Positions 1 through 64,000 of a stretch of DNA of 64,000 nucleotides are shown here, in pieces. The stretch spans positions 3,720,001 to 3,784,000 of the forward strand of contig NZ_JAVDYG010000001.1 of assembly GCF_031458325.1 (NCBI RefSeq), in the 5' to 3' direction. The notes beneath the pieces are model-generated. The model did no database searches. It worked only from the letters and a program-made list of their open reading frames with translations, and had not been told where the DNA came from. The position numbers and the translations under genes were made by a program. Origin of the DNA: Nocardioides marmoribigeumensis. Lineage in GTDB: Bacteria; Actinomycetota; Actinomycetes; Propionibacteriales; Nocardioidaceae. Positions within the stretch are counted from its first letter, which is position 1. Every line of letters starts with the position of its first letter.

Positions 1-1212
1 CGCTCGGCGTTCTTCCGCTACCGCTGGTGGATCTACACCGTCGGCGCCCTGGTGCTCGTCTCGGCGGCACGCATCATCGGCAACGCCGACGACGTGTCGT
101 CGTCGGGGACCCTGCGTGCGGCGATCCTGGCCGCCGTCCCCATCGCGCTGGCGGGGCTCGGTGGTCTGTGGTCCGAGCGCGCGGGCGTGGTCAACATCGG
201 CCTCGAGGGCATGATGATCATGGGCACGCTGGGGGCGGGCTACTTCGGCTACCACTACGGCTGGATCGCCGGCGTGCTCGGCGGCATGCTCCTGGGAGCG
301 GTCGCCGGTCTCGTGCACGCGGTCGCCACGGTGATCTTCGGGGTCGACCACATCGTCTCCGGCGTCGCGATCAACATCATCACGCTGGGCCTGGCCGGCT
401 TCCTCGCCGAGCTGCTCTTCACCGACCTGCCCGGCGGTGGCCCGACGCAGTCACCCACGCTGCCCAAGCCGTGGGAGATCGACCTCACCGTGATCGCCGA
501 CCCGGCCAAGACGGTGGAGGACAAGCACTGGTTCGTGATCTCCGACCTGGCCTCCGCGGTGGGGGCGCTGACCCTCAACCTGTCGGTCCTCACGATCCTC
601 GCGCTGGTGCTCGTCGTCGGGTCGGGGTGGGTGCTGTGGCGCACGCCGTTCGGCCTGCGCCTGCGGTCCTGCGGCGAGTCGCCGGCGGCCGCGGAGTCGC
701 TGGGCGTCGACGTCTACCGCTACAAGATCGTCGCGGTCACGATCTCCGGGGCGCTGGCCGGTCTCGGTGGCGTGTTCCTCGCGATGGTCGCCCAGTCGGG
801 GTTCCAGCAGAACCAGACCGGAGGCCGCGGCTACATCGGCCTCGCCGCGATGATCTTCGGCAACTGGCGGCCCGGTGGCCTGCTGCTGGGCTCGGGCCTC
901 TTCGGCTACACCAACGGCGTCCAGCTGCGCTCGGGCGGCACCTCGCTGCACGCGCTCCTGCTCGCGGCCGGTGTCGTCCTGCTGGTGCTCGCCGTCGTCC
1001 AGCTGCGCCGGGGCGTGCGTGGCTCGGCCGTCGCCAGCGCCGTGATGGGGGCGGCCGTGATCGCGCTCTACTTCTCCATCGACGTGGTGCCGCGGCAGTT
1101 CACGACGATGGCCCCCTACGTCGCCACCCTGCTCGTGCTCGCCTTCGCCTCCCAGTCGTTGCGGATGCCGGCGGCCGACGGACAGGTCTACCGCAAGGGC
1201 TCTGCAGGATGA
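1..1212 (+). CDS. Nucleoside-type ABC transporter permease (5' end outside window)
   Basis: This is a membrane permease of the BPD_transp_2 family (BmpA/RnsD/NupQ-like), probably importing nucleosides. The reading frame is open from base 1, so the true start lies upstream; 403 residues are visible. Many hydrophobic helices run through it, and the family's conserved cytoplasmic loop (GLRLRSCGESPAAAESLGV, about residues 218-236) is followed by the usual GALAGLGG stretch. The stop overlaps an ATGA inside a repeat that leads into cytidine deaminase, and deoA follows two genes later, which supports a nucleoside rather than a sugar substrate. The substrate is inferred from context only. Confidence 0.88.
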   Translation, partial: RSAFFRYRWWIYTVGALVLVSAARIIGNADDVSSSGTLRAAILAAVPIALAGLGGLWSERAGVVNIGLEGMMIMGTLGAGYFGYHYGWIAGVLGGMLLGAVAGLVHAVATVIFGVDHIVSGVAINIITLGLAGFLAELLFTDLPGGGPTQSPTLPKPWEIDLTVIADPAKTVEDKHWFVISDLASAVGALTLNLSVLTILALVLVVGSGWVLWRTPFGLRLRSCGESPAAAESLGVDVYRYKIVAVTISGALAGLGGVFLAMVAQSGFQQNQTGGRGYIGLAAMIFGNWRPGGLLLGSGLFGYTNGVQLRSGGTSLHALLLAAGVVLLVLAVVQLRRGVRGSAVASAVMGAAVIALYFSIDVVPRQFTTMAPYVATLLVLAFASQSLRMPAADGQVYRKGSAG

Positions 1213-1266
1213 GTGGGCAGGATGAGTGGGCAGGATCAGGTGGGCACGATGAGGTGGGCAGGATGA
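1204..1266 (+). repeat. Degenerate 13-14 bp tandem repeat carrying several start codons
   Basis: Four head-to-tail copies of a unit like GCAGGATGAGTGG (1204-1216, 1217-1229, 1230-1243, 1244-1257) plus a fifth partial copy fill the junction between the permease stop and cdd. Copies 1, 2 and 4 each contain an ATG, and the partial fifth copy contains the ATG at 1263. Those at 1209 and 1263 are in the cdd frame; those at 1222 and 1249 are not. Confidence 0.85.
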
Positions 1267-1691
1267 CGGCTCCCGAGGTCGGCGTCGACTGGGACGCGCT
1301 CCGCGCCGAGGCCGTCGCCGCGTGCGCACGCGCCTACGCGCCGTACTCCGACTACCAGGTGGGTGCCGCCGCGCTCGTCGACGACGGGCGCGTGGTGGTC
1401 GGCTGCAACGTGGAGAACGCCTCCTACGGCGTCGGGCTGTGCGCCGAGTGCGGGCTCGTCTCCGCCCTGCACGCCGGCGGCGGCGGGCGGCTGACGCACT
1501 TCGTGTGCGTCAACAAGGAGGGCGAGGTGATCATGCCGTGCGGCCGCTGCCGCCAGCTGCTGTTCGAGCACGGCGGTCGCGACCTCGTGCTGATGACGGT
1601 GAGCGGGGTCCGGCCGATGAGCGAGGTGCTCCCCGACGCCTTCGGACCCGACTCCTTGGAGCAGGTGCGTGCGCCCGACGTCGACGCTTGA
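1263..1691 (+). CDS. cdd: Cytidine deaminase
   Basis: Converts cytidine and deoxycytidine to uridine and deoxyuridine in pyrimidine salvage. At 142 residues it has the length of the small tetrameric CDA family. The zinc site is complete: Cys60-Ala-Glu62, with Glu62 as proton shuttle, and Pro92-Cys93-Gly-Arg-Cys96. The substrate-binding NVEN motif is at 49-52. I prefer ATG 1263 because it gives the normal N-terminus and follows AGGTGGG; an in-frame ATG at 1209 overlapping the permease stop would add 18 repeat-encoded residues. The 3' end overlaps the P450 gene by 23 bases. Confidence 0.95.
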   Translation: MTAPEVGVDWDALRAEAVAACARAYAPYSDYQVGAAALVDDGRVVVGCNVENASYGVGLCAECGLVSALHAGGGGRLTHFVCVNKEGEVIMPCGRCRQLLFEHGGRDLVLMTVSGVRPMSEVLPDAFGPDSLEQVRAPDVDA

Positions 1692-2820
1692 CCTGCACGA
1701 CCCGGCCGTCGTCGCCGACCCCTACCCCGCGCTCGCGGAGGAGCGGTCCCGGCACGAGGTGGCCTGGCACGAGGCGAGCGGGGGATGGCTGGCGTTCTCG
1801 CACGCCGCGGTCTCGGCCGTCCAGCGCAACCGTGACCTCGGCCGGCTCTGGCGCGACCGCGAGCCCGCTGCCGAGCTGGAGCCGTTCAACCTCCTGCACC
1901 GCAACCAGATGATGGAGAACGAGCCGCCGCGGCACACCCGCCTGCGCCGCCCCGTCGCCGCGGCGTTCAACCGCGGTCACGTCGAGCGGCTGCGACCGCG
2001 GGTGCGGTCGCTCGCCGACGAGCTGCTCGACGCGCTGGACCCGACCGCGTTCGACCTGGTGCGCGACTTCGCCGAGCCCCTGCCGGTGCTGGTGATCTGC
2101 GAGCTGCTCGGCGTGCCGGCCTCCATGGTCGGGTCGCTGCGCGCGTGGTCGCAGGCGATCGTGCGGATGTACGAGCCGGGGACCGGCCCGGACGTGGTGG
2201 ACGCGGCGGTCCGCGCCTCGGCCGACTTCGCGGCGTACGCCCGCGAGCTGGTCGCCGAGCGACGGGCCGCACCGCGCGACGACCTGGTCTCCGACCTGGC
2301 GCGCTCGGAGCTCACCGACGACGAGGTGGTCGCCTCCGTGGTGCTGCTGCTCAACGCCGGGCACGAGGCGTCGGTCAACGTCTTCGGCAACGGCGCGACG
2401 GCGATGCTGCGTCGCGGCCTGGTGCCGGGCGAGGACGTCGCGCTGACCGTCGAGGAGTGCCTGCGCTTCGACTCGGCCCTCCAGCTCTTCGAGCGCACGG
2501 CGACGGCGCCGGTCGAGGTGGGCGGCGTGGTGGTCCGGCCGGGGGAGAAGGTCTCGGTCCTCCTCGGGTCGGCCAACCGCGACGAGCGGGTCTTCGAGCG
2601 CGCGGACTCCTTCGTCGTCGACCGCGACCCCAACCCGCACGTCGCGTTCGGGGTCGGCGTGCACTTCTGCCTCGGCGCACCGCTGGCGCGCATGGAGCTG
2701 GCCGAGTCGATGTCGCGGCTGTGGGAGCGGTTCCCGAGACTCGCCCTGACGGGGCGACCCGAGTCGCGGGGCACCTTCGTGCTGAGAGGCCACCGGTCCG
2801 TGCCGGTGGCCGCCGAGTGA
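1669..2820 (+). CDS. Cytochrome P450
   Basis: Soluble bacterial class I P450 of 383 residues; substrate unknown. The I-helix motif AGHEA is at about 230-234, with Glu233 as the acid and Ala in the position usually held by Thr. An ExxR-type ECLR segment and the heme loop FGVGVHFCLG, with thiolate Cys334, follow. The GTG start at 1669 lies inside the cdd reading frame and gives the usual short lead into the DPYP motif. It sits between cdd and deoA, 16 bases before deoA, so it is almost certainly co-transcribed with salvage genes, although P450s have no recognised role there. No ferredoxin gene is adjacent. Confidence 0.93.
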   Translation: MRPTSTLDLHDPAVVADPYPALAEERSRHEVAWHEASGGWLAFSHAAVSAVQRNRDLGRLWRDREPAAELEPFNLLHRNQMMENEPPRHTRLRRPVAAAFNRGHVERLRPRVRSLADELLDALDPTAFDLVRDFAEPLPVLVICELLGVPASMVGSLRAWSQAIVRMYEPGTGPDVVDAAVRASADFAAYARELVAERRAAPRDDLVSDLARSELTDDEVVASVVLLLNAGHEASVNVFGNGATAMLRRGLVPGEDVALTVEECLRFDSALQLFERTATAPVEVGGVVVRPGEKVSVLLGSANRDERVFERADSFVVDRDPNPHVAFGVGVHFCLGAPLARMELAESMSRLWERFPRLALTGRPESRGTFVLRGHRSVPVAAE

Positions 2821-2836
2821 GACGAGGAGAGGCACA

Positions 2837-4120
2837 GTGGCCGAGGCGCACGACGCCGTCGAGGTGATCATCGCCAAGCGCGACGGGAGGAGGCTCACCG
2901 ACAGCCAGGTCGACTGGGTCGTGGACGCCTACACCCGTGGTGTCGTGGCGGACGAGCAGATGTCGGCCCTCGCCATGGCGATCCTGCTCAACGGGATGGA
3001 CCGCGGCGAGATCGCCCGGTGGACCGCGGCGATGATCGCGTCGGGGGAGCGGATGGACTTCTCCGCGCTCTCGCGCCCGACCGCCGACAAGCACTCGACC
3101 GGCGGCGTCGGGGACAAGATCACCTTGCCGCTCGCGCCGCTGGTCGCGGCCTGCGGGGTCGCGGTGCCCCAGCTCTCGGGCCGCGGGCTCGGCCACACCG
3201 GCGGCACGCTCGACAAGCTCGAGGCGATCCCCGGCTGGCGGGCGGCGCTGTCCAAGCAGGAGATGCTCGCCCAGCTCGAGGACGTCGGCGCGGTGATCTG
3301 CGCGGCCGGGTCGGGCCTGGCCCCGGCGGACAAGAAGCTCTACGCCCTGCGGGACGTGACCGGCACCGTCGAGGCGATCCCGCTCATCGCCTCCTCGATC
3401 ATGAGCAAGAAGATCGCCGAGGGCACCGGGTCGCTGGTCCTCGACGTCAAGGTCGGCACCGGGGCCTTCATGAAGGACCTCGACCACGCCCGCCAGCTGG
3501 CCGAGACGATGGTCGCGCTCGGCACCGACGCGGGTGTGCACACCGTCGCGCTGCTCACCGACATGAGCACCCCCCTGGGGCGTACGGCGGGCAACGCGCT
3601 CGAGGTGCGCGAGTCGGTGGAGGTGCTGGCCGGGGGCGGACCCGGGGACGTGGTCGAGCTGACCCTCGCCCTGGCCCGTGAGATGCTCGCCGGCGCCGGC
3701 AGGGACGACGTCGACCCGGCCGACCGGCTCGCCGACGGCTCGGCGATGGACGCCTGGCGGGCGATGGTCTCCGCGCAGGGCGGCGACCCGGACGCCGACC
3801 TGCCGACCGCCCGCCACACCCACGTCGTCACCGCGCCGTCCGAGGGGGTCGTGACCCGGCTCGACGCCATGGCGGTCGGGATGGCCGCCTGGCGGCTCGG
3901 GGCGGGTCGCGCCGCCCAGGGCGAGCCCGTCCAGGCCGGGGCCGGGGTCGAGATCCACGCCCGACCGGGCGACCGGGTCGCGGCGGGTGCCCCGGTGCTG
4001 ACGCTGCACACCGACGAGGAGGACCGCTTCGCCCGGGCGCTGGAGTCCCTCGAGGGTGGCTGGGACCGGGGGGACACCGCCCCGGACGGGGTCCCCCTGG
4101 TCCTCGACCGCATCGGCTGA
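2837..4120 (+). CDS. deoA: Thymidine phosphorylase
   Basis: Phosphorolysis of thymidine and deoxyuridine to the base and 2-deoxyribose-1-phosphate. The 427 residues match the glycosyltransferase family 3/pyrimidine-nucleoside phosphorylase length. The phosphate-binding signature KHSTGGVGDK begins at Lys85, and SGRGLGHTGGTLDKLE follows. The C-terminal PYNP domain (about 340-425) is present. The GTG start follows GAGGAGAGG at 2822-2830. Together with the upstream permease, cdd and the deoC gene at 18933, it gives a route from pyrimidine deoxynucleosides to central carbon metabolism. Confidence 0.95.
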   Translation: MAEAHDAVEVIIAKRDGRRLTDSQVDWVVDAYTRGVVADEQMSALAMAILLNGMDRGEIARWTAAMIASGERMDFSALSRPTADKHSTGGVGDKITLPLAPLVAACGVAVPQLSGRGLGHTGGTLDKLEAIPGWRAALSKQEMLAQLEDVGAVICAAGSGLAPADKKLYALRDVTGTVEAIPLIASSIMSKKIAEGTGSLVLDVKVGTGAFMKDLDHARQLAETMVALGTDAGVHTVALLTDMSTPLGRTAGNALEVRESVEVLAGGGPGDVVELTLALAREMLAGAGRDDVDPADRLADGSAMDAWRAMVSAQGGDPDADLPTARHTHVVTAPSEGVVTRLDAMAVGMAAWRLGAGRAAQGEPVQAGAGVEIHARPGDRVAAGAPVLTLHTDEEDRFARALESLEGGWDRGDTAPDGVPLVLDRIG

Positions 4121-4164
4121 CCGGTCCCGAGGCTCGGACCTCCCCCTCGCGCCTCGACCAGCGG

Positions 4165-4170
4165 TAGGTT
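4165..4170 (+). promoter_or_regulatory. -10-like TAGGTT upstream of the MaoC gene
   Basis: TAGGTT lies 37 bases before the ATG at 4208, with AGGAGG at 4195-4200 serving as ribosome site. No clear -35 is seen. This suggests the MaoC gene has its own promoter after deoA. Confidence 0.4.
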
Positions 4171-4207
4171 CGGGGTCATCGGACGTCGTACCCCAGGAGG
4201 CCGGCAG

Positions 4208-4678
4208 ATGCGCGTGTTCAAGGACCTCGACGAAGTCGCCGCCTCGGTCGGCGAGACGATCGGCCCCACCGGCTGGATCCCGATCTCCCAGCGGCGGGTC
4301 AACGCCTTCGCCGACGCCACGGACGACCACCAGTGGATCCACGTCGACCGGGAGCGGGCGGCGGAGAGCCAGTTCGGCGGGACGATCGCCCACGGCTACC
4401 TGACCCTCTCGCTGCTGCCGATGATCGCCTCGAAGCTGTTCGTCATCGAGCACCGCGGGGCCAAGCTCAACTACGGCGTCAACAAGGTGCGGTTCCCCGC
4501 CCCGGTCCTGGTCGACTCCAAGATCCGGGGCTCGGTGACGGTCTCCTCCGTGGAGGACCTGTCGATCGGCAAGCGGCTGGTCCTCGACTACGTGGTCGAG
4601 GCGGAGGGCCAGGACAAGCCGGCGATGGTCGCCCAGTCGGTCGTGGTCGTGCTCGACGAAGAGAGGCCTGACGCCTGA
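4208..4678 (+). CDS. MaoC-like hot-dog dehydratase
   Basis: Probable (R)-specific enoyl-CoA hydratase of 156 residues acting in fatty-acyl-CoA metabolism. The hydratase-2 signature is visible: Asp40 and His45 in ATDDHQWIH, the Asp/His pair that activates water, followed by GGTIAHGYLTLSL. The ATG has AGGAGG 7 bases upstream. It stands alone between deoA and the mce promoter. The exact acyl substrate cannot be read from sequence. Confidence 0.88.
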   Translation: MRVFKDLDEVAASVGETIGPTGWIPISQRRVNAFADATDDHQWIHVDRERAAESQFGGTIAHGYLTLSLLPMIASKLFVIEHRGAKLNYGVNKVRFPAPVLVDSKIRGSVTVSSVEDLSIGKRLVLDYVVEAEGQDKPAMVAQSVVVVLDEERPDA

Positions 4679-4721
4679 CGTCACCACCGACGCAACCACC
4701 GGTCCGCCCCACAGGACGTCA

Positions 4722-4757
4722 TTGCAGAGTCTCCCTCCATACCGTACGGTATGGAGG
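4722..4757 (+). promoter_or_regulatory. mce operon promoter with palindromic TetR-type operator
   Basis: A perfect 24-bp palindrome occupies 4734-4757; its 18-bp core CCATACCGTACGGTATGG (4737-4754) is identical to the palindrome at 17428-17445 beside the TetR gene. A plausible promoter is superimposed: -35 TTGCAG at 4722-4727, a 17-base spacer, and -10 TACGGT at 4745-4750 inside the palindrome. A bound repressor would block this -10. The first mce gene starts about 60 bases downstream. Confidence 0.75.
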
Positions 4758-4817
4758 CGATCTCGCCAGCAGAACGACCGGGTGCGCCCCGGTCCCGACG
4801 GGCACACGGGGGCAGGG

Positions 4818-5600
4818 ATGTCGACGATGGGCGCACGGAGCGTGTCCGTGCTGGAGTCCTTCGGCGACTTCTTCGCGTTCGTCGGCGCCGTGGTCCGCAA
4901 GCTGCCGAGGCGGCCGTTGAACACCGCCGAGGCCACCCGTCAGGCCTGGATCATCATGCGGGTCATCATCGTCCCGACCGGCCTGGTCTCGATCCCGCTC
5001 GGCGCCGTCGTCGCGCTCCAGATCGGCAGCCTCACCCAGCAGCTCGGAGCGCAGAGCTTCGCCGGGGCCGCCTCCGTCGTCGCGATCGTCCGTGAGGGCG
5101 CGCCGCTGGCCACCTCGCTGCTCCTCGCGGGGGCGAGCGGCTCGGCGATCTGCGCCGACTTCGGCGCCCGGGTGATCCGCGAGGAGGTCGACGCGCTCCG
5201 GGTGCTCGGCATCGACGTCGAGCACCGGCTGATCGTGCCGCGCGTGGTCGCGGCGATCTTCGTCGGCGGCGTGGTCACGGGCCTGGTGATGGGGGTCGGC
5301 ATCGCGGGGGGCTACGTCTTCAACGTCGTGCTGCAGGGCGGCACGAGCGGGGTCTACGTGCAGTCGTTCAGCTCGCTCGCGGCGGTCGCCGACGTCTCGG
5401 TCTCCCTGCTCAAGGGGATGGTCTTCGGCGGGATCGCCGCGGTCGTCGGCGCGTTCAAGGGCCTGCACGTCAAGGGCGGCCCGAAGGGCGTCGGGCAGGC
5501 GGTCAACGAGTCGGTCGTGCTCACCTTCCTGTTCCTGTTCACGCTCAACTACCTCATCACCACCGTCTACTTCCAGGTCGTCCCGCAGGGGGCGCGATGA
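4818..5600 (+). CDS. yrbE1A: MlaE/YrbE-family permease, first mce permease
   Basis: Integral membrane subunit of an Mce lipid importer (260 residues). It has several hydrophobic helices and the MlaE-family segment SGSAICADFGARVIREEVDA, which includes the conserved E-E-(V/I)-D-A-L motif that contacts the ATPase. I choose ATG 4818 after GGCAGGG; ATG 4827 is also possible, and the longer open frame back to 4722 runs through the promoter. It overlaps the next permease by ATGA and heads an eight-gene translationally coupled operon (4818-12961). Confidence 0.92.
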   Translation: MSTMGARSVSVLESFGDFFAFVGAVVRKLPRRPLNTAEATRQAWIIMRVIIVPTGLVSIPLGAVVALQIGSLTQQLGAQSFAGAASVVAIVREGAPLATSLLLAGASGSAICADFGARVIREEVDALRVLGIDVEHRLIVPRVVAAIFVGGVVTGLVMGVGIAGGYVFNVVLQGGTSGVYVQSFSSLAAVADVSVSLLKGMVFGGIAAVVGAFKGLHVKGGPKGVGQAVNESVVLTFLFLFTLNYLITTVYFQVVPQGAR

Positions 5601-6412
5601 GCTGGCTGAGCTCGACCACCGAGCGCCTGGAGCTGATGGGTCACCAGGTCCGGTTCTACGGCCGGGCGGTCGCGGCGACCCCGCGCACGCTGCGGCACTA
5701 CCGCCGCGAGGTGTGGAACGTCCTCGCCGACGCGACCTTCGGCACCGGCGCGCTGGCGATCGTCGGCGGCACGGTCGGGGTGATGGTCGCGCTGTCCTAC
5801 GCCGTCGGCGCCGAGGTCGGCCTGCAGAGCCACGCCTCGCTGGACCAGATCGGCGCGGGCAACTTCACCGCGTTCCTCTCGGCGTACTTCAACACCCGTG
5901 AGTCCGCGCCGCTGATCGCCGGCGTCGCCCTGGCCGCGACCATCGGCTGCGGCTTCACCGCCCAGCTCGGCGCGATGCGGATCAGCGAGGAGGTCGACGC
6001 CCTCGAGGTGATGGCGATCCCGTCGGTGCCGTTCCTGGTCACCACGCGGATGATCGCGGCGGTGATCGCGGTCGTGCCGCTCTACGCCATCGGGATCTTC
6101 GCCTCCTACCTCGCCACCCGCATGGTCACCACGCTCAGCTACGGCCAGTCTCCGGGCACCTACGACCACTACTTCCTGCAGTACCTCGCGCCCGTCGACG
6201 TCCTCTGGTCCTTCGGCAAGGTGCTGGTCTTCGCGGCCGTGATCATCCTGGTGCACTGCTACCACGGCTTCCACGCCAAGGGCGGGCCCGCCGGCGTGGG
6301 CCTCGCGGTCGGCCGCGCGATCCAGACCTCGATCGTCGCCCTGGTCGTCATGGACTTCTTCATGTCGTTCGCGATCTGGGGGTCGACGACGACGGTGAGG
6401 ATCACCGGATGA
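5597..6412 (+). CDS. yrbE1B: MlaE/YrbE-family permease, second mce permease
   Basis: Second permease of the Mce importer, 271 residues. It carries the paired motif RISEEVDALEVMAIP at roughly 131-145 and multiple transmembrane segments. ATGA overlaps couple it to the permease upstream and to the first Mce gene downstream. YrbE A and B subunits act together with an MceG ATPase that is not encoded in this window. Confidence 0.93.
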   Translation: MSWLSSTTERLELMGHQVRFYGRAVAATPRTLRHYRREVWNVLADATFGTGALAIVGGTVGVMVALSYAVGAEVGLQSHASLDQIGAGNFTAFLSAYFNTRESAPLIAGVALAATIGCGFTAQLGAMRISEEVDALEVMAIPSVPFLVTTRMIAAVIAVVPLYAIGIFASYLATRMVTTLSYGQSPGTYDHYFLQYLAPVDVLWSFGKVLVFAAVIILVHCYHGFHAKGGPAGVGLAVGRAIQTSIVALVVMDFFMSFAIWGSTTTVRITG

Positions 6413-7557
6413 GGCACGCCTACCCGCCCGAGACCCCGGCGGAGGCACGGGCCCTGCGCGTCACCGGGGTGGCCTGGCTGGTGGTCCTCGCGCTCCTGGT
6501 CGCGCTGTCGGTGGCGACCTACGCCAAGGCCTTCGACGGCCACGTGACGGTCGCGGTCGACGCCCCGCGCACCGGCCTGCAGCTCAACGTCGGCGGCGAC
6601 GTGCGCATGAACGGCGCGATCGTGGGCCGCATCTCCGACGTGGCGGCGACCGACAAGGGCGCACGCGTCGAGCTGCAGCTCCAGGGCGACAAGGCCGACC
6701 GCATCCCACGGACGGCGACCGCCACGATCCTGCCCACCACCCTGTTCGGCCAGAAGTACGTCGAGCTCCGGTCCTCGGCGGACCCCGCCGACCGTGGCCA
6801 CGTGGTCGACGGGACCGTGCTGCGGGCCGCCCGCGACAGCGCGTCGGTCGAGCTCACCCAGGTGCTCGACGACCTGCAGCCGCTGCTGACCGCCGTACGC
6901 CCCGCGGAGCTGGCGACGCTGCTGCACGAGACCGCGGCCGGCCTCGACGGGCAGGGCGCGACCCTGGCGCGGCTGATCGACGAGGGCGGGCTCTACCTCG
7001 GCGAGCTCAACGAGGAGCGACCGCAGCTGGTGCGCGACCTGCGGCTGCTCGACGAGGTGTCGGGGCAGTACGCCCGCAACGTGCCGGCGTTCCTCGGGGT
7101 CCTCGACCAGACCACGCGCACCCTGACGGCGGTGACCCGCGGCGCCGAGCTGGCCCGGGCGCTGCGCGAGGTCTCCGGTGCCGCGGACGCCGGCACCGCG
7201 CTGATGGCCGCCTCCCGGCGCAACGCCGCGCGGGCAGCCGCCCTGTCGCGGCCGACGCTGGAGCTGCTGGCGGAGTACTCACCGGAGTTCCCCTGCCTGG
7301 TCTCCGGGTTCCTCGGCGTCCGGGACAGCTCGGCCGCCCAGGTCAAGGGCGGCTCGGTCGAGGGCTACTTCACCGCCGGCCAGCAGGTCCGCGGCTACCG
7401 GCCGAGCGACCGGCTGAGGATGGGCGACCTCGGCACCGGTCCCGCCTGCCGCGGCCTGCCGCACCCGAAGGTCCCCTACCCGGCGGTCGACGTCGACGAC
7501 GGCGTCTCGCCCGAGATCGACCGGTCACGCAACCCCGACACCGGGGGAGCGCGGTGA
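6409..7557 (+). CDS. mceA: Mce family protein, position A
   Basis: Lipid-carrier protein (382 residues) with an N-terminal membrane anchor at about residues 19-40 and the MlaD/Mce domain at about 45-120 (VDAPRTGLQLNVGGDVRMNG, then a strand-rich segment). A long helical region follows, as expected for Mce proteins that assemble into a tunnel between membrane and envelope. The A designation rests on being first of six. ATGA overlap upstream, GTGA overlap downstream. Confidence 0.9.
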   Translation: MRHAYPPETPAEARALRVTGVAWLVVLALLVALSVATYAKAFDGHVTVAVDAPRTGLQLNVGGDVRMNGAIVGRISDVAATDKGARVELQLQGDKADRIPRTATATILPTTLFGQKYVELRSSADPADRGHVVDGTVLRAARDSASVELTQVLDDLQPLLTAVRPAELATLLHETAAGLDGQGATLARLIDEGGLYLGELNEERPQLVRDLRLLDEVSGQYARNVPAFLGVLDQTTRTLTAVTRGAELARALREVSGAADAGTALMAASRRNAARAAALSRPTLELLAEYSPEFPCLVSGFLGVRDSSAAQVKGGSVEGYFTAGQQVRGYRPSDRLRMGDLGTGPACRGLPHPKVPYPAVDVDDGVSPEIDRSRNPDTGGAR

Positions 7558-8627
7558 GCAGCGTCGGCCCCGGCACCCGCGCCTCGGCGGTGCGCGTGGC
7601 CCTGACGACAGTGCTCTCGGTGGCCACCGTGCTCGTGCTGGTCGCCACGATCCGCCCGCTGCGGCTGGGTGGCGGCGACGAGACCTTCACCGCGCTGTTC
7701 ACCTCGGCCAGCCGGATCCGCCCCGGCGCACCGGTGATGGTCGGCGGGGTCCGGGTGGGCCGCGTCGACGAGGTCTCGCTCGACCGCGACGCCACCGCGC
7801 GTGTGTCGTTCCAGGTCGAGAAGGACGTCGACGTGACCACCCGCACGCGCGCGGCGATCCGCTACCTCGACCTCGTGGGCGGGCGCTACCTCGCGCTCAC
7901 CGACCCCGCCAGGGACGGTGCCGCTCCGTCGGCCGCGCAGGACCCGGACCACCCCATCCCGACCACGCGCACCGAGCCCGCGCTCGACCTCAACGCGCTG
8001 CTCAACGGCTTCAAGCCGCTCTTCTCGGCCCTCGACCCCCGGGACGTCAACGCCCTCGCCGGCGACATCATCCGGACCTTCCAGGGCGAGGGGATGACGG
8101 TGCGCGAGCTGATCGCGCGCACCGGGTCGCTGACCTCGGGGCTCGCCGACCGCGACCGGCTGATCGGCTCGCTTCTCGACAGCCTGGGCACGACGGTCAG
8201 CACGGTCGCCAGGCGTCACGACCAGCTCGAGCAGCTGATCGACGACGTCGCGTCGTTCGCGGTCGGCCTCGCCTCGGACCGCCGGTCGATCAGCGCCGCG
8301 CTCCAGCACCTCGAGGTGATGACGCGGCTCTCGGCCGACCTGCTGCACGACGCCCGGCCGTCGCTGAAGGAGGACATCGCCCAGCTGCGGGCCGTCGCGC
8401 GTCTGCTGGGGACCGGCACCGGGCGTGGCCAGGTCGCCCACGCCCTGGACCACCTGCCCCGCAAGCTCGAGCGGCTGGCCCGCACCGCGTCGTACGGCTC
8501 GTGGTTCAACTACTACGTCTGCTCGGTGAAGTTCCGCGTCGACAGCGGGACACCGATCGCGCCCGAGGTGCGCGACCTGCTCAACCGCCTGAGCCTCAAC
8601 GACTCGGCGAAGAGGTGTGACCCGTGA
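7554..8627 (+). CDS. mceB: Mce family protein, position B
   Basis: 357 residues with an N-terminal anchor (about 12-32), an Mce domain containing RPGAPVMVGGVRVGRVDEV, and a long alpha-helical C-terminal part. GTG start overlapping the previous stop. Second of the six Mce subunits; conserved position rather than any distinguishing motif gives the letter. Confidence 0.9.
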   Translation: MSSVGPGTRASAVRVALTTVLSVATVLVLVATIRPLRLGGGDETFTALFTSASRIRPGAPVMVGGVRVGRVDEVSLDRDATARVSFQVEKDVDVTTRTRAAIRYLDLVGGRYLALTDPARDGAAPSAAQDPDHPIPTTRTEPALDLNALLNGFKPLFSALDPRDVNALAGDIIRTFQGEGMTVRELIARTGSLTSGLADRDRLIGSLLDSLGTTVSTVARRHDQLEQLIDDVASFAVGLASDRRSISAALQHLEVMTRLSADLLHDARPSLKEDIAQLRAVARLLGTGTGRGQVAHALDHLPRKLERLARTASYGSWFNYYVCSVKFRVDSGTPIAPEVRDLLNRLSLNDSAKRCDP

Positions 8628-9592
8628 GCGGGGCGCTGACTCCTCGTGCGCGGGTGGGCCTCTACGGCTCGGTCGCCCTGGTGCTTCTGGTCCTGCTGAC
8701 CCAGCGTCTCGACGCGCTCGCGCAGGTGCTGCGCGGCGGCGACCACGTGACGGCGTACTTCACCGACTCCACGGGCCTCTCGCCCGGCGACCGGGTCGAG
8801 GTCTCGGGCATCGCGGTCGGACGCGTGACGTCGGTCGACATCGACGGCCCGCGCATCCGCGTCGAGGCGCGCGTGGACGACCCGGTGCGGCTGGGCGACC
8901 GCACGACGGCCGCGATCAAGGTCGGCAACCTGCTCGGCAGCAAGTACCTCGAGCTCGAGCCAGCCGGCCAGGGCACGCTGGCCGGCGCGATCCCGACCAG
9001 CCGCACCACGCCGGCGTACGACGTCGTGCAGGCGGTCAGCGACCTGTCCGACACGGTCGAGGAGATCGACACCCGGCAGCTCGCGCAGGCGCTCGACACC
9101 GTGGCCTCGACCTTCCGCGGCGCGGGCCCCGACGTGCGCCGCGCGGTCTCCGGGGTCTCGCGCCTGAGCCGCGTGGTGGCCTCGCGCGACGAGGAGCTGC
9201 GGTCGCTGCTCAGCGGCACCGAGACGGTCGTGGCCTCCCTCGACGACAGCAAGGAGTCGCTGTCCCGCTTCGTGCGGGCCGCCTCCCTGCTGATGGCGGA
9301 GGTCGACCGACAGCGCGACACGATCAGCCGCCTGATCGACAACAGCCTGGCGCTCTCGCGCGAGGTGCGCGGCCTGGTCCGGGACAACGAGGAGCAGATC
9401 CGGCCGGCGCTGGCCAACATCACCCGGGTCGTCGACCTGCTGCGTGGGCGCCAGGCGAAGCTCGCGCAGACGGTGCACAACCTCGCGACCTTCGCGCGGG
9501 TCTTCGTCGACACGATCGGCAGCGGGCCGTGGTTCGACTCCTACCTCGCCAACGTGCCCGACCAGGTCTCGACGACGGGGCCCGAGCGATGA
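8624..9592 (+). CDS. mceC: Mce family protein, position C
   Basis: 322 residues, the shortest of the set. N-terminal hydrophobic anchor (about 10-28), an Mce domain with GDRVEVSGIAVGRVTSVDID and GNLLGSKYLELEP, then a helical tail. GTGA overlap with mceB and ATGA overlap with mceD. Confidence 0.9.
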   Translation: MSGALTPRARVGLYGSVALVLLVLLTQRLDALAQVLRGGDHVTAYFTDSTGLSPGDRVEVSGIAVGRVTSVDIDGPRIRVEARVDDPVRLGDRTTAAIKVGNLLGSKYLELEPAGQGTLAGAIPTSRTTPAYDVVQAVSDLSDTVEEIDTRQLAQALDTVASTFRGAGPDVRRAVSGVSRLSRVVASRDEELRSLLSGTETVVASLDDSKESLSRFVRAASLLMAEVDRQRDTISRLIDNSLALSREVRGLVRDNEEQIRPALANITRVVDLLRGRQAKLAQTVHNLATFARVFVDTIGSGPWFDSYLANVPDQVSTTGPER

Positions 9593-10797
9593 GCCGCCGC
9601 CTGCTCGTCCTCGTCGTGGCCCTGGCGGTGGTGCTGGGCGGCGCGGCGCTGCTCACCACGCGTGACGGCACGCGCCGGGTCAGCGCGGTGCTGCCGTCCG
9701 CGGTCAGCCTCTTCCCGGGCTCGGACGTGAAGATCATGGGCGTCCGCGTCGGCAAGGTCGTCTCGGTGACCCCGCGCCCCGACGACGTGCTCGTCGAGAT
9801 GGAGTACGACGACCAGTACTCCCTGCCCGCCGACGCCCAGGCGATCGTCATCTCCCCGTCGGTGATCGGCGACCGCTACGTCCAGCTCACGCCGGCGTAC
9901 GTCGACGGGCCGCGCCTGGCGGCCGGCGCCACGATCCCGCGCAGCCGCACGGCCGTGCCCGTCGAGCTGGACGACATGGTGGCCTCGACGACCCGCCTGG
10001 CCGACGCGCTGGGCCCGCAGGGCGCCAACCGCGGCGGCGCGGTCTCGCGCCTGCTCGACGTGGCAGCGTCCAACCTGACCGGCCTCGGCGCCCAGGTCAA
10101 CGCCTCGCTGCGCGACGTCAGCGCCGCCAGCGACACGTTCGCCGAGGCGGCACCAGGCCTGCGCCGCACCGTCCGGAGCGGCGCGGGCCTGACCGGCGCG
10201 CTCGCGGAGTACGACGCCGCCGTGCGCTCGTTCGACACCCACCTGTCGCGCGTCGCCCGCAACCTCGCCGCGGACCGGGGCGACCTGTCCCAGCTGCTCG
10301 CGAGCCTCGCCCGGTCGCTCGGCGAGGTGGCGGTCTTCGTCCGCGACAACCGTGCCTCGCTGCGGCACGACGTCGACGGGCTGCGGTCGGTGACCGGCAA
10401 GCTCCGTGCGGAGCGCAAGGCGCTGGTGCAGGTGACCGACCTGGTGCCGCTGGGCTTCACCAACCTGATCGAGACCTACGACGCCAGGACCAAGGCGGTG
10501 CGCACGCGCGCGAACTTCGGGGAGATCGCCCAGGCGGCCGACAAGGTGGTCTGCTTCGAGCTGGAGAAGCAGCTGGGGCCGTCGATCAAGGACTCCTGCG
10601 CGGTCGTCTCCGCCCTCGTCGGCGGGCTGCCGCTGCCGGGGACCGGCTCCGGGGGTGGCCCCGGTGGTGGGGGGAGCGGCGGCGTGCCAGGGCTGCCCGG
10701 CGTGCCCCCGTTGCCGGCGGGCGGCCCGTCGTCGGGCGACCCCCTGGGCGACCTGCTGGGCGTGCCCACGCTGCGGGCCATGGAGGTGGCGCGATGA
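9589..10797 (+). CDS. mceD: Mce family protein, position D
   Basis: 402 residues from ATG 9589, which overlaps the mceC stop; an upstream open frame back to 8617 is only a shadow of mceC. It has an anchor at about 3-22, an Mce domain with GSDVKIMGVRVGKVVSV, a helical region, and then a low-complexity Gly/Pro/Leu-rich tail over the last ~50 residues. Such Pro/Gly-rich tails are typical of MceC and MceD proteins and may reach through the cell wall. Confidence 0.9.
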   Translation: MSRRLLVLVVALAVVLGGAALLTTRDGTRRVSAVLPSAVSLFPGSDVKIMGVRVGKVVSVTPRPDDVLVEMEYDDQYSLPADAQAIVISPSVIGDRYVQLTPAYVDGPRLAAGATIPRSRTAVPVELDDMVASTTRLADALGPQGANRGGAVSRLLDVAASNLTGLGAQVNASLRDVSAASDTFAEAAPGLRRTVRSGAGLTGALAEYDAAVRSFDTHLSRVARNLAADRGDLSQLLASLARSLGEVAVFVRDNRASLRHDVDGLRSVTGKLRAERKALVQVTDLVPLGFTNLIETYDARTKAVRTRANFGEIAQAADKVVCFELEKQLGPSIKDSCAVVSALVGGLPLPGTGSGGGPGGGGSGGVPGLPGVPPLPAGGPSSGDPLGDLLGVPTLRAMEVAR

Positions 10798-11840
10798 GAC
10801 GCCTCGCCGCACTCCTCGCCGGGTGTCTGCTGCTCACCGGCTGCGACTTCGCCGGCCTCCAGGACATGTCGCTGCCGGGTGGGCCCGACCTCGGCAGCAG
10901 CCCCTACGAGGTCACCGCCGAGTTCGAGGACGTGCTCGGCCTGGCCGCGCACTCGGCGGTCAAGCTCGACGGCGTGACGGTCGGCGAGGTCGAGGAGATC
11001 CGCCGCCGGGGCTGGCACGCCGAGGTGACCCTGCGGCTGCCCGCCGACGTCCGGCTGTCCCGCACGGCGACCGCACGCGTCCAGCAGACCAGCCTGCTGG
11101 GCGAGAAGTTCGTCTCCCTCGAGCCCGGGTCCGGCAGTGGCCGGCTGGCCGACGGCGACCGCATCGGGCTGCGCTCCACCAGCCGCGGCGTCGAGGTCGA
11201 GGAGGTCCTCGGCGCCACCTCGATGCTGCTCAACGGCGGCGGCCTCGACCAGGTGCGCACGATCTCCACCGAGCTGCAGACCGCCCTGGCGAACGGCACC
11301 GACACCCGCCGCTTCCTGCGCGAGCTGACCACGTTCATCACCACCGTCGACCAGCAGCGCGAGCGCATCGTGTCGATCATGGCGAACCTCGATCGCCTGG
11401 CCCGCTCGGTCAACCGGGACCCGCAGGTGGTCGACCGGGCGCTGCGCGACCTCGCCCCGGCGCTGCGCGTGCTCACCGCGCAGCGCAAGCCGCTGGTCCG
11501 GATGCTCGACCGGCTCGGCCGCTTCTCCCAGGTCACCACGCGCGTCGTGCGCGAGTCCGGCCGCGACCTGGTCGCCGACCTGCGGGCGCTGCAGCCGGTC
11601 CTCACCCAGCTGCGCCGGTCCGGCAAGCAGCTGCCCGAGTCGGTGGAGGCGATCCTGTCCTTCCCGTTCCCCGACGAGGTCCTCCACGCGGCCAGGGGCG
11701 ACTACGTCAACCTCGCGGTCGAGATGGACCTCACGCCCTTCACGTTCCTCGGCAACGCGACCGGCGCCGACCTGGGCGGCTCGCTCGGCCTGCGGGCCGT
11801 CGTACCCCAGGACGCGGAGCGGCCCAGGGGGAGCCGATGA
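10794..11840 (+). CDS. mceE: Mce family lipoprotein, position E
   Basis: 348 residues. Instead of a simple anchor it begins with a lipoprotein signal peptide, MRRLAALLAGCLLLTGC, with lipidated Cys17 expected, which is the hallmark of the MceE subunit. The Mce domain and the long helical region follow. ATGA overlaps on both sides. Confidence 0.92.
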   Translation: MRRLAALLAGCLLLTGCDFAGLQDMSLPGGPDLGSSPYEVTAEFEDVLGLAAHSAVKLDGVTVGEVEEIRRRGWHAEVTLRLPADVRLSRTATARVQQTSLLGEKFVSLEPGSGSGRLADGDRIGLRSTSRGVEVEEVLGATSMLLNGGGLDQVRTISTELQTALANGTDTRRFLRELTTFITTVDQQRERIVSIMANLDRLARSVNRDPQVVDRALRDLAPALRVLTAQRKPLVRMLDRLGRFSQVTTRVVRESGRDLVADLRALQPVLTQLRRSGKQLPESVEAILSFPFPDEVLHAARGDYVNLAVEMDLTPFTFLGNATGADLGGSLGLRAVVPQDAERPRGSR

Positions 11841-12961
11841 CGGCCTCGGTGCGGCTCCGGCTGCTGGTCTTCGCGCTCGTGGGCGGCCTCGCGGTCGTCG
11901 TGGCCGGCGTCCGCTACGCCGGGCTGTGGAGCCTGGTCAGCGCGCCGACCTACTCCGTGCGCGTCGACCTGCCGCAGTCCGGCGGCATCTTCGACCGCGC
12001 GGAGGTGACCTACCGCGGCGTGACCGTCGGGCGCGTCGACGACGTCGACTTCCGCCGCGACGGCGTCGTCGTCACCCTCGACATCGACCGTCGCTGGAGG
12101 ATCCCCCAGGACGTGCGGGCCGAGGTGCACAACCGCTCCGCGGTGGGGGAGCAGTACGTCGACCTGGTGCCCCGGGCGTCCTCCGGCCCGTCCCTGCACG
12201 ACGGGGACGTGATCGCCGCGGCCGCGACGAGCGTGCCCGTGACCACCGCCGAGCTGCTGCTGTCGCTCGACCGGTTCGTCGACTCGGTCCCGCAGGCGGC
12301 GCTGCGCACCACCGTCGACGAGCTCTCCCGGGCCTTCGAGGGCACGGGCGACGACTTCCGGAGGTTCGTCGCCAACGCCCGCACCATCCTGGTCGAGGCG
12401 CAGCGGTCGCTGCCCGCCACCCGCGCCCTGCTGCGTGACGGCGGCACGGTGCTCCAGACCCAGTCCGACCAGGCAGTGGTGATCGCCTCCGCGCTGCGCA
12501 ACCTCGACGCCCTCACGCTCGTGCTCTCCGACCGCACCGGCGACCTGCGCACGATCCTGCGCGATGCGGTGCCCGCCGCCCGGCAGCTGCGGGCGATGTT
12601 CACCGGCCTCACCCCGGTGCTCCCGCCGCTCCTGGGCAACATCGCCGCCCTCGCCTCGGTCACCACCGACCGCATCGCCGGGCTCGAGGAGGGGCTGGTC
12701 ACGATCCCCTACGCCCTGGCCAGCGCGATCACCCCCGGCCGCGGGGAACGGGCCCACTTCGCCTTCGAGGGGACCCAGGACCCCAAGGCCTGCGAGCGCG
12801 GCTACACCCCTCCGCGCCGGTGGCGCTCGCCGCACGACACGTCGTACGCGCCGATGGACGACCGGTTCGGCTGCACCCAGCGCGGCACCACCCTGCCCCG
12901 CGGCTCCAGCTCCGAGCTCGACCGCGACCCCGAGGGCCGGCACACCCGCAGCTCGCCCTGA
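11837..12961 (+). CDS. mceF: Mce family protein, position F
   Basis: Last of the six Mce subunits, 374 residues from ATG 11837, which overlaps the mceE stop. N-terminal anchor (about 8-28), Mce domain with FDRAEVTYRGVTVGRVDDV, helical domain, and a polar Arg-rich tail. The operon appears to end here. In M. tuberculosis extra Mce-associated genes often follow, but none is present; a DUF2231 gene comes next after 60 bases. Confidence 0.9.
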   Translation: MTASVRLRLLVFALVGGLAVVVAGVRYAGLWSLVSAPTYSVRVDLPQSGGIFDRAEVTYRGVTVGRVDDVDFRRDGVVVTLDIDRRWRIPQDVRAEVHNRSAVGEQYVDLVPRASSGPSLHDGDVIAAAATSVPVTTAELLLSLDRFVDSVPQAALRTTVDELSRAFEGTGDDFRRFVANARTILVEAQRSLPATRALLRDGGTVLQTQSDQAVVIASALRNLDALTLVLSDRTGDLRTILRDAVPAARQLRAMFTGLTPVLPPLLGNIAALASVTTDRIAGLEEGLVTIPYALASAITPGRGERAHFAFEGTQDPKACERGYTPPRRWRSPHDTSYAPMDDRFGCTQRGTTLPRGSSSELDRDPEGRHTRSSP

Positions 12962-13021
12962 CCTGTCCGCGGACCGCGCCCACCGGTTGACCCTCCCGGG
13001 CCCCGCCGCGACGATGAGGCG

Positions 13022-13588
13022 ATGAGCCTCTCGGACCGCACGCCCGTCCACATCGACCTCGTCCGCCGCATCGAGGGAGCCCAGGGCCTCGACCCTGCTG
13101 TCCACGCGATCGCGCCCGTCGTCCGGCAGGCGTTCGGTGTGGGCAGGCGCGGGGAGGTGCTGCGCGGCGACTGGCTGGGCCACGCCCTGCACCCGCTGCT
13201 GACCGACCTGGTGATCGGCTCGTGGACCTCGGCCACCCTCCTCGACCTGGTCGGCGGTCGCGAGTCCGGCAAGGCCGCGCAGCGCCTGGTCGGGATCGGT
13301 CTGCTCGCCTTCGCGCCGACCGCGTGGAGCGGCTGGGCCGAGTGGTCCGAGGCCGGCCCCCGGGAGCAGCGCGTCGGGCTGGTGCACGTCGGCACCAACG
13401 CCGCCGCGGCCGGGGTCTACCTCGCCTCGTGGAAGGCGCGTCGCAGGGGCGAGCGGGTCAGGGGTGCCGCGCTCGCGCTCGCGGGTGCCGCGGTGTCGGG
13501 GTCGGCTGCCTACCTCGGCGGTCACCTCGCCCTCGCGCGCAAGGTCGGCACGCACGACCCCGTGTTCGACGACGCCGTGACCTCCTAG
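13022..13588 (+). CDS. DUF2231 membrane protein
   Basis: 188-residue protein with four predicted hydrophobic segments between about residues 55 and 180. The family signature GHALHPLLTDLVIGSWTSA begins near residue 56. Function of the family is unknown; members are often small redox-linked or cofactor-linked membrane proteins. The stop is followed 1 base later by the next gene's GTG, so the two are likely co-transcribed. Confidence 0.82.
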   Translation: MSLSDRTPVHIDLVRRIEGAQGLDPAVHAIAPVVRQAFGVGRRGEVLRGDWLGHALHPLLTDLVIGSWTSATLLDLVGGRESGKAAQRLVGIGLLAFAPTAWSGWAEWSEAGPREQRVGLVHVGTNAAAAGVYLASWKARRRGERVRGAALALAGAAVSGSAAYLGGHLALARKVGTHDPVFDDAVTS

Positions 13589-13589
13589 C

Positions 13590-14450
13590 GTGGTCCCCAC
13601 CCCTGACCGGCTGCGCATCCTCCTGGTGACCTCGGTCGAGGAACTCGGCCTCGACGAGGAGACCCCGCTCCTGGCCGACGCCCTGCGACGACGAGGCGCA
13701 GAGGTCGCGATCGTGCCCTGGGGCCCGGGGACCGACTGGGCAGCCGCCGATCTGGTCGTCGTACGCACGCCGTGGGACTACACGCCTCGCCGGGAGGAGT
13801 TCCTGGCGTGGGCCGGGTCCGTCCCCGCACCGTTGGCCAACCCGGCGCACGTCCTGCGGTGGAACACGCACAAGGGCTACCTCGTCGAGCTGGCCGCGGC
13901 CGGGGTGCCGGTCGTGCCGACCCGGCTTGTGACCGCCGGCAGCCCGACTCCCGACGCGCAGTGGTTCGCCCGGGCGGGCGACGAGGTCGTGGTGAAGCCG
14001 GCGGTCTCGGTCGGGGCGATCGGCGCGATGCGGGCGGCGTACGACGACCCGGCGCTGGTCTCCCACGTCGCCGACCTGCTGACCGGCCAGGACGTGCTCG
14101 CCCAGCCGTTCCTGGGCTCGGTCACCGACCGCGGCGAGACCTCGGTGCTGTTCGCCCGCGACCGGGTCAGCCACGCGGTGCGCAAGGTGCCGGCGGCAGG
14201 GGACTACCGCGTCCACGAGGAGTACGGCGGCGTGAACACCGTCGTCGAGCCCGACCCGGCCGAGCTCGAGGTCGCCCGGGCGGCGCTGGCCGCGTGCCCG
14301 GGACCGAGGCTCTACGCCCGCGTCGACCTGGTGCAGGGCGACGACGGGCCGCTCGTGATGGAGGTCGAGCTCACCGAGCCGGCGCTCTACCTCGTCGAGC
14401 ACCCGCCCGCCGCCGACACGTTCGCCGAGGCGGTGCTGGGGTGGCGCTGA
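13590..14450 (+). CDS. ATP-grasp domain protein (RimK/CycD-like)
   Basis: 286-residue ATP-dependent ligase-type protein. An N-terminal pre-ATP-grasp region (RLRILLVTSVEELGLDEETP; VVRTPWDYTPRREEF) is followed by the nucleotide-binding fold, with EVVVKPAVSVGAIG near residue 132 and the metal-binding end VMEVELTEPALYL near 257. Similar proteins are annotated as cycloserine-synthesis-like or glutathione-synthetase-like ligases; the substrates here are unknown. GTG start immediately after the DUF2231 stop. Its 3' end overlaps the lipoprotein gene by 10 bases. Confidence 0.8.
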   Translation: MVPTPDRLRILLVTSVEELGLDEETPLLADALRRRGAEVAIVPWGPGTDWAAADLVVVRTPWDYTPRREEFLAWAGSVPAPLANPAHVLRWNTHKGYLVELAAAGVPVVPTRLVTAGSPTPDAQWFARAGDEVVVKPAVSVGAIGAMRAAYDDPALVSHVADLLTGQDVLAQPFLGSVTDRGETSVLFARDRVSHAVRKVPAAGDYRVHEEYGGVNTVVEPDPAELEVARAALAACPGPRLYARVDLVQGDDGPLVMEVELTEPALYLVEHPPAADTFAEAVLGWR

Positions 14451-14911
14451 GAGCGGCCGCCGTCGTCGCGGCGGTCCTCGCCCTGGCCGGCTGCGGCGAC
14501 GACGACCTCACGACCGCGGACCGTCCGTCCCCGCATCCCCGGCCCAGCACGGCGGGCTACTGCGACGACCTGCCAGGCGTCAGCGGCGACCCCGGCGTCC
14601 TCCTGGGCACGGACTGGTCGGGGGAGGACCACGACGTCGGTGACCCGGTCGTCGTGCTCGCCTGCGCCGCGACCAACGAGCAGGGCACGTTGTCCCTCGA
14701 GGCCGACGGGACCGGCATCACGATCACCCCGGACCGGGTCCCTCTCGAGGACCTGCGCGACGGGATGGCCGAGTTTCGCGTGACGGTCGAGCGGGGTGCC
14801 CACGGCACGCTGGCCGTGCGCGAGGAGAGCCGGGCGATCAGCGGCACCATGCCCGGGCCCCGGGTCGTCACCGACGACGAGGGCTGGCACCTCGAGCGGC
14901 CGGCCGGCTGA
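14441..14911 (+). CDS. Small secreted lipoprotein, function unknown
   Basis: 156 residues from GTG 14441. The N-terminus is a lipoprotein signal peptide ending in LALAGC, then an acidic and Pro-rich linker, then a compact polar domain with two Cys residues (about 43 and 76) that could form a disulfide. I recognise no family. The start overlaps the end of the ATP-grasp gene by 10 bases, so translation is probably coupled. A strong hairpin follows 34 bases after the stop. Confidence 0.72.
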   Translation: MALRAAAVVAAVLALAGCGDDDLTTADRPSPHPRPSTAGYCDDLPGVSGDPGVLLGTDWSGEDHDVGDPVVVLACAATNEQGTLSLEADGTGITITPDRVPLEDLRDGMAEFRVTVERGAHGTLAVREESRAISGTMPGPRVVTDDEGWHLERPAG

Positions 14912-14945
14912 AGGTGCACGCCCAGGTCTTGGAAGGCGCCCCCGC

Positions 14946-14985
14946 CGCTCAAGTGAGCCGGCCGCGAGGCCGGCTCACTTGAGCG
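14946..14985. terminator. Bidirectional terminator hairpin, 18-bp stem
   Basis: A perfect inverted repeat with 18-bp arms (14946-14963 and 14968-14985) and a GCGA loop sits where two convergent genes end. It contains the last codons and stop of the minus-strand lipocalin-like gene. There is no T-tract, as is usual for high-GC actinobacterial terminators. Confidence 0.8.
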
Positions 14986-16018
14986 CCACCATCTCGTGCA
15001 TCGTGCGGCCGGTCTCCTTGAGCACCTCGTCCTCGAGCCGCACGGTCAGGTCGAAGTCCGACTCGAAGCGGAAGTAGCCCGGCCGGCCGAGCAGCTTGTT
15101 GACCAGCGGCTTGACCGCACGGGACCGGACCACCGGCACCATCTCGAGGAAGTCGTTGGCGTGCACGATCCGCTGCACGGCGAAGGTCAGGTCGACCTCG
15201 TCGGACTGCAGCGACAGCGTCGAGGGGTAGTCGCGGTTGGCGACCTCGTTGAAGACCCGCGGCCCCTCGAGCGAGGTCACCTCGCCCGTGCTCACCACGA
15301 TCTCCGAGCCGCGGGCCACCATCAGCGGCATCGAGGCGTGCGCGCCGTACTTCGGCGTGGTGTGCACGTTGGCGTAGATGACCGTGAGGTCGTCGGTGTA
15401 GAGCCGGCCCCAGTACCAGTGGTCGATGATCCGCTTCATGTCGCCCACGCCCCAGTTGTGGTCGTGGTAGCCGATGCCGTCGGCCTGGATCGTCTCGCCG
15501 TGGATCGTCACGGTGCCGCTCACCCGCGCGCGCGGCGCCCCGACGCACCACGCGAAGTAGTCGCGGTCGCCGTACGTCGTGCGGCCGCCGCCGGGCATCC
15601 AGGTCGGCACCTCGCTGTCGAAGGTGAGGTCGAAGGTGATGCCGTCCTCGTCGAGGTGCAGGCGGTGCACCGGCAGGCGCCCCTCGGGGAACTCCGCGCG
15701 AGCCCAGTTGTGACCCACGCGCACGTCGCACTGCTCGCGCGAGGCGCTGGCGTCGGAGTCGGCGTAGTGCTTGACCACCTCCAGGCGCGTGCCGTCGGGG
15801 CGGTAGACGTGCAGCTCGACGCCGGGCTTGCGCTGGATCAGCTCGCGGGTCTGGATGAAGCCCACCACGATGTGGCCGTCGGACAGGCGCGCGTCGAAGT
15901 ACCAGTGCTCGAAGGCCAGCTTGTGGTCGTCCAGGTGGGCCGCGTTGCCCTCGGGGCCGACGGGCGCGACGACGGCGTCACGGCGACCGGGGCCGGTCCA
16001 GGTCTCGACGATGTCCAT
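14975..16018 (-). CDS. Lipocalin-like protein of the AttH/CrtC (carotenoid hydratase-like) family
   Basis: 347 residues. The diagnostic segment GIGYHDHNWGVGDM, shared by AttH and carotenoid 1,2-hydratase type lipocalin-fold proteins, lies near residue 195, and the protein is rich in aromatic beta strands throughout. Family members act on hydrophobic ligands such as terpenoids or lipids; the substrate here is unknown. The ATG at 16016-16018 was chosen because the frame upstream runs through a tandem repeat. It is the second gene after the MpaB-type oxygenase, likely under the palindrome-controlled promoter at 17428. Confidence 0.78.
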   Translation of the reverse strand: MDIVETWTGPGRRDAVVAPVGPEGNAAHLDDHKLAFEHWYFDARLSDGHIVVGFIQTRELIQRKPGVELHVYRPDGTRLEVVKHYADSDASASREQCDVRVGHNWARAEFPEGRLPVHRLHLDEDGITFDLTFDSEVPTWMPGGGRTTYGDRDYFAWCVGAPRARVSGTVTIHGETIQADGIGYHDHNWGVGDMKRIIDHWYWGRLYTDDLTVIYANVHTTPKYGAHASMPLMVARGSEIVVSTGEVTSLEGPRVFNEVANRDYPSTLSLQSDEVDLTFAVQRIVHANDFLEMVPVVRSRAVKPLVNKLLGRPGYFRFESDFDLTVRLEDEVLKETGRTMHEMVALK

Positions 16019-16053
16019 AGTTCTCCTCGAATAATTGTGGTCTCGACAAGCTC

Positions 16054-16109
16054 GACCAGCGACCAGCGACCAGCGACCAGCGACCAGCGACCAGCGACCA
16101 GCGACTAGC
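16054..16109. repeat. Heptanucleotide tandem repeat between oxygenase and lipocalin-like genes
   Basis: Seven perfect copies of GACCAGC (16054-16102) and an eighth changed copy, GACTAGC (16103-16109). The T change in that copy creates the TAG stop of the minus-strand oxygenase gene. An imperfect palindrome resembling a REP unit (GGTCTCGACAAGCTCGACC, 16039-16057) overlaps the first copy of the array. Confidence 0.9.
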
Positions 16110-17400
16110 GACGCAGCGAGCTGCTCGCGTCGAACTCGGCCTGGCGGCCCTCCATCTGGAAGTCCCACCAGTTCTTGCGGTGGGCGCGCATCACGCGGTC
16201 GTGCAGCTGCTTGAGGCCGGGCAGGCGGCGGGCGAGCTCGGTGGCGAACACCAGCGGCCAGCGCGCGGCGAGGATGAGGATCCACGGGAACGCCGGCAGC
16301 ATGTCGTACTGCTTGCGGGTCGCGGGCGCCATCCAGAGCGCGCAGTAGGCGCTGTAGACGCGGTAGTTGTACGCCGCTCGCAGCCGGGCGAGCCCCTTCT
16401 GGTGCTCGCGGGGCATGAACGCGCGCGGGAACGACTCGATCAGCTCCTTGCCGTGGTCCCCGGCGTCGTAGGACCGGGCGGCCGTGGAGAGCGCCAGCAC
16501 CTGGAGGCACTCGCGGACGGTCTCGGGGATCCACTGTGGCTGCACGCCGAGCAGGTGACCCATGTACTTGTTGAAGTGCTGCAGCGCGCGCATCTCGCGC
16601 GGCGTCGTCTGGTAGCCGAGCAGGGACAAGGCGAGCGAGGGCGCGACGCTGCCGCCGATCTGGGTGAGCATCGCCCACGTCTGGCTGATCGGCAGGCCGT
16701 AGGCCTCCATGTCCCACTCGTCGTGCTCGCCCACGCGCTTGCGGACCGCGACGTGCATGACGCGCACCTGCATCGCGGTGGTGCGGCCGGCCGAACCGGG
16801 GGTGAACAGCGCGGCCGGCTCGGAGACGTCGATCCAGAACTTCGAGGTCTCGAGGAAGCGACGCAGCGCGTTGTCGCCGGCGTACCCACCCGCGAGCGAC
16901 AGGGGAGTGGCGACCCCGGCCTCGGTGTAGACCTCGAGGGTGATCGCGCCGGCGACGGAGAAGAGCATCGTGCCCCACCGGCGCCAGATCGCGGCGCCGA
17001 GCTCGACCTGCTCGCGGTCGACCCAGTCGGGGACGGTGTCGAACTCCTGGAACAGCACGCGCATCGACTCGGGTGCGTCCGGCACGGAGTCGATGCCGTC
17101 GCGCAGCGCCTCGTCGAGCATCTGGCGTCCGCGACGGTGGCCGATCTCGCCGAAGAACACGTCGGCCACGTAGCGCTCGGCGACCGGGTCCCCGGAGTAG
17201 TGGTCGTCGCACAGCATCCGCGCCTGCTCGTCGGTGGGGAAGAGCCGGTGGCCCAGGCGGGCGGCGATCCGCTCCAGCCGCTGCCAGGTGGGCTCCTGCT
17301 TGCCCTCCCAGTAGCGGAAGTGGCTGGGACAGCGCCACTCGCGCTCGTCCTCGGGTGTGGTGGTCGAGGCCGTGGCCCTGCTGTCCTGCTGCGTCGTCAT
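16105..17400 (-). CDS. MpaB/latex-clearing-protein family (DUF2236) oxygenase-like protein
   Basis: 431 residues with the DUF2236/MPAB_Lcp catalytic-domain layout. The segments DDHYSGDPVAERYVADVFFG, MQVRVMHVAVRKR (HVAVR being the typical heme-site region) and GYQTTPREM fit that family. Proteins of this group are b-type heme oxygenases acting on hydrophobic polymers or lipids, but this one's substrate is unknown. ATG 17400 starts just downstream of the shared palindrome and of the promoter TTGCCA (17461-17456), 18 bases, TACGGT (17437-17432). It precedes the lipocalin-like gene in the same direction. Confidence 0.8.
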   Translation of the reverse strand: MTTQQDSRATASTTTPEDEREWRCPSHFRYWEGKQEPTWQRLERIAARLGHRLFPTDEQARMLCDDHYSGDPVAERYVADVFFGEIGHRRGRQMLDEALRDGIDSVPDAPESMRVLFQEFDTVPDWVDREQVELGAAIWRRWGTMLFSVAGAITLEVYTEAGVATPLSLAGGYAGDNALRRFLETSKFWIDVSEPAALFTPGSAGRTTAMQVRVMHVAVRKRVGEHDEWDMEAYGLPISQTWAMLTQIGGSVAPSLALSLLGYQTTPREMRALQHFNKYMGHLLGVQPQWIPETVRECLQVLALSTAARSYDAGDHGKELIESFPRAFMPREHQKGLARLRAAYNYRVYSAYCALWMAPATRKQYDMLPAFPWILILAARWPLVFATELARRLPGLKQLHDRVMRAHRKNWWDFQMEGRQAEFDASSSLRR

Positions 17401-17427
17401 GGGTCCTCCGTCGCCCGGTCGGATGTT

Positions 17428-17461
17428 CCATACCGTACGGTATGGTCCGGACGTCTGGCAA
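17428..17461. promoter_or_regulatory. Palindromic operator and divergent promoter between TetR and oxygenase genes
   Basis: The 18-bp palindrome CCATACCGTACGGTATGG (17428-17445) is identical to the core at 4737-4754. It contains mirrored -10 hexamers TACGGT on both strands (17436-17441 plus; 17437-17432 minus) sharing the central TA. For the minus strand a -35 TTGCCA lies at 17461-17456 with an 18-base spacer. The plus-strand -35 region is poor. This is the expected self-regulatory site of the adjacent TetR. Confidence 0.75.
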
Positions 17462-17470
17462 GATGTCACC

Positions 17471-18046
17471 GTGACCAGCACCGCCTCCTCGGGCACCGGA
17501 CGCCTGTCGATCGACGACTGGACCGAGCGCGCGCTCCAGCTGCTCATGGACGAGGGCGTGGGGGCCCTCAAGATCGCCCGGCTCTGCCGCGAGCTCGGGG
17601 TCACCAAGGGCAGCTTCTACTGGCACTTCGCCGACCTCGAGGCGCTGCGCACCGCGGTGGCCAAACGCTGGACCGAGAGGACGCGCGCCGAGCTCGACGA
17701 GCTCCGCGAGCTCGGCACCCTCCCGCCGCTCGAGCGCATCCGGATCATGGCGGCCGGGCTCGTCGAGGACCGCGCCTGGAACGTCGAGCGCACCCTGCGC
17801 GAGTGGGCCCGCACCGACGCGTCGGTCGCGGCGACCATCGGCGAGAGCGAGCAGCACGTCTTCGGCCTGCTCAACGACGCCTTCCTCGAGCTCGGCCACC
17901 CCGCCGGCGCGGCACGCATGCGCGCGGGTCTCCTGACCTACGCCGGCATCGGGTTCGCGCACGGCCAGGCGTCCCTGCCCCGCGTGACCATGGACGACAT
18001 CGGCGACCTCGTGGAGTTCCTCAGCAAGGAGACCGGAACCACCTGA
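17471..18046 (+). CDS. TetR-family transcriptional regulator
   Basis: 191 residues from GTG 17471; the open frame upstream passes through the operator and is not coding. The N-terminal helix-turn-helix is at about 33-52 (KIARLCRELGVTKGSFYWHF), the standard TetR signature. The C-terminal ligand domain has no recognisable effector motif. It is divergent from the MpaB/AttH genes, and the palindrome between them also covers the mce promoter, so all these genes probably form its regulon, with a lipid or terpenoid ligand inferred. Confidence 0.9.
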   Translation: MTSTASSGTGRLSIDDWTERALQLLMDEGVGALKIARLCRELGVTKGSFYWHFADLEALRTAVAKRWTERTRAELDELRELGTLPPLERIRIMAAGLVEDRAWNVERTLREWARTDASVAATIGESEQHVFGLLNDAFLELGHPAGAARMRAGLLTYAGIGFAHGQASLPRVTMDDIGDLVEFLSKETGTT

Positions 18047-18068
18047 GCGGGCCGCGCGTCCCACCCGC

Positions 18069-18893
18069 ATGACCGACCGCGCACGCCTCCAGATCGTCCC
18101 CGCCCTCCTCGCCGCCTGCCTGGCGCTCCTGCTCGCGCTCACGCTGTTCGCGGCGTACTCGCTGGGCTCGGGCGGCCGGAGCCAGGCGGCCGTGCTCGCC
18201 CCCGCCGCCGCGAGCGAGGCGACGGCGAGGACCTACGGCACGATCACGATGACCGGCACGGGCGAGGCCACGGGGGTGCCGGACCAGCTCTCCTTCACGC
18301 TCTCGATCAGCCGGAAGGCCGACGACGTCGCGACCGCGATGGACCAGGCCACGGCGACGATGAGGCGCGCGCTCGGCGCGCTGGCGGCGAAGGGCGTGCT
18401 CCGCAAGGACACCAGGTCGACCGGGCTGTCGATCGACCCGGAGTACGACTACCCGAGCTACGGGCCTCCGGTGCTGACCGGCTACCGCGTGCGCCAGACG
18501 GTGTCGGTGCTGGTGCGCGACCTGCGCGACGGCGGCAGGGCGATCGCCGCAGCGGTCCGGGCCGGCGGCAACGCGACCCGGGTCAGCGGCATCGGCCTGC
18601 GCATCGGCGACAAGGACGCACTGCTGGCCGACGCGCGTGAGGCCGCGGTGCGGGCGGCGACCGCCAAGGCCCAGCAGTACGCCGACGCGACCGGCCAGCC
18701 GCTCGGGCGGGTGCTGACGGTCAAGGAGGGGTCGGTAGCAGCGCGGGTGCCGCAGCCTCAGCTGCTGACCCGGGCGATGGGCTACCTGCCGACGGCGGAC
18801 ACCGCCGCGCTCGAGGCGCTGCCGATCCGGGCGGGTCGCAGCGACCTGTCGGTGCGGGTCACCGTGGTCTGGGCGCTCGACGGCGGCGAGTAG
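18069..18893 (+). CDS. SIMPL-domain (DUF541) secreted protein
   Basis: 274 residues. A signal peptide or single anchor (about 10-32) is followed by the SIMPL domain: MTGTGEATGVPDQLSFTLSI at the start of the fold, and the C-terminal AREAAVRAATAKAQQYADA helix. Related proteins (BP26/OMP28 type) form periplasmic or surface oligomers. Function here is unknown. It begins 22 bases after the TetR gene, and its stop TAG is part of a putative deoC -10. Confidence 0.82.
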   Translation: MTDRARLQIVPALLAACLALLLALTLFAAYSLGSGGRSQAAVLAPAAASEATARTYGTITMTGTGEATGVPDQLSFTLSISRKADDVATAMDQATATMRRALGALAAKGVLRKDTRSTGLSIDPEYDYPSYGPPVLTGYRVRQTVSVLVRDLRDGGRAIAAAVRAGGNATRVSGIGLRIGDKDALLADAREAAVRAATAKAQQYADATGQPLGRVLTVKEGSVAARVPQPQLLTRAMGYLPTADTAALEALPIRAGRSDLSVRVTVVWALDGGE

Positions 18894-18926
18894 GGTCGGG
18901 CGCACCCCCCAGACCCTCCGGAAGGA
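18891..18926 (+). promoter_or_regulatory. deoC promoter (-10 TAGGGT) and ribosome site
   Basis: TAGGGT (18891-18896) overlaps the upstream stop codon. GGAAGGA (18920-18926) lies 6 bases before the GTG start of deoC. No clear -35 is visible. Confidence 0.4.
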
Positions 18927-18932
18927 CCCGTC

Positions 18933-19598
18933 GTGCAGTCCCGTGAGTTCCTCGACCTCGTCGACCACACCCTCCTCAAGGCCGAGGCCACGCGCGACCA
19001 GGTGAGCGCGCTGTGCGCCGAGGCGCGCGAGCTGCGACCGGCGTCGGTGTGCGTCAACGGCCTGTGGGTCTCGCACTGCGTGAGCGAGCTGGCGGGCTCC
19101 GAGGTCCCGGTGTGCAGCGTCGTCGGCTTCCCCCTGGGCGCGATGGCGGCCGCGGCGGTGGCCGACGAGACCCGGCTCGCGGTCGCGTCCGGGGCCGGCG
19201 AGATCGACATGGTCGTGCCGCTCGGCCTGCTGCGCGGGGGCGAGGACCACGCCGTGGCGGCCTACCTCTCCGAGGTCCGCGCGGCCGCCGAGGGCGTGCT
19301 GCTCAAGGTCATCCTCGAGACCGCGGTCCTCACCGACGCCGAGGTCGTGCGCGCCTGCGAGCTCTCCGTGGAGTCGGGTGCCGACTTCGTCAAGACCTCC
19401 ACCGGGATGCACGCGGCCGGCGGCGCCACCGAGGCCGCCGTGCGCCTGATGCGGGAGACCGTCGGCCCGGACGTCGGGGTCAAGGCCTCGGGCGGCATCC
19501 GCACCCGCGCCGACGTCGAGACGATGGTCGCCGCCGGCGCCAGCCGGCTCGGGATGAGCGCGGCCGCCGCGGTGGCCCAGGAGTTCAGCCGGGGCTGA
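18933..19598 (+). CDS. deoC: Deoxyribose-phosphate aldolase
   Basis: Cleaves 2-deoxyribose-5-phosphate to glyceraldehyde-3-phosphate and acetaldehyde, the last step of deoxynucleoside breakdown. 221 residues, normal length. The Schiff-base lysine is Lys154 in DFVKTSTG, and the second active-site lysine is Lys184 in VGVKASGGIR. The GTG start follows a good GGAAGGA. It works downstream of deoA (2837) and the phosphohexomutase whose gene it overlaps tail to tail by 14 bases, which may supply phosphopentomutase-like activity (inference). Confidence 0.95.
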   Translation: MQSREFLDLVDHTLLKAEATRDQVSALCAEARELRPASVCVNGLWVSHCVSELAGSEVPVCSVVGFPLGAMAAAAVADETRLAVASGAGEIDMVVPLGLLRGGEDHAVAAYLSEVRAAAEGVLLKVILETAVLTDAEVVRACELSVESGADFVKTSTGMHAAGGATEAAVRLMRETVGPDVGVKASGGIRTRADVETMVAAGASRLGMSAAAAVAQEFSRG

Positions 19599-21249
19599 CC
19601 CCGGCCGCCTCCGCCAGGTCGACCCGGATCGCGTCGAGCCGCTGGGCGGCCACCAGCCGGGCCGCCGAGAGCGCCTCGGCGGGCTCCTGGTCGTCGCCCA
19701 CGGGCACGACCGCCTCGAGGTAGCACTTGAGCTTGGGCTCCGTCCCGCTCGGGCGTACGACGACCCGCGCGCCCTCGGCCAGGGTGAACCGCAGGCCCTC
19801 GGTCGGCGGCAGCGGACCGCCCTGGCTGAGGTCGTCCACCTGCAGCACGCCGAGCCCGCCGAGCACCTGCGGCGTCGACGCGCGCAGCCGCGTCATCGCG
19901 GCCTCGATCAGCGACAGGTCGCTCACCCGCACCGACAGCTGGTCGGTGGCGTGCACGCCGTGGGCCAGGGCGATCTCGTCGAGCCGGTCGAGCAGTGTGC
20001 GGCCCTCGGCCTTGAGCGCGGCGGCCAGCTCGAGGACGAGCAGCAGCGCGCTCACGCCGTCCTTGTCGCGCACGAGCCCCGGCGCGACGCAGTAGCCCAG
20101 CGCCTCCTCGTAGCCGTAGGCCAGCCCCTCGACCCGGCCGATCCACTTGAACCCGGTCAGCGTCTCCTCATAAGGCTGCCCCGCCGCGGCGGCGAGCTTG
20201 CCGAGCAGGCTCGAGGAGACGATCGACGCGGCGTAGGTCCCCTCGACGCCCTGGCGCAGCAGGTGGTCGCCGAGCAGCGCCCCGACCTCGTCGCCGCGCA
20301 GCATCCGCCAGCCGCCCGGCCCCACGACGCCGACCGCGCAGCGGTCGGCGTCGGGGTCGTTGGCGACCAGGACGTCGGCCCCGCGCTGCTCGGCGAGAGC
20401 GATCGCGAGGTCCATCGCGCCGGGCTCCTCGGGGTTGGGGAAGGAGACCGTCGGGAAGTCGGGGTCGGGCTCGGCCTGCTGCTCGACGACGGCCGGCGGC
20501 GGGAAGCCCGCGCGCCCGGCGACCTCCACGACGGTGTCTCCGCCCACCCCGTGCATCGGCGTGTAGACCCACGACACCTCGCGCGGCCCGTCGCCCGGCA
20601 GCGCGGCGAGCGCGTCGAGGTAGGCCTCGCGGACCTCCTCGCCGAGCACCTGGCCCTGCGACCCGCGGGGGACGTCGCCGACCGGCCCGACCGCGGCGAT
20701 GCGGGTGGCGATCTCGTGGTCGGCCGGCGGGACGATCTGGCTGCCGTCGCCGAGGTAGACCTTGTAGCCGTTGTCCTGCGGCGGGTTGTGGCTGGCGGTC
20801 ACCATCACCCCGGCGACCGAGCCGAGGTGGCGGATCGCGAACGCCAACAGGGGAGTGGGCAGCGGGCGCGGCAGCACGAGGGCGCGCAGGCCGGCCCCGG
20901 TCACGACCTCGGCGGTGTCGTCGGCGAAGACGTCGGAGTGGTGGCGGGCGTCGTACCCGATGACGACGGAGGCGTCGCTGCCCGCCCCCTGGTCCTTCAG
21001 GTACGCCGCCAGCCCGGCGGCGGCGCGCGTCACGACGACCCGGTTCATCCGCATGGGCCCCGCGCCGAGCGCGCCCCGCAGCCCGGCGGTGCCGAACTCG
21101 AGCGTGCCGGAGAAGCGCTCCGCCAGGTCCGCGAGGGCGGACTCGTCGCTCTCGGCGCGGGACAGCAGGTCCTCGAGCTCGGCGCGGGTCTGCGGGTCGG
21201 GGTCCTCAGCAGCCCAGGCGCGGGCGCGGTCCAACAGGTCGGGGCTCAT
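19585..21249 (-). CDS. Phosphoglucomutase/phosphomannomutase family enzyme
   Basis: 554 residues, typical of the PgcA/PmmB-type alpha-D-phosphohexomutases (M. tuberculosis pmmB lies in the equivalent neighbourhood). The phosphoserine loop TASHNP has Ser153; the Mg loop is NDPDADR; the sugar-binding EEALG and the C-terminal phosphate clamp RPSGTEPKLKCYLE are all present. Enzymes of this subgroup can act on hexose or pentose phosphates. Next to deoC, a phosphopentomutase role linking deoA product to deoC is possible but not shown by sequence. ATG at 21247-21249. Confidence 0.92.
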   Translation of the reverse strand: MSPDLLDRARAWAAEDPDPQTRAELEDLLSRAESDESALADLAERFSGTLEFGTAGLRGALGAGPMRMNRVVVTRAAAGLAAYLKDQGAGSDASVVIGYDARHHSDVFADDTAEVVTGAGLRALVLPRPLPTPLLAFAIRHLGSVAGVMVTASHNPPQDNGYKVYLGDGSQIVPPADHEIATRIAAVGPVGDVPRGSQGQVLGEEVREAYLDALAALPGDGPREVSWVYTPMHGVGGDTVVEVAGRAGFPPPAVVEQQAEPDPDFPTVSFPNPEEPGAMDLAIALAEQRGADVLVANDPDADRCAVGVVGPGGWRMLRGDEVGALLGDHLLRQGVEGTYAASIVSSSLLGKLAAAAGQPYEETLTGFKWIGRVEGLAYGYEEALGYCVAPGLVRDKDGVSALLLVLELAAALKAEGRTLLDRLDEIALAHGVHATDQLSVRVSDLSLIEAAMTRLRASTPQVLGGLGVLQVDDLSQGGPLPPTEGLRFTLAEGARVVVRPSGTEPKLKCYLEAVVPVGDDQEPAEALSAARLVAAQRLDAIRVDLAEAAGVSPG

Positions 21250-21263
21250 GGCCCCGAGATTAG

Positions 21264-22076
21264 TCAGCGCTTGCGCAGCTCGAACTGCGGCAGCTCCCGC
21301 TTGAAGGCCGCGTCGCGGGCGATGCGGGTGTTGTTGTTCATCAGCAGCGCGATCTGCTCGGCGCGCTCGCGGGCGAAGGTGCGGCGCGGGCCCGCGTGCC
21401 AGGTGCCGTTGAACAGCCGCTTGGCCGCCGAGAGCGAGTCGGGGGACCGGGTGAGCAGCTTCTCGACGAGCTCCTCCGCGGCGGTCATCGGGTCCTCGGC
21501 GACCTCGGTGACCAGGCCGATCTCCTTGGCCTGCGTGCCGGAGACCGAGTCGCCGGTCATGGTGAGCAGCTTGGCGGTGTCCATGCCGACCACCTCGGCC
21601 AGGCTGCGGACCCCGGACATGTCGGGGATGAGGCCCCACTTGGACTCCATCACCGACCACTGGGCGTCGGGGGTGGAGAAGCGGAAGTCGGCGCCGAGCG
21701 CGATCTGCACGCCGCCGCCGTAGCAGTGGCCCTGCACGACCGCGACCACCGGCACCGGCACGCGGCGCCAGACCCAGGCGGCCTCCTGGAAGGTGTTGGT
21801 GCCCCGCAGGAAGCTCGGGATGAAGGCGGCCGCGATCCCCCGCGGGTCGCGCATCACGCTGGCGAAGTCAAGGCCGGCGCTGAAGGACTCCCCGGCGCCG
21901 GTGATGATCACCGCGCGCAGCGAGCGGTCCTTGGACAGCCGGCGCCCGGTCGCGACGAGCTCGCGCAGCATCGGCAGCGTGAGGCCGTTGAGCTTGTCGG
22001 GCCGGTCGAGCCAGACCCGGGCGATGCCCTCGTCGTCGACGGTGCAGGTGACGTGGTGCGCAGACGTCGTGGTCAT
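21264..22076 (-). CDS. Crotonase/enoyl-CoA hydratase-family protein
   Basis: 270 residues with the crotonase fold: an oxyanion-hole segment near GESFSAGLDFAS, then GHCYGGGVQIALGADFRF and MESKWGLIPDMSG. The first catalytic Glu of true hydratases is replaced by Gln in GGGVQIAL, and IPDMSG has Asp where IPGAGG is usual, so isomerase or another crotonase chemistry is as likely as hydration. It has a leaderless-type promoter: TAGGCT (22088-22083) lies exactly 6 bases before the ATG. Confidence 0.88.
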   Translation of the reverse strand: MTTTSAHHVTCTVDDEGIARVWLDRPDKLNGLTLPMLRELVATGRRLSKDRSLRAVIITGAGESFSAGLDFASVMRDPRGIAAAFIPSFLRGTNTFQEAAWVWRRVPVPVVAVVQGHCYGGGVQIALGADFRFSTPDAQWSVMESKWGLIPDMSGVRSLAEVVGMDTAKLLTMTGDSVSGTQAKEIGLVTEVAEDPMTAAEELVEKLLTRSPDSLSAAKRLFNGTWHAGPRRTFARERAEQIALLMNNNTRIARDAAFKRELPQFELRKR

Positions 22077-22082
22077 GGACCA

Positions 22083-22112
22083 AGCCTAACCTCGGTTACC
22101 GGGAGGTAACCG
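22083..22112 (-). promoter_or_regulatory. Leaderless promoter with inverted-repeat operator for crotonase gene
   Basis: On the minus strand -10 TAGGCT (22088-22083) sits 6 bases before the start codon. Immediately upstream is CGGTTACC-GGGA-GGTAACCG (22093-22112), 8-bp arms with a 4-base centre, placed over the -35 region. It looks like an operator for an unidentified dimeric regulator. Confidence 0.6.
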
Positions 22113-22154
22113 GGGGTGCCACCCGGTGTGGCGACGTCGGACCGGGCCGGTCGG

Positions 22155-22607
22155 TCAGAGGCCGGTCGAGCGGCAGGGGCGCTGCCGCAGGGCCGCGACG
22201 TAGTCGTCGGGGGCGTCGGCGGCCTCGGCGGCGTCGGCGAGCACGCCGAGGTAGGAGGCCGAGGGCATGCCGCCCTCATAGGCGGCCAGCACGTAGGTGT
22301 AGGCCAGCTGCTCGCCGACGAGCGTGGCGATGCGCACCTTGGTCTTGAGGAAGAGCCCGGTGGAGACCGACTGCAGCTCGTCGAGCGCGGCGGTGTCCTC
22401 CTCGGTGATGTCGTAGAGCGCGACGAACACCTGCTCCAGCGGGTCCTCGACGATGGTGGCGATCGCGCCGTCCCAGCCGTACTCCTCGCCGCCGAAGGTC
22501 AGCCGCCAGCCCAGCAGCCATCCCGTGCCCTGGAGGGGCGAGTGCGGGCAGCGCGTGCTCATCAGCCGCGGGTCCATGTTCGGCCCGTACGCCGCGTAGA
22601 GGGTCAC
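22155..22607 (-). CDS. Gamma-glutamylcyclotransferase-like (GGCT/AIG2) protein
   Basis: 150 residues. It begins with YAAYGPNMDP, a variant of the YGSNM nucleotide/substrate loop of GGCT-fold proteins, and continues with a compact beta-barrel pattern and LDELQSVSTGLF, the usual position after the catalytic acid. True cyclotransferase activity on gamma-glutamyl amino acids is possible but not assured. GTG start with TAGGCT (22620-22615) 7 bases upstream, so probably leaderless. Divergent from the flavoprotein gene. Confidence 0.78.
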   Translation of the reverse strand: MTLYAAYGPNMDPRLMSTRCPHSPLQGTGWLLGWRLTFGGEEYGWDGAIATIVEDPLEQVFVALYDITEEDTAALDELQSVSTGLFLKTKVRIATLVGEQLAYTYVLAAYEGGMPSASYLGVLADAAEAADAPDDYVAALRQRPCRSTGL

Positions 22608-22614
22608 GCAGCGG

Positions 22615-22620
22615 AGCCTA
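22615..22620 (-). promoter_or_regulatory. -10 TAGGCT of the GGCT-like gene
   Basis: TAGGCT on the minus strand ends 7 bases before the GTG start at 22607, the spacing expected for a leaderless transcript. Confidence 0.45.
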
Positions 22621-22656
22621 ACGGCACTCCCGGGCGTGTCCGGGAAGGATGGAACA

Positions 22657-24063
22657 ATGCCGTGTGTGACTCACGTGGCGATCATCGGAGGCGGACCCGG
22701 CGGCTACGAGGCGGCCCTGGTGGCCGCCCAGCTCGAGGCCGAGGTGACGGTCGTCGACACCGACGGCATCGGCGGGTCGGCGGTGCTGACCGACTGCGTG
22801 CCCAGCAAGACCCTGATCGCCACCGCCGAGGTGATGACGCAGACCGAGGTGGCCGGCGAGCTGGGCATCACCTTCGGGGTGGAGCCCGACGGGAGCGCCG
22901 ACCGCACCGCCGACGCCTCGGTCGACCTGGCCGCGGTCAACCAGCGCGTCCTCGGCCTGGCCGACGCGCAGAGCAAGGACATCGCGCAGCGGCTCGAGCG
23001 CGAGGGCGTCACGCTGGTCAGGGGTCACGGGCGCCTCGACGGACCGGAGAAGGTCGTGGTCGACACCGGCTCCGGCGAGCAGGTCGTCGAGGCCGACGTC
23101 GTGCTCGTCGCGACCGGGGCCGCCCCGCGCACCCTGCCGTCCGCGCAGCCCGACGGCGAGCGGATCCTCACCTGGGAGCAGGTCTACGCCCTCGAGGCGA
23201 TGCCGGAGCACCTGGTGGTCGTCGGCTCGGGCGTGACGGGCGCGGAGTTCGCGGGCGCCTACAACGCGCTCGGCTGCGAGGTCACGCTGGTCAGCAGCCG
23301 CGACCGCGTGCTCCCCGGCGAGGACGCCGACGCGGCCGAGGTCCTCGAGCAGGTCTTCCACCGCCGCGGCATGACCGTGCTCGGCAAGTCCCGCATGGCC
23401 GGGGTGGAGCGCCGCGGCGACTCCGTCCTGGTGTCGCTCGAGGACGGCCGCACCGTCGAGGGCAGCCACTGCCTGCTCGCGCTGGGCTCGGTGCCCAACA
23501 CCTCCTCCCTGGCCCTCGACACCGCCGGCGTCACCACCGACGACGGCGGCTTCGTCAAGGTGGACCGGGTCTCGCGCACCTCGGCCCGCGGGGTCTACGC
23601 CGCCGGCGACTGCACCGGGGTGCTCATGCTCGCCTCGGTCGCGGCCATGCAGGGACGCATCGCGATGTGGCACGCGTTGGGCGACGCGGTCTCGCCGCTG
23701 GACCTCAAGTCGGTCTCCTCCAACGTCTTCACCGCCCCCGAGATCGCCACCGTGGGCTGGAGCCAGCGCGCCGTCGACGCCGGCGAGATCGAGGCCGAGG
23801 CGGTGACCCTGCCGCTGGCCACCAACGCCCGGGCCAAGATGCAGGGCGTCCAGGACGGCTTCGTCAAGCTCCTCGCGCGGCCGGGCACCGGCATCGTCGT
23901 CGGCGGCGTCGTGGTCGCGCCCCGCGCCAGCGAGCTCATCCACGCCATCTCGATCGCGGTCGGGCAGAACCTCACCGTCGACCAGCTGGCAGGTGTGTTC
24001 ACCGTCTACCCGTCGATGAGCGGGTCGGTCGCCGAGGCCGCGCGCCGGCTCCACCGGCGCTGA
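22657..24063 (+). CDS. lpdA: LpdA-type flavoprotein (NAD(P)H quinone reductase, disulfide reductase fold)
   Basis: 468 residues. FAD-binding GGGPGGYEAALVAA is at about 9-22, the NAD(P)-binding GSGVTGAEFAGAYNALG near 192, GVYAAGDCTGV near 311, then the dimerisation domain. The redox-active CxxxxC is absent: the position reads GGSAVLTDCVPSK, with only the second Cys, and the C-terminal His-Glu dyad is also missing (YPSMSGSVAEAA). The same losses are known for M. tuberculosis LpdA (Rv3303c), which reduces quinones rather than lipoamide. ATG 22657 follows GGAAGGA; a GTG at 22636 is less likely. Confidence 0.88.
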   Translation: MPCVTHVAIIGGGPGGYEAALVAAQLEAEVTVVDTDGIGGSAVLTDCVPSKTLIATAEVMTQTEVAGELGITFGVEPDGSADRTADASVDLAAVNQRVLGLADAQSKDIAQRLEREGVTLVRGHGRLDGPEKVVVDTGSGEQVVEADVVLVATGAAPRTLPSAQPDGERILTWEQVYALEAMPEHLVVVGSGVTGAEFAGAYNALGCEVTLVSSRDRVLPGEDADAAEVLEQVFHRRGMTVLGKSRMAGVERRGDSVLVSLEDGRTVEGSHCLLALGSVPNTSSLALDTAGVTTDDGGFVKVDRVSRTSARGVYAAGDCTGVLMLASVAAMQGRIAMWHALGDAVSPLDLKSVSSNVFTAPEIATVGWSQRAVDAGEIEAEAVTLPLATNARAKMQGVQDGFVKLLARPGTGIVVGGVVVAPRASELIHAISIAVGQNLTVDQLAGVFTVYPSMSGSVAEAARRLHRR

Positions 24064-24177
24064 GCCGTCCCCCGCCGGTCGGGCGAATCGGGAGGAAACT
24101 CCCGTTCCGGTGGTGACGGGTGGGACTTGAGTGCATGCTGGATGGCTCACCCACCCCTCCACCCTCGGGAGCCCCTG

Positions 24178-25428
24178 ATGCGCCGCCTCGCCCTCGCCGC
24201 CCTCACCACGGTCACCGCCGTGACCACGACGGTCGCGGTCACCGGAGCAGGGGAGGGCGCCAGCGCCTCGGTCGCGGTCAGCCAGGTCTACCGGGTCCCC
24301 GACTCCGGCAGGTTCACCGTCCGCGGGCACGGGTGGGGCCACGGTCACGGGATGAGCCAGCACGGCGCCCAGGGCGCGGCTCGCAAGGGTCTCAACGCCC
24401 AGCAGATCCTCGCGTTCTACTACCCCGGCACGCGGCGCACGATCGCCGCCGACGGTCTGATCCGCGTGCTCATCACCGCCGACACCTCCGACCCGGTCGC
24501 CGTCCGCCCCCGCAGCGGCCTGTCGGTGCGTGACCTGGGTCCCGACGGGACCGGCACGACGACGTACTCCCTGCCGACCACGGTGGGAGCGCGCACCTGG
24601 CGCGTGCGGGCCAGCACCGCCGACCGCGACCGCGTGCAGTACTACGACGGCAAGGCCTGGCGGGCCTGGCGCCCGGGCGGTCGCGCCACGCTGCTGGGCC
24701 GCGGCGAGCTCTTCTCGCCCGACGGCCCCGTCGCGCTGATCGTCCCGGGAGCCACCGTCCTCTACCGCGGCGCCCTGCGCTCCGCGGCGCCCACGCCGGG
24801 CTCGACCGCGCGCGACACGGTCAACGTGCTGTCGCTCGACGACTACGTCAAGGGCGTGATCCCGGCCGAGATGCCCGCCTCGTGGGAGCCCGCGGCCGTG
24901 CGGGCCCAGGCCGTCGCCGCGCGCACCTACGCCGTCTACGACCGTGAGGCGCACCCGACGCGCTACTACGACACCTGCGACACCACGATGTGCCAGGTCT
25001 ACCGCGGGGTGGCCGTCGAGGACTCCCGCAGCAACGACGCCGCCGACCGGACGGCGGGCCAGATCCGCACGCTCGACGGCAAGGCGATCTTCTCCCAGTT
25101 CTCCTCCAGCAACGGCGGCTGGACCAGCCAGGGCTCGGTCGCCGGCAAGCCGGCGCCCTACCTCGCCCACAAGCAGGACCCGTACGACGGGTGGGCCGGC
25201 AACACCAACCACAGCTGGAGCACCACGCTCGCGGCCGGCACGATCAGCCGCGCCTACCCGACCATCGGCCGGCTGCTGCGGGTGCGTGTGAGGCAGCGCG
25301 AGGGCGGGGGCGACTGGCAGGGCCGCGTCGAGAAGCTCGTGCTCGTGGGGACCAAGGGGTCCAAGCAGCTCAGCGGTGACGAGTTCCGGTCCCGGTTCGG
25401 CCTGAAGTCGACCTGGTTCCGCCTGTGA
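24178..25428 (+). CDS. Secreted SpoIID/LytB-domain protein
   Basis: 416 residues from ATG 24178 with a signal peptide (about 1-33). An N-terminal domain containing GHGWGHGHGMSQHGAQGAA is followed by the SpoIID core: LDDYVKGVIPAEMPASW, then RAQAVAARTYAV and the Cys pair in YDTCDTTMCQVYRG. SpoIID homologues are lytic transglycosylases or amidase stimulators acting on peptidoglycan. The GTGA overlap with the next gene indicates co-transcription. Confidence 0.88.
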   Translation: MRRLALAALTTVTAVTTTVAVTGAGEGASASVAVSQVYRVPDSGRFTVRGHGWGHGHGMSQHGAQGAARKGLNAQQILAFYYPGTRRTIAADGLIRVLITADTSDPVAVRPRSGLSVRDLGPDGTGTTTYSLPTTVGARTWRVRASTADRDRVQYYDGKAWRAWRPGGRATLLGRGELFSPDGPVALIVPGATVLYRGALRSAAPTPGSTARDTVNVLSLDDYVKGVIPAEMPASWEPAAVRAQAVAARTYAVYDREAHPTRYYDTCDTTMCQVYRGVAVEDSRSNDAADRTAGQIRTLDGKAIFSQFSSSNGGWTSQGSVAGKPAPYLAHKQDPYDGWAGNTNHSWSTTLAAGTISRAYPTIGRLLRVRVRQREGGGDWQGRVEKLVLVGTKGSKQLSGDEFRSRFGLKSTWFRL

Positions 25429-26345
25429 GGCGCGCCCGCACGCTGGCCGTCGGGCTGACCTCCGCGCTCGTCGCGCTCAGCGCCTGCGGCGTCGCCGAGC
25501 AGTCCCGCCCCGACGCGGCCACCCAGGTCTCGGCCCGTCGCGCCACCGCGGTCCGGGTCGTCGCCGTGGGCGACATCGCCTGCGCCCCGGGCTCCGCGGT
25601 CACCCGGACCACGTGCCGGCAGGGGGCCACCGCCCGCCTCGCCGAGCGCCTGTCCCCGCGGCGGGTGCTGGCGCTGGGGGACCTGCAGTACCAGTCCGGC
25701 GGGCTGGCCGCGTTCCGGACGGCGTACGACGGGTCGTGGGGGCGGCTCAGGTCGATCACGCACCCGGTGCCCGGCAACCACGAGTACGTGACCCGCGGGG
25801 CGGCCGGCTACTACACCTACTTCGCCGACCGGCAGCCCGGTCCGCCGGGGTGGTACGTCCGGGACCTCGGCACCTGGCGCGCGTACTTCCTCAACAGCAA
25901 CTGCGACAAGGTCGACTGCTCGGCCGAGGCGACGTGGCTGGCGCGCGACCTGGCGGCCCACCCGCGCCGGTGCTCGCTGGTGGTCACCCACCACCCGCGC
26001 TGGTCCAGCGGCGAGCACGGGTCCAACCGCTCGGTGGCCCGGTTCTACCGCGTGGCCTACGACCACCACGTCGAGCTGATGCTGTCCGGCCACGACCACC
26101 ACTACGAGCGGTTCGTGCCGAAGCGGCCGGACGGCACCAGGTCCGCGCGCGGCGTCGTGCAGTTCGTCTCCGGCACGGGCGGCAAGTCGTTCTACCCCGC
26201 CGACCACGTGGTCCGCGGGTCGGCGTACCGCATCTCGCACCGCTTCGGCGTGCTGCAGCTGAGCCTCGGGTCCGGGCGCTACGCCTGGTCCTGGAAGGGC
26301 ATCGGCGGCGCGACCCGCGACTCGGGCTCGCGGTCCTGCACCTGA
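25425..26345 (+). CDS. Secreted metallophosphoesterase lipoprotein (purple-acid-phosphatase-like)
   Basis: 306 residues with a signal peptide ending in ALSAC, a likely lipobox. Metal-binding motifs in order are VGDIAC, ALGDLQYQSG, PGNHEY, VTHHPRW and SGHDHHYERF, i.e. the full calcineurin-like set. The substrate is probably an extracellular phosphate ester. The GTG start overlaps the SpoIID-gene stop by 4 bases. It converges with another phosphoesterase gene 5 bases downstream. Confidence 0.88.
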   Translation: MRRARTLAVGLTSALVALSACGVAEQSRPDAATQVSARRATAVRVVAVGDIACAPGSAVTRTTCRQGATARLAERLSPRRVLALGDLQYQSGGLAAFRTAYDGSWGRLRSITHPVPGNHEYVTRGAAGYYTYFADRQPGPPGWYVRDLGTWRAYFLNSNCDKVDCSAEATWLARDLAAHPRRCSLVVTHHPRWSSGEHGSNRSVARFYRVAYDHHVELMLSGHDHHYERFVPKRPDGTRSARGVVQFVSGTGGKSFYPADHVVRGSAYRISHRFGVLQLSLGSGRYAWSWKGIGGATRDSGSRSCT

Positions 26346-26350
26346 GTCCC

Positions 26351-26863
26351 TCAGCGGGCGCGCGGCGGGAGGCGGTGCAGCTCGACGTCGTCGAGCCGGC
26401 CGTCCACGGCCCGGCAGGTCAGGTAGGTGCAGTGCGGCTGGCGGCGGCGGTCGGTGGGCGAGCCGGGGTTGAGCAGCCGCAGGCCTGACGCGGTCGTGGT
26501 GTCCCACGGGATGTGGCTGTGACCGAAGACCAGGACGTCGACGTCGCCGTACGCCTCCTGGCAGCGCTTCTCCCGGCCCTTGGCGTCGCCGGTCTCGTGC
26601 ACGACGGCGAGGCGTACGCCGGCCAGCTCGACCCGGGCGACCTCCGGCAGACGGGCGCGCAGCGCGGGGCCGTCGTTGTTGCCCCACACGCCGACCAGCC
26701 GCCGCGAGCGCTGCTCGAGCTCGTCGAGCAGGTGCTCCTCGACCCAGTCGCCGGCGTGGACCACCACGTCGGCCTCCGCGACCGCGTCCCACACCTGCGC
26801 GGGGAGGTCCTTGGCCCGCTTGGGCAGGTGAGTGTCGGCGAGGAGCAGGAGGTCCAGTTTCAC
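26351..26863 (-). CDS. Small cytoplasmic metallophosphoesterase (YfcE/MJ0936 type)
   Basis: 170 residues. Motifs are LLADTHLP, VVHAGDWV, WGNNDG, VVHETGD and VFGHSHIPW, the complete di-metal phosphodiesterase set of this small family. There is no signal peptide, so it differs from the secreted enzyme next door. The GTG start codon lies inside a CACTAGGTACCTAGTG palindrome, so a protein bound there would directly block translation initiation or transcription. Confidence 0.9.
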   Translation of the reverse strand: MKLDLLLLADTHLPKRAKDLPAQVWDAVAEADVVVHAGDWVEEHLLDELEQRSRRLVGVWGNNDGPALRARLPEVARVELAGVRLAVVHETGDAKGREKRCQEAYGDVDVLVFGHSHIPWDTTTASGLRLLNPGSPTDRRRQPHCTYLTCRAVDGRLDDVELHRLPPRAR

Positions 26864-26938
26864 TAGGTACCTAGTGGAACTGGTGCTTCCCGAGCGAAAC
26901 TTCGCTCGGGGAGTGACGACATCACTAGGTACCTAGTG
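26861..26938. promoter_or_regulatory. Pair of CACTAGGTACCTAGTG palindromes flanking a hairpin
   Basis: Perfect 16-bp palindromes occupy 26861-26876 and 26923-26938; with flanks they form 22-bp direct repeats with one mismatch. Their centres are 62 bp apart, about six helical turns. The first includes the start codon of the phosphoesterase gene. They resemble operators of a dimeric regulator; no regulator gene is adjacent. Confidence 0.65.
26889..26910 (-). terminator. Hairpin downstream of accA3
   Basis: CCCGAGCGAA and TTCGCTCGGG form a 10-bp inverted repeat with a 2-base centre (9-bp stem, 4-base loop more realistic). It lies 36 bases beyond the accA3 stop and may end that transcript. Confidence 0.55.
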
Positions 26939-26945
26939 AAACTGA

Positions 26946-28733
26946 TCAGGCGTCCTTGAGCTCGCAGATGACGGCGCCGGAGGAGACGGTCTCGCCCACG
27001 GAGGCGTTGAGGCTGGTGACGGTGCCGGCCTTGTGGGCCTTGAGCGGCTGCTCCATCTTCATCGCCTCGATCACCACGACGGTGTCGCCCTCGTTGATCT
27101 CCTGGCCCTCCTCGACCGCGACCTTGACGATCGTGCCCTGCATCGGGGAGGTGACGGAGTCGCCGGACGCGGCGGAGCCGGAGGACTTGCCGCCCTTGCG
27201 CTTGGGCTTCTTCGCGCCACCGCCACCGCCGCCGGGGGCCGCGACCGCGAGCTCGGCGGGGAGTACGACGTCCAGGCGGCGCCCGCCGACCTCGACGGTG
27301 ATCGTCTGGCGCTCACCGGCCTCCTCGGTCTCGGCCGAGCCGCCGGAGTAGGGCGGGATGTCGTTGTCGAAGTCGGTCTCGATCCACTGCGTGTAGACCG
27401 AGAACGACTCGCCGTCGCCGATGAAGGCGGGGTCGGAGACGACCTTGCGGTGGAAGGGGATCACCGTCGGCATGCCGTCGACCACGAACTCGTCGAGCGC
27501 GCGGCGCGAGCGGGCCAGTGCGTGGTTGCGGTCGCGACCGGTGACGATGAGCTTGGCGATGAGGGAGTCGAAGGCGCCGGGGACGGTCTCGCCCTCGTTG
27601 TAGCCGCCGTCGAGGCGCACGCCGGGGCCCGAGGGCGGGAGGTACGACGTCAGCGTGCCCGGCGCGGGCATGAAGTTGGTGCCGGCGTCCTCGGCGTTGA
27701 TCCGGAACTCGATCGAGTGGCCGGTGATCTCCGGGTCGTCGTAGCCGAGCTCCTCGCCGGCGGCGATGCGGAACATCTCCTGCACCAGGTCGATGCCGGT
27801 GACCTCCTCGGACACGCAGTGCTCGACCTGCAGGCGGGTGTTGACCTCGAGGAAGGAGATCGTGCCGTCCTGGGCGACGAGGAACTCGCACGTGCCGGCG
27901 CCCTCGTACTTCGCCTCGCGCAGGATCGCCTTGGAGGACTCGTAGAGCCGGGTCAGCTGCTCCTCGGTGAGGAACGGCGCGGGCGCCTCCTCGACGAGCT
28001 TCTGGTTGCGGCGCTGCAGCGAGCAGTCGCGGGTGGAGACCACCACGACGTTGCCGTGCTTGTCGGCCAGGCACTGGGTCTCGACGTGGCGCGGCTTGTC
28101 GAGGAACTTCTCGACCAGGCACTCGCCGCGGCCGAAGGCGCCGATCGCCTCGCGGGTCGCGGCCTCGAACTGGTCGGGGATCTCCTCGATGGTGCGCGCG
28201 ATCTTGAGGCCGCGGCCGCCACCGCCGTAGACGGCCTTGATCGCGACCGGGAGGCCGTTCTCCCGAGCGAACTCGATGATCTCGTCGGCGTCCTTGACGG
28301 GGTCCTTGGTGCCGGGAGCCAGGGGGGCGTTGGCCCGGTCGGCGATGTGCTTGGCCTTGGCCTTGTCGCCGAGGGCGTCGATCGCCTCGGGGGTGGGGCC
28401 GATCCAGGTCAGCCCGGCGTCGATGACGGCCTGGGCGAACTCGGCGTTCTCGGCGAGGAAGCCGTAGCCGGGGTGGACCGAGTCGGCGCCGGACTTCTTC
28501 GCGACGTCGATGATCTTCTCGATCGAGAGGTAGGAGTCGCCGGGCGTCGAGCCGCCCAGGCTGTAGGCCTCGTCGGCGACCCGCACGTGCAGCGCGTCGC
28601 GGTCGGGGTCGGCGTACACCGCGACCGAGCCGATGCCGGCGTCCTTGCAGGCACGGATCACTCGCACCGCGATCTCACCGCGGTTGGCGATCAGGACCTT
28701 CTGCAGGGGCTTGATGTCGGGCACGCGATCCAC
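26946..28733 (-). CDS. accA3: Acyl-CoA carboxylase alpha subunit (biotin carboxylase plus BCCP)
   Basis: 595 residues. The biotin carboxylase N-domain begins [17 protein letters not shown]; the ATP-grasp glycine loop is [11 protein letters not shown]; the catalytic segment is [11 protein letters not shown] Gly/Lys-rich linker near 500 leads to the biotin carrier domain, with the biotinylated Lys in EAMKMEQPL near the C-terminus. It supplies carboxybiotin to AccD-type subunits such as that at 37502. AGGAG is directly next to GTG 28733, so GTG 28724 (three codons in) may be the true start. Confidence 0.95.
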
Positions 28734-28836
28734 TCCTGTTGCTGTGTCGATCTGTGTCGAGCTGCCGGGGACGACCCGGGGACGACCCGGGGGCGAGAGG
28801 GCCGGAGCCCGTTCGGGAGTCTAGGGGTACGACGTG

Positions 28837-28892
28837 CGCCCGGGACACCGGGCGACCGCGCCTGCGGACGTGGGATGGACCACGTGGGTCCA
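28837..28892 (-). terminator. Two short hairpins after the ABC exporter genes
   Basis: In the 178 bases between the permease stop and accA3 there are two small inverted repeats: 28876-28892 (6-bp stem) and 28837-28854 (7-bp stem, GACA loop). They may end the exporter transcript. The rest of the gap holds a GGGGACGACCC direct repeat near 28769-28793 and no gene. Confidence 0.35.
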
Positions 28893-28911
28893 GCCGGCGG
28901 ACCCGGAGCGC

Positions 28912-30501
28912 TCAACCGGCGGACAGGTCGCGGCGGTCGAACCGCACGAACGCCGCGACCAGCAGCGCCGCGGCGACGGCCAGCAGCCCGAGCACGGGAG
29001 CGAGGTCGAACGAGGCCGCGGGCAGCTGCGGGACGTGGGAGTACGGCGACAGGTCGGTCACCGCGTCTGGCAGCCGCAGCAGCTCCCCGAGCTCGGTCAG
29101 CACCACCGAGGCAGCGAGGACCGCCCAGCAGGCGACGTACCAGCCGGGCCGGACGGCGTAGAGCAGGAGCGTGACGCCGAGGACGACCCAGACGGCGGGC
29201 AGCCGGACCCACGCCGCGGTGAGGTCGGGCCACAGGACCGACGGGTCGGAGGCGCCGATCGCGTGGGCGGCGCCGAGGCTGAGGCCGATCACCGTGACCA
29301 GCAGGGTGGAGCCGGCCAGGGTGACGAGCACGTGCCCCGCGAGCCAGTCGCGGCGGGCGGTCGGGGTGGCGAGCAGGCCCTCGAGGCGACCGGCCGCCTC
29401 CTCGCCGTGCGCGCGTCCGGCGGCGCTGAGCGCGTAGCCGGTCGCGGCGACCGCAAGGAAGCCCAGCTCGGCGGAGACGAAAGCGTCCTCGAGCACGCCC
29501 GTGCCGCCCATCTGCTCGATCATCGCGCGGGCGTCCGCGGTGTCCAGGAGGTCGCCGAGGTTGGTGACCACGCTGCCGACGACGAAGCCGAGCAGCCCGA
29601 GCCCGACGGTCCAGGCCAGCAGCCCCTGCCGGTGCAGCCGCCACGCCAGCGCGGTCGCCGAGGCGAGCGAGCCGTGGGCCGGGCCGGGCCGGTCGGGCAG
29701 CACGCCGGCGCCGAGGTCACGCCGGGACTCCACCGCCACCGCCACCGCCAGGGCCGCGACCGCGAGCCCGACGTGCAGCAGCAGCGGCCACGCCCGGTCG
29801 CCGGCGAAGGGCCTCGTCTGCTGGGCCCACCCGACCGGCGAGAGCCAGGTCAGCCAGTGCAGATCGGTCACGTCGGCGACGGCCCGGACGACGTAGGCCA
29901 GCGCGAGGGCGCCGACGACGAGCCCGCGGGCGGCACGGGCACCGGAGGTGAGCTGCGCGGCGACCGCCGCGAGCGCGGAGAAGGCGATGCCGGTCGCCGC
30001 CCACTCGGCTCCCATCACGACCGACCCCAGGACCCCGGCCCCCGAGGCCGCGGCGGCCGCTCCGGACAGGCCGCCGACGAGCACGGAGAACACCCACCCG
30101 ACCGCGACCGCCGCCCCCAGGGGCGCGTGCCGTGCGACCTCGCCGGCTGAGACCAGCTCGCGGCGACCGAGCTCCTCGTCGGCGCGGGAGTGCCGGATGA
30201 CCAGCAGCCCGGCGACCAGCGCGACGATGGCGGCGTTGAGCACGACCAGCTTGACGAAGGCGATCGCCGCCGCGGAGGTGACGTCGTAGATCGGGCCGTA
30301 GAGCGCGACCAGCGCCGGGGCCGAGTTGATCGTCCGGGCCCCGGCGGTCCGCTCCGCCGCCGTGCCGTAGAGCGACACCGTGGCGCCGTACGACGAGGCG
30401 GAGATCGCGACGAAGTAGAGCGTCCAGAGCGGGATGATCACCCGGTCCCGCCGCAGCGCCATGAGGAGCAGCGGGCGCAGCCCGGTCAGGTGGGTGCTCA
30501 T
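28912..30501 (-). CDS. ABC-2 type exporter permease
   Basis: 529 residues with about twelve hydrophobic segments, resembling the large permeases annotated as putative polyketide-antibiotic or drug exporters (COG3559-like). It is paired by a 4-base GTGA overlap with the ATPase gene upstream. The substrate is unknown; export rather than import is inferred because no binding protein is present. Confidence 0.85.
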
Positions 30502-31427
30502 GACGAGACCTCCGCGCGGACCGACTCCTCCTCGACGCGGTCGTAATGACGCAGGAACAGCTGCTCCAGGGTCGGCGGGCGGGACTCCAGCGACAGGATC
30601 CCCGCCGCCGCGAGCCGCTCCAGGAACGGGCTGAGCGACTCGGGTGCGACCTGCGCGCGGACCCGCCGCCCGTCGACCTGCAGGTCGTGCACGCCGTGCA
30701 GCCCGTCGAGGGCCGGGACGGCGTCGCGCAGCACCGCGTCGACCGAGGTCTCGGTGAGGTGCCGCAGCTCGGTCAGCGACCCGGTCTCGACCGTGCGCCC
30801 CTGCCGGATGATGCTCACCCGGTCGCAGAGCGCCTCGACCTCGCTGAGGATGTGGCTGCTGAGCAGGACGGTGCGGCCCCGGTCGCGTTCCTCGCGCACC
30901 ACCTCGCGGAACGTCTCCTCCATCAGCGGGTCGAGCCCGCTGGTCGGCTCGTCGAGGACGAGCAGCTCGACGTCACCGGCCAGGGCGGCGACCAGCGCGA
31001 CCTTCTGCCGGTTGCCCTTGGAGTAGGCCCGTCCCTTCTTGGTCGGATCGAGGTCGAAGCGCTCGAGCAGCGCGTCGCGGCGGGCCGGGTCGAGGCTGCC
31101 GCGCATGCGGCCGAGCAGGTCGATCACCTCGCCGCCGGACAGCTGCGGCCACAGGTTGACGTCACCCGGCACGTAGGCCAGACGCCGGTGCAGCTGCGTC
31201 GCGTCGCGCCACGGGTCACCGCCGAGCAGGCGCACCTGCCCGGAGGTGGCGCGCAGCAGCCCGAGCAGCACCCGGATCGTGGTCGACTTGCCGCTGCCGT
31301 TGGGCCCGAGGAAGCCGTGCACCTCGCCCGCCCGCACCTCCAGGTCGAGGCCGTCGAGCGCGCGGAACGCGCCGAACTGCTTGACCAGCCCCCGGACCTC
31401 GATCACCGGCTCCCTCACCGACTCCAT
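30498..31427 (-). CDS. ABC exporter ATP-binding subunit
   Basis: 309 residues. Walker A is GPNGSGKST (about 42-50), the signature region is YSKGNRQK (a degenerate LSGGQ), Walker B is [13 protein letters not shown], and the H-loop is SSHIL. A C-terminal extension of about 80 residues is typical of drug-exporter ATPases. ATG 31427 has TAGCGT (31440-31435) 7 bases upstream, suggesting a leaderless mRNA shared with the permease gene. Confidence 0.92.
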
Positions 31428-31434
31428 GGCTCCG

Positions 31435-31444
31435 ACGCTACTCT
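31435..31444. promoter_or_regulatory. Mirrored -10 elements of a divergent promoter
   Basis: Minus TAGCGT (31440-31435) and plus TACTCT (31439-31444) share the TA at 31439-31440. The minus element is 7 bases from the ABC ATPase start. The plus element would give the acyl-CoA dehydrogenase a leader of about 43 bases that contains GAGG. Confidence 0.45.
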
Positions 31445-31493
31445 CCGGCGGCTCTCCGGCGGCCCCTTCGACCCGGCTGCGAGGATGTGCCCC

Positions 31494-32693
31494 ATGGCTA
31501 CCCCGTCACATCCGTTCGAGCTCTCCGCCGAGCACGAGGCCTTCCGGGCCAGCGTGCGCGACTTCGCCGAGCAGGAGGTGGCGCCCCACGTGGCCGAGTG
31601 GGACAAGAAGCACCACTTCCCCAGCGACCTGGTCCACAAGATGGGCGAGCTCGGGCTCTTCGGCCTCACCGCACCGGAGGAGTACGGCGGCGCCGGTGAG
31701 GACGGCGACTTCACCAGCCTCTGCGTGGCGATCGAGGAGCTCGGCCGGGTCGACCAGTCCGTCGGCATCACCTTGGAGGCGGCGGTCGGACTGGGCATCA
31801 ACCCGATCCAGACCTACGGCACCAAGGAGCAGCAGGACCGCTGGCTGCCCGACCTCGTCGCCGGGCGCCGCGTGGCCGGCTTCGGCCTGACCGAGCCCGG
31901 CGCCGGCTCCGACGCGGGCGCCACCCGCACGCGGGCCGAGCTGGTCGACGACGCCTGGGTGGTCAACGGGTCCAAGCAGTTCATCACCAACTCGGGGGCC
32001 GACATCACCTCCTGCGTGAGCGTCACGGCCCGCACCGGCACCCGGGAGAACGGCTCGCCCGAGATCAGCGCGATCATCGTCCCGGCCGGCACGCCCGGGT
32101 TCGTCGCCGAGCCGCCGTACGACAAGCTCGGCTGGCACATCTCCGACACCCACGCGTTGACCTTCACCGACGTCCACGTCCCGGCCGACCACCTGCTCGG
32201 CGATCGGGGCCGTGGCTACGCCCAGTTCCTCGCCACGCTCGACGACGGGCGCGTCGCCATCGCGGCGCTGGCGGTGGGCGCCATCCAGGCCTGCCTCGAC
32301 ATGTCGGTGCAGTACGCCGGCGAGCGCACCACCATGGGCGGCCCCATCGGGCGCAAGCAGGGCGTGGCGTTCCAGATCGCCGACCTCGAGGTGATGCTGC
32401 AGGCCTCACGCATGCTGACCTACCGCGCCGCGGCGATGAAGGACGCCGGACGCCACACCGGCAGCCACATGAAGGCGTTCAAGCAGGCCGCGTCGGTCGC
32501 CAAGCTCTACGCCACCGAGTCCGCGGTCACCGCGACCCGCATCGCGACGCAGGTCTTCGGCGGCTACGGCTTCATGGAGGAGTACCCCGTCGCGCGGTTC
32601 TACCGCGACGCCAAGATCCTCGAGATCGGCGAGGGCACCTCAGAGGTGCAGCGCATGCTCATCGCGCGGGGGCTCGGCCTGCCGGTGGAGTGA
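31494..32693 (+). CDS. fadE25: Acyl-CoA dehydrogenase
   Basis: FAD-dependent oxidation of acyl-CoA to enoyl-CoA in beta-oxidation; 399 residues. FAD/substrate segments are [13 protein letters not shown] and [10 protein letters not shown]; the catalytic base Glu lies in the C-terminal [21 protein letters not shown]. tuberculosis FadE25 sits in the corresponding neighbourhood. I chose ATG 31494 (GAGG 9 bases upstream) over ATG 31485. Its 3' end overlaps the convergent membrane-protein gene by 35 bases. Confidence 0.93.
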
Positions 32694-34758
32694 CCGGTGG
32701 CGTGACCTGCGGCAGCGTGCCGGTGCCGGGACCGTCGAAGCACACCATCCCGCCCACCCGGCGCTCGTCGGGCAGCCCGATCGTGCGCAGCTCGGCCTGC
32801 TGGCGGCGGGCACCCTCGGGCACGCAGGCCAGGGTGACGTCGAGGGTCTCCAGGGCCCGCGCCAGCACGGGCGGCACGGGGTCCTTGACCGACGGGACCA
32901 CGAACCGGCGGAAGGCGTAGCGGGCGCGGTGCTGCTCTTGTGGCTCCTGCACGAACTGGATGTAGTAGTCGCGCGGCACCACCGAGAAGGTGCGGGTGCT
33001 CATGATCGCCAGGACGCGGCCCTCGGCGGCGGGCAGGAGCACGGGACCGGGCCCGGGGTCGGTGGCGAGCAGGGCCTCGACGTGCCGGCGCGCCTCCACC
33101 TTCACCTTCCAGGTGGGGGAGGACGCCAGGACGGCCTCGGCCCCGGACGACCACACCGCGGTGCCGGTGCCGACCAGGAGCCCGAGCACGACGACGGCCG
33201 CGACGACGCCGGGGAGGTGGGTCGTCCCGCGTCGGGCGAGACCCGGAGGCAGGGCCACGGTCACGAGCAGCCCGACCAGCACGGGCCAGGGGGCGGTGAA
33301 CAGCAGTCGCAGCGCGATCGGTCCGGTGCTGGTCAGTGCCTCGAGGACGTCGAACAGTCCCGGGACGAGCATCGCCAGTGAGACCACCCCGGCGAGCGCC
33401 GCCAGCAGCCGCCCCTCGCGGCTGCGCACCAGGAGCGGGCCGACCAGGAGCGCGAAGCCGAGCAGCGCGACCACCGGCAGGTCGGTGCCGAGCACCCTGC
33501 CCCACACCAGGGCGGGCTCGGAGACGTAGTTCTCCTCGGCCACGGGGCCCTTGCTGGTCAGCACGGTGGCCACCCCGGTCAGCAGGGGAGCGGCGAGCAG
33601 CGCGAGGGCGCCCAGGCCGAGCGGACGACGCACCCCCGGGAGGAGCAGGGCGCCGAGCAGCCCGACCCCGGCGAGCACGCCGCCGAAGATCGGGGCGGTG
33701 ACGGTCAGGCCGCACCAGGCCGCCCCCAGGACGCCGAGCACGGCGACCGACCACGCGGCGGGCGCTCCCCGGGCCAGGCGGGTCAGGTGCACCCACACCA
33801 GGGGCATGACGAGCAGGATCACCACGACCTTGCCCTGCCACTCGCGGGCGTAGCCGAAGTCGCCCACCAGGCCGGTGCCGCTGAACAGGGGGACCGCGAC
33901 GGCGACGACCAGGGCGAGCAGCGCACGGCGTGGCGCCCACGCCCGCACCAGGCGCCACGCGCTCCACACGGACAGGCCCGCGAGGACCGGGTTGGCGACC
34001 AGGTAGACGAACCCGGCGGCGGGAATCCCGAACAGCCTGGCCAGCGAGCCGTAGGCCTCCTCGAGCGCGGCGACCGGCAGCCCGGCGCCGTAGGTGGCGG
34101 GGAAGGTCTGCGGGCCGAACATCGTGTCGCGGCTCGGGAAGGTGCCGTGCTGGGCGACCCACGTCGCCCGGTTGACGTAGTAGACGTCGTCACGCGAGGG
34201 GTTGAGCACGAACAGCACGAAGACCCCCAGCCCCACGGCCAGGACCAGAGCGACCACGTGGGCCCAGGACGCCGTCGCCCCGGCCGTCCGGAGAGCACTG
34301 GGCGCCGGTGGTGGCGCAGGGCGCCGGGCGAGGCCCGATCCCCTGGACCACGCCACGACGGAGACGAGCGCCAACAGCAGGCCCAGCGCCCAGAAGACCG
34401 TGAAGCCGGGAGCCCCGGAGACCGCGCACATCACGCCGACGAGGGCGGACAGGAGCGCGAAGCCGGTCCCGACCAGCAGACCGACGGACCTGCCGTCGCC
34501 GTCGCCGGTCGCGGTGGCGGGAGCTGGTGAGGGGGCCGGCGAGGGGACGGCCGCCGCCGTCCGCGTGCCCCACCAGGCGAAGCCCGCCATCGCGGGGGCG
34601 CCGAGGAAGAGCCACAGCACGCCCGTGGTGCGGACGGTCCACCCGAGCTCGGCTCCGAGCAGGTGCACGACGGTGAAGACCGCGAACCCCACCAGCAGCA
34701 CCTCGACCAGGAGGTCGAGCACGGTCACCCAGCGGGGCTCCGACGACGGGGGAGGCAC
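32659..34758 (-). CDS. Large multi-spanning membrane protein (DUF6077/GT-C-like), function unknown
   Basis: 699 residues. About 14 hydrophobic helices extend to roughly residue 545, followed by a soluble C-terminal domain with CVPEG and GGMVCFDG. A conserved-looking extracytoplasmic loop, NPSRDDVYYVNRATW with nearby Asp pairs, recalls the first loop of GT-C glycosyltransferases, but I cannot assign activity. The GTG start has TAGGCT (34770-34765) 6 bases upstream, so the transcript is probably leaderless. It may be a cell-wall sugar transferase (inference). Confidence 0.75.
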   Translation of the reverse strand: MPPPSSEPRWVTVLDLLVEVLLVGFAVFTVVHLLGAELGWTVRTTGVLWLFLGAPAMAGFAWWGTRTAAAVPSPAPSPAPATATGDGDGRSVGLLVGTGFALLSALVGVMCAVSGAPGFTVFWALGLLLALVSVVAWSRGSGLARRPAPPPAPSALRTAGATASWAHVVALVLAVGLGVFVLFVLNPSRDDVYYVNRATWVAQHGTFPSRDTMFGPQTFPATYGAGLPVAALEEAYGSLARLFGIPAAGFVYLVANPVLAGLSVWSAWRLVRAWAPRRALLALVVAVAVPLFSGTGLVGDFGYAREWQGKVVVILLVMPLVWVHLTRLARGAPAAWSVAVLGVLGAAWCGLTVTAPIFGGVLAGVGLLGALLLPGVRRPLGLGALALLAAPLLTGVATVLTSKGPVAEENYVSEPALVWGRVLGTDLPVVALLGFALLVGPLLVRSREGRLLAALAGVVSLAMLVPGLFDVLEALTSTGPIALRLLFTAPWPVLVGLLVTVALPPGLARRGTTHLPGVVAAVVVLGLLVGTGTAVWSSGAEAVLASSPTWKVKVEARRHVEALLATDPGPGPVLLPAAEGRVLAIMSTRTFSVVPRDYYIQFVQEPQEQHRARYAFRRFVVPSVKDPVPPVLARALETLDVTLACVPEGARRQQAELRTIGLPDERRVGGMVCFDGPGTGTLPQVTPPVTPPAGRAPAR

Positions 34759-34764
34759 GCCCGA

Positions 34765-34770
34765 AGCCTA
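34765..34770 (-). promoter_or_regulatory. -10 TAGGCT of the large membrane-protein gene
   Basis: TAGGCT on the minus strand with exactly 6 bases to the GTG start at 34758, the geometry of a leaderless promoter. Confidence 0.5.
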
Positions 34771-34787
34771 GGAGAGCGGCGGACGGT

Positions 34788-35420
34788 TCAGCCCACGCCG
34801 TGCCGGTCCGTCCACAGGTCGGTCCAGCGGTGTCCCAGCTCGGTGACCAGCTCGCGCAGCAGCGGCAGCCCGATGCCGACGACGGTGTGCGGGTCGCCGT
34901 CCACCCCGGTCACGAACGCGCCCCCCAGCCCGTCGAGGGTGAAGGCGCCGGCGACCCGCAGGGGCTCGCCGGTGGCGACGTAGGCCGCGACCTCCTCGTC
35001 GCTGACCTCGGCGAAGCGGACGACCGTGCGCGCACTGCGCGCGGCCTCCCGTCGTACGCCGTCACGCACCTCGACCAGGCAGTGCCCGGTGTGCAGCGTC
35101 CCCGACCGGCCGCGCATGCGCTCCCAGCGCGCGGTCGCCTCCTCCGCCGACGCGGGCTTGCCGTGGATCTCCCCGTCGAGCTCGAGGACGGAGTCGCAGC
35201 CGACCACCAGGACCGGCCCGGCCGAGGCCTCCAGCCCGTCGACGACCACCTCGGCCTTGAGGCGGGCGAGCCCGAGGGAGAGCGCGGCCGGGTCGGTCAC
35301 GTGGTCGAGCACGCTCTCGTCCACCCCGGAGACGACGACCTCCGGGTCGAGGCCGGCGCTGCGCAGCGTGGCGAGGCGGGCGGGGGACTGGGAGGCCAGG
35401 ACGAGGCGCGGGACGGGCAC
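34788..35420 (-). CDS. maf: Maf-family nucleotide pyrophosphatase
   Basis: Hydrolyses non-canonical or modified nucleoside triphosphates (house-cleaning). 210 residues. The N-terminal signature LVLASQSPARLATL (about 6-19), a VVGCDSVLELDGEIHGKP segment with the catalytic Asp, and TGEPLRVAGAFTLDGLGGAF near the end are all as expected. GTG start with a CATACT element 6 bases upstream. In M. tuberculosis maf lies beside accE5/accD5, as here. Confidence 0.92.
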   Translation of the reverse strand: MPVPRLVLASQSPARLATLRSAGLDPEVVVSGVDESVLDHVTDPAALSLGLARLKAEVVVDGLEASAGPVLVVGCDSVLELDGEIHGKPASAEEATARWERMRGRSGTLHTGHCLVEVRDGVRREAARSARTVVRFAEVSDEEVAAYVATGEPLRVAGAFTLDGLGGAFVTGVDGDPHTVVGIGLPLLRELVTELGHRWTDLWTDRHGVG

Positions 35421-35603
35421 CCGTGGAGTATGCCGGGCACCCCGGAGCGTGACCGACGTGGTTCCGGTGTCGCGTCACACCCTCAAAGGGGAAGTCCTCA
35501 CGGCGAGGTCGTGAGCGGATGAGTCACAGCAGCACGCCTCCTGCGGGGGAGAGGTCCCACCACCGGTCGGACCTGTCCGGCCGACCCCGAGAGGAGCATC
35601 CTC

Positions 35604-36263
35604 ATGCACGGCACCCGTCTCTCCCGTCACCCACGCAGGCACCCACGGCGGCTCGTCGCCGGCCTCGCCCTCGCGCTCTGCGTGACCGCCTTCGGCGGCG
35701 CCACGGTCGCCGACGCGCAAACCGCCCGGCGCGGCGTCGTCGCCGCCAACAGCCTCGGCACGGCGACCTCCACCTTCACCGGGGCGACCCGGGACGGCCG
35801 GGCCGTCACCGGCCGCTTCGTGCCCGACCGGTTCACGCTCAAGGACGGCAGGATCCGGGCCGTCGGCACGCTCAAGGGGGTCATCGAGGGCAAGGCCGGG
35901 GTGTCCAGGGCCAAGCACTTCTCCAAGGTCGTCAGCGACCGGGTCACGCGCATCGACGGCCTGTCGTGGAGGAACGCCCTGGCCGGACGCGACGCCATGC
36001 GCACCCGCGCCGCGGCCACCTGCGACCTCCTCAACCTGGTGCTCGGACCGCTCGACCTCGACCTGCTCGGTCTGCAGGTCCACCTCAAGCGCGTCGTGCT
36101 CGACATCGTCGCGGTCTCGGGGGCGGGCAACCTGCTCGGCAACCTCGTGTGTGCCGTCGCCGGCCTGCTCGACGGCGGGCTCGCCGGGCTCCTCACCCAG
36201 GTGCGCTCCCTGCTCAACCTGATCCTGGGTGCGCTCGACCTGGGGCCGCTACCGGTGGGCTGA
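35604..36263 (+). CDS. Secreted protein, first of two tandem paralogues, function unknown
   Basis: 219 residues: a signal peptide (about 1-38, Arg-rich n-region, ending ADA), then a variable domain (TFTGATRDGRAVTGRFVPD), and a highly hydrophobic, leucine-rich C-terminal half containing LNLVLGPLDLDLLGLQVHL, VVLDIVAVSGAGNLLGNLVC and AGLLDGG. Two cysteines (about 137 and 180) flank this block and could form a disulfide. The ATG follows AGAGGAGC. I have the impression that similar proteins are common in actinobacteria but know no function. A strong hairpin follows the stop. Confidence 0.8.
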   Translation: MHGTRLSRHPRRHPRRLVAGLALALCVTAFGGATVADAQTARRGVVAANSLGTATSTFTGATRDGRAVTGRFVPDRFTLKDGRIRAVGTLKGVIEGKAGVSRAKHFSKVVSDRVTRIDGLSWRNALAGRDAMRTRAAATCDLLNLVLGPLDLDLLGLQVHLKRVVLDIVAVSGAGNLLGNLVCAVAGLLDGGLAGLLTQVRSLLNLILGALDLGPLPVG

Positions 36264-36268
36264 GCCCC

Positions 36269-36306
36269 GTTCTCCGGCGGCCGGCCCGGGTCGGCCGCCG
36301 GAGAAC
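36269..36306 (+). terminator. Terminator hairpin between the two paralogous secreted-protein genes
   Basis: 14-bp perfect arms (36269-36282 and 36293-36306) with a 10-base loop follow the first paralogue's stop. A second small hairpin, CCGAAGA/TCTTCGG (36306-36328), overlaps its 3' edge. Confidence 0.75.
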
Positions 36307-36456
36307 CGAAGACGTGTCAGTTCTTCGGCGTCAGCGCTCCTGGACAGGAGGACTTTCGGCTTGATCGGGACATTGTGGTGTGGATCGCCCGGGACGGGGG
36401 GAGGGAGTGGGGAGAGAACCCCGGTTGAGGGACCGGGGTCAGGAAGGGAACCCACC

Positions 36457-37089
36457 ATGAAGAACCATCACTGGCCCAGGCGACTCGGAGTCTGGGCGCT
36501 CACCATCAGCCTCGGACTCCTCGCCTTCGGCGGCGGCGTCGTCGGGGCCGAGGCCGCTCCCAAGCCGGACAAGCCCCGTCTGGCCATGGCGAGCGACGCC
36601 GGCAAGCTCTGGTCGACCGTGACCGGGACGACGACGGACGGCCGGACCGTCAAGGCCCGCTTCGTGCCGACCTCGGTCGACTCCGACGGAAGCGTCGCCT
36701 CGGTGACCGGCACGGTCAAGGGCGTCGTGCAGGGCAAGGGCGCGTTCGCCCAGACCGTCACGGCCCCGATCGAGTCCGTCAACGGCGTCGACCTGGCGTC
36801 GCTCGGTGACACGACCTCGGCCCGTCGGGCCGCGCTGGCTGCCCCCGCCTGCGACGTGCTCAACCTGGTGCTCGGGCCGCTGGACCTCAACGTGCTCGGC
36901 CTCGAGGTGCACCTGGACAAGGTCGTGCTCGACATCGTCGCCCAGAGCGGCGCCGGCAACCTGCTGGGCAACCTGCTCTGCGCGGTCGCCGGTCTGCTCG
37001 ACGGCGGTGGGTTGCTGAGCACCCTGCTCGGCAACCTGAGCGACCTGCTCAACCAGATCCTGGGAGCGCTCGGCGGTCTCGGCCTCTGA
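36457..37089 (+). CDS. Secreted protein, second tandem paralogue, function unknown
   Basis: 210 residues from ATG 36457 (AGGAAGGGA upstream). Signal peptide to about residue 34 (ending EAA), the variable domain VTGTTTDGRTVKARFVPT, then the shared C-terminal block CDVLNLVLGPLDLNVLGLEV and GAGNLLGNLLCAVAGLLDGG with two matching cysteines. It is clearly homologous to the product at 35604. Each gene has its own terminator, so they are separate transcription units although adjacent. Confidence 0.8.
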   Translation: MKNHHWPRRLGVWALTISLGLLAFGGGVVGAEAAPKPDKPRLAMASDAGKLWSTVTGTTTDGRTVKARFVPTSVDSDGSVASVTGTVKGVVQGKGAFAQTVTAPIESVNGVDLASLGDTTSARRAALAAPACDVLNLVLGPLDLNVLGLEVHLDKVVLDIVAQSGAGNLLGNLLCAVAGLLDGGGLLSTLLGNLSDLLNQILGALGGLGL

Positions 37090-37131
37090 CCCGCAGGTGA
37101 CCCGCAGGTGACCCGCAGGTGACCCGCAGGT
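37088..37131 (+). repeat. Four perfect 11-bp tandem repeats at the end of the second paralogue gene
   Basis: GACCCGCAGGT repeats exactly at 37088-37098, 37099-37109, 37110-37120 and 37121-37131. The first copy includes the last two bases of the stop codon. Confidence 0.92.
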
Positions 37132-37139
37132 GACAGCGC

Positions 37140-37173
37140 ACGCGGCCCCCGACCACGAGGTCGGGGGCCGCGT
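37140..37173. terminator. Terminator hairpin, 15-bp stem, ACGA loop
   Basis: Perfect arms at 37140-37154 and 37159-37173 between convergent genes (second secreted paralogue and accE). It can serve both directions. Confidence 0.8.
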
Positions 37174-37199
37174 CACGTGCGGGCTGGTGGAGCGGGCGC

Positions 37200-37427
37200 T
37201 CAGCGAGGCAGGCCGCTGGCTCGCCAGCCGCCCGGGCCGTGGGCCAGGGGCCGTCGGTGCATGCGCGAGGGGTCGGACCACTGCGACCTGCGCCGCGGCG
37301 CCGGGGCGGCCGAGGCCGCTGCGGACGCGAGCGCCTGGAACACCGCGATCACCGCCGCGACCTCCTCGGGGCTCGCGTCGCCCTTGATCGAGATGAGCGG
37401 GGCCCGCTCCGGTGTCTGGTCCGTCAT
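37200..37427 (-). CDS. accE: Acyl-CoA carboxylase epsilon subunit
   Basis: 75-residue actinobacterial AccE. The conserved opening LISIKGDASPEEVAAVIAVF (about 11-30) is followed by an Ala/Arg-rich stretch and RRSQWSDPSRMHRRPL, the usual ending of this family. It stabilises or activates the AccA/AccD holoenzyme. It lies 74 bases downstream of accD in the same direction, as accE5 follows accD5 in M. tuberculosis. ATG 37427; longer frames upstream overlap accD. Confidence 0.88.
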   Translation of the reverse strand: MTDQTPERAPLISIKGDASPEEVAAVIAVFQALASAAASAAPAPRRRSQWSDPSRMHRRPLAHGPGGWRASGLPR

Positions 37428-37501
37428 TCGGCTTCCTGCCTTCGTCCCGGGGTGGCTTCGAGGCTCGCTGCGCCGGCACTCGACCGGCGAGCGGGCGCGG
37501 C

Positions 37502-39124
37502 TCAGAGAGGGATGTTGCCGTGCTTCTTGGGCGGGAGGGAGCCGCGCTTGGTGCGCAGCAGGCGCAGGGCCTTGACGATCTCGGCGCGCGTCGTGCTCGG
37601 CTCGATCACCGCGTCGACGTAGCCGCGCTCGGCCGCCATGTAGGGGTTGGCCAGCGTCTCCTCGTACTCCTGGATCAGCTCGGCCCGCATGGCGTCCTGG
37701 TCCTCGGCCTCCTTGAGCGTGTGGCGGTGGAGGATGTTGACCGCGCCCTGCGCGCCCATCACCGCGATCTGCGCCGTGGGCCACGCCAGGTTGACGTCGG
37801 CGCCGAGGTGCTTGGACCCCATGACGACGTAGGCGCCGCCGTACCCCTTGCGGGTGATGACCGTGACCAGCGGGACGGTCGCCTCGGCGTAGGCGAAGAT
37901 CAGCTTCGCGCCGCGGCGGATGATGCCGTTGTACTCCTGGTCGGTGCCGGGCAGGAAGCCGGGGACGTCGACGAAGGTGAGCACCGGGATGTTGAAGGCG
38001 TCGCAGGTGCGCACGAAGCGCGCGGCCTTCTCCGAGGCGTCGATGTCGAGGGTGCCGGCGAACTGCATCGGCTGGTTGGCCACGACCCCGACCGCGTGGC
38101 CCTCGACCCGGCCGAAGCCGATCACCATGTTGGGCGCCATCAGCGGCTGCACCTCGAGGAAGTCCTGGTCGTCCAGGACCGACTCGATCACGGTGTGCAT
38201 GTCGTAGGGCTGGTTGGGCGAGTCCGGGATCAGCGAGTCCAGCGCCAGGTCGACGTCGTTGGGCTCGAGGTCGGCGGGGTCGTCGTAGACCGGGGCCTCG
38301 TCGAGGTTGTTCGACGGCAGGTAGGACAGCAGCGCCTTGACGTAGTCGAGCGCGTCGTCCTCGTCGGAGCCCATGTAGTGCGCCACGCCGGACTTGCTGT
38401 TGTGCGTGCGCGCGCCGCCCAGCTCCTCCATGGTCACGTCCTCGCCGGTGACGGTCTTGATCACGTCGGGGCCGGTGATGAACATGTTGGAGGTCTTGTC
38501 GACCATCACGATGAAGTCGGTGACCGCGGGGGAGTAGACATGGCCGCCGGCGCAGGAGCCCATGATCAGGCTGATCTGGGGGATGACGCCCGAGGCGTGC
38601 ACGTTGCGCTTGAAGATCTCGCCGTAGAGGCCGAGCGAGACCACGCCCTCCTGGATGCGCGCGCCCGCGCCCTCGTTGATGCCGATGATCGGGCAGCCGG
38701 TCTTGATGGCGAGATCCATCACCTTGACGATCTTCTCGCCGTAGACCTCGCCGAGCGAGCCGCCGAAGACGGTGAAGTCCTGGGAGAACACGCAGACCTG
38801 GCGGCCGTCGATGGTGCCGTAGCCGGTGATCACCGCGTCGCCGTAGGGACGCTTCTTCTCCTGGCCGAACGCGGTCGAGCGGTGCCGGGCCAGCTGGTCG
38901 AGCTCGACGAAGGAGCCCTCGTCGAAGAGGTACTCGATCCGCTCGCGCGCGGTCTGGCGGCCCTTCTTGTGCTGCTTCTCCTGGGCCTTCTCGGCCGGGG
39001 CGACGACCGCCTCGTGGTTGCGGCGGCGGAGGTCCTCGAGCTTGCCGGCGCTGGTGGTGAGGTCGATGTCCTCGGGGACGTCGGTGCCCTCGCCGGGGTT
39101 GACGGGTGCTTCGCTCGCGGTCAC
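37502..39124 (-). CDS. accD5: Acyl-CoA carboxylase beta subunit (propionyl/acetyl-CoA carboxyltransferase)
   Basis: 540 residues from GTG 39124, with GGAAGG 10 bases upstream. N-terminal and C-terminal carboxyltransferase halves are both complete. Oxyanion-hole glycines are seen in [13 protein letters not shown] and [13 protein letters not shown], and in [14 protein letters not shown] and [13 protein letters not shown]. The AccD5-like sequence suggests propionyl-CoA as main substrate. It partners with AccA3 (26946) and AccE (37200); the biotin ligase that activates AccA3 is divergent next door. A minus -10 TAGATT (39167-39162) lies upstream. Confidence 0.94.
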
Positions 39125-39161
39125 AGGGGGGTCACCTTCCGTCGGCCTACGTTCGCCGGTC

Positions 39162-39167
39162 AATCTA
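39162..39167 (-). promoter_or_regulatory. -10-like TAGATT upstream of accD
   Basis: On the minus strand TAGATT would start transcription about 30 bases before the GTG at 39124, leaving room for the GGAAGG ribosome site (39140-39135). No good -35 is seen. Confidence 0.4.
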
Positions 39168-39173
39168 GTGGCT

Positions 39174-39980
39174 GTGACGCCTCCTGCCGACACCCGCCCA
39201 GCGCTACTCATGTCACACCTGACCGACCTCCCCTCGCCGTTCCGGGTCGAGGTGCTGCCGGAGGCCTCCTCCACCAACCGGCTGGTGGCCGACCGCGCGC
39301 GCGACGGGGAGCCCGAGGGACTGGTCCTGGTCACCGAGCACCAGACGGCCGGGCGAGGCCGGCTCGACCGGGTGTGGGTGACGCCGCCGCGGGCCGCGGT
39401 CACCGGCTCCTTCCTGCTCCGCCCCCCCGTCGACACGGTGCCGTCGGAGCGCTGGCCGATGCTGCCGCTGCTGACCGCCGTGGCCGTCGAGGAGGCCGTG
39501 GTCGCCGCCGGCGGTCCGCCGGTCGAGCTGAAGTGGCCCAACGACGTCCTGCACGACGGGCTCAAGTTCGCCGGGATCCTCCTCGAGCGCGTCGAGACCC
39601 CGACCGGGCCCGCAGCGGTCGTCGGGATCGGGCTCAACGTCTCGACCACCCGCGAGGAGCTGCCGGTGCCGACGGCGGCGTCGCTGGTCACCGCCGGCAT
39701 GGTCGACCCCGACCGCACCGCCGTCCTGCGCGAGCTGGTCCTCGCGCTCGCCCGGAGGTACGCCGGGTGGTCGCGCGCGGCCGACGACTCCGGCCTGCTC
39801 GCCGCCTACCGCGACCGCTGCGCCACGGTGGGCCGCCGGGTGCGGGTGGACCTGCCGAGCGGGGAGGTGCTCGAGGGCGCTGCGGTGGGGGTGGCCGACG
39901 ACGGCGCTCTCCTCGTGGAGGACCGCGACCGGGTGGTCCCGGTGCACGCCGGGGACGTGGTCCACGTCCGCACGGCGTGA
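39174..39980 (+). CDS. birA: Biotin-[acetyl-CoA-carboxylase] ligase, group I
   Basis: Attaches biotin to the Lys in the AccA3 carrier domain. 268 residues without an N-terminal HTH, so it is an enzyme only, not a repressor. SSTN is at about 32-35, the biotinyl-AMP loop GRGRLDR at 60-66, KWPNDV and LKFAGILLE later, and a C-terminal SH3-like domain. GTG 39174 is preferred because it gives the N-terminal PPxDxRxL lead found in related enzymes; ATG 39210 is an alternative. Divergent from accD, 49 bases apart. Confidence 0.9.
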
Positions 39981-40005
39981 GGCCGCTGCATGCCATGATC
40001 GGCGC

Positions 40006-40536
40006 GTGGCCATCAACCCCAAGCTGCTGAACGAGGGTGAGCGCGTCGTCGTCACGACCCGCACCCACGTCAAGGCGCTGTTCGCGCCGATCGCGGTCCT
40101 GCTCGTGGTGGTGTTCCTGACCGCCTACCTCGGTGGCGTCGTCCAGCACGAGGTGTCCGACGACACCGTGGTCAAGGTGCTGTGGGTGGTGCTGGTCCTG
40201 GTGGCCGCGGTGGCGCTGGTGCTGTGGGTGGTCAAGCCCTTCGTCCGCTGGTTCTTCACCTCCTACACGTTCACCGACCGGCGCTTCATCCAGCGGTCGG
40301 GGTTCATCGCCAAGGAGGGCCGGACGATCCCGCTCAACCGGATCAGCGGCGTCGACTTCGAGATGGGCCTGGTCGACCGGGTCTTCCGGTGCGGCACGCT
40401 CGTGGTCTCCGACGCCAGCGAGATGGGCCGGGTCGAGCTCTCCGACGTCCCCCAGGTCGAGAAGGTGCAGATGCAGGTGGCCGAGGAGCTCCACCGTCTC
40501 ACCGCCGCGGACACCCGCAGTGACGACGGGACCTGA
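40006..40536 (+). CDS. PH-domain membrane protein (YdbT-like bPH2)
   Basis: 176 residues with two transmembrane helices (about 28-46 and 60-80) and then a bacterial PH domain (YTFTDRRFIQRSGFIAKEGR, then IPLNRISGVDFEMGLVDRVF). M. tuberculosis Rv3278c, next to birA, is the apparent counterpart. Function unknown, probably membrane organisation or protein binding. GTG start; its last 17 bases overlap the cyclase gene. Confidence 0.85.
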   Translation: MAINPKLLNEGERVVVTTRTHVKALFAPIAVLLVVVFLTAYLGGVVQHEVSDDTVVKVLWVVLVLVAAVALVLWVVKPFVRWFFTSYTFTDRRFIQRSGFIAKEGRTIPLNRISGVDFEMGLVDRVFRCGTLVVSDASEMGRVELSDVPQVEKVQMQVAEELHRLTAADTRSDDGT

Positions 40537-41497
40537 CGCCGCGAGCGGGGCCTGCCCCGACCGCCGCCGCTACACCGCCACCGAGCTGGCCGAGGCCAGC
40601 GGGCTCGCGGTCGAGGACGTCCGCGCGTTCTGGTGGGTGCTCGGCCTCCCCGACGCCGGTGACCACCCGGCGTGGACCGAGGACGACCTCCACGCGCTGC
40701 GGGCGCTGACGGAGACCGGGCTCGGGCGCGAGGCGGTGACCCGGGTCGTCCGGGCGGTGGGCCAGAGCGTCGCGCGGATGGCGGAGTGGCAGGTCGCGGC
40801 GGTCGCCAGCACCGCCACCGCCTCGGGCAAGGACCCGGACGCGGCCGCCGACGCCCTCGAGCAGGCCCGGCCGGCGCTCGAGCGGGTCGTCGCCCACGCC
40901 TGGCGCCGCCACCTCGAGGTCGGCATCGCCCGCCTGCGCACCGACGCGGCGGTCGCGGCCGGCCATGACAGCCCGCCCGCGGGGGTCGAGGGGCCCTGGG
41001 TCGACGAGCAGACCCACGACCTGACCGTCGGCTTCGCCGACCTGGTCAACTTCTCCGGCCTGTCGAGCACCCTCGACGTGGGCCGCATCGGCGACCTGGT
41101 CGAGGTCTTCGAGGCCCGGTGCGCCGACGTCGTCACCTCCCGCGGCGGGCGGCTGATCAAGACCATCGGTGACGCGGTGCTCTTCGTGGCCGACGACGCC
41201 GACGACGCCGCCCGGATCGCCTTCGCGCTGGTCGAGGTGATCGGCAGGGACGCACGGCTGCCCGACGTACGCCTCGGGCTGGCGAGCGGGCCCACCGTCA
41301 ACCGGCTCGGCGACGTGTTCGGGTCCCCGGTCAACCTGGCCTCGCGGCTGACCGCGCTGGCCCGTCGCAACCGGGTGCTGGTCGACGACGAGACCCTCGC
41401 CCGGCTGCCCAAGGGGGAGTACGTCGCCCGCCGGCTCTCGGCGCGCCCGGTGCGCGGTTTCGGGCTCGTGGAGCCGGTGGCCCTGGCGCCGGCCTGA
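40520..41497 (+). CDS. Class III adenylate cyclase with N-terminal regulatory domain
   Basis: 325 residues from GTG 40520, inside the end of the PH-domain gene. The N-terminal helical domain (YTATELAEASGLAVEDVRAF, then AVTRVVRAVGQSVARMAEWQ) resembles the pH-sensing autoinhibitory domain of M. tuberculosis Rv1264-type cyclases. The catalytic domain has both metal Asp residues (VGFADLVNFSG and KTIGDAVLFV), the adenine-selecting Lys in IKTIGD, and the Asn/Arg pair in GSPVNLASRL, so it should be active and make cAMP. Confidence 0.9.
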   Translation: MTTGPDAASGACPDRRRYTATELAEASGLAVEDVRAFWWVLGLPDAGDHPAWTEDDLHALRALTETGLGREAVTRVVRAVGQSVARMAEWQVAAVASTATASGKDPDAAADALEQARPALERVVAHAWRRHLEVGIARLRTDAAVAAGHDSPPAGVEGPWVDEQTHDLTVGFADLVNFSGLSSTLDVGRIGDLVEVFEARCADVVTSRGGRLIKTIGDAVLFVADDADDAARIAFALVEVIGRDARLPDVRLGLASGPTVNRLGDVFGSPVNLASRLTALARRNRVLVDDETLARLPKGEYVARRLSARPVRGFGLVEPVALAPA

Positions 41498-41614
41498 GGT
41501 CCGGCCCGAGGTCCTGCCTGAGATCCGCCCGTGCGTCGGCGCGTGCACCCGGCCGGTGCCTGCGCACCACGAGGTGTCCCGCTGAGGAGGACGGATGCGG
41601 CGTCTGTATGTAGT

Positions 41615-41670
41615 CCAAACGGGCCAAACCGCCCCGTTCGACACCGGGCCGCCGATTTTGCGGCCAGACT
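41615..41670 (+). promoter_or_regulatory. Promoter region of the orphan winged-helix regulator
   Basis: CCAAAC occurs twice with 9-bp spacing (41615-41620 and 41624-41629), the kind of tandem half-site bound by OmpR-type proteins. A -10-like CAGACT (41665-41670) lies 7 bases before the GTG start at 41678. The region is locally AT-richer than its surroundings. Confidence 0.45.
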
Positions 41671-41677
41671 CAGGGAC

Positions 41678-42103
41678 GTGTTGTCAGTTCAGGGTGTCGA
41701 GGTCGACCCCGTCTCGAGGCGCGTGTGGCGCGACGGGACGGAGATCCGCCTCTCCAGGAAAGAGTTCGACCTGCTGCACGCGCTGATCCGCCGTCCCGGC
41801 GAGATCGTGACGCGCGACCAGCTGATGCTGGAGGTGTGGCAGACGACGTTCTGGACCTCGGCGAAGACCATCGACGTCCACCTGGGCTGGCTGCGTCGCA
41901 AGCTCGGCGACGACACCCGTCACCCCACCCTGATCACCACCATCCGTGGTCGCGGGCTGCGCTTCGAGCTGCCCGCCGACGTCCCCGCCGACCCGCCGGT
42001 GCGGAGCGCTGCGGATCCTGCTCCCCACCCCGGGAGCCTGCCCAAGGTGAGTCCCGCCGAGTCGGCCTCGATCCTCCCGCCCCGGTTCTCGGCCGCCACC
42101 TGA
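41678..42103 (+). CDS. Orphan OmpR/PhoB-type winged-helix regulator without receiver domain
   Basis: 141 residues from GTG 41678. The whole recognisable part is a Trans_reg_C DNA-binding domain: VEVDPVSRRVWRDGTEIRLS, KEFDLLHALIRRPGEIVTRD, WQTTFWTSAKTIDVHLGWLR and TTIRGRGLRFEL, similar to the effector half of response regulators such as MtrA. No phosphoacceptor receiver domain and no kinase are present. A polar Pro-rich tail of about 40 residues follows. Possible targets include its own promoter, where paired CCAAAC half-sites lie. Confidence 0.85.
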   Translation: MLSVQGVEVDPVSRRVWRDGTEIRLSRKEFDLLHALIRRPGEIVTRDQLMLEVWQTTFWTSAKTIDVHLGWLRRKLGDDTRHPTLITTIRGRGLRFELPADVPADPPVRSAADPAPHPGSLPKVSPAESASILPPRFSAAT

Positions 42104-42128
42104 GGACCGAGCCCCGCCGGCCCGTGCC

Positions 42129-42155
42129 CGTCCCGGACGCCTCGCGTCCGGGACG
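42129..42155 (+). terminator. Terminator hairpin after the winged-helix gene
   Basis: Perfect 12-bp arms (42129-42140 and 42144-42155) with a CTC loop, 25 bases beyond the stop and upstream of the purK -10. Confidence 0.75.
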
Positions 42156-42169
42156 TCGTCGTCCGCGGC

Positions 42170-42175
42170 TACTCT
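42170..42175 (+). promoter_or_regulatory. -10 TACTCT of purK
   Basis: TACTCT is followed by 7 bases and then the purK GTG start at 42183, so the mRNA is probably leaderless. No purine operator was recognised. Confidence 0.45.
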
Positions 42176-42182
42176 TCTGCGC

Positions 42183-43388
42183 GTGACCCCCTCCGCCCAG
42201 GCCGGCTCCAGCACGCCCACCCTCGCGGTCGTCGGCGGCGGGCAGCTGGCCCGGATGATGGCCCAGGCGGCCGTCGGCCTCGGCGTCCCGCTGCGGCTGC
42301 TGGCCGAGGGCGAGGGCGTCTCCGCCGCCCAGGTCGTGCCGGACACGACCGTGGGCGACTACCGCGACCTCGAGACGCTGCGCGAGGTCGCGCGCGGCTG
42401 CGCGGTCGTCACCTTCGACCACGAGCACGTCCCGCCGCCGCACCTCGAGGCGCTCGCGGCCGAGGGGCACGCCTGCCGCCCCGGCCCGTCCGCGCTCGTG
42501 CACGCCCAGGACAAGGGCGTGATGCGCGCCCGCCTGGACGAGATCGGCGTGCCCTCGCCCCGGCACGCGATCGTCGCCGACCCCGCTGCGGTCTCGGCGT
42601 TCGCCGACTCCGTCGGCGGCTTCCCGGTCGTCCTCAAGACCACCCGCGGGGGGTACGACGGCAAGGGCGTCTGGGTGGTCGGCTCACCGGAGGAGGCCAC
42701 CGACGTCTTCGGGCTGGCCGACGACGTGGCGACCGCGGGGTCGCGGATGCTCGCCGAGGAGCTGGTCGACTTCCGCCGTGAGCTGTCGGCGCTGGTGGCC
42801 CGCTCGCCCTCGGGACAGGTGGCGGCCTACCCCGTCGTGGAGTCGGTCCAGAAGGACGGCATCTGCTGGGAGGTCACGGCCCCCGCGCCCGACCTCTCCG
42901 AGTCGCTGGCGCTCCAGGCGCAGCAGGTCGCGATGAGGGTGGCCGCGGAGCTCGACGTCACCGGCATCCTCGCGGTGGAGATGTTCGAGACGAGGGCCGG
43001 CGAGGTGCTGGTCAACGAGCTGGCCATGCGCCCCCACAACACCGGCCACTGGTCGATCGACGGGGCGGTCACCAGCCAGTTCGAGAACCACCTGCGCGCG
43101 GTCCTCGACCTGCCCCTCGGCTCCCCGGCCCCGCGGCAGCGCTGGACGGTGATGGTCAACATCCTCGGCGGCGACCACGGGCGGCTCAGCGAGGACCTCT
43201 ACGCGGCCTACCCCCACACCTTCGCCCGCGACCCCTTCCTGCGCGTCCACCTCTACGGCAAGGACGTCAAGCCCGGCCGCAAGGTCGGGCACGTCACGGC
43301 CTACGGCGACGACCTGGACGAGGTGCGCGAGCGCGCCCGTCACGCCGCGGCCTGGTTCCGCGGCGACCTCGGTGAGGAGAGCGAATGA
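42183..43388 (+). CDS. purK: N5-carboxyaminoimidazole ribonucleotide synthase
   Basis: ATP-grasp enzyme carboxylating AIR to N5-CAIR in purine synthesis. 401 residues. [15 protein letters not shown] near the start, [16 protein letters not shown] (ATP-grasp loop), then [26 protein letters not shown] with the metal-binding Glu and Asn, are diagnostic. GTG start, leaderless-type promoter. ATGA overlap with purE. Confidence 0.96.
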
Positions 43389-43882
43389 CGCCACGTGTGG
43401 GCATCGTGATGGGGTCGGACTCCGACTGGCCGGTGATGGAGGCGGCCGCGCAGGCGTGCGCGGAGTTCGACGTCGCCCACGAGGCCGACGTGGTCTCGGC
43501 CCACCGCATGCCCGAGGAGATGCTCGCCTACGGCAAGGAGGCCGCCGGCCGCGGGCTGCAGGTGATCATCGCCGGCGCCGGGGGAGCGGCCCACCTGCCC
43601 GGCATGCTCGCCTCGGTCACCCCCCTGCCGGTGATCGGCGTGCCCGTCCCGCTGAAGTACCTCGACGGCCTGGACTCCCTGCTCTCCATCGTCCAGATGC
43701 CCGCGGGTGTCCCGGTCGCCACGGTCGCCGTGGGCAACGCGCGCAACGCCGGCCTGCTCGCCGTACGCATCCTCGCCGCGGCCGACCCGGCGCTCCAGCA
43801 GCGGATGGTCGAGTTCCAGTCGTCGCTGCGCGACGCCGCCCACGCCAAGGGCGCCAAGGTCCGCGAGGCCCAGCAGGGCTGA
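43385..43882 (+). CDS. purE: N5-CAIR mutase
   Basis: Converts N5-CAIR to CAIR. 165 residues, class I length. [13 protein letters not shown] and SAHRMPEEM (catalytic His in SAHR), [11 protein letters not shown] and [17 protein letters not shown] are all present. ATGA overlap with purK. A 317-base non-coding region follows. Confidence 0.96.
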
Positions 43883-44199
43883 CCCGGATCTGGCAGACGC
43901 TGCCCCGCACGCTACTCGCGGCATGGTCGGGCAGGAGGTTGGGTGCGACTCGGGCCTCGCTGCGGGGTCCGATCCGTACCCAGTCGCCCAGCGGATCGGG
44001 GAATCAGTCGTTTCCCGTTCTCACGGATGATGGGCACGGCCCGCCGATGTGTGGCGGATCCGTGCACTGTTCGGCGGATCCGGACACCGGTTGTCCGTGG
44101 TCGGATGTCGGCATCCGCCGAACTCGGACCCGATCCGCCGAACCTTTCGTCGCGAGCGACCATCGGCATGATGGGGGGCTTCCGCAGAGACCGAGCCTC
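43883..44199. other. 317-base intergenic region with inverted repeats, no convincing gene
   Basis: Convergent 3' ends flank this gap. GTTCGGCGGATC (44069-44080) and GATCCGCCGAAC (44132-44143) are a perfect 12-bp inverted repeat; partial copies occur at 44053-44062 and 44113-44123. Between them two small hairpins can form: CGGACA/TGTCCG from 44081 and CGGATG/CATCCG at 44102-44117. Base composition is less GC-biased than in the genes. An open frame at 43943-44203 has poor codon bias and is not called. It may hold a structured RNA or a degraded element. Confidence 0.6.
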
Positions 44200-44616
44200 C
44201 TAGCGAGGGCCGTGGGCGGGCCACTCGATGAGCGGGCAGGTGTCCATCACCATCGGGACGCCCGCCGCGACGGTGCGGTCGTACGCCGCGCGGTCGAGCA
44301 CGCCGAGCTGGAACCAGACCCCGCGCGCCCCGATCGAGACCGCCTGGTCGGCGAACCCACCGGCGGCCGAGGAGCGCCGGAACACGTCGACCACGTCGAC
44401 CTCGAACGGGACGTCGGCGAGCGTCGCGTAGCCCTGCTGGCCCAGGACGGTCGGGGCCGAGGGGTGCACCGGGACGATCCGCTTGCCCCGCGAGAGCAGC
44501 GCGGCCGAGACGGCGTACGCCGTGCGGGACGGGTCGCCGGAGAGGCCGACGACGGCCCACACCTGCGCGGCGAGCATCGAGCGGATGTCCTCGGGGTCCT
44601 GCCAGGGAAGCGTCAT
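44200..44616 (-). CDS. CoA-binding domain protein (YccU-like)
   Basis: 138 residues forming a Rossmann-type CoA_binding_2 domain: AVVGLSGDPSRTAYAVSAAL, GKRIVPVHPSA, VDVVDVFRRSSAA, ARGVWFQLGVLD and VMDTCPLIEW. Role unknown. Its ATG (44616) overlaps the upstream DMT transporter gene by 4 bases. Confidence 0.88.
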   Translation of the reverse strand: MTLPWQDPEDIRSMLAAQVWAVVGLSGDPSRTAYAVSAALLSRGKRIVPVHPSAPTVLGQQGYATLADVPFEVDVVDVFRRSSAAGGFADQAVSIGARGVWFQLGVLDRAAYDRTVAAGVPMVMDTCPLIEWPAHGPR

Positions 44617-45485
44617 GGGGCCAGCACCTCCACGGACTCGGTCCGGCTGAGCCGGAAGATCCCGTAGCCCACGACGACCAAGGAGAACCCCTCGACCAGC
44701 AGGGAGAACGCGTCGTGCCGCGGGACCTCGTGGAAGACGAGCACCCCGAACGTGATCGACACCACCACGTTGAGGATGTGCAGGTGAGGCATCGAGGCCG
44801 AGAGGGGTCCGGCGCGGTAGGCCGCCTGGTTGAGCAGCACGCCCGCCGGGCCGAGGACGGCCACGGTCCAGAACGGCCACGTGCCGATCACCGAGACGAC
44901 GTCGGAGGCCCAGCCGCCGGAGAGGTCGGCGAGGTGGCCGGAGAGCTTCATCATCCCGGCGGTCAGGCCGAAGATGACGCCCGCGCCGAAGCCGAAGCCG
45001 TTGGCGCGCGCGCGCCCGCCGAGGCTCCGGCCCACCACCATGAAGAGGAGGGCGCCCACGATCGCCGCGGGGACGAAGATGCCGGCGGTGGTCAGGTGGG
45101 TCTCGTCGCCGTGGGAGGGACGTGACACCGCGAGGAAGAGCGCGAGGGCGCCGCCGGTCATCGTCACGACCGCGGTCTCGGTCGGGGAGGGGCGTCGTCG
45201 GTCCAGGACGGCGCGGATCGGCACGGCCATGACCACGCCGCTGACCTCGACCGGCTGGACGACGACCAGCAGCCCGAACTGCAGCGCCACGGCGTGCAGG
45301 ACGAACGACACCATCGCCAGCACCTGGCCGAGGACCCACCGTGGCGTGCGGAGGAGCGCCTTGAGGTGGCTCCCGGCGCCGGTCGAGGTGACGCCGTGAT
45401 TGGCGTGGTGCTGCAGGGCCGAGGAGAGCGCGAAGCCGAACGCAGAGACCAGCGCGAGGACCAGTCCTGTCAGCTGTGGACTCAC
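44613..45485 (-). CDS. DMT/EamA-type transporter-like membrane protein
   Basis: 290 residues, about ten hydrophobic helices in two repeats, resembling drug/metabolite transporters (also NIPA-like). GTG start. Substrate unknown. It ends in a 4-base overlap with the CoA-binding gene and begins 16 bases downstream of the crotonase gene, so this minus-strand group (47648 to 44200) may be one operon. Confidence 0.82.
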   Translation of the reverse strand: MSPQLTGLVLALVSAFGFALSSALQHHANHGVTSTGAGSHLKALLRTPRWVLGQVLAMVSFVLHAVALQFGLLVVVQPVEVSGVVMAVPIRAVLDRRRPSPTETAVVTMTGGALALFLAVSRPSHGDETHLTTAGIFVPAAIVGALLFMVVGRSLGGRARANGFGFGAGVIFGLTAGMMKLSGHLADLSGGWASDVVSVIGTWPFWTVAVLGPAGVLLNQAAYRAGPLSASMPHLHILNVVVSITFGVLVFHEVPRHDAFSLLVEGFSLVVVGYGIFRLSRTESVEVLAP

Positions 45486-45501
45486 CGTCGGACGCGCCGG
45501 C

Positions 45502-46413
45502 TCAGCCGGCGGGCTCCTGCCAGGGGTAGAACGGGGGCAGCTCCGAGGCCTTGCCGGCGTACGACGGGTCGCGCTTCTCCAGGAACGAGGCCACGCCCTC
45601 CTTGCCGTCGCCGACCGAGGTCCAGAACATCGCCAGCGAGTCGATCCGGTGGGCCTCGAGGGGGTGGGGCTGGGCGGAGTTGCGGTACATCATCTGCCGG
45701 GCCAGCGCGATCGCCACGGGGGACCGGTGGCGGGTGAAGCGCCGGGCGAGCTCGAGCGCCGCGGGCAGCAGGTCGTCGGGGGCGTGGACCGAGCGCACGA
45801 GCCCCATCTCGAGCGCGGCGGGGGCCTCCAGGATGTCGGCGGCGTAGACGAGCTCCAGCGCCCGGCTCATCCCGACGATGCGGGGCAGGAACCAGGTCGA
45901 GCAGGCCTCCGGCACCACGCCGATCCGACCGAACACGAACCCGATGCGGGCCTTGTCCGAGGCCAGCCGGAGGTCCATCGCCAGCGTCATCGTCGCGCCG
46001 ATCCCGACGGCCGGGCCGTTGATCGCGGCGATGACGGGCTTGGGGCAGTCGTAGATCGCCAGGGTCACGCGGCCCCCGGTGTCGCGCACCCCGCGGTGCA
46101 CCTCGGGGGCGTCGAGCCGGTCGGTCAGGTCCGCGAGCGTCGGCTCCTGCGACTCGTCGAGCCCGAACACGTTGCTCCCGTCGGACCCCGTCGAGAGGTC
46201 CATCCCGGCGCAGAACGCGCGCCCGCTGCCGGTGACGACCACCGCGCGCACGTCGTCGTCGGCGGCGGCCCGGTGGAAGGCGTCGACCAGCTCCTCGGCC
46301 ATCTCGACGGTGAAGGCGTTGAGCTGGTCGGGACGGTCGAGGCGCAGGACGAGGATGCCGTCCTCGTCGACCTCCCAGGCCAGGGTGGAGTAGTCGGGCG
46401 TCGTGGGGCTCAT
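45502..46413 (-). CDS. Crotonase/enoyl-CoA hydratase-family protein
   Basis: 303 residues. Crotonase features include RPDQLNAFTVEMAEEL, GSGRAFCAGMDLS (oxyanion-hole strand), NGPAVGIGATMTLAMDLRLA and GRIGVVPEACSTWFLPRIVG. The first hydratase Glu is replaced by Thr in GATMTLA while the VPEACST Glu is present, a pattern closer to delta3-delta2-enoyl-CoA isomerases. Its ATG overlaps the LCP gene stop by 4 bases. Confidence 0.88.
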   Translation of the reverse strand: MSPTTPDYSTLAWEVDEDGILVLRLDRPDQLNAFTVEMAEELVDAFHRAAADDDVRAVVVTGSGRAFCAGMDLSTGSDGSNVFGLDESQEPTLADLTDRLDAPEVHRGVRDTGGRVTLAIYDCPKPVIAAINGPAVGIGATMTLAMDLRLASDKARIGFVFGRIGVVPEACSTWFLPRIVGMSRALELVYAADILEAPAALEMGLVRSVHAPDDLLPAALELARRFTRHRSPVAIALARQMMYRNSAQPHPLEAHRIDSLAMFWTSVGDGKEGVASFLEKRDPSYAGKASELPPFYPWQEPAG

Positions 46414-47648
46414 CTGGGCCTTCCTGTGGGGGTGCAGAGCTTCTTGCCGATCTCGTCGGCGCGGTTCTCGCGGATCAGCTTGAACAGCCGCTCGGACCGC
46501 TCGGTGTCCCAGTGGACCTCCAGGTCCGCGATCGGGACACCGCAGGTGAGGCCGCTCTTGCCGTTGACGTGGTTCATCGCGAGGGCGAACTGGGCCAGGG
46601 CGACCGGGCCGGTGCCCTCGCCGAGCCGCACCGACCTCGCGCCCCCGGTCACCACACGGTAGTAGCGCACCGGGTTGAGGATCGTCTTCCACGAGAGCAC
46701 CTCGTGGCCGATCGCGGAGACCACCTCGCGCTGGTGCTGGGCGCGCTCGATGTCGCCGAGCGCGAAAGCGTGGCGCGATCGGGAGTAGCCGAGCGCGGTC
46801 CTGCCGTCGGCCTGCTGGCAGCCGGCCTTGACGTCGAGGTGGGCGAGCTTGTCCTTCACCGCCTCCTTGGGGCAGATCTGGATGCCGCCGACCGCGTCGA
46901 CCAGGCTGACGAACCCGTTGAAGCCGATCTCGACGTAGTCGTCGATGTGGATCTTGGTGTTCTGCTCGACCGTGCGGGTCAGCAGCCGCGGGCCGCCGTA
47001 CGCGAACGAGGCGTTGATCTTCGTCGTCCCGTGGCCGGGGATGTCGACGATCGAGTCGCGGGGGATCGACATCAGCAGGTTGGGGCCCTTGCCGGTGTGC
47101 AGGACCATGATCGTGTCGGTACGGCGCCCGGGCAGGCCCTTGCGGGCGTCGGAGCCGACCACGAGGTAGTTGGTGCCGCCGTTGTCCGCGGGACGGTCGC
47201 CCTTGGGCTCGAACTTCACCTTGGTCGCGTCGGAGTAGGCCCACAGCGGTACGGCGACCAGGAAGACGACCCAGGCCAGCAGCAGCCACTTGATCAGCCC
47301 GAGACGGAACCGGGGACGTCGCAGGCCGGAGCCGCGGCGCCCGCGACCACCTCCGCGGCCCGGCTCCGGCGCGATGCTCGGCGGTTGTCCCGAGCCCGAC
47401 CCGGACCCGGATCCCGACCCGGACCCCGGCCTCGAGCCCGGCCGTCGCGCGGACGGCGGGGGGCCGGCCGAGCCCGGCCGGAGGACCTGCGTGTGCTCGT
47501 CGTCCGGCCGCGACTGCGCACGGCCACTGGAGCCACTGGAGCCACTGGAGCCACTGGAGCCACTGGCCCTGCTGCCACCCGTGCCACCCTTGCCGTAGAG
47601 CCAGTCGTAGTCGTCCTCGCGCGAGCCGCCGCCCGGTCCTCCAGCCAT
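46410..47648 (-). CDS. LytR-CpsA-Psr (LCP) family cell-wall ligase
   Basis: 412 residues from ATG 47648. A cytoplasmic low-complexity N-terminus of Ser-Gly and Gly-Ser repeats and Pro/Arg is followed by one transmembrane helix (about 114-137) and the LCP domain: LVVGSDARKG, RTDTIMVLHTG, SIPRDSIVDIPGHG, KINASFAYGG, DAVGGIQIC and GYSRSRHA, carrying the conserved Arg and Asp residues. LCP proteins join lipid-linked glycans to peptidoglycan, fitting the galactan genes nearby. A minus -10 TAGCGT 7 bases upstream supports this start over GTG 47672. Confidence 0.92.
   Translation of the reverse strand: MAGGPGGGSREDDYDWLYGKGGTGGSRASGSSGSSGSSGSSGRAQSRPDDEHTQVLRPGSAGPPPSARRPGSRPGSGSGSGSGSGSGQPPSIAPEPGRGGGRGRRGSGLRRPRFRLGLIKWLLLAWVVFLVAVPLWAYSDATKVKFEPKGDRPADNGGTNYLVVGSDARKGLPGRRTDTIMVLHTGKGPNLLMSIPRDSIVDIPGHGTTKINASFAYGGPRLLTRTVEQNTKIHIDDYVEIGFNGFVSLVDAVGGIQICPKEAVKDKLAHLDVKAGCQQADGRTALGYSRSRHAFALGDIERAQHQREVVSAIGHEVLSWKTILNPVRYYRVVTGGARSVRLGEGTGPVALAQFALAMNHVNGKSGLTCGVPIADLEVHWDTERSERLFKLIRENRADEIGKKLCTPTGRPR
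47524..47566. repeat. 9-bp in-frame tandem repeat in the LCP gene
   Basis: CCACTGGAG repeats four times (47524-47559) plus a partial copy, encoding Ser-Ser-Gly units on the minus strand. A second low-complexity run encoding Gly-Ser pairs lies at about 47390-47430. Confidence 0.85.
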
Positions 47649-47655
47649 GGCGGTG

Positions 47656-47665
47656 ACGCTACCGT
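47656..47665. promoter_or_regulatory. Mirrored leaderless -10 elements, LCP and thioesterase genes
   Basis: Minus TAGCGT (47661-47656) and plus TACCGT (47660-47665) share the TA at 47660-47661. Each is followed by exactly 7 bases and then the start codon of its gene (47648 minus, 47673 plus). Confidence 0.55.
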
Positions 47666-47672
47666 GCGGCAC

Positions 47673-48203
47673 ATGGCCGACCGACCGGACTCACCCGGGG
47701 CACAGCACGCGCTCCCTCCCAGCTTCGCCCGCACGGAGCTGGCCGTCCTCATGGACACCACCCACGTCAACCTGCTGGGCAACGTGCACGGCGGCGTGAT
47801 CATGCGTCAGGTGGACAGCACGGCGGGCGCCGTGGCCCAGCGCCACAGCGGCGGTCCGGCGGTGACCGCGGCGATGGACGAGATGGCGTTCCTCCAACCG
47901 GTCCACGTCGGCGACATCCTGCGCACCATGGCCCAGGTCAACTGGGCGGGGCGGACCTCGATGGAGATCGGGGTGCGGGTCGAGACCGAGCGTTGGAACG
48001 AGACCACCGGCAAGCCGCTGCACGTGGCGTCGGCCTACCTGGTGTTCGTCGCGATCGACGAGGACGGCTCCCCCCGGAAGATCCCGGGGCTCGACCCCCA
48101 GAGCGAGCGGGAGCGCCGTCGTGTCCGGGAGGCGGAGATCCGGCGCGCCCACCGGCTCGCGCGCAAGCAGGAGATCCAGGAGGGTCGCACCGGCGCGCCG
48201 TGA
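47673..48203 (+). CDS. Acyl-CoA thioesterase (YciA/hot-dog family)
   Basis: 176 residues, one hot-dog domain: TELAVLMDTTHVNLLGNVHG, GGVIMRQVDSTAGAVAQRHS (catalytic Asp region), AMDEMAFLQPVHVGDILR, RTSMEIGVRV. A basic helical tail, rich in Arg and Glu, follows. It hydrolyses acyl-CoA; chain-length preference cannot be told. ATG 47673 fits the leaderless promoter TACCGT. Confidence 0.9.
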   Translation: MADRPDSPGAQHALPPSFARTELAVLMDTTHVNLLGNVHGGVIMRQVDSTAGAVAQRHSGGPAVTAAMDEMAFLQPVHVGDILRTMAQVNWAGRTSMEIGVRVETERWNETTGKPLHVASAYLVFVAIDEDGSPRKIPGLDPQSERERRRVREAEIRRAHRLARKQEIQEGRTGAP

Positions 48204-48279
48204 CCGCAGGGCCCTCTGGGACTGGTGATACTGACCGGCAGTCCCTCGCGAACTTCCCCTTTGCCGCGAAAGGCCCCGC

Positions 48280-49770
48280 ATGTCGCTCCTCACCGCTCCC
48301 GGACCTCGGGACGACACGGCGACCCGGCCCGGCTCGGACCGGCCGCGTCACGACCGGCAGGCGCAGCGCCGGGCCGTTCTGGGTCGCATCCGCCTGCGTC
48401 GCGCGCTGACCCTGGTGCTGATGACCCTCGTCCTGCCGGGCTCCGCGCAGCTGGTCGTGGGCCGTCGACGTGTGGGCCAGGTCGCGATCCGGACCTGGCT
48501 CGGCCTGTGGGCCGGGCTCCTCCTCGTGGTCGGCGTCGGCTTCCTCTGGCACGGGCTGGTCTTCAAGCTGGGGTCGAGCACCGCCTTCCTCACGCTGGTC
48601 CGCCTGGTCCTGATGCTGCTCGCCGTCGGCTGGGCCGCCCTCTTCGTGGACGCCTGGAGGTTGGGGCGCCCGCTGGAGCTGGAGCGCAAGCACCGCCTGC
48701 TGCTCGGCGGGCTCAACGCCGGCCTCAGCCTGGTCGTGGCGGGGTCGCTGCTCTTCGGGGCTCACCTGGTCAACGTCCAGCGCGGCTTCATCACGGCGAT
48801 GTTCGGCGACGGCGTCGCCTCCGCCGCGACCCACGGGCGCTACAACGTCCTGCTGGTCGGAGGCGACTCCGGCGACGACCGCTGGGGCCTGCGCACCGAC
48901 TCGCTCACCGTGGCGAGCATCGACGAGGACACCGGCCGCACCATCCTGTTCGGCCTGCCCCGCAACATGACCAACTTCCCGTTCCCCGAGGGCTCGGTGA
49001 TGGCCGAGCACTTCCCCCAGGGCTACGACTGCGGCGCGGACTGCACGCTCAACTCCCTGGCCACCTGGTCCGGCGACCACAAGGACGTCTTCGCCCACTC
49101 CAAGGACCCCGCCATGGCGGCCACGATCGAGGGCGTCGAGGGGATCACCGGCCTCAAGATCAACTACTTCGCGATGGTCAACCTCCAGGGCTTCCGCAAC
49201 CTGGTCGCCGCGATGGGCGGCCTGACCCTCAACGTCCGGGACCGCATCCCGATCGGGCTGCCGGTCACCTCCTACATCGAGCCCGGCGTGCGCAAGCTCA
49301 ACGGCTTCGAGACCCTGTGGTTCGCCCGGTCGCGCCACTCGGCCGACGACTACTCCCGCATGGCGCGCCAGAAGTGCGTGATGAGCGCGATGCTCCAGCA
49401 GCTGAGCCCCCAGATGGTGATCACCAAGTTCGAGGGCCTGGCCAAGGCCAGCGAGTCGCTGCTCGAGACCAACCTGCCCGCCTCCGAGCTCGACACCTTC
49501 GTCGACCTCGCGCTCAAGGCCCGCAGCCAGCGCATCGCGACGGTCTCGTTCGTCCCGCCGCAGATCATCACCTCCCACCCGGACATCGACAAGATCCGGT
49601 CGATGATCAAGACCGCCATCGACCGGTCGGACAAGACCGACGGGGCGAAGCACAAGCTGGGCAAGGGCTTCTCCAAGCGTCACCAGGGTCCGCAGACCGG
49701 CGGGTCGCTGGGCTCGATGTCCGACGGCTACGCCGCCAACCAGTCCGACGACCTGTCCAAGGTGTGCTGA
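48280..49770 (+). CDS. Second LCP-family cell-wall ligase
   Basis: 496 residues with three or four N-terminal hydrophobic segments (about 40-165), unlike the single helix of the LCP protein at 46410. The LCP domain follows: NVLLVGGDSGDDRWGLRTDS, LFGLPRNMTNFPFPEG, GITGLKINYFAMVNLQGF, AMGGLTLNVRDR and FARSRHSADDYSRMARQKC. It leads directly into the galactan genes and may attach that polymer to peptidoglycan (inference). An inverted repeat, GGGACTG/CAGTCCC (48218-48245), lies upstream. Confidence 0.92.
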   Translation: MSLLTAPGPRDDTATRPGSDRPRHDRQAQRRAVLGRIRLRRALTLVLMTLVLPGSAQLVVGRRRVGQVAIRTWLGLWAGLLLVVGVGFLWHGLVFKLGSSTAFLTLVRLVLMLLAVGWAALFVDAWRLGRPLELERKHRLLLGGLNAGLSLVVAGSLLFGAHLVNVQRGFITAMFGDGVASAATHGRYNVLLVGGDSGDDRWGLRTDSLTVASIDEDTGRTILFGLPRNMTNFPFPEGSVMAEHFPQGYDCGADCTLNSLATWSGDHKDVFAHSKDPAMAATIEGVEGITGLKINYFAMVNLQGFRNLVAAMGGLTLNVRDRIPIGLPVTSYIEPGVRKLNGFETLWFARSRHSADDYSRMARQKCVMSAMLQQLSPQMVITKFEGLAKASESLLETNLPASELDTFVDLALKARSQRIATVSFVPPQIITSHPDIDKIRSMIKTAIDRSDKTDGAKHKLGKGFSKRHQGPQTGGSLGSMSDGYAANQSDDLSKVC

Positions 49771-49813
49771 GCGCCACGGGCCGACCCGTCCCACCCCTGG
49801 GTAGGGTCGGCGG

Positions 49814-49891
49814 GTGAACGAGCGGACCGAGAAGGCCACGGGCTCACGCGTGGCTCCGCCGCCGAGCGACGCGAGAGCGGTGGACGCGTGA
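49814..49891 (+). CDS. Possible 25-codon leader peptide ORF
   Basis: GTG 49814 opens a 25-codon frame ending in a TGA that overlaps the GTG start of the first glycosyltransferase gene (GTGA). The encoded peptide is polar and resembles no family. The perfect 4-base overlap is the only argument for translation. Confidence 0.25.
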   Translation: MNERTEKATGSRVAPPPSDARAVDA

Positions 49892-50823
49892 CCGGTCAGT
49901 CCCCCCGCGACCGGGTCGCGGCCGTGGTCGTGACCTGGAACCGCGCCGACCTCGTGGAGCGCATCCTGCGGGCCGTCGACGCCCAGACCCACCGCCCCGA
50001 GGTCGTGGTGGTCGTCGACAACGCCTCGACCGACGCGACGCCCGAGGTGCTCGACCGGCTGGCCGGGGAGCTCGCGGTCCGTCTCGACGTCCTGCGCCTG
50101 CCACGCAACACCGGGGGAGCCGGCGGCTTCCACGCCGGCCTCGAGCGTGCCCTGAGCACCGACGCGGACCTGTTCTGGCTCATGGACGACGACGGCCTCC
50201 CGCCGGAGGACTGCCTGGCCTCGCTGATCCCCGCCCTGGCCTCCTACGACTTCGTCGGGCCCGCCGTCGTCGCCGAGGGCGACCCCTCCCGGCTATGCTT
50301 CCCCATCCGCGTCCCCGGGTCCGCCCGGGTGGTGCACCGGCTCGACGACGTGGAGCGCGCCTCCCGCGACGGGGTGCTCCCCGAGGTGGTCATCCCGTTC
50401 AACGGCGTCCTGCTCACCCGCGACCTGGTCGAGCGCATCGGCACCCCGCGGGAGGAGTTCTTCATCTGGGGCGACGACGTGGAGTACCTCTGGAGGGCCA
50501 GGCGTGCCGGCGCACGCGTCGCCACCGTCGTCGGCAGCCACTTCGCCCACCCCGCGACCGACGACCTCGGCACCCCGATGATGTTCGGCCGCACCACCTA
50601 CAACCACTCGCCCTCGGACCTCAAGCACTACTGCATGGCTCGCAACAACGTGGTCAACCTGCGCGACTACGTCGGGTGGCTCGGCGTCCTGGCGTTCCTG
50701 GTCAAGACGGTCTGGTTCTACCTGTTCACCCGCCCCGACCGGCACCGGCTGGCGCTGAGCGCCGAGGCCGTGCGCGCCGGCGTACGCCGGGACTTCGGCG
50801 GGCACGAGAGGTTCCTGCGATGA
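49888..50823 (+). CDS. Family 2 glycosyltransferase, GlfT1-like
   Basis: 311 residues with a GT-A fold: VAAVVVTWNRADLVERILRA at the N-terminus, VVDNASTDATPEV, NTGGAGGFHAGLERAL and the metal-binding WLMDDDGLP, then FIWGDDVEYLWRARRAG with the presumed catalytic acid. It resembles the initiating galactofuranosyltransferase GlfT1 of mycobacteria. A C-terminal hydrophobic helix (about 255-270) may dock to the membrane. GTG start; ATGA overlap to the next, paralogous gene. Confidence 0.86.
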   Translation: MTGQSPRDRVAAVVVTWNRADLVERILRAVDAQTHRPEVVVVVDNASTDATPEVLDRLAGELAVRLDVLRLPRNTGGAGGFHAGLERALSTDADLFWLMDDDGLPPEDCLASLIPALASYDFVGPAVVAEGDPSRLCFPIRVPGSARVVHRLDDVERASRDGVLPEVVIPFNGVLLTRDLVERIGTPREEFFIWGDDVEYLWRARRAGARVATVVGSHFAHPATDDLGTPMMFGRTTYNHSPSDLKHYCMARNNVVNLRDYVGWLGVLAFLVKTVWFYLFTRPDRHRLALSAEAVRAGVRRDFGGHERFLR

Positions 50824-51770
50824 CCCAGGGGAGCACCGAGGGCGCCACCGAGCGCGGCACGGACACGGTGGCGGTCGTGGTCGTGACCTACAACCGCGCC
50901 GGCCTCCTGACCGGCTGCCTCGACGGGCTGGCCGCGCTCGAGCACCGCCCCGACGCGGTCTACGTGGTCGACAACGCCAGCACCGACGACACCGCCGCCG
51001 TGCTCGCGGCCCGCGCGGGGCGCGGTGACCTGCCGTTGCACGTGCTGACCAGCGAGACCAACCTCGGCGGCGCCGGCGGCTTCCACCTCGGCCTGTCCAC
51101 GGCGTACGACGCGGGCTGGGACCGCATCTGGCTGATGGACGACGACGTGGTGCCCGCGCCCGACTGCCTCTCGGTGATGCTGGCCCACCCCGGCCCGGCC
51201 CTCATCGCGGTCCGGGAGGACACCAGCGGGAGGCTGTGCGAGAAGGCCGCCACCGTGTTCGACCTGAGCAACCCGCTGGCGATCCGGCCCAAGCGCGAGA
51301 TGGTCGAGGACCGCTACCCGCGCCGCGAGGACATGCCGTCCGAGGTGCCGGTGCACAACGTGGCGTTCGAGGGCTTCATGGTGCACCGCCGGGTGGTGGA
51401 GGCGGTCGGCCTGCCCGACCCGGGGTTCTTCATCTTCTACGACGACGTGGACTTCGCCCTGCGCACGCGGGCGGCCGGCTTCCCGGTGGTGGCCCTGCGC
51501 GACGCGGTGCTGGTGCGCCGGCTCGACTTCGACCAGCAGCACGATATGCGGTCGTGGAAGGGCTACTACATGTACCGCAACCTGTTCGTGGTCCACCTGC
51601 GCTACGGCACCAACCTGCTGGTCCGCCTCAAGCCCTACCTCATCACGCTGGTCGTGCTGCTGCTCGCGCCGCTGCGCGGGGGGCGCGCCGAGGCGGCCAA
51701 CGTGGTGAGGGCGCTGCGGGACGCGCCGGCCGTCGCCCGTGTGCGGCCGCCCCGCGCCCCGGTGCGCCGA

Positions 51771-51773
<3 letters not shown>
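50820..51773 (+). CDS. Family 2 glycosyltransferase, GlfT1-like paralogue
   Basis: 317 residues from ATG 50820. It has the same motif order as its upstream neighbour: VVVTYNRAGLLTGCLDGL, VVDNASTDDTAAV, NLGGAGGFHLGLSTAYD, WLMDDDVVP and FFIFYDDVDFALRTRAAG. Two consecutive GlfT1-like enzymes suggest either two priming sugars or one GlfT1 plus a rhamnosyl- or other transferase. Its TAG stop forms the start of a putative glf -10. Confidence 0.86.
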
Positions 51774-55086
<3,313 letters not shown>

Positions 55087-55087
<1 letters not shown>

Positions 55088-56043
55088 TGGCGCTCAAGGT
55101 CCGCAGCGAGGCCAAGGGCCGCGCCCCCAAGGGCGGGCCGGTCCCGCACACCGTCGACCCCGCCTGGGTGCCGGCAGCCCCCCTGCTGTCGCCCTACGGC
55201 AGCGGCGGGCTGCACGACGTGGCCAAGCGCACCTACCTGCTCAAGCTGCTGGTGCAGAAGGAGATCCAGGCCCGTTACAACGGCTCGTTCCTCGGTCTGC
55301 TGTGGTCCTACGTCCTCCCACTGACGCGCTTCTGCATGTACTTCTTCGTCATCGGTCTGGTGCTCGGGCTGCACAGGACGGTGCCGAACTTCGCGATCCA
55401 CATGTTCTGCGCGCTGGTCTTCGTCCACTTCTTCACCGAGACGTTCTCCTCGGGCACGCGCTCGATCATGCGCAACAAGGCGATCGTCCGGAAGATGGCG
55501 ATGCCGCGCGAGATGTTCCCCGTCTCGGCGGTGATCGTCTCGGCGATCCACGCCTTCCCCCAGATCCTGATCCTGCTGGTGGCGTCGTTCGGCGTGGGCT
55601 GGCACCCCAGCATGAGCGACCTGTTCGCGGGAGTGCTGGGCTTCACCGTCCTCACGCTGTTCTGCACCGGCCTGGCGCTGATCTTCAGCGCGTTCAACGT
55701 CTACTTCCGCGACTTCGGCCAGTTCGTCGGCCTGCTGACGATCTTCACCCACTGGGCCGTGCCGATGATCTACCCCTACTCCCGGGTCGCCCGCAGCAGC
55801 CTGGGCGGCACGGTGTGGGAGCAGGTCTACCTCTCCAACCCGCTCACCGAGGCGGTGCTGCTGCTCCAGCAGTGCTTCTGGGTGCCGACGTGCAAGGGCA
55901 AGACCTACTGCACCGGGCCCGACGCCATGCCCAGCCACCTGTTCGAGCGCGGCTTCGTCATGCTCGGGGCGGGCGTGGTCTTCCTGCTCCTCTGCCAGCG
56001 GATCTTCACCCGCCTCGAGGGCAAGTTCGCAGAGAGGCTCTGA
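55087..56043 (+). CDS. wzm: Polysaccharide ABC exporter permease (Wzm/RfbD type)
   Basis: 318 residues. A polar N-terminus of about 60 residues, then six hydrophobic helices, as in O-antigen/galactan exporters. KEIQARYNGSFLGLLWSYVL is the conserved entry segment, and AFNVYFRDFGQFVGLL lies before the last helices. Its partner is the next gene. In mycobacteria Rv3783 and Rv3781 flip lipid-linked galactan, the presumed role here. Confidence 0.92.
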
Positions 56044-56044
56044 C

Positions 56045-56848
56045 ATGGGTGACTCCGACAGCATCGTCGTGCGCAACGTGAGCAAGCAGTTCACGCTGCG
56101 CTACCACCGCACGCTCAAGCAGATGGCGATCGCCCTGGCGCGCAAGCAGGACATCAGCGAGGCCTTCCTCGCCCTCGACGACGTCTCGTTCACCGTCCAG
56201 CAGGGCGAGAGCATCGGGCTGATGGGGCTCAACGGCTCCGGCAAGTCCACGCTGCTCAAGCTGATCAACGGCGTCATGCCACCCGACTCCGGGGAGGTGC
56301 TCACCCGGGGGCGCATCGCCGGCCTGATCGCGACGGGCGCGGGGTTCCACCCGCAGCTGACCGGGCGCGACAACGTCTACCTCAACGCCGCGATCATGGG
56401 CATGAGCCAGCGCGAGATCGACCGCAAGTTCGACGAGATCGTCGAGTTCGCCGACATCGGCAGGTTCCTCGACACCCCGGTGGGCCACTACTCCTCGGGC
56501 ATGTTCTCCCGGTTGGGCTTCTCGGTCGCGGTCCACACCGACTCCGACATCTTCCTGGTCGACGAGGTCCTCGCGGTGGGGGACCGGCCGTTCAAGAAGA
56601 AGTGCATCAAGCGCATGGAGGAGATCCGCGACGAGGGCCGGACGCTGTTCTACGTCAGCCACGCCGCCGGGTCCGTGCGCAAGATGTGTGACCGGGTGCT
56701 CGTGCTGGAGAAGGGCATCCTCGGCTTCGACGGCCCCGTCGACGAGGGGATCAAGTACCTCCACTACGACGACGACGACACCGACGAGGTCGAGGGCGAG
56801 CTGGACGAGACCGACGACATGGACAGCGAGCTCGGCGCCGACATCTGA
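56045..56848 (+). CDS. wzt: Polysaccharide ABC exporter ATPase (Wzt/RfbE type)
   Basis: 267 residues. Walker A GLNGSGKST (about 60-68), IATGAGFHPQLTGRDNVYLN typical of Wzt, signature YSSGMFSRLGFSVAV, Walker B DIFLVDEVLAVGD, and H-loop VSHA. It ends in an acidic tail of Asp and Glu, without the carbohydrate-binding domain of O9a-type Wzt. Starts 1 base after the permease stop; last gene of the galactan cluster. Confidence 0.93.
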   Translation: MGDSDSIVVRNVSKQFTLRYHRTLKQMAIALARKQDISEAFLALDDVSFTVQQGESIGLMGLNGSGKSTLLKLINGVMPPDSGEVLTRGRIAGLIATGAGFHPQLTGRDNVYLNAAIMGMSQREIDRKFDEIVEFADIGRFLDTPVGHYSSGMFSRLGFSVAVHTDSDIFLVDEVLAVGDRPFKKKCIKRMEEIRDEGRTLFYVSHAAGSVRKMCDRVLVLEKGILGFDGPVDEGIKYLHYDDDDTDEVEGELDETDDMDSELGADI

Positions 56849-56927
56849 GTCGGATCACACGGTTGTCATTATCGTCAGCCTGACAAAATTACACCGTTGT
56901 AGTTCGGGCGAACCGATTGCGGTGGTC

Positions 56928-56989
56928 TGTGACAGGTGTGACATTTGAGGCCTCCTGTGACACCGACTGCTCTGGAGCGCCTCTGTGAC
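56928..56989 (+). promoter_or_regulatory. TGTGACA repeats upstream of the amidase gene (MtrA-like sites)
   Basis: TGTGACA occurs at 56928-56934, 56937-56943 and 56956-56962, and TGTGAC again at 56984-56989 over the GTG start. On the minus strand the first pair reads GTCACA-nnn-GTCACA with 9-bp period, resembling the direct repeats reported for MtrA binding. The 136-base region is unusually AT-rich near 56870-56895 and is probably the promoter. Confidence 0.5.
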
Positions 56990-59861
56990 CGCCTCGAACC
57001 GCCGCCGATTCGTGCTCGCCTGCCAGCAGGCCTTCGCGATCGCGGTCGTGACGACGATCGCCGTCCCTGCCGCCTCGCTCGTCGAGCTCGACATCCTCGG
57101 TCCCGGTGACGCCGACGCCGCAGGTGGGGCCGGCGGCGCCGGACCCTCCCTCACGGCGCAGGAGGTCTCCACGGTGACCTCCGCGCCGGTGAGGCCGACG
57201 GTGGACGAGGTGCCGCTGCACGGCGTGAGCGCCCGTGGGCTGCGCGCGCTCCGCACCGATTCTCGCACCGCCCGCCGCGTCGCGGACCGTTTCGCGGTGC
57301 TCTCCCGCCCCGTCCCGGCCCGCGGCTACGCCACGGTCGGCGTCACCTGGGCCCACGGGGAGCGGATCGCCGACGGCGACATCTCGCTCGCGGTGCGCAC
57401 GCTCGAGCGTGGCGTCTGGAGCGACTGGCAGGCGATGGCCTACGACGCCGACCACGGCCCCGACCCGGGGTCGGCGGAGGCCCGCAGGGCGGCTCGTCCC
57501 GGGACCGACGCGGTCGTCGTCGGCGACGTGGACGACGTCCAGGTCCGCGCGGTGACCGCCGACGGCTCGGTCCCCGACGACATGCGGCTCGCGGTCATCG
57601 ACCCCGGCCACGACGTGCGCCCGCGCCTCGCGACCCCGGCGATCGACACCGCGACGCTCGACGACCCGGCGGCCCCCGACACGACTGGCACGACGGGGAC
57701 CACCGACACGACCGACACCACCGACGGGGGCGCTGTCCTCAGCGCCTCGAAGCTGACGGGCCCCGGGCTGGTGACCCCCAAGCCGGTGATCTTCTCGCGG
57801 GCCCAGTGGGGCGCGGACGAGCGCATGCGCGACGCGGGGTCCCTGCACTACGGCGAGATCCACGCCGGCTTCGTGCACCACACGGTCAACGCCAACAACT
57901 ACTCGCGCAGCGACGTGCCGTCGCTGATCCGCGGCATCTACGCCTACCACACCCAGTCCAAGGGCTGGAGCGACGTCGGCTACAACTTCCTGGTCGACCG
58001 GTTCGGCCAGATCTGGGAGGGCCGCTACGGCGGTGTGGACCGGCCGGTGGTCGGCGCCCACACCCTGGGCTACAACGACGACGCCTTCGCGATGTCGGCG
58101 ATCGGCAACTTCGAGGAGGCGCGCCCGCCGCAGGCGATCATCGACGCCTATGCCCGCCTGTTCGCCTGGAAGCTGTCGCTGCACGGCATCCGCGCCGACA
58201 GCACGCGCCAGTGGGTGACCAGCAAGTACTTCCAGGCGATCAACGGTCACCGTGACGCCGGCCAGACGGCCTGCCCGGGCAAGTACCTCTACGCCCGCAT
58301 CCCCGACATCCGCCGCGAGGCAGCCGCGCTGCAGCGCCCGTTCTCCTCCCGCAACCGCTTCGGTGACCTGTCCGGCACCGAGTGGCCCGACCTGGTCGCG
58401 CGCCGCGCCTCGGACCACCACGTGATGATCGTGCGGACCTCCGGCCAGGTGCACTTCCTCTCGGGGTCGAACGCCGCCTCGGGCTGGGGCGCCACGACGT
58501 TGCGCGCCGCCGTGGGCGACATCACCGGCGACGGCAAGGGCGACGTGATCGCCAAGGTCGGCGACGGAGCGGTCTCGCTCTACCCGGGCGACGGCGCCGG
58601 CCACCTCAAGGCACCGGTCCGCACCTACGTGGGCATGGCTGCGCTCGACGTCATCACCGGCGTCGGCGACTTCAACGGCGACGGGCGCAACGACCTGGTC
58701 GGCCGGGTGGCCTCCAACCACGACCTGCTCCTCTACCCCGGACACGCCGCCGGTGCGTTCGGCAAGCCCGTGCGGATCGCCCGGGGCTGGGACTACGACC
58801 GCACCGTGGGGGTCGACGACCTCGACCGCGACGGTCACCGCGACCTGGTGGCCCGCAGCGGCGCCACGCTCTACCTCCTGCGGGGCACGGGCTCGGGGCT
58901 GCGTGCCCGGGTCGCGCTGCCCGGCAGCTGGAAGGGGTACGACGTGGTCACCGGCCGCGGCGACCTCACCGGCGACCGCGTCCCCGACCTCATGGTCCGC
59001 AGCTCCTCCGGCACCCACCCGACCTGGATCTACCCCGGCGACGGCAAGGGCGGCTTCGGCCGGCGGCTGGGCGGCTACACCCGGTTCTCCAAGGTGAAGT
59101 GGTTCCTCGCCGGCGGCAACCTGGCCGGCACCCGTCCGCTCGACGTCGTCGGGCTCGGTGCCGACGGTCGCACCCTGCGCATCTTCGCCAACAGCGGGCG
59201 CCGCAACCTCGGCAAGGTGGTCGACACCGGCATGGTGGTGCACCGCACCAACCTGCTGCTCAACGCCGGGGACTGGGACGCCGACGGCTACGGCGACGTG
59301 ATCTACCGCGTCCCTGCGACCAACAGCCTGATCCTGCGCCGTGGCCTCGGCCAGGACCGGTTCGCCCCGCCGGTGAAGATCGCCACCGGCTGGAACTCGG
59401 TCTCCATGGTGGCGGCCGTCGGCGACACCACCGGTGACGGCTATCCCGACCTCATGGGGCGCGGGGCCGACGGCAACATCCGGATCTACCCGAGCAACGG
59501 CCGGACCGGCCTCAAGCCGAGCTACGTCGCGCACTCCTCCATCGCCGCGGACCGCCAGGTCGGCGTGGGCCTCTTCAACGGCGACGGCGCACCCGACAAC
59601 CTCCTGCGCCGCTCCGACGGCTCCGTGTGGCTGTGGTCGGGCAACGGACCGGGCGGCCTCATGGACGGCAGGCAGGTGGCCGGCGGCGCCAAGGGCTACT
59701 CCTGGTTCAACGGCATCGGCGACCTGGACGGCGACGGTCGTGCGGACGTGGTCGCGCGTGACGGCTCCGGCGCGCTCTGGCTCCTGCGCGGCACGAGTGC
59801 CGGGCTGGCTCCGAGGCGGCTGATCGGCACCGGGTTCGGCATCTACGACTACGCGGGCTGA
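56985..59861 (+). CDS. Secreted PGRP-type N-acetylmuramoyl-L-alanine amidase with FG-GAP repeats
   Basis: 958 residues. An N-terminal export signal with an RRRF twin-arginine-like motif comes first, then a region of unknown fold and a Thr/Asp-rich linker (about 225-245). The amidase/PGRP domain (about 265-445) has zinc ligands His298 or His299, His422 and Cys430 (HHTVN; GHRDAGQTACPG). About 500 residues of FG-GAP/VCBS repeats follow, with calcium-type loops such as DFNGDGRNDL, DLDRDGHRDL, DWDADGYGDV and DLDGDGRADV, probably a beta-propeller. It cleaves the peptidoglycan stem peptide outside the cell. GTG start. Confidence 0.92.
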   Translation: MTASNRRRFVLACQQAFAIAVVTTIAVPAASLVELDILGPGDADAAGGAGGAGPSLTAQEVSTVTSAPVRPTVDEVPLHGVSARGLRALRTDSRTARRVADRFAVLSRPVPARGYATVGVTWAHGERIADGDISLAVRTLERGVWSDWQAMAYDADHGPDPGSAEARRAARPGTDAVVVGDVDDVQVRAVTADGSVPDDMRLAVIDPGHDVRPRLATPAIDTATLDDPAAPDTTGTTGTTDTTDTTDGGAVLSASKLTGPGLVTPKPVIFSRAQWGADERMRDAGSLHYGEIHAGFVHHTVNANNYSRSDVPSLIRGIYAYHTQSKGWSDVGYNFLVDRFGQIWEGRYGGVDRPVVGAHTLGYNDDAFAMSAIGNFEEARPPQAIIDAYARLFAWKLSLHGIRADSTRQWVTSKYFQAINGHRDAGQTACPGKYLYARIPDIRREAAALQRPFSSRNRFGDLSGTEWPDLVARRASDHHVMIVRTSGQVHFLSGSNAASGWGATTLRAAVGDITGDGKGDVIAKVGDGAVSLYPGDGAGHLKAPVRTYVGMAALDVITGVGDFNGDGRNDLVGRVASNHDLLLYPGHAAGAFGKPVRIARGWDYDRTVGVDDLDRDGHRDLVARSGATLYLLRGTGSGLRARVALPGSWKGYDVVTGRGDLTGDRVPDLMVRSSSGTHPTWIYPGDGKGGFGRRLGGYTRFSKVKWFLAGGNLAGTRPLDVVGLGADGRTLRIFANSGRRNLGKVVDTGMVVHRTNLLLNAGDWDADGYGDVIYRVPATNSLILRRGLGQDRFAPPVKIATGWNSVSMVAAVGDTTGDGYPDLMGRGADGNIRIYPSNGRTGLKPSYVAHSSIAADRQVGVGLFNGDGAPDNLLRRSDGSVWLWSGNGPGGLMDGRQVAGGAKGYSWFNGIGDLDGDGRADVVARDGSGALWLLRGTSAGLAPRRLIGTGFGIYDYAG

Positions 59862-59881
59862 GCCCCGTCACGTCACGGGGC
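59862..59881. terminator. Hairpin between convergent amidase and TIGR03089 genes
   Basis: GCCCCGT (59862-59868) pairs with ACGGGGC (59875-59881), 6-base loop, directly after the amidase stop. More GGCCGG-rich inverted sequence follows up to 59920. Confidence 0.55.
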
Positions 59882-59920
59882 CGGCCACGGCTCCCGCCCC
59901 GGCCGGAGCGGCCGGCCGGC

Positions 59921-60646
59921 TCAGCAGGTCACGGCCCGCTCGGTGGCGGCGACCTCGGGCAGGCGGTCGGGGTCGGCCACCCAGACCGTGCCCCCGCCGG
60001 ACCCCAGGGCGTGCACGAGCAGGGTGGCGCCGAGCCGGCTGACCGGCACGGCCGCGGTGGCCGCGCGCAGCGGACCGCCGGTGCCCTCGACCCGGAGGTC
60101 CAGCACGTCGGACTGCGCCAGCGTCCCCTGCGCGTCGGCCCAGGCGGGGTCGGCGGGCCGGGGCGGGTCCCAGGAGGTGAAGGCGTCGGGCTGGCCCCAG
60201 ACCACCTCGCCGAGGTCGACGACGCCGGCGGGCAGGGGCTCGGTGAAGCGGGTCCCCAGGGCCGACAGCGACGTCGCCACGACCCGGCGGCCGGCCGCGA
60301 CGTGGTCCGGCAGGGTCGCCGGCCCGCACACCACCAGTGCCGGGTCGTGGTGCCCGGCGTCGGGCGCCACCGCGACGGCCCCGAGCGCCCAGCACGCGCC
60401 GAGCCACACCGGGCCCAGCCAGTGCGACGGCAGGTCGAGCAGCACCTCGTCACCGCGTTCGACGTCGAGCTCGTCCTGGAGGAGGGACGCGGTCTTGGCG
60501 ACCCAGTTGGCCCAGCTGGTGACCGACAGCTCCACGCGCTCGCCGGGCTGCGCGCCGTACCACGTGACCAGCGGACGCCCGGGGTCGGCGGCGGGTCGGG
60601 TCTGCTGGGCGAGGAGGTCGGCGAAGGTCGAGGGCGTCGGGGGCAC
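59921..60646 (-). CDS. TIGR03089-family protein
   Basis: 241 residues, a conserved actinobacterial family resembling the N-terminal half of AMP-binding enzymes (VTWYGAQPGERVELSV, SWANWVAKTASLL, DLPSHWLGPVWLGACWALG) but lacking the adenylation core. Function unknown. In M. tuberculosis a relative (Rv3268) neighbours an LCP gene and manB, as here. The GTG start has TAGGGT (60658-60653) 6 bases upstream, so it is likely leaderless and shares a mirrored promoter with the nucleotidyltransferase gene. Confidence 0.85.
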   Translation of the reverse strand: MPPTPSTFADLLAQQTRPAADPGRPLVTWYGAQPGERVELSVTSWANWVAKTASLLQDELDVERGDEVLLDLPSHWLGPVWLGACWALGAVAVAPDAGHHDPALVVCGPATLPDHVAAGRRVVATSLSALGTRFTEPLPAGVVDLGEVVWGQPDAFTSWDPPRPADPAWADAQGTLAQSDVLDLRVEGTGGPLRAATAAVPVSRLGATLLVHALGSGGGTVWVADPDRLPEVAATERAVTC

Positions 60647-60652
60647 CGCCCA

Positions 60653-60662
60653 ACCCTAGGAT
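60653..60662. promoter_or_regulatory. Mirrored leaderless -10 elements, TIGR03089 and nucleotidyltransferase genes
   Basis: Minus TAGGGT (60658-60653) and plus TAGGAT (60657-60662) share the TA of CCTAGG. The minus start codon is 6 bases and the plus ATG 60670 is 7 bases beyond the respective hexamer. Confidence 0.55.
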
Positions 60663-60669
60663 GCCGCCC

Positions 60670-61809
60670 ATGCCCGCCGGAGACCACGCCCGCACGTCCG
60701 CCTCCGCAGCCGGACGACCTGCCGCACGACCAACCGCACGACCAACCGCACGACCAGCAGCCGACGTCGAGGCGGTGATCGTGGCGGGCGGGTTCGGCAC
60801 CCGCATGCTGCCGCTGACCGAGCGCCGTCCCAAGCACCTGCTCGAGGTCGGGGGCGTGCCGTTCCTGGTGCACCAGATCACCCGCCTCGCCGCGGTCGGG
60901 GTGCGGCACGTCGTCCTCGCGACGTCCTACCACGCCGAGCTGTTCCGGCCGGTCCTCGGTGACGGGGAGAGGTACGGCGTGCGCCTGACCTACGTGACCG
61001 AGGACGAGCCGCTGGGCACCGGGGGAGCGATCCGCAACGTGGCCGGCGCTCTCGACCCCGACCCCGACCACGCGGTCGTGATCCTCAACGGCGACGTGCT
61101 CAGCGACCACGACCTCCGGGCGCAGCTGGAGGACTTCCACCGGCCCCGGGAGGGGCGGCCGGTCGACGTCTCGCTGCACCTGGTGCAGGTCGAGGACCCC
61201 CGGGCGTTCGGGTGCGTGCCCACCGACGCCCAGGGCCGCGTCGAGGCCTTCCTGGAGAAGACCGAGGACCCGCCGACCGACCAGGTCAACGCCGGCTGCT
61301 ACGTCTTCCGGCGGTCGGTGGTCGACACCATCCCCGAGGGCCGGGTGGTCTCGGTCGAGCGGGAGACCTTCCCCGGGCTGCTCGCCGACGGACACCTGGT
61401 GGTCGGGCACGTCGAGACGGCCTACTGGCGCGACGTCGGGTCACCGGCCGCGCTCGTCGCGGCGTCCCGCGACCTCGTCCTGGGCCACGCCCGGTCCTCG
61501 CTGCCCGAGGGCGGGCGGGAGGCCCTGGTCGTCGAGGCGAGCGTCGAGGGCGCGGTCGACGGCGGCAGCAGCGTCCTGGGCGGTGCCGTGGTCGCGCGCG
61601 GCGCCCGGGTGTCGGGCTCGGTGCTCATGCCCGGTGCGCGGGTGGGCGTGGGCGCCGTCGTGGTCGACAGCGTCCTCGGGCCCGGGGCGTCGGTGGGGGC
61701 CGGTGCCCGCCTGGAGGAGGCGGCCGTGGGCGACGAGGCGGTCGTGCCCGAGGGCCTCGCGCTGCCGTCCGGCACGCGCGTGGCGTGCGGGACGACAGCG
61801 TCCGCCTGA
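60670..61809 (+). CDS. Sugar-1-phosphate nucleotidyltransferase (mannose-1-phosphate guanylyltransferase-like)
   Basis: 379 residues. After a Pro/Ala/Arg N-terminal extension encoded by a 12-bp tandem repeat (60723-60758), the domain opens with AVIVAGGFGTRMLPLTERRP and has PLGTGGAIRN, ILNGDVLSDHD and NAGCYVF. A C-terminal left-handed beta-helix of hexapeptide-like repeats completes it. The resemblance is to ManB/ManC-type GDP-mannose pyrophosphorylases; glucose- or other sugar-1-phosphate use is possible. ATG 60661 lies inside the putative -10, so I prefer ATG 60670. Confidence 0.88.
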   Translation: MPAGDHARTSASAAGRPAARPTARPTARPAADVEAVIVAGGFGTRMLPLTERRPKHLLEVGGVPFLVHQITRLAAVGVRHVVLATSYHAELFRPVLGDGERYGVRLTYVTEDEPLGTGGAIRNVAGALDPDPDHAVVILNGDVLSDHDLRAQLEDFHRPREGRPVDVSLHLVQVEDPRAFGCVPTDAQGRVEAFLEKTEDPPTDQVNAGCYVFRRSVVDTIPEGRVVSVERETFPGLLADGHLVVGHVETAYWRDVGSPAALVAASRDLVLGHARSSLPEGGREALVVEASVEGAVDGGSSVLGGAVVARGARVSGSVLMPGARVGVGAVVVDSVLGPGASVGAGARLEEAAVGDEAVVPEGLALPSGTRVACGTTASA

Positions 61810-61819
61810 GGCGCGCGGC

Positions 61820-62593
61820 TCAGCCGGCCTGCGGCTCGGGGGAGTCGGAGTAGGGGTAGTCCTTCATGAAGGACGACACGACCGGGCCGCTGACCTTGCC
61901 GCAGTACTGCCAGATCCCGAGCTGACCGTCGGGGTTGCCGTGCGTGCCGCCCATCGACCAGTGCGTGAGGGCCACGTGGGTGCCGCTGGGGAAGTCCGAG
62001 CCACGCTCCTTGGTGTCCTTGGCGGTCCACGGGGCGGCCATGAACTTGTCGGAGAGCGAGGACCCGGCGAAGACGTCGGCGAGCTTCTTCAGCGCGTCGA
62101 CCTGCTTCGCGTCAGCGGCGACGGTGTCGTCGTACCAGAGGATCGTGTAGCCGTGCTCGAGGCTGTGCACGAGCCGCTCGAGGGGCGGCCGGTCCTCGGC
62201 GGTCCAGAACTTGCGCACCTGGCCGCCGAACAGGAACTGGCCCCAGTGGGGACCGGCGGCGGGCGGGTTGGTGGTGTAGGTGATCGACTGGCCCTCGGGG
62301 CGGTGGTCCTGGTTGCCCTCGGCCTTCTTGGTGACCACGTCCTGGCAGCCCGCGGCCGAGGCGGGGACGCCGATGGCCGAGAGTGCGTCGGGCTTCGGCT
62401 TGCTGGCCTGCTGGAACTGCACGAACACCATGACGCCGACGACGACCGCGAGCACCAGGGCCGGAGCCACCATCAGCGCCGTGCGACGGCGTGCCTTGGA
62501 CCGCTCCTCGGCGCGCATCCGCTCCAGGGTCGCGCGGCGCTCGGCGGTGACGCCTCCGGCGCCGGCGCCGGTGTTCTTCTTGCTCTTGGCCAC
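61820..62593 (-). CDS. DUF3105 membrane-anchored protein
   Basis: 257 residues: a basic cytoplasmic N-terminus, one transmembrane helix (about 41-61) and an extracytoplasmic DUF3105 domain with TNPPAAGPHWG, LVHSLEHGYTILWYDD and FMAAPW. Conserved His and Trp residues suggest a metal- or ligand-binding fold, but the function is unknown. Two cysteines (about 83 and 232) might be disulfide-bonded. A minus -10 TAGGAT (62662-62657) lies in the end of cofE. Confidence 0.85.
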   Translation of the reverse strand: MAKSKKNTGAGAGGVTAERRATLERMRAEERSKARRRTALMVAPALVLAVVVGVMVFVQFQQASKPKPDALSAIGVPASAAGCQDVVTKKAEGNQDHRPEGQSITYTTNPPAAGPHWGQFLFGGQVRKFWTAEDRPPLERLVHSLEHGYTILWYDDTVAADAKQVDALKKLADVFAGSSLSDKFMAAPWTAKDTKERGSDFPSGTHVALTHWSMGGTHGNPDGQLGIWQYCGKVSGPVVSSFMKDYPYSDSPEPQAG

Positions 62594-62646
62594 GGGTCGC
62601 TCTCTCGTCGTCCGGCCGGGGGACCGGGGTCGGGGGAAGGGGCGGG

Positions 62647-63648
62647 TCAGGGACCGATCCTAGAGGCTGGCCCCACACGCAGTCCGCCAGGCGCGTCGTA
62701 CGGCGACCGGGCGGCCCAGCCGCACGCCAGCAGCACCGCGGCGAGGAGCCGGTCGCTGCCCGGCGGCACCTCGAGCACCCAGCCGTCCTCGCCGGGCGAC
62801 AGCCGCGCGCCGGTGCCGAGCACCCGCGCCAGCGCGCCGCCCAGCTCCTCCGGCGTCGCGGGCGCGCCGAACCCGCGGGCCCCGGCGCGGCCGGGCTCGA
62901 GGGCGGTGAGGACCGCCTCGCGGGCCCCCAGGCCGAAGAGGTCCTCGTCCTCGGCCCGCACCAGGGCGGCGGCGCCGGGGCCGTGGTCGCCCGCCGGGAG
63001 CACGAAGGCGTCCAGCCCTCGGACCAGCGCCGCCGGGCTGTGCGAGAGCTTGCCGGTGGCGAGCTCGGCGGCGGAGGCGACCTCGTCGGCCACGGCCGGC
63101 GCGGTGACCACCAGCGGGTTGCCGTAGGCGTCGGCGCGACCGCCGTGGTCGTCGAGCACGACGAGCCCGGCAGCCCCCATCGCCAGGTCGGTCTGGCCGG
63201 CCCGCCAGGCGCGACCGGCGGTGTCGGTGAGGACCACGGCCACGTTGGCCCCCCAGTGGCGGCTCAGCGCCTCGCGGAGGGCGCGTGCCGAGCCGTCGGG
63301 GTCCAGCGGCAGGAGCACGAGCGTGCCGGTCTCGACGTTGGAGGCGTCGACGCCCGCGGCCGCCATCACGAAGCCGTGGCGCGTGCGCACGATGCGGGTG
63401 CGACCCCGGACCGCGACCACCCGGTCGGTCTCCGCGGCGACGGCCTCGGCCCGCGGGTCCTCGGCGTCCGCGTCGGCGGCCACGAGCCGGCCCTCGGCCT
63501 TGCTCACCACTTTGCTGGTCACCGCGACCACGTCGCCGTCCTGGGGGACGACGCCCGCCCCGCGCCAGGCGACGGCGAGCAGCGCGGCCAGGTCGTCGCC
63601 CGGCCGCACCTCGCCGACCCCGGTCGCCGGGACGACGAGGAGGGTCAC
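62647..63648 (-). CDS. fbiB: Coenzyme F420:L-glutamate ligase (FbiB/CofE)
   Basis: 333 residues. The CofE domain fills about residues 1-245: DVVAVTSKVVSKAEGRLV, RHGFVMAAAGVDASNV, VVLTDTAGRAWRAGQTDLA with the metal-binding Asp, and GNPLVVT. It adds glutamates to F420-0. Mycobacterial FbiB continues with a nitroreductase-like FMN domain of about 200 residues that reduces dehydro-F420-0; here only about 85 residues follow and I see no such domain. Its GTG start overlaps the end of fbiA by 4 bases. Confidence 0.92.
   Translation of the reverse strand: MTLLVVPATGVGEVRPGDDLAALLAVAWRGAGVVPQDGDVVAVTSKVVSKAEGRLVAADADAEDPRAEAVAAETDRVVAVRGRTRIVRTRHGFVMAAAGVDASNVETGTLVLLPLDPDGSARALREALSRHWGANVAVVLTDTAGRAWRAGQTDLAMGAAGLVVLDDHGGRADAYGNPLVVTAPAVADEVASAAELATGKLSHSPAALVRGLDAFVLPAGDHGPGAAALVRAEDEDLFGLGAREAVLTALEPGRAGARGFGAPATPEELGGALARVLGTGARLSPGEDGWVLEVPPGSDRLLAAVLLACGWAARSPYDAPGGLRVGPASRIGP
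62657..62662 (-). promoter_or_regulatory. -10-like TAGGAT for the DUF3105 gene
   Basis: TAGGAT on the minus strand, about 57 bases upstream of the expected start region and inside the last codons of cofE/fbiB. Confidence 0.35.
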
Positions 63649-64000
63649 GCGCCCAGTCCCACCAGGGCGAGGGCGGCGCGCGCCATCGCGGCCGTGGCGT
63701 CGTGGTCGGTCATCATCAGCGGCACCGCGTCGCAGGCCATGCCGGTCGCCCGGACCCGCTCGACCAGCGCCGCGTCGACGGTGTCGACGAGCCAGCCGTC
63801 GAGCAGCCCGCCAGCGGACCGCGCCCCGTAGTGCTCGGCGACGCCGGCGGCCGAGACCTCGACCCCGATCGACTCGAGCAGCTGGTGGGCCATCCCGCGG
63901 ACGTGGGTGCCGGCGACGATGGGGGAGAGCCCGACCACCGGGGCCGAGGTCGCGGCGAGGGCCTGGCGGACGCCGGGCACCCCGAGGATCGTGCCGATCG
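63645..64000 (-). CDS. fbiA: 2-phospho-L-lactate/phosphoenolpyruvate transferase (FbiA/CofD), C-terminal part
   Basis: The frame is open to the window edge, so only about 117 C-terminal residues are visible. ILGVPGVRQAL, APVVGLSPIVAG, GIEVS-type segments (GVEVSAAGVAEHY) and TDHDATAAMARAAL match the end of CofD, which transfers the phospholactate or PEP moiety to the flavin Fo. Pairing with fbiB by a 4-base overlap supports the call. Confidence 0.93.
   Translation of the reverse strand, partial: IGTILGVPGVRQALAATSAPVVGLSPIVAGTHVRGMAHQLLESIGVEVSAAGVAEHYGARSAGGLLDGWLVDTVDAALVERVRATGMACDAVPLMMTDHDATAAMARAALALVGLGA

What the first reader, a model, noticed from the sequence alone, without database searches (positions are those of the whole stretch)
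4734..17445. One palindrome links the mce operon to a TetR/MpaB/AttH locus 12.7 kb away
The 18-bp sequence CCATACCGTACGGTATGG occurs at 4737-4754 (extended to a perfect 24-mer at 4734-4757) and at 17428-17445. The first covers the -10 of the eight-gene mce operon; the second lies between a TetR gene and a divergent oxygenase/lipocalin-like pair. An 18-bp identity in non-coding DNA at just these two promoters is hard to explain by chance. Seen: the sequences. Known: TetR proteins bind palindromes beside their genes. Inferred: a single regulon for import and modification of one hydrophobic compound.
Basis: partly seen in the sequence, partly recalled or inferred. Interest (0 to 1): 0.78.

Follow-up and report, generated by a model that had tools for sequence, protein, structure and literature searches.

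The report
TetR operator joining mce and oxygenase genes
One DNA "switch" sequence occurs exactly twice in this actinobacterium's genome, in front of a lipid-import (mce) operon and beside a repressor gene with its oxygenase genes, and the same pairing recurs in relatives even where the switch itself has changed, so one repressor very probably controls import and oxidation of a still unknown greasy compound.

Summary
The looser CATAC-N6-GTATG has one further copy, on the start codon of a second MPAB-type gene. Comparative genomics supports the regulon. Such palindromes sit both by tetR/mpaB and upstream of yrbEA in five other Nocardioidaceae; in one Aeromicrobium the two sites are 1.9 Mb apart. 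Three rhodococci have the mce-side site. Control mce operons lack it (0/22). In three more genomes the palindrome has changed to CGTACA...TGTACG at both places. Operator base 6 tracks residue 46 of the TetR recognition helix (K mostly with C, R with A), though with only two independent switches. Best explanation: the TetR protein (17471-18046) silences the divergent mpaB-crtC promoter and the mce promoter until it binds a hydrophobic ligand. Binding and ligand are untested. It is a new member of a known kind (compare KstR/mce4 and Mce3R/mce3); I found no published description in the open-licence library searched.

The parts
4734..4757 (.). Operator 1: perfect 24-bp palindrome CCTCCATACCGTACGGTATGGAGG upstream of the mce operon (60 bp before the yrbEA ATG)
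4722..4750 (+). Possible promoter of the mce operon: TTGCAG (4722-4727), 17-nt spacer, TACGGT (4745-4750) inside the palindrome; inferred, not found by the strict scan
   Evidence: sequence; comparison; negative scan
4818..5600 (+). yrbEA-type MlaE permease, first gene of the mce operon
   Evidence: Pfam MlaE 5e-58
5597..6412 (+). yrbEB-type MlaE permease
   Evidence: Pfam MlaE 1.5e-60
6409..7557 (+). Mce protein 1
7554..8627 (+). Mce protein 2
8624..9592 (+). Mce protein 3
9589..10797 (+). Mce protein 4
10794..11840 (+). Mce protein 5
11837..12961 (+). Mce protein 6
14975..16018 (-). CrtC/AttH-type lipocalin-domain protein (347 aa), second gene of the divergent operon
   Evidence: Pfam CrtC 4.8e-6; PDB 7a0q CrtC-domain protein 1e-11
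16105..17400 (-). MPAB/Lcp-type oxygenase (431 aa), first gene of the divergent operon; the Lcp residues R164, T168 and H198 are conserved, K167 is E
   Evidence: Pfam MPAB_Lcp_cat 3.9e-13; alignment to rubber oxygenase 5o1m/5o1l
17428..17445 (.). Operator 2: CCATACCGTACGGTATGG between tetR and mpaB
17432..17461 (-). Possible mpaB promoter: TTGCCA (17461-17456), 18-nt spacer, TACGGT (17437-17432) inside the palindrome; inferred
   Evidence: sequence; comparison; negative scan
17471..18046 (+). TetR-family regulator (191 aa); recognition helix 46-52 begins with K46
   Evidence: Pfam TetR_N; AF2 model pLDDT 88.5

Best explanation
The two palindromes are operators of the TetR-family repressor encoded at 17471-18046. 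A dimer sits on operator 2, closing the divergent mpaB-crtC promoter (and probably its own), and on operator 1, closing the mce promoter 12.7 kb away; in both cases the site appears to overlie the -10 region. When a hydrophobic compound, or a product of it, binds the repressor, both operons open together. The Mce system then imports the compound, and the MPAB-type oxygenase and CrtC-type protein modify it. Shown: the sites, their uniqueness, their conservation as a pair, and covariation of site and regulator. Inferred: binding, repression, ligand release and the nature of the compound.
For: (1) Exactly two exact copies in the 4.44-Mb genome, both between genes, one beside the TetR gene. (2) Paired sites in relatives: G144 (L122:4315 upstream of yrbEA and 15496 at mpaB/tetR), G083, G054, G004 and Aeromicrobium sp. 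Root495 (G140; mce site C1:425443, tetR-mpaB site C1:2362029), plus mce-side sites in three rhodococci. (3) Control: a weight matrix from tetR-side sites alone finds a site 46-113 bp upstream of yrbEA in 6 of 8 TetR-positive genomes (this one included) with the orthologous mce operon, in 0 of 3 TetR-negative genomes with that operon, and in 0 of 19 other mce operons; Fisher p about 5e-5, not corrected for relatedness. (4) TetR and this mce operon co-occur: 8 shared among 14 and 11 carriers of 246 genomes. (5) In G170, G205 and G214 both sites have changed to CGTACA...TGTACG together. (6) Residue 46 of the recognition helix tracks operator base 6: R with A on both halves in 5 of 5 close homologs with a site; K with C on both halves in 26 of 46 and never with A on both. 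(7) In G236 the mce genes follow tetR/mpaB/crtC directly, with operators only at the tetR end.
Against: No binding or expression data exist. K/R switching happened only twice on the tree, so that covariation is not significant alone. Site conservation is incomplete: no site was found upstream of yrbEA in G129 or Dietzia aerolata although tetR and mce are neighbours there, and G149 has only a degenerate one. No consensus sigma-70 promoter was detected. The genome holds another TetR (C1 about 4.362 Mb) with a related site, ATACGGTACTGTAT, nearby, so cross-recognition is possible.
Confidence: 0.9

Rival explanations
1. Both sites are bound by a different TetR-family protein of the genome (for example the one at C1 about 4.362 Mb), with the neighbour at 17471 only incidental.
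For: Distant TetR homologs use the same CRTAC-N6-GTAYG frame, and another TetR gene in the genome has a nearby ATACGGTACTGTAT.
Against: The site type follows orthologs of the 17471 protein across genera, tracks their recognition-helix residue, and the mce-side site is missing where this TetR is missing.
Confidence: 0.05
2. The TetR acts as an activator, or the distal mce site serves to titrate or loop with the proximal one rather than to repress mce.
For: The palindrome pair is in cis here and 10-20 kb apart in several relatives.
Against: In Aeromicrobium the sites are about 1.9 Mb apart, and the sites lie where they would block RNA polymerase; most studied TetR proteins repress.
Confidence: 0.08
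3. The two copies are a shared repeat (duplicated or mobile palindrome) without regulatory meaning.
For: The genome does hold a dispersed inverted-repeat family of other sequence.
Against: Only two copies, and conservation at orthologous promoters in several genera with joint sequence change.
Confidence: 0.01

Closest known systems
KstR regulon (TetR repressor of cholesterol catabolism incl. mce4) of mycobacteria and rhodococci
   Same: One TetR-family repressor with a palindromic operator links an mce importer to oxidative catabolic genes (PMC1995591 abstract; general knowledge).
   Different: Different operator (KstR's is TnnAACnnGTTnnA, from general knowledge), a small regulon of two or three sites, and MPAB/CrtC rather than steroid genes.
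Mce3R regulon of M. tuberculosis
   Same: TetR-type repressor of an mce operon and lipid-metabolism genes.
   Different: Mce3R is a double TetR protein of about 44 kDa that binds nonpalindromic 25-bp sites (PMC11667970); here a 191-aa single-domain protein and a perfect palindrome.
Latex clearing protein Lcp (rubber oxygenase) and fungal MpaB
   Same: Same Pfam family; heme ligand H198 and R164, T168 conserved (residue roles from general knowledge).
   Different: Lcp K167 is E here, similarity is remote (E 3e-7), and the N-terminus shows no obvious hydrophobic export signal (by eye).
CrtC carotenoid hydratase / AttH lipocalin-type proteins
   Same: CrtC N-terminal lipocalin domain.
   Different: Far below the NCBIfam cut-off for true CrtC (25 against 400 bits) and for the Rv3169 family (28.8 against 150).

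Membership tests
TetR-family one-component regulator | TetR_N helix-turn-helix above the curated cut-off | tested here: met
   37.8 bits against 24
TetR-family one-component regulator | All-helical, nine-helix fold | tested here: met
   AF2 model, nine helices, pLDDT 88.5; Foldseek hits are TetR-family structures, TM 0.4-0.6
TetR-family one-component regulator | Palindromic operator beside its own gene | tested here: met
   (site present; binding not tested)
TetR-family one-component regulator | Ligand-released DNA binding | not testable with these tools
   needs purified protein and ligand
Mce3R | Double TetR domain, about 400 aa, nonpalindromic site | tested here: not met
   191 aa with one TetR_N domain; perfect palindrome; definition
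KstR regulon | AACnnGTT-centred operator | tested here: not met
   The operator is CATACC-N4-GGTATG; KstR motif from general knowledge
Actinobacterial mce operon | Two YrbE permeases followed by six Mce proteins | tested here: met
Lcp/MPAB heme oxygenases | Pfam MPAB_Lcp_cat and heme-pocket R164, T168, H198 of LcpK30 | tested here: met
Lcp rubber oxygenase proper | Distal heme ligand K167 | tested here: not met
   E at that position
CrtC carotenoid 1,2-hydratase | NCBIfam equivalog cut-off | tested here: not met
   25 bits against 400

The most novel reading that the evidence does not exclude
The regulon serves uptake and breakdown of an isoprenoid or prenylated phenolic lipid (polyprenyl, carotenoid-like, or a prenylquinone/tocopherol). 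The conserved partners point that way: MPAB/Lcp-type oxygenase and a CrtC-type protein here, plus multicopper oxidase, alpha/beta hydrolase, homogentisate-dioxygenase-like protein and aldehyde dehydrogenase in relatives. This would be a dedicated mce route for a substrate class other than sterols.
Probability: 0.2. Interest if true: 0.7.

Novelty: new member of a known kind. Interest (0 to 1): 0.52.

Why it matters
Most mce transporters have no known substrate. A conserved dedicated repressor with a defined operator gives such an mce operon a partner enzyme set and a ligand-sensing protein, so the substrate can be looked for by screening compounds that release the repressor. The operator (CRTACC-N4-GGTAYG, or CRTACA-N4-TGTAYG with R at position 46) also lets the regulon be found in other genomes.

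Tried and rejected
Chance repeat or mobile repeat: rejected. The CGTAC-N6-GTACG hits in the genome belong to an unrelated dispersed inverted repeat. The third weak site at mpaB2 (C1:2707337) was considered as a third regulon member: its homologs in G083 and G113 (45-46% identity) lack a site, so it remains only a candidate. A site in G045 (C1:329492) has no visible relation to tetR, mpaB or mce. A strict promoter scan was negative. Literature searches found no description of this regulon; only open-licence papers were searched. Identity with KstR or Mce3R was rejected on domain make-up and operator type. Mycobacterial homologs carry the same operator class but sit by different genes (acyl-CoA-dehydrogenase-type, F420-quinone-reductase-type, HgmA-like), so the mce link does not extend to all of them.

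Full report
Observation. The palindrome CCATACCGTACGGTATGG is at 4737-4754 and 17428-17445, and the first copy extends to a perfect 24-mer at 4734-4757. The window is bases 3,720,001-3,784,000 of a single 4,440,796-base contig. Only these two exact copies exist in it; one further site with three mismatches lies at C1:2707337. CATAC-N6-GTATG occurs three times genome-wide, at those same three places. No shuffle of the window gave any match.

Setting. Operator 1 ends 60 bp before the ATG of yrbEA, first of eight overlapping mce genes (4818-12961). Operator 2 lies in the 70 bp between the TetR gene (17471-18046) and the divergent mpaB (16105-17400) and crtC-like (14975-16018) genes. The third, weak site overlaps the start codon of a second MPAB-type gene.

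Comparative test. TetR homologs of 49% identity or more were found in 14 of 246 family genomes, and more distant ones in Rhodococcus, Nocardia, Dietzia, Gordonia, mycobacteria and a Solirubrobacteraceae bin. A CRTAC-N6-GTAYG palindrome lies by many of them (tabulated). In G144, G083, G054, G004 and G140 one such site is by tetR/mpaB and another directly upstream of yrbEA. In G140, which matches Aeromicrobium sp. Root495 (same contig coordinates as the genome of L028), the two are about 1.9 Mb apart, so the link is not a matter of neighbourhood. Three rhodococcal genomes show the mce-side site too (L128, L136, L033), before more distant yrbEA genes (about 43% identity).

Control. A weight matrix built only from tetR-side sites was scanned over 400 bp upstream of 30 yrbEA homologs. 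The orthologous operon (63-100% identity) in TetR-positive genomes had the site in 6 of 8, this genome included. The two exceptions are G236, where mce is fused behind tetR/mpaB/crtC, and G149, which has a degenerate site. TetR-negative genomes with that operon had 0 of 3, and other mce operons 0 of 19. Fisher p is about 5e-5, without correction for relatedness. One of 505 background windows scored 16 or more; that background set includes L134, a locus fetched because it held a match. In this genome the two other mce loci have no such site.

Joint change. In G170, G205 and G214 the palindrome is CGTACA...TGTACG, and that altered form lies both near tetR-MCO-mpaB-crtC and upstream of a 49-50%-identical yrbEA. 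Across homologs, residue 46 (K or R) goes with operator base 6. It is the first residue of recognition helix 46-52 in the model and aligns with TetR residue 38 by the offset. R goes with A on both halves in 5 of 5 close homologs (36% identity or more) with a site; K goes with C on both halves in 26 of 46 and never with A on both, though two K cases have A on one half. The tree shows only two independent switches, both concordant, so this is consistent but not significant alone. The rules for choosing sites (nearest within 1.5 kb, at least 5 of 8 bases paired) were set by me after seeing the first sites.

Mechanism. By established TetR-family behaviour, a dimer on each palindrome would block transcription until a ligand binds. 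TTGCAG-N17-TACGGT (mce) and TTGCCA-N18-TACGGT (mpaB) put the -10 inside the palindrome, and a TTG recurs at nearly the same offset before the palindrome in most mpaB-side relatives. A strict scan is negative, so promoter placement is inferred.

What the regulon handles. MPAB aligns to the rubber oxygenase LcpK30 with R164, T168 and H198 kept and K167 replaced by E. Relatives add a multicopper oxidase, hydrolase, homogentisate-dioxygenase-like protein and aldehyde dehydrogenase. A hydrophobic, perhaps isoprenoid or phenolic, substrate is a reasonable guess and no more.

Limits. G129 and Dietzia aerolata have tetR and mce close together without a detectable mce-side site. Mycobacterial homologs sit by other genes. 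No binding or expression evidence was available. Literature was searched only in open-licence papers.

Verdict. It is a new member of a known kind (TetR-controlled mce regulons such as KstR/mce4 and Mce3R/mce3), with moderate interest because it offers a handle on the substrate of an uncharacterised mce system.

Noticed in passing
genome C1:166129, 739337, 901742, 2683475-2683593, 3107021 and others: Dispersed inverted repeat CGTACTCCGACGTACG ... CGTACGTCGGAGTACG, usually 43 bp apart, at about 20 places in the genome.
   Followed up: no
genome C1:2707337-2707354 (L140:8338-8355): Weak operator-like site on the start codon of a second MPAB-type gene (404 aa); possible third target, not conserved in two homologs.
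   Followed up: partly
genome C1:4362364-4362377 (L006, L141): ATACGGTACTGTAT just upstream of another TetR gene, a variant of the same operator frame.
   Followed up: partly
genome C1:2596901 and C1:676237 (L213, L214): Two further yrbEA/mce loci in the genome that lack the operator.
   Followed up: yes
window 16060-16105: Short tandem repeat of CGACCAG-like units between the crtC-like and mpaB genes.
   Followed up: no
mycobacterial loci such as L049:10556 and L053:10575: TetR homologs there carry CATACCAAAAGGTATG just downstream of tetR; in L049 it lies before an acyl-CoA-dehydrogenase-type gene with F420-quinone-reductase-type and HgmA-like genes nearby: apparently a different regulon with the same operator class.
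   Followed up: partly
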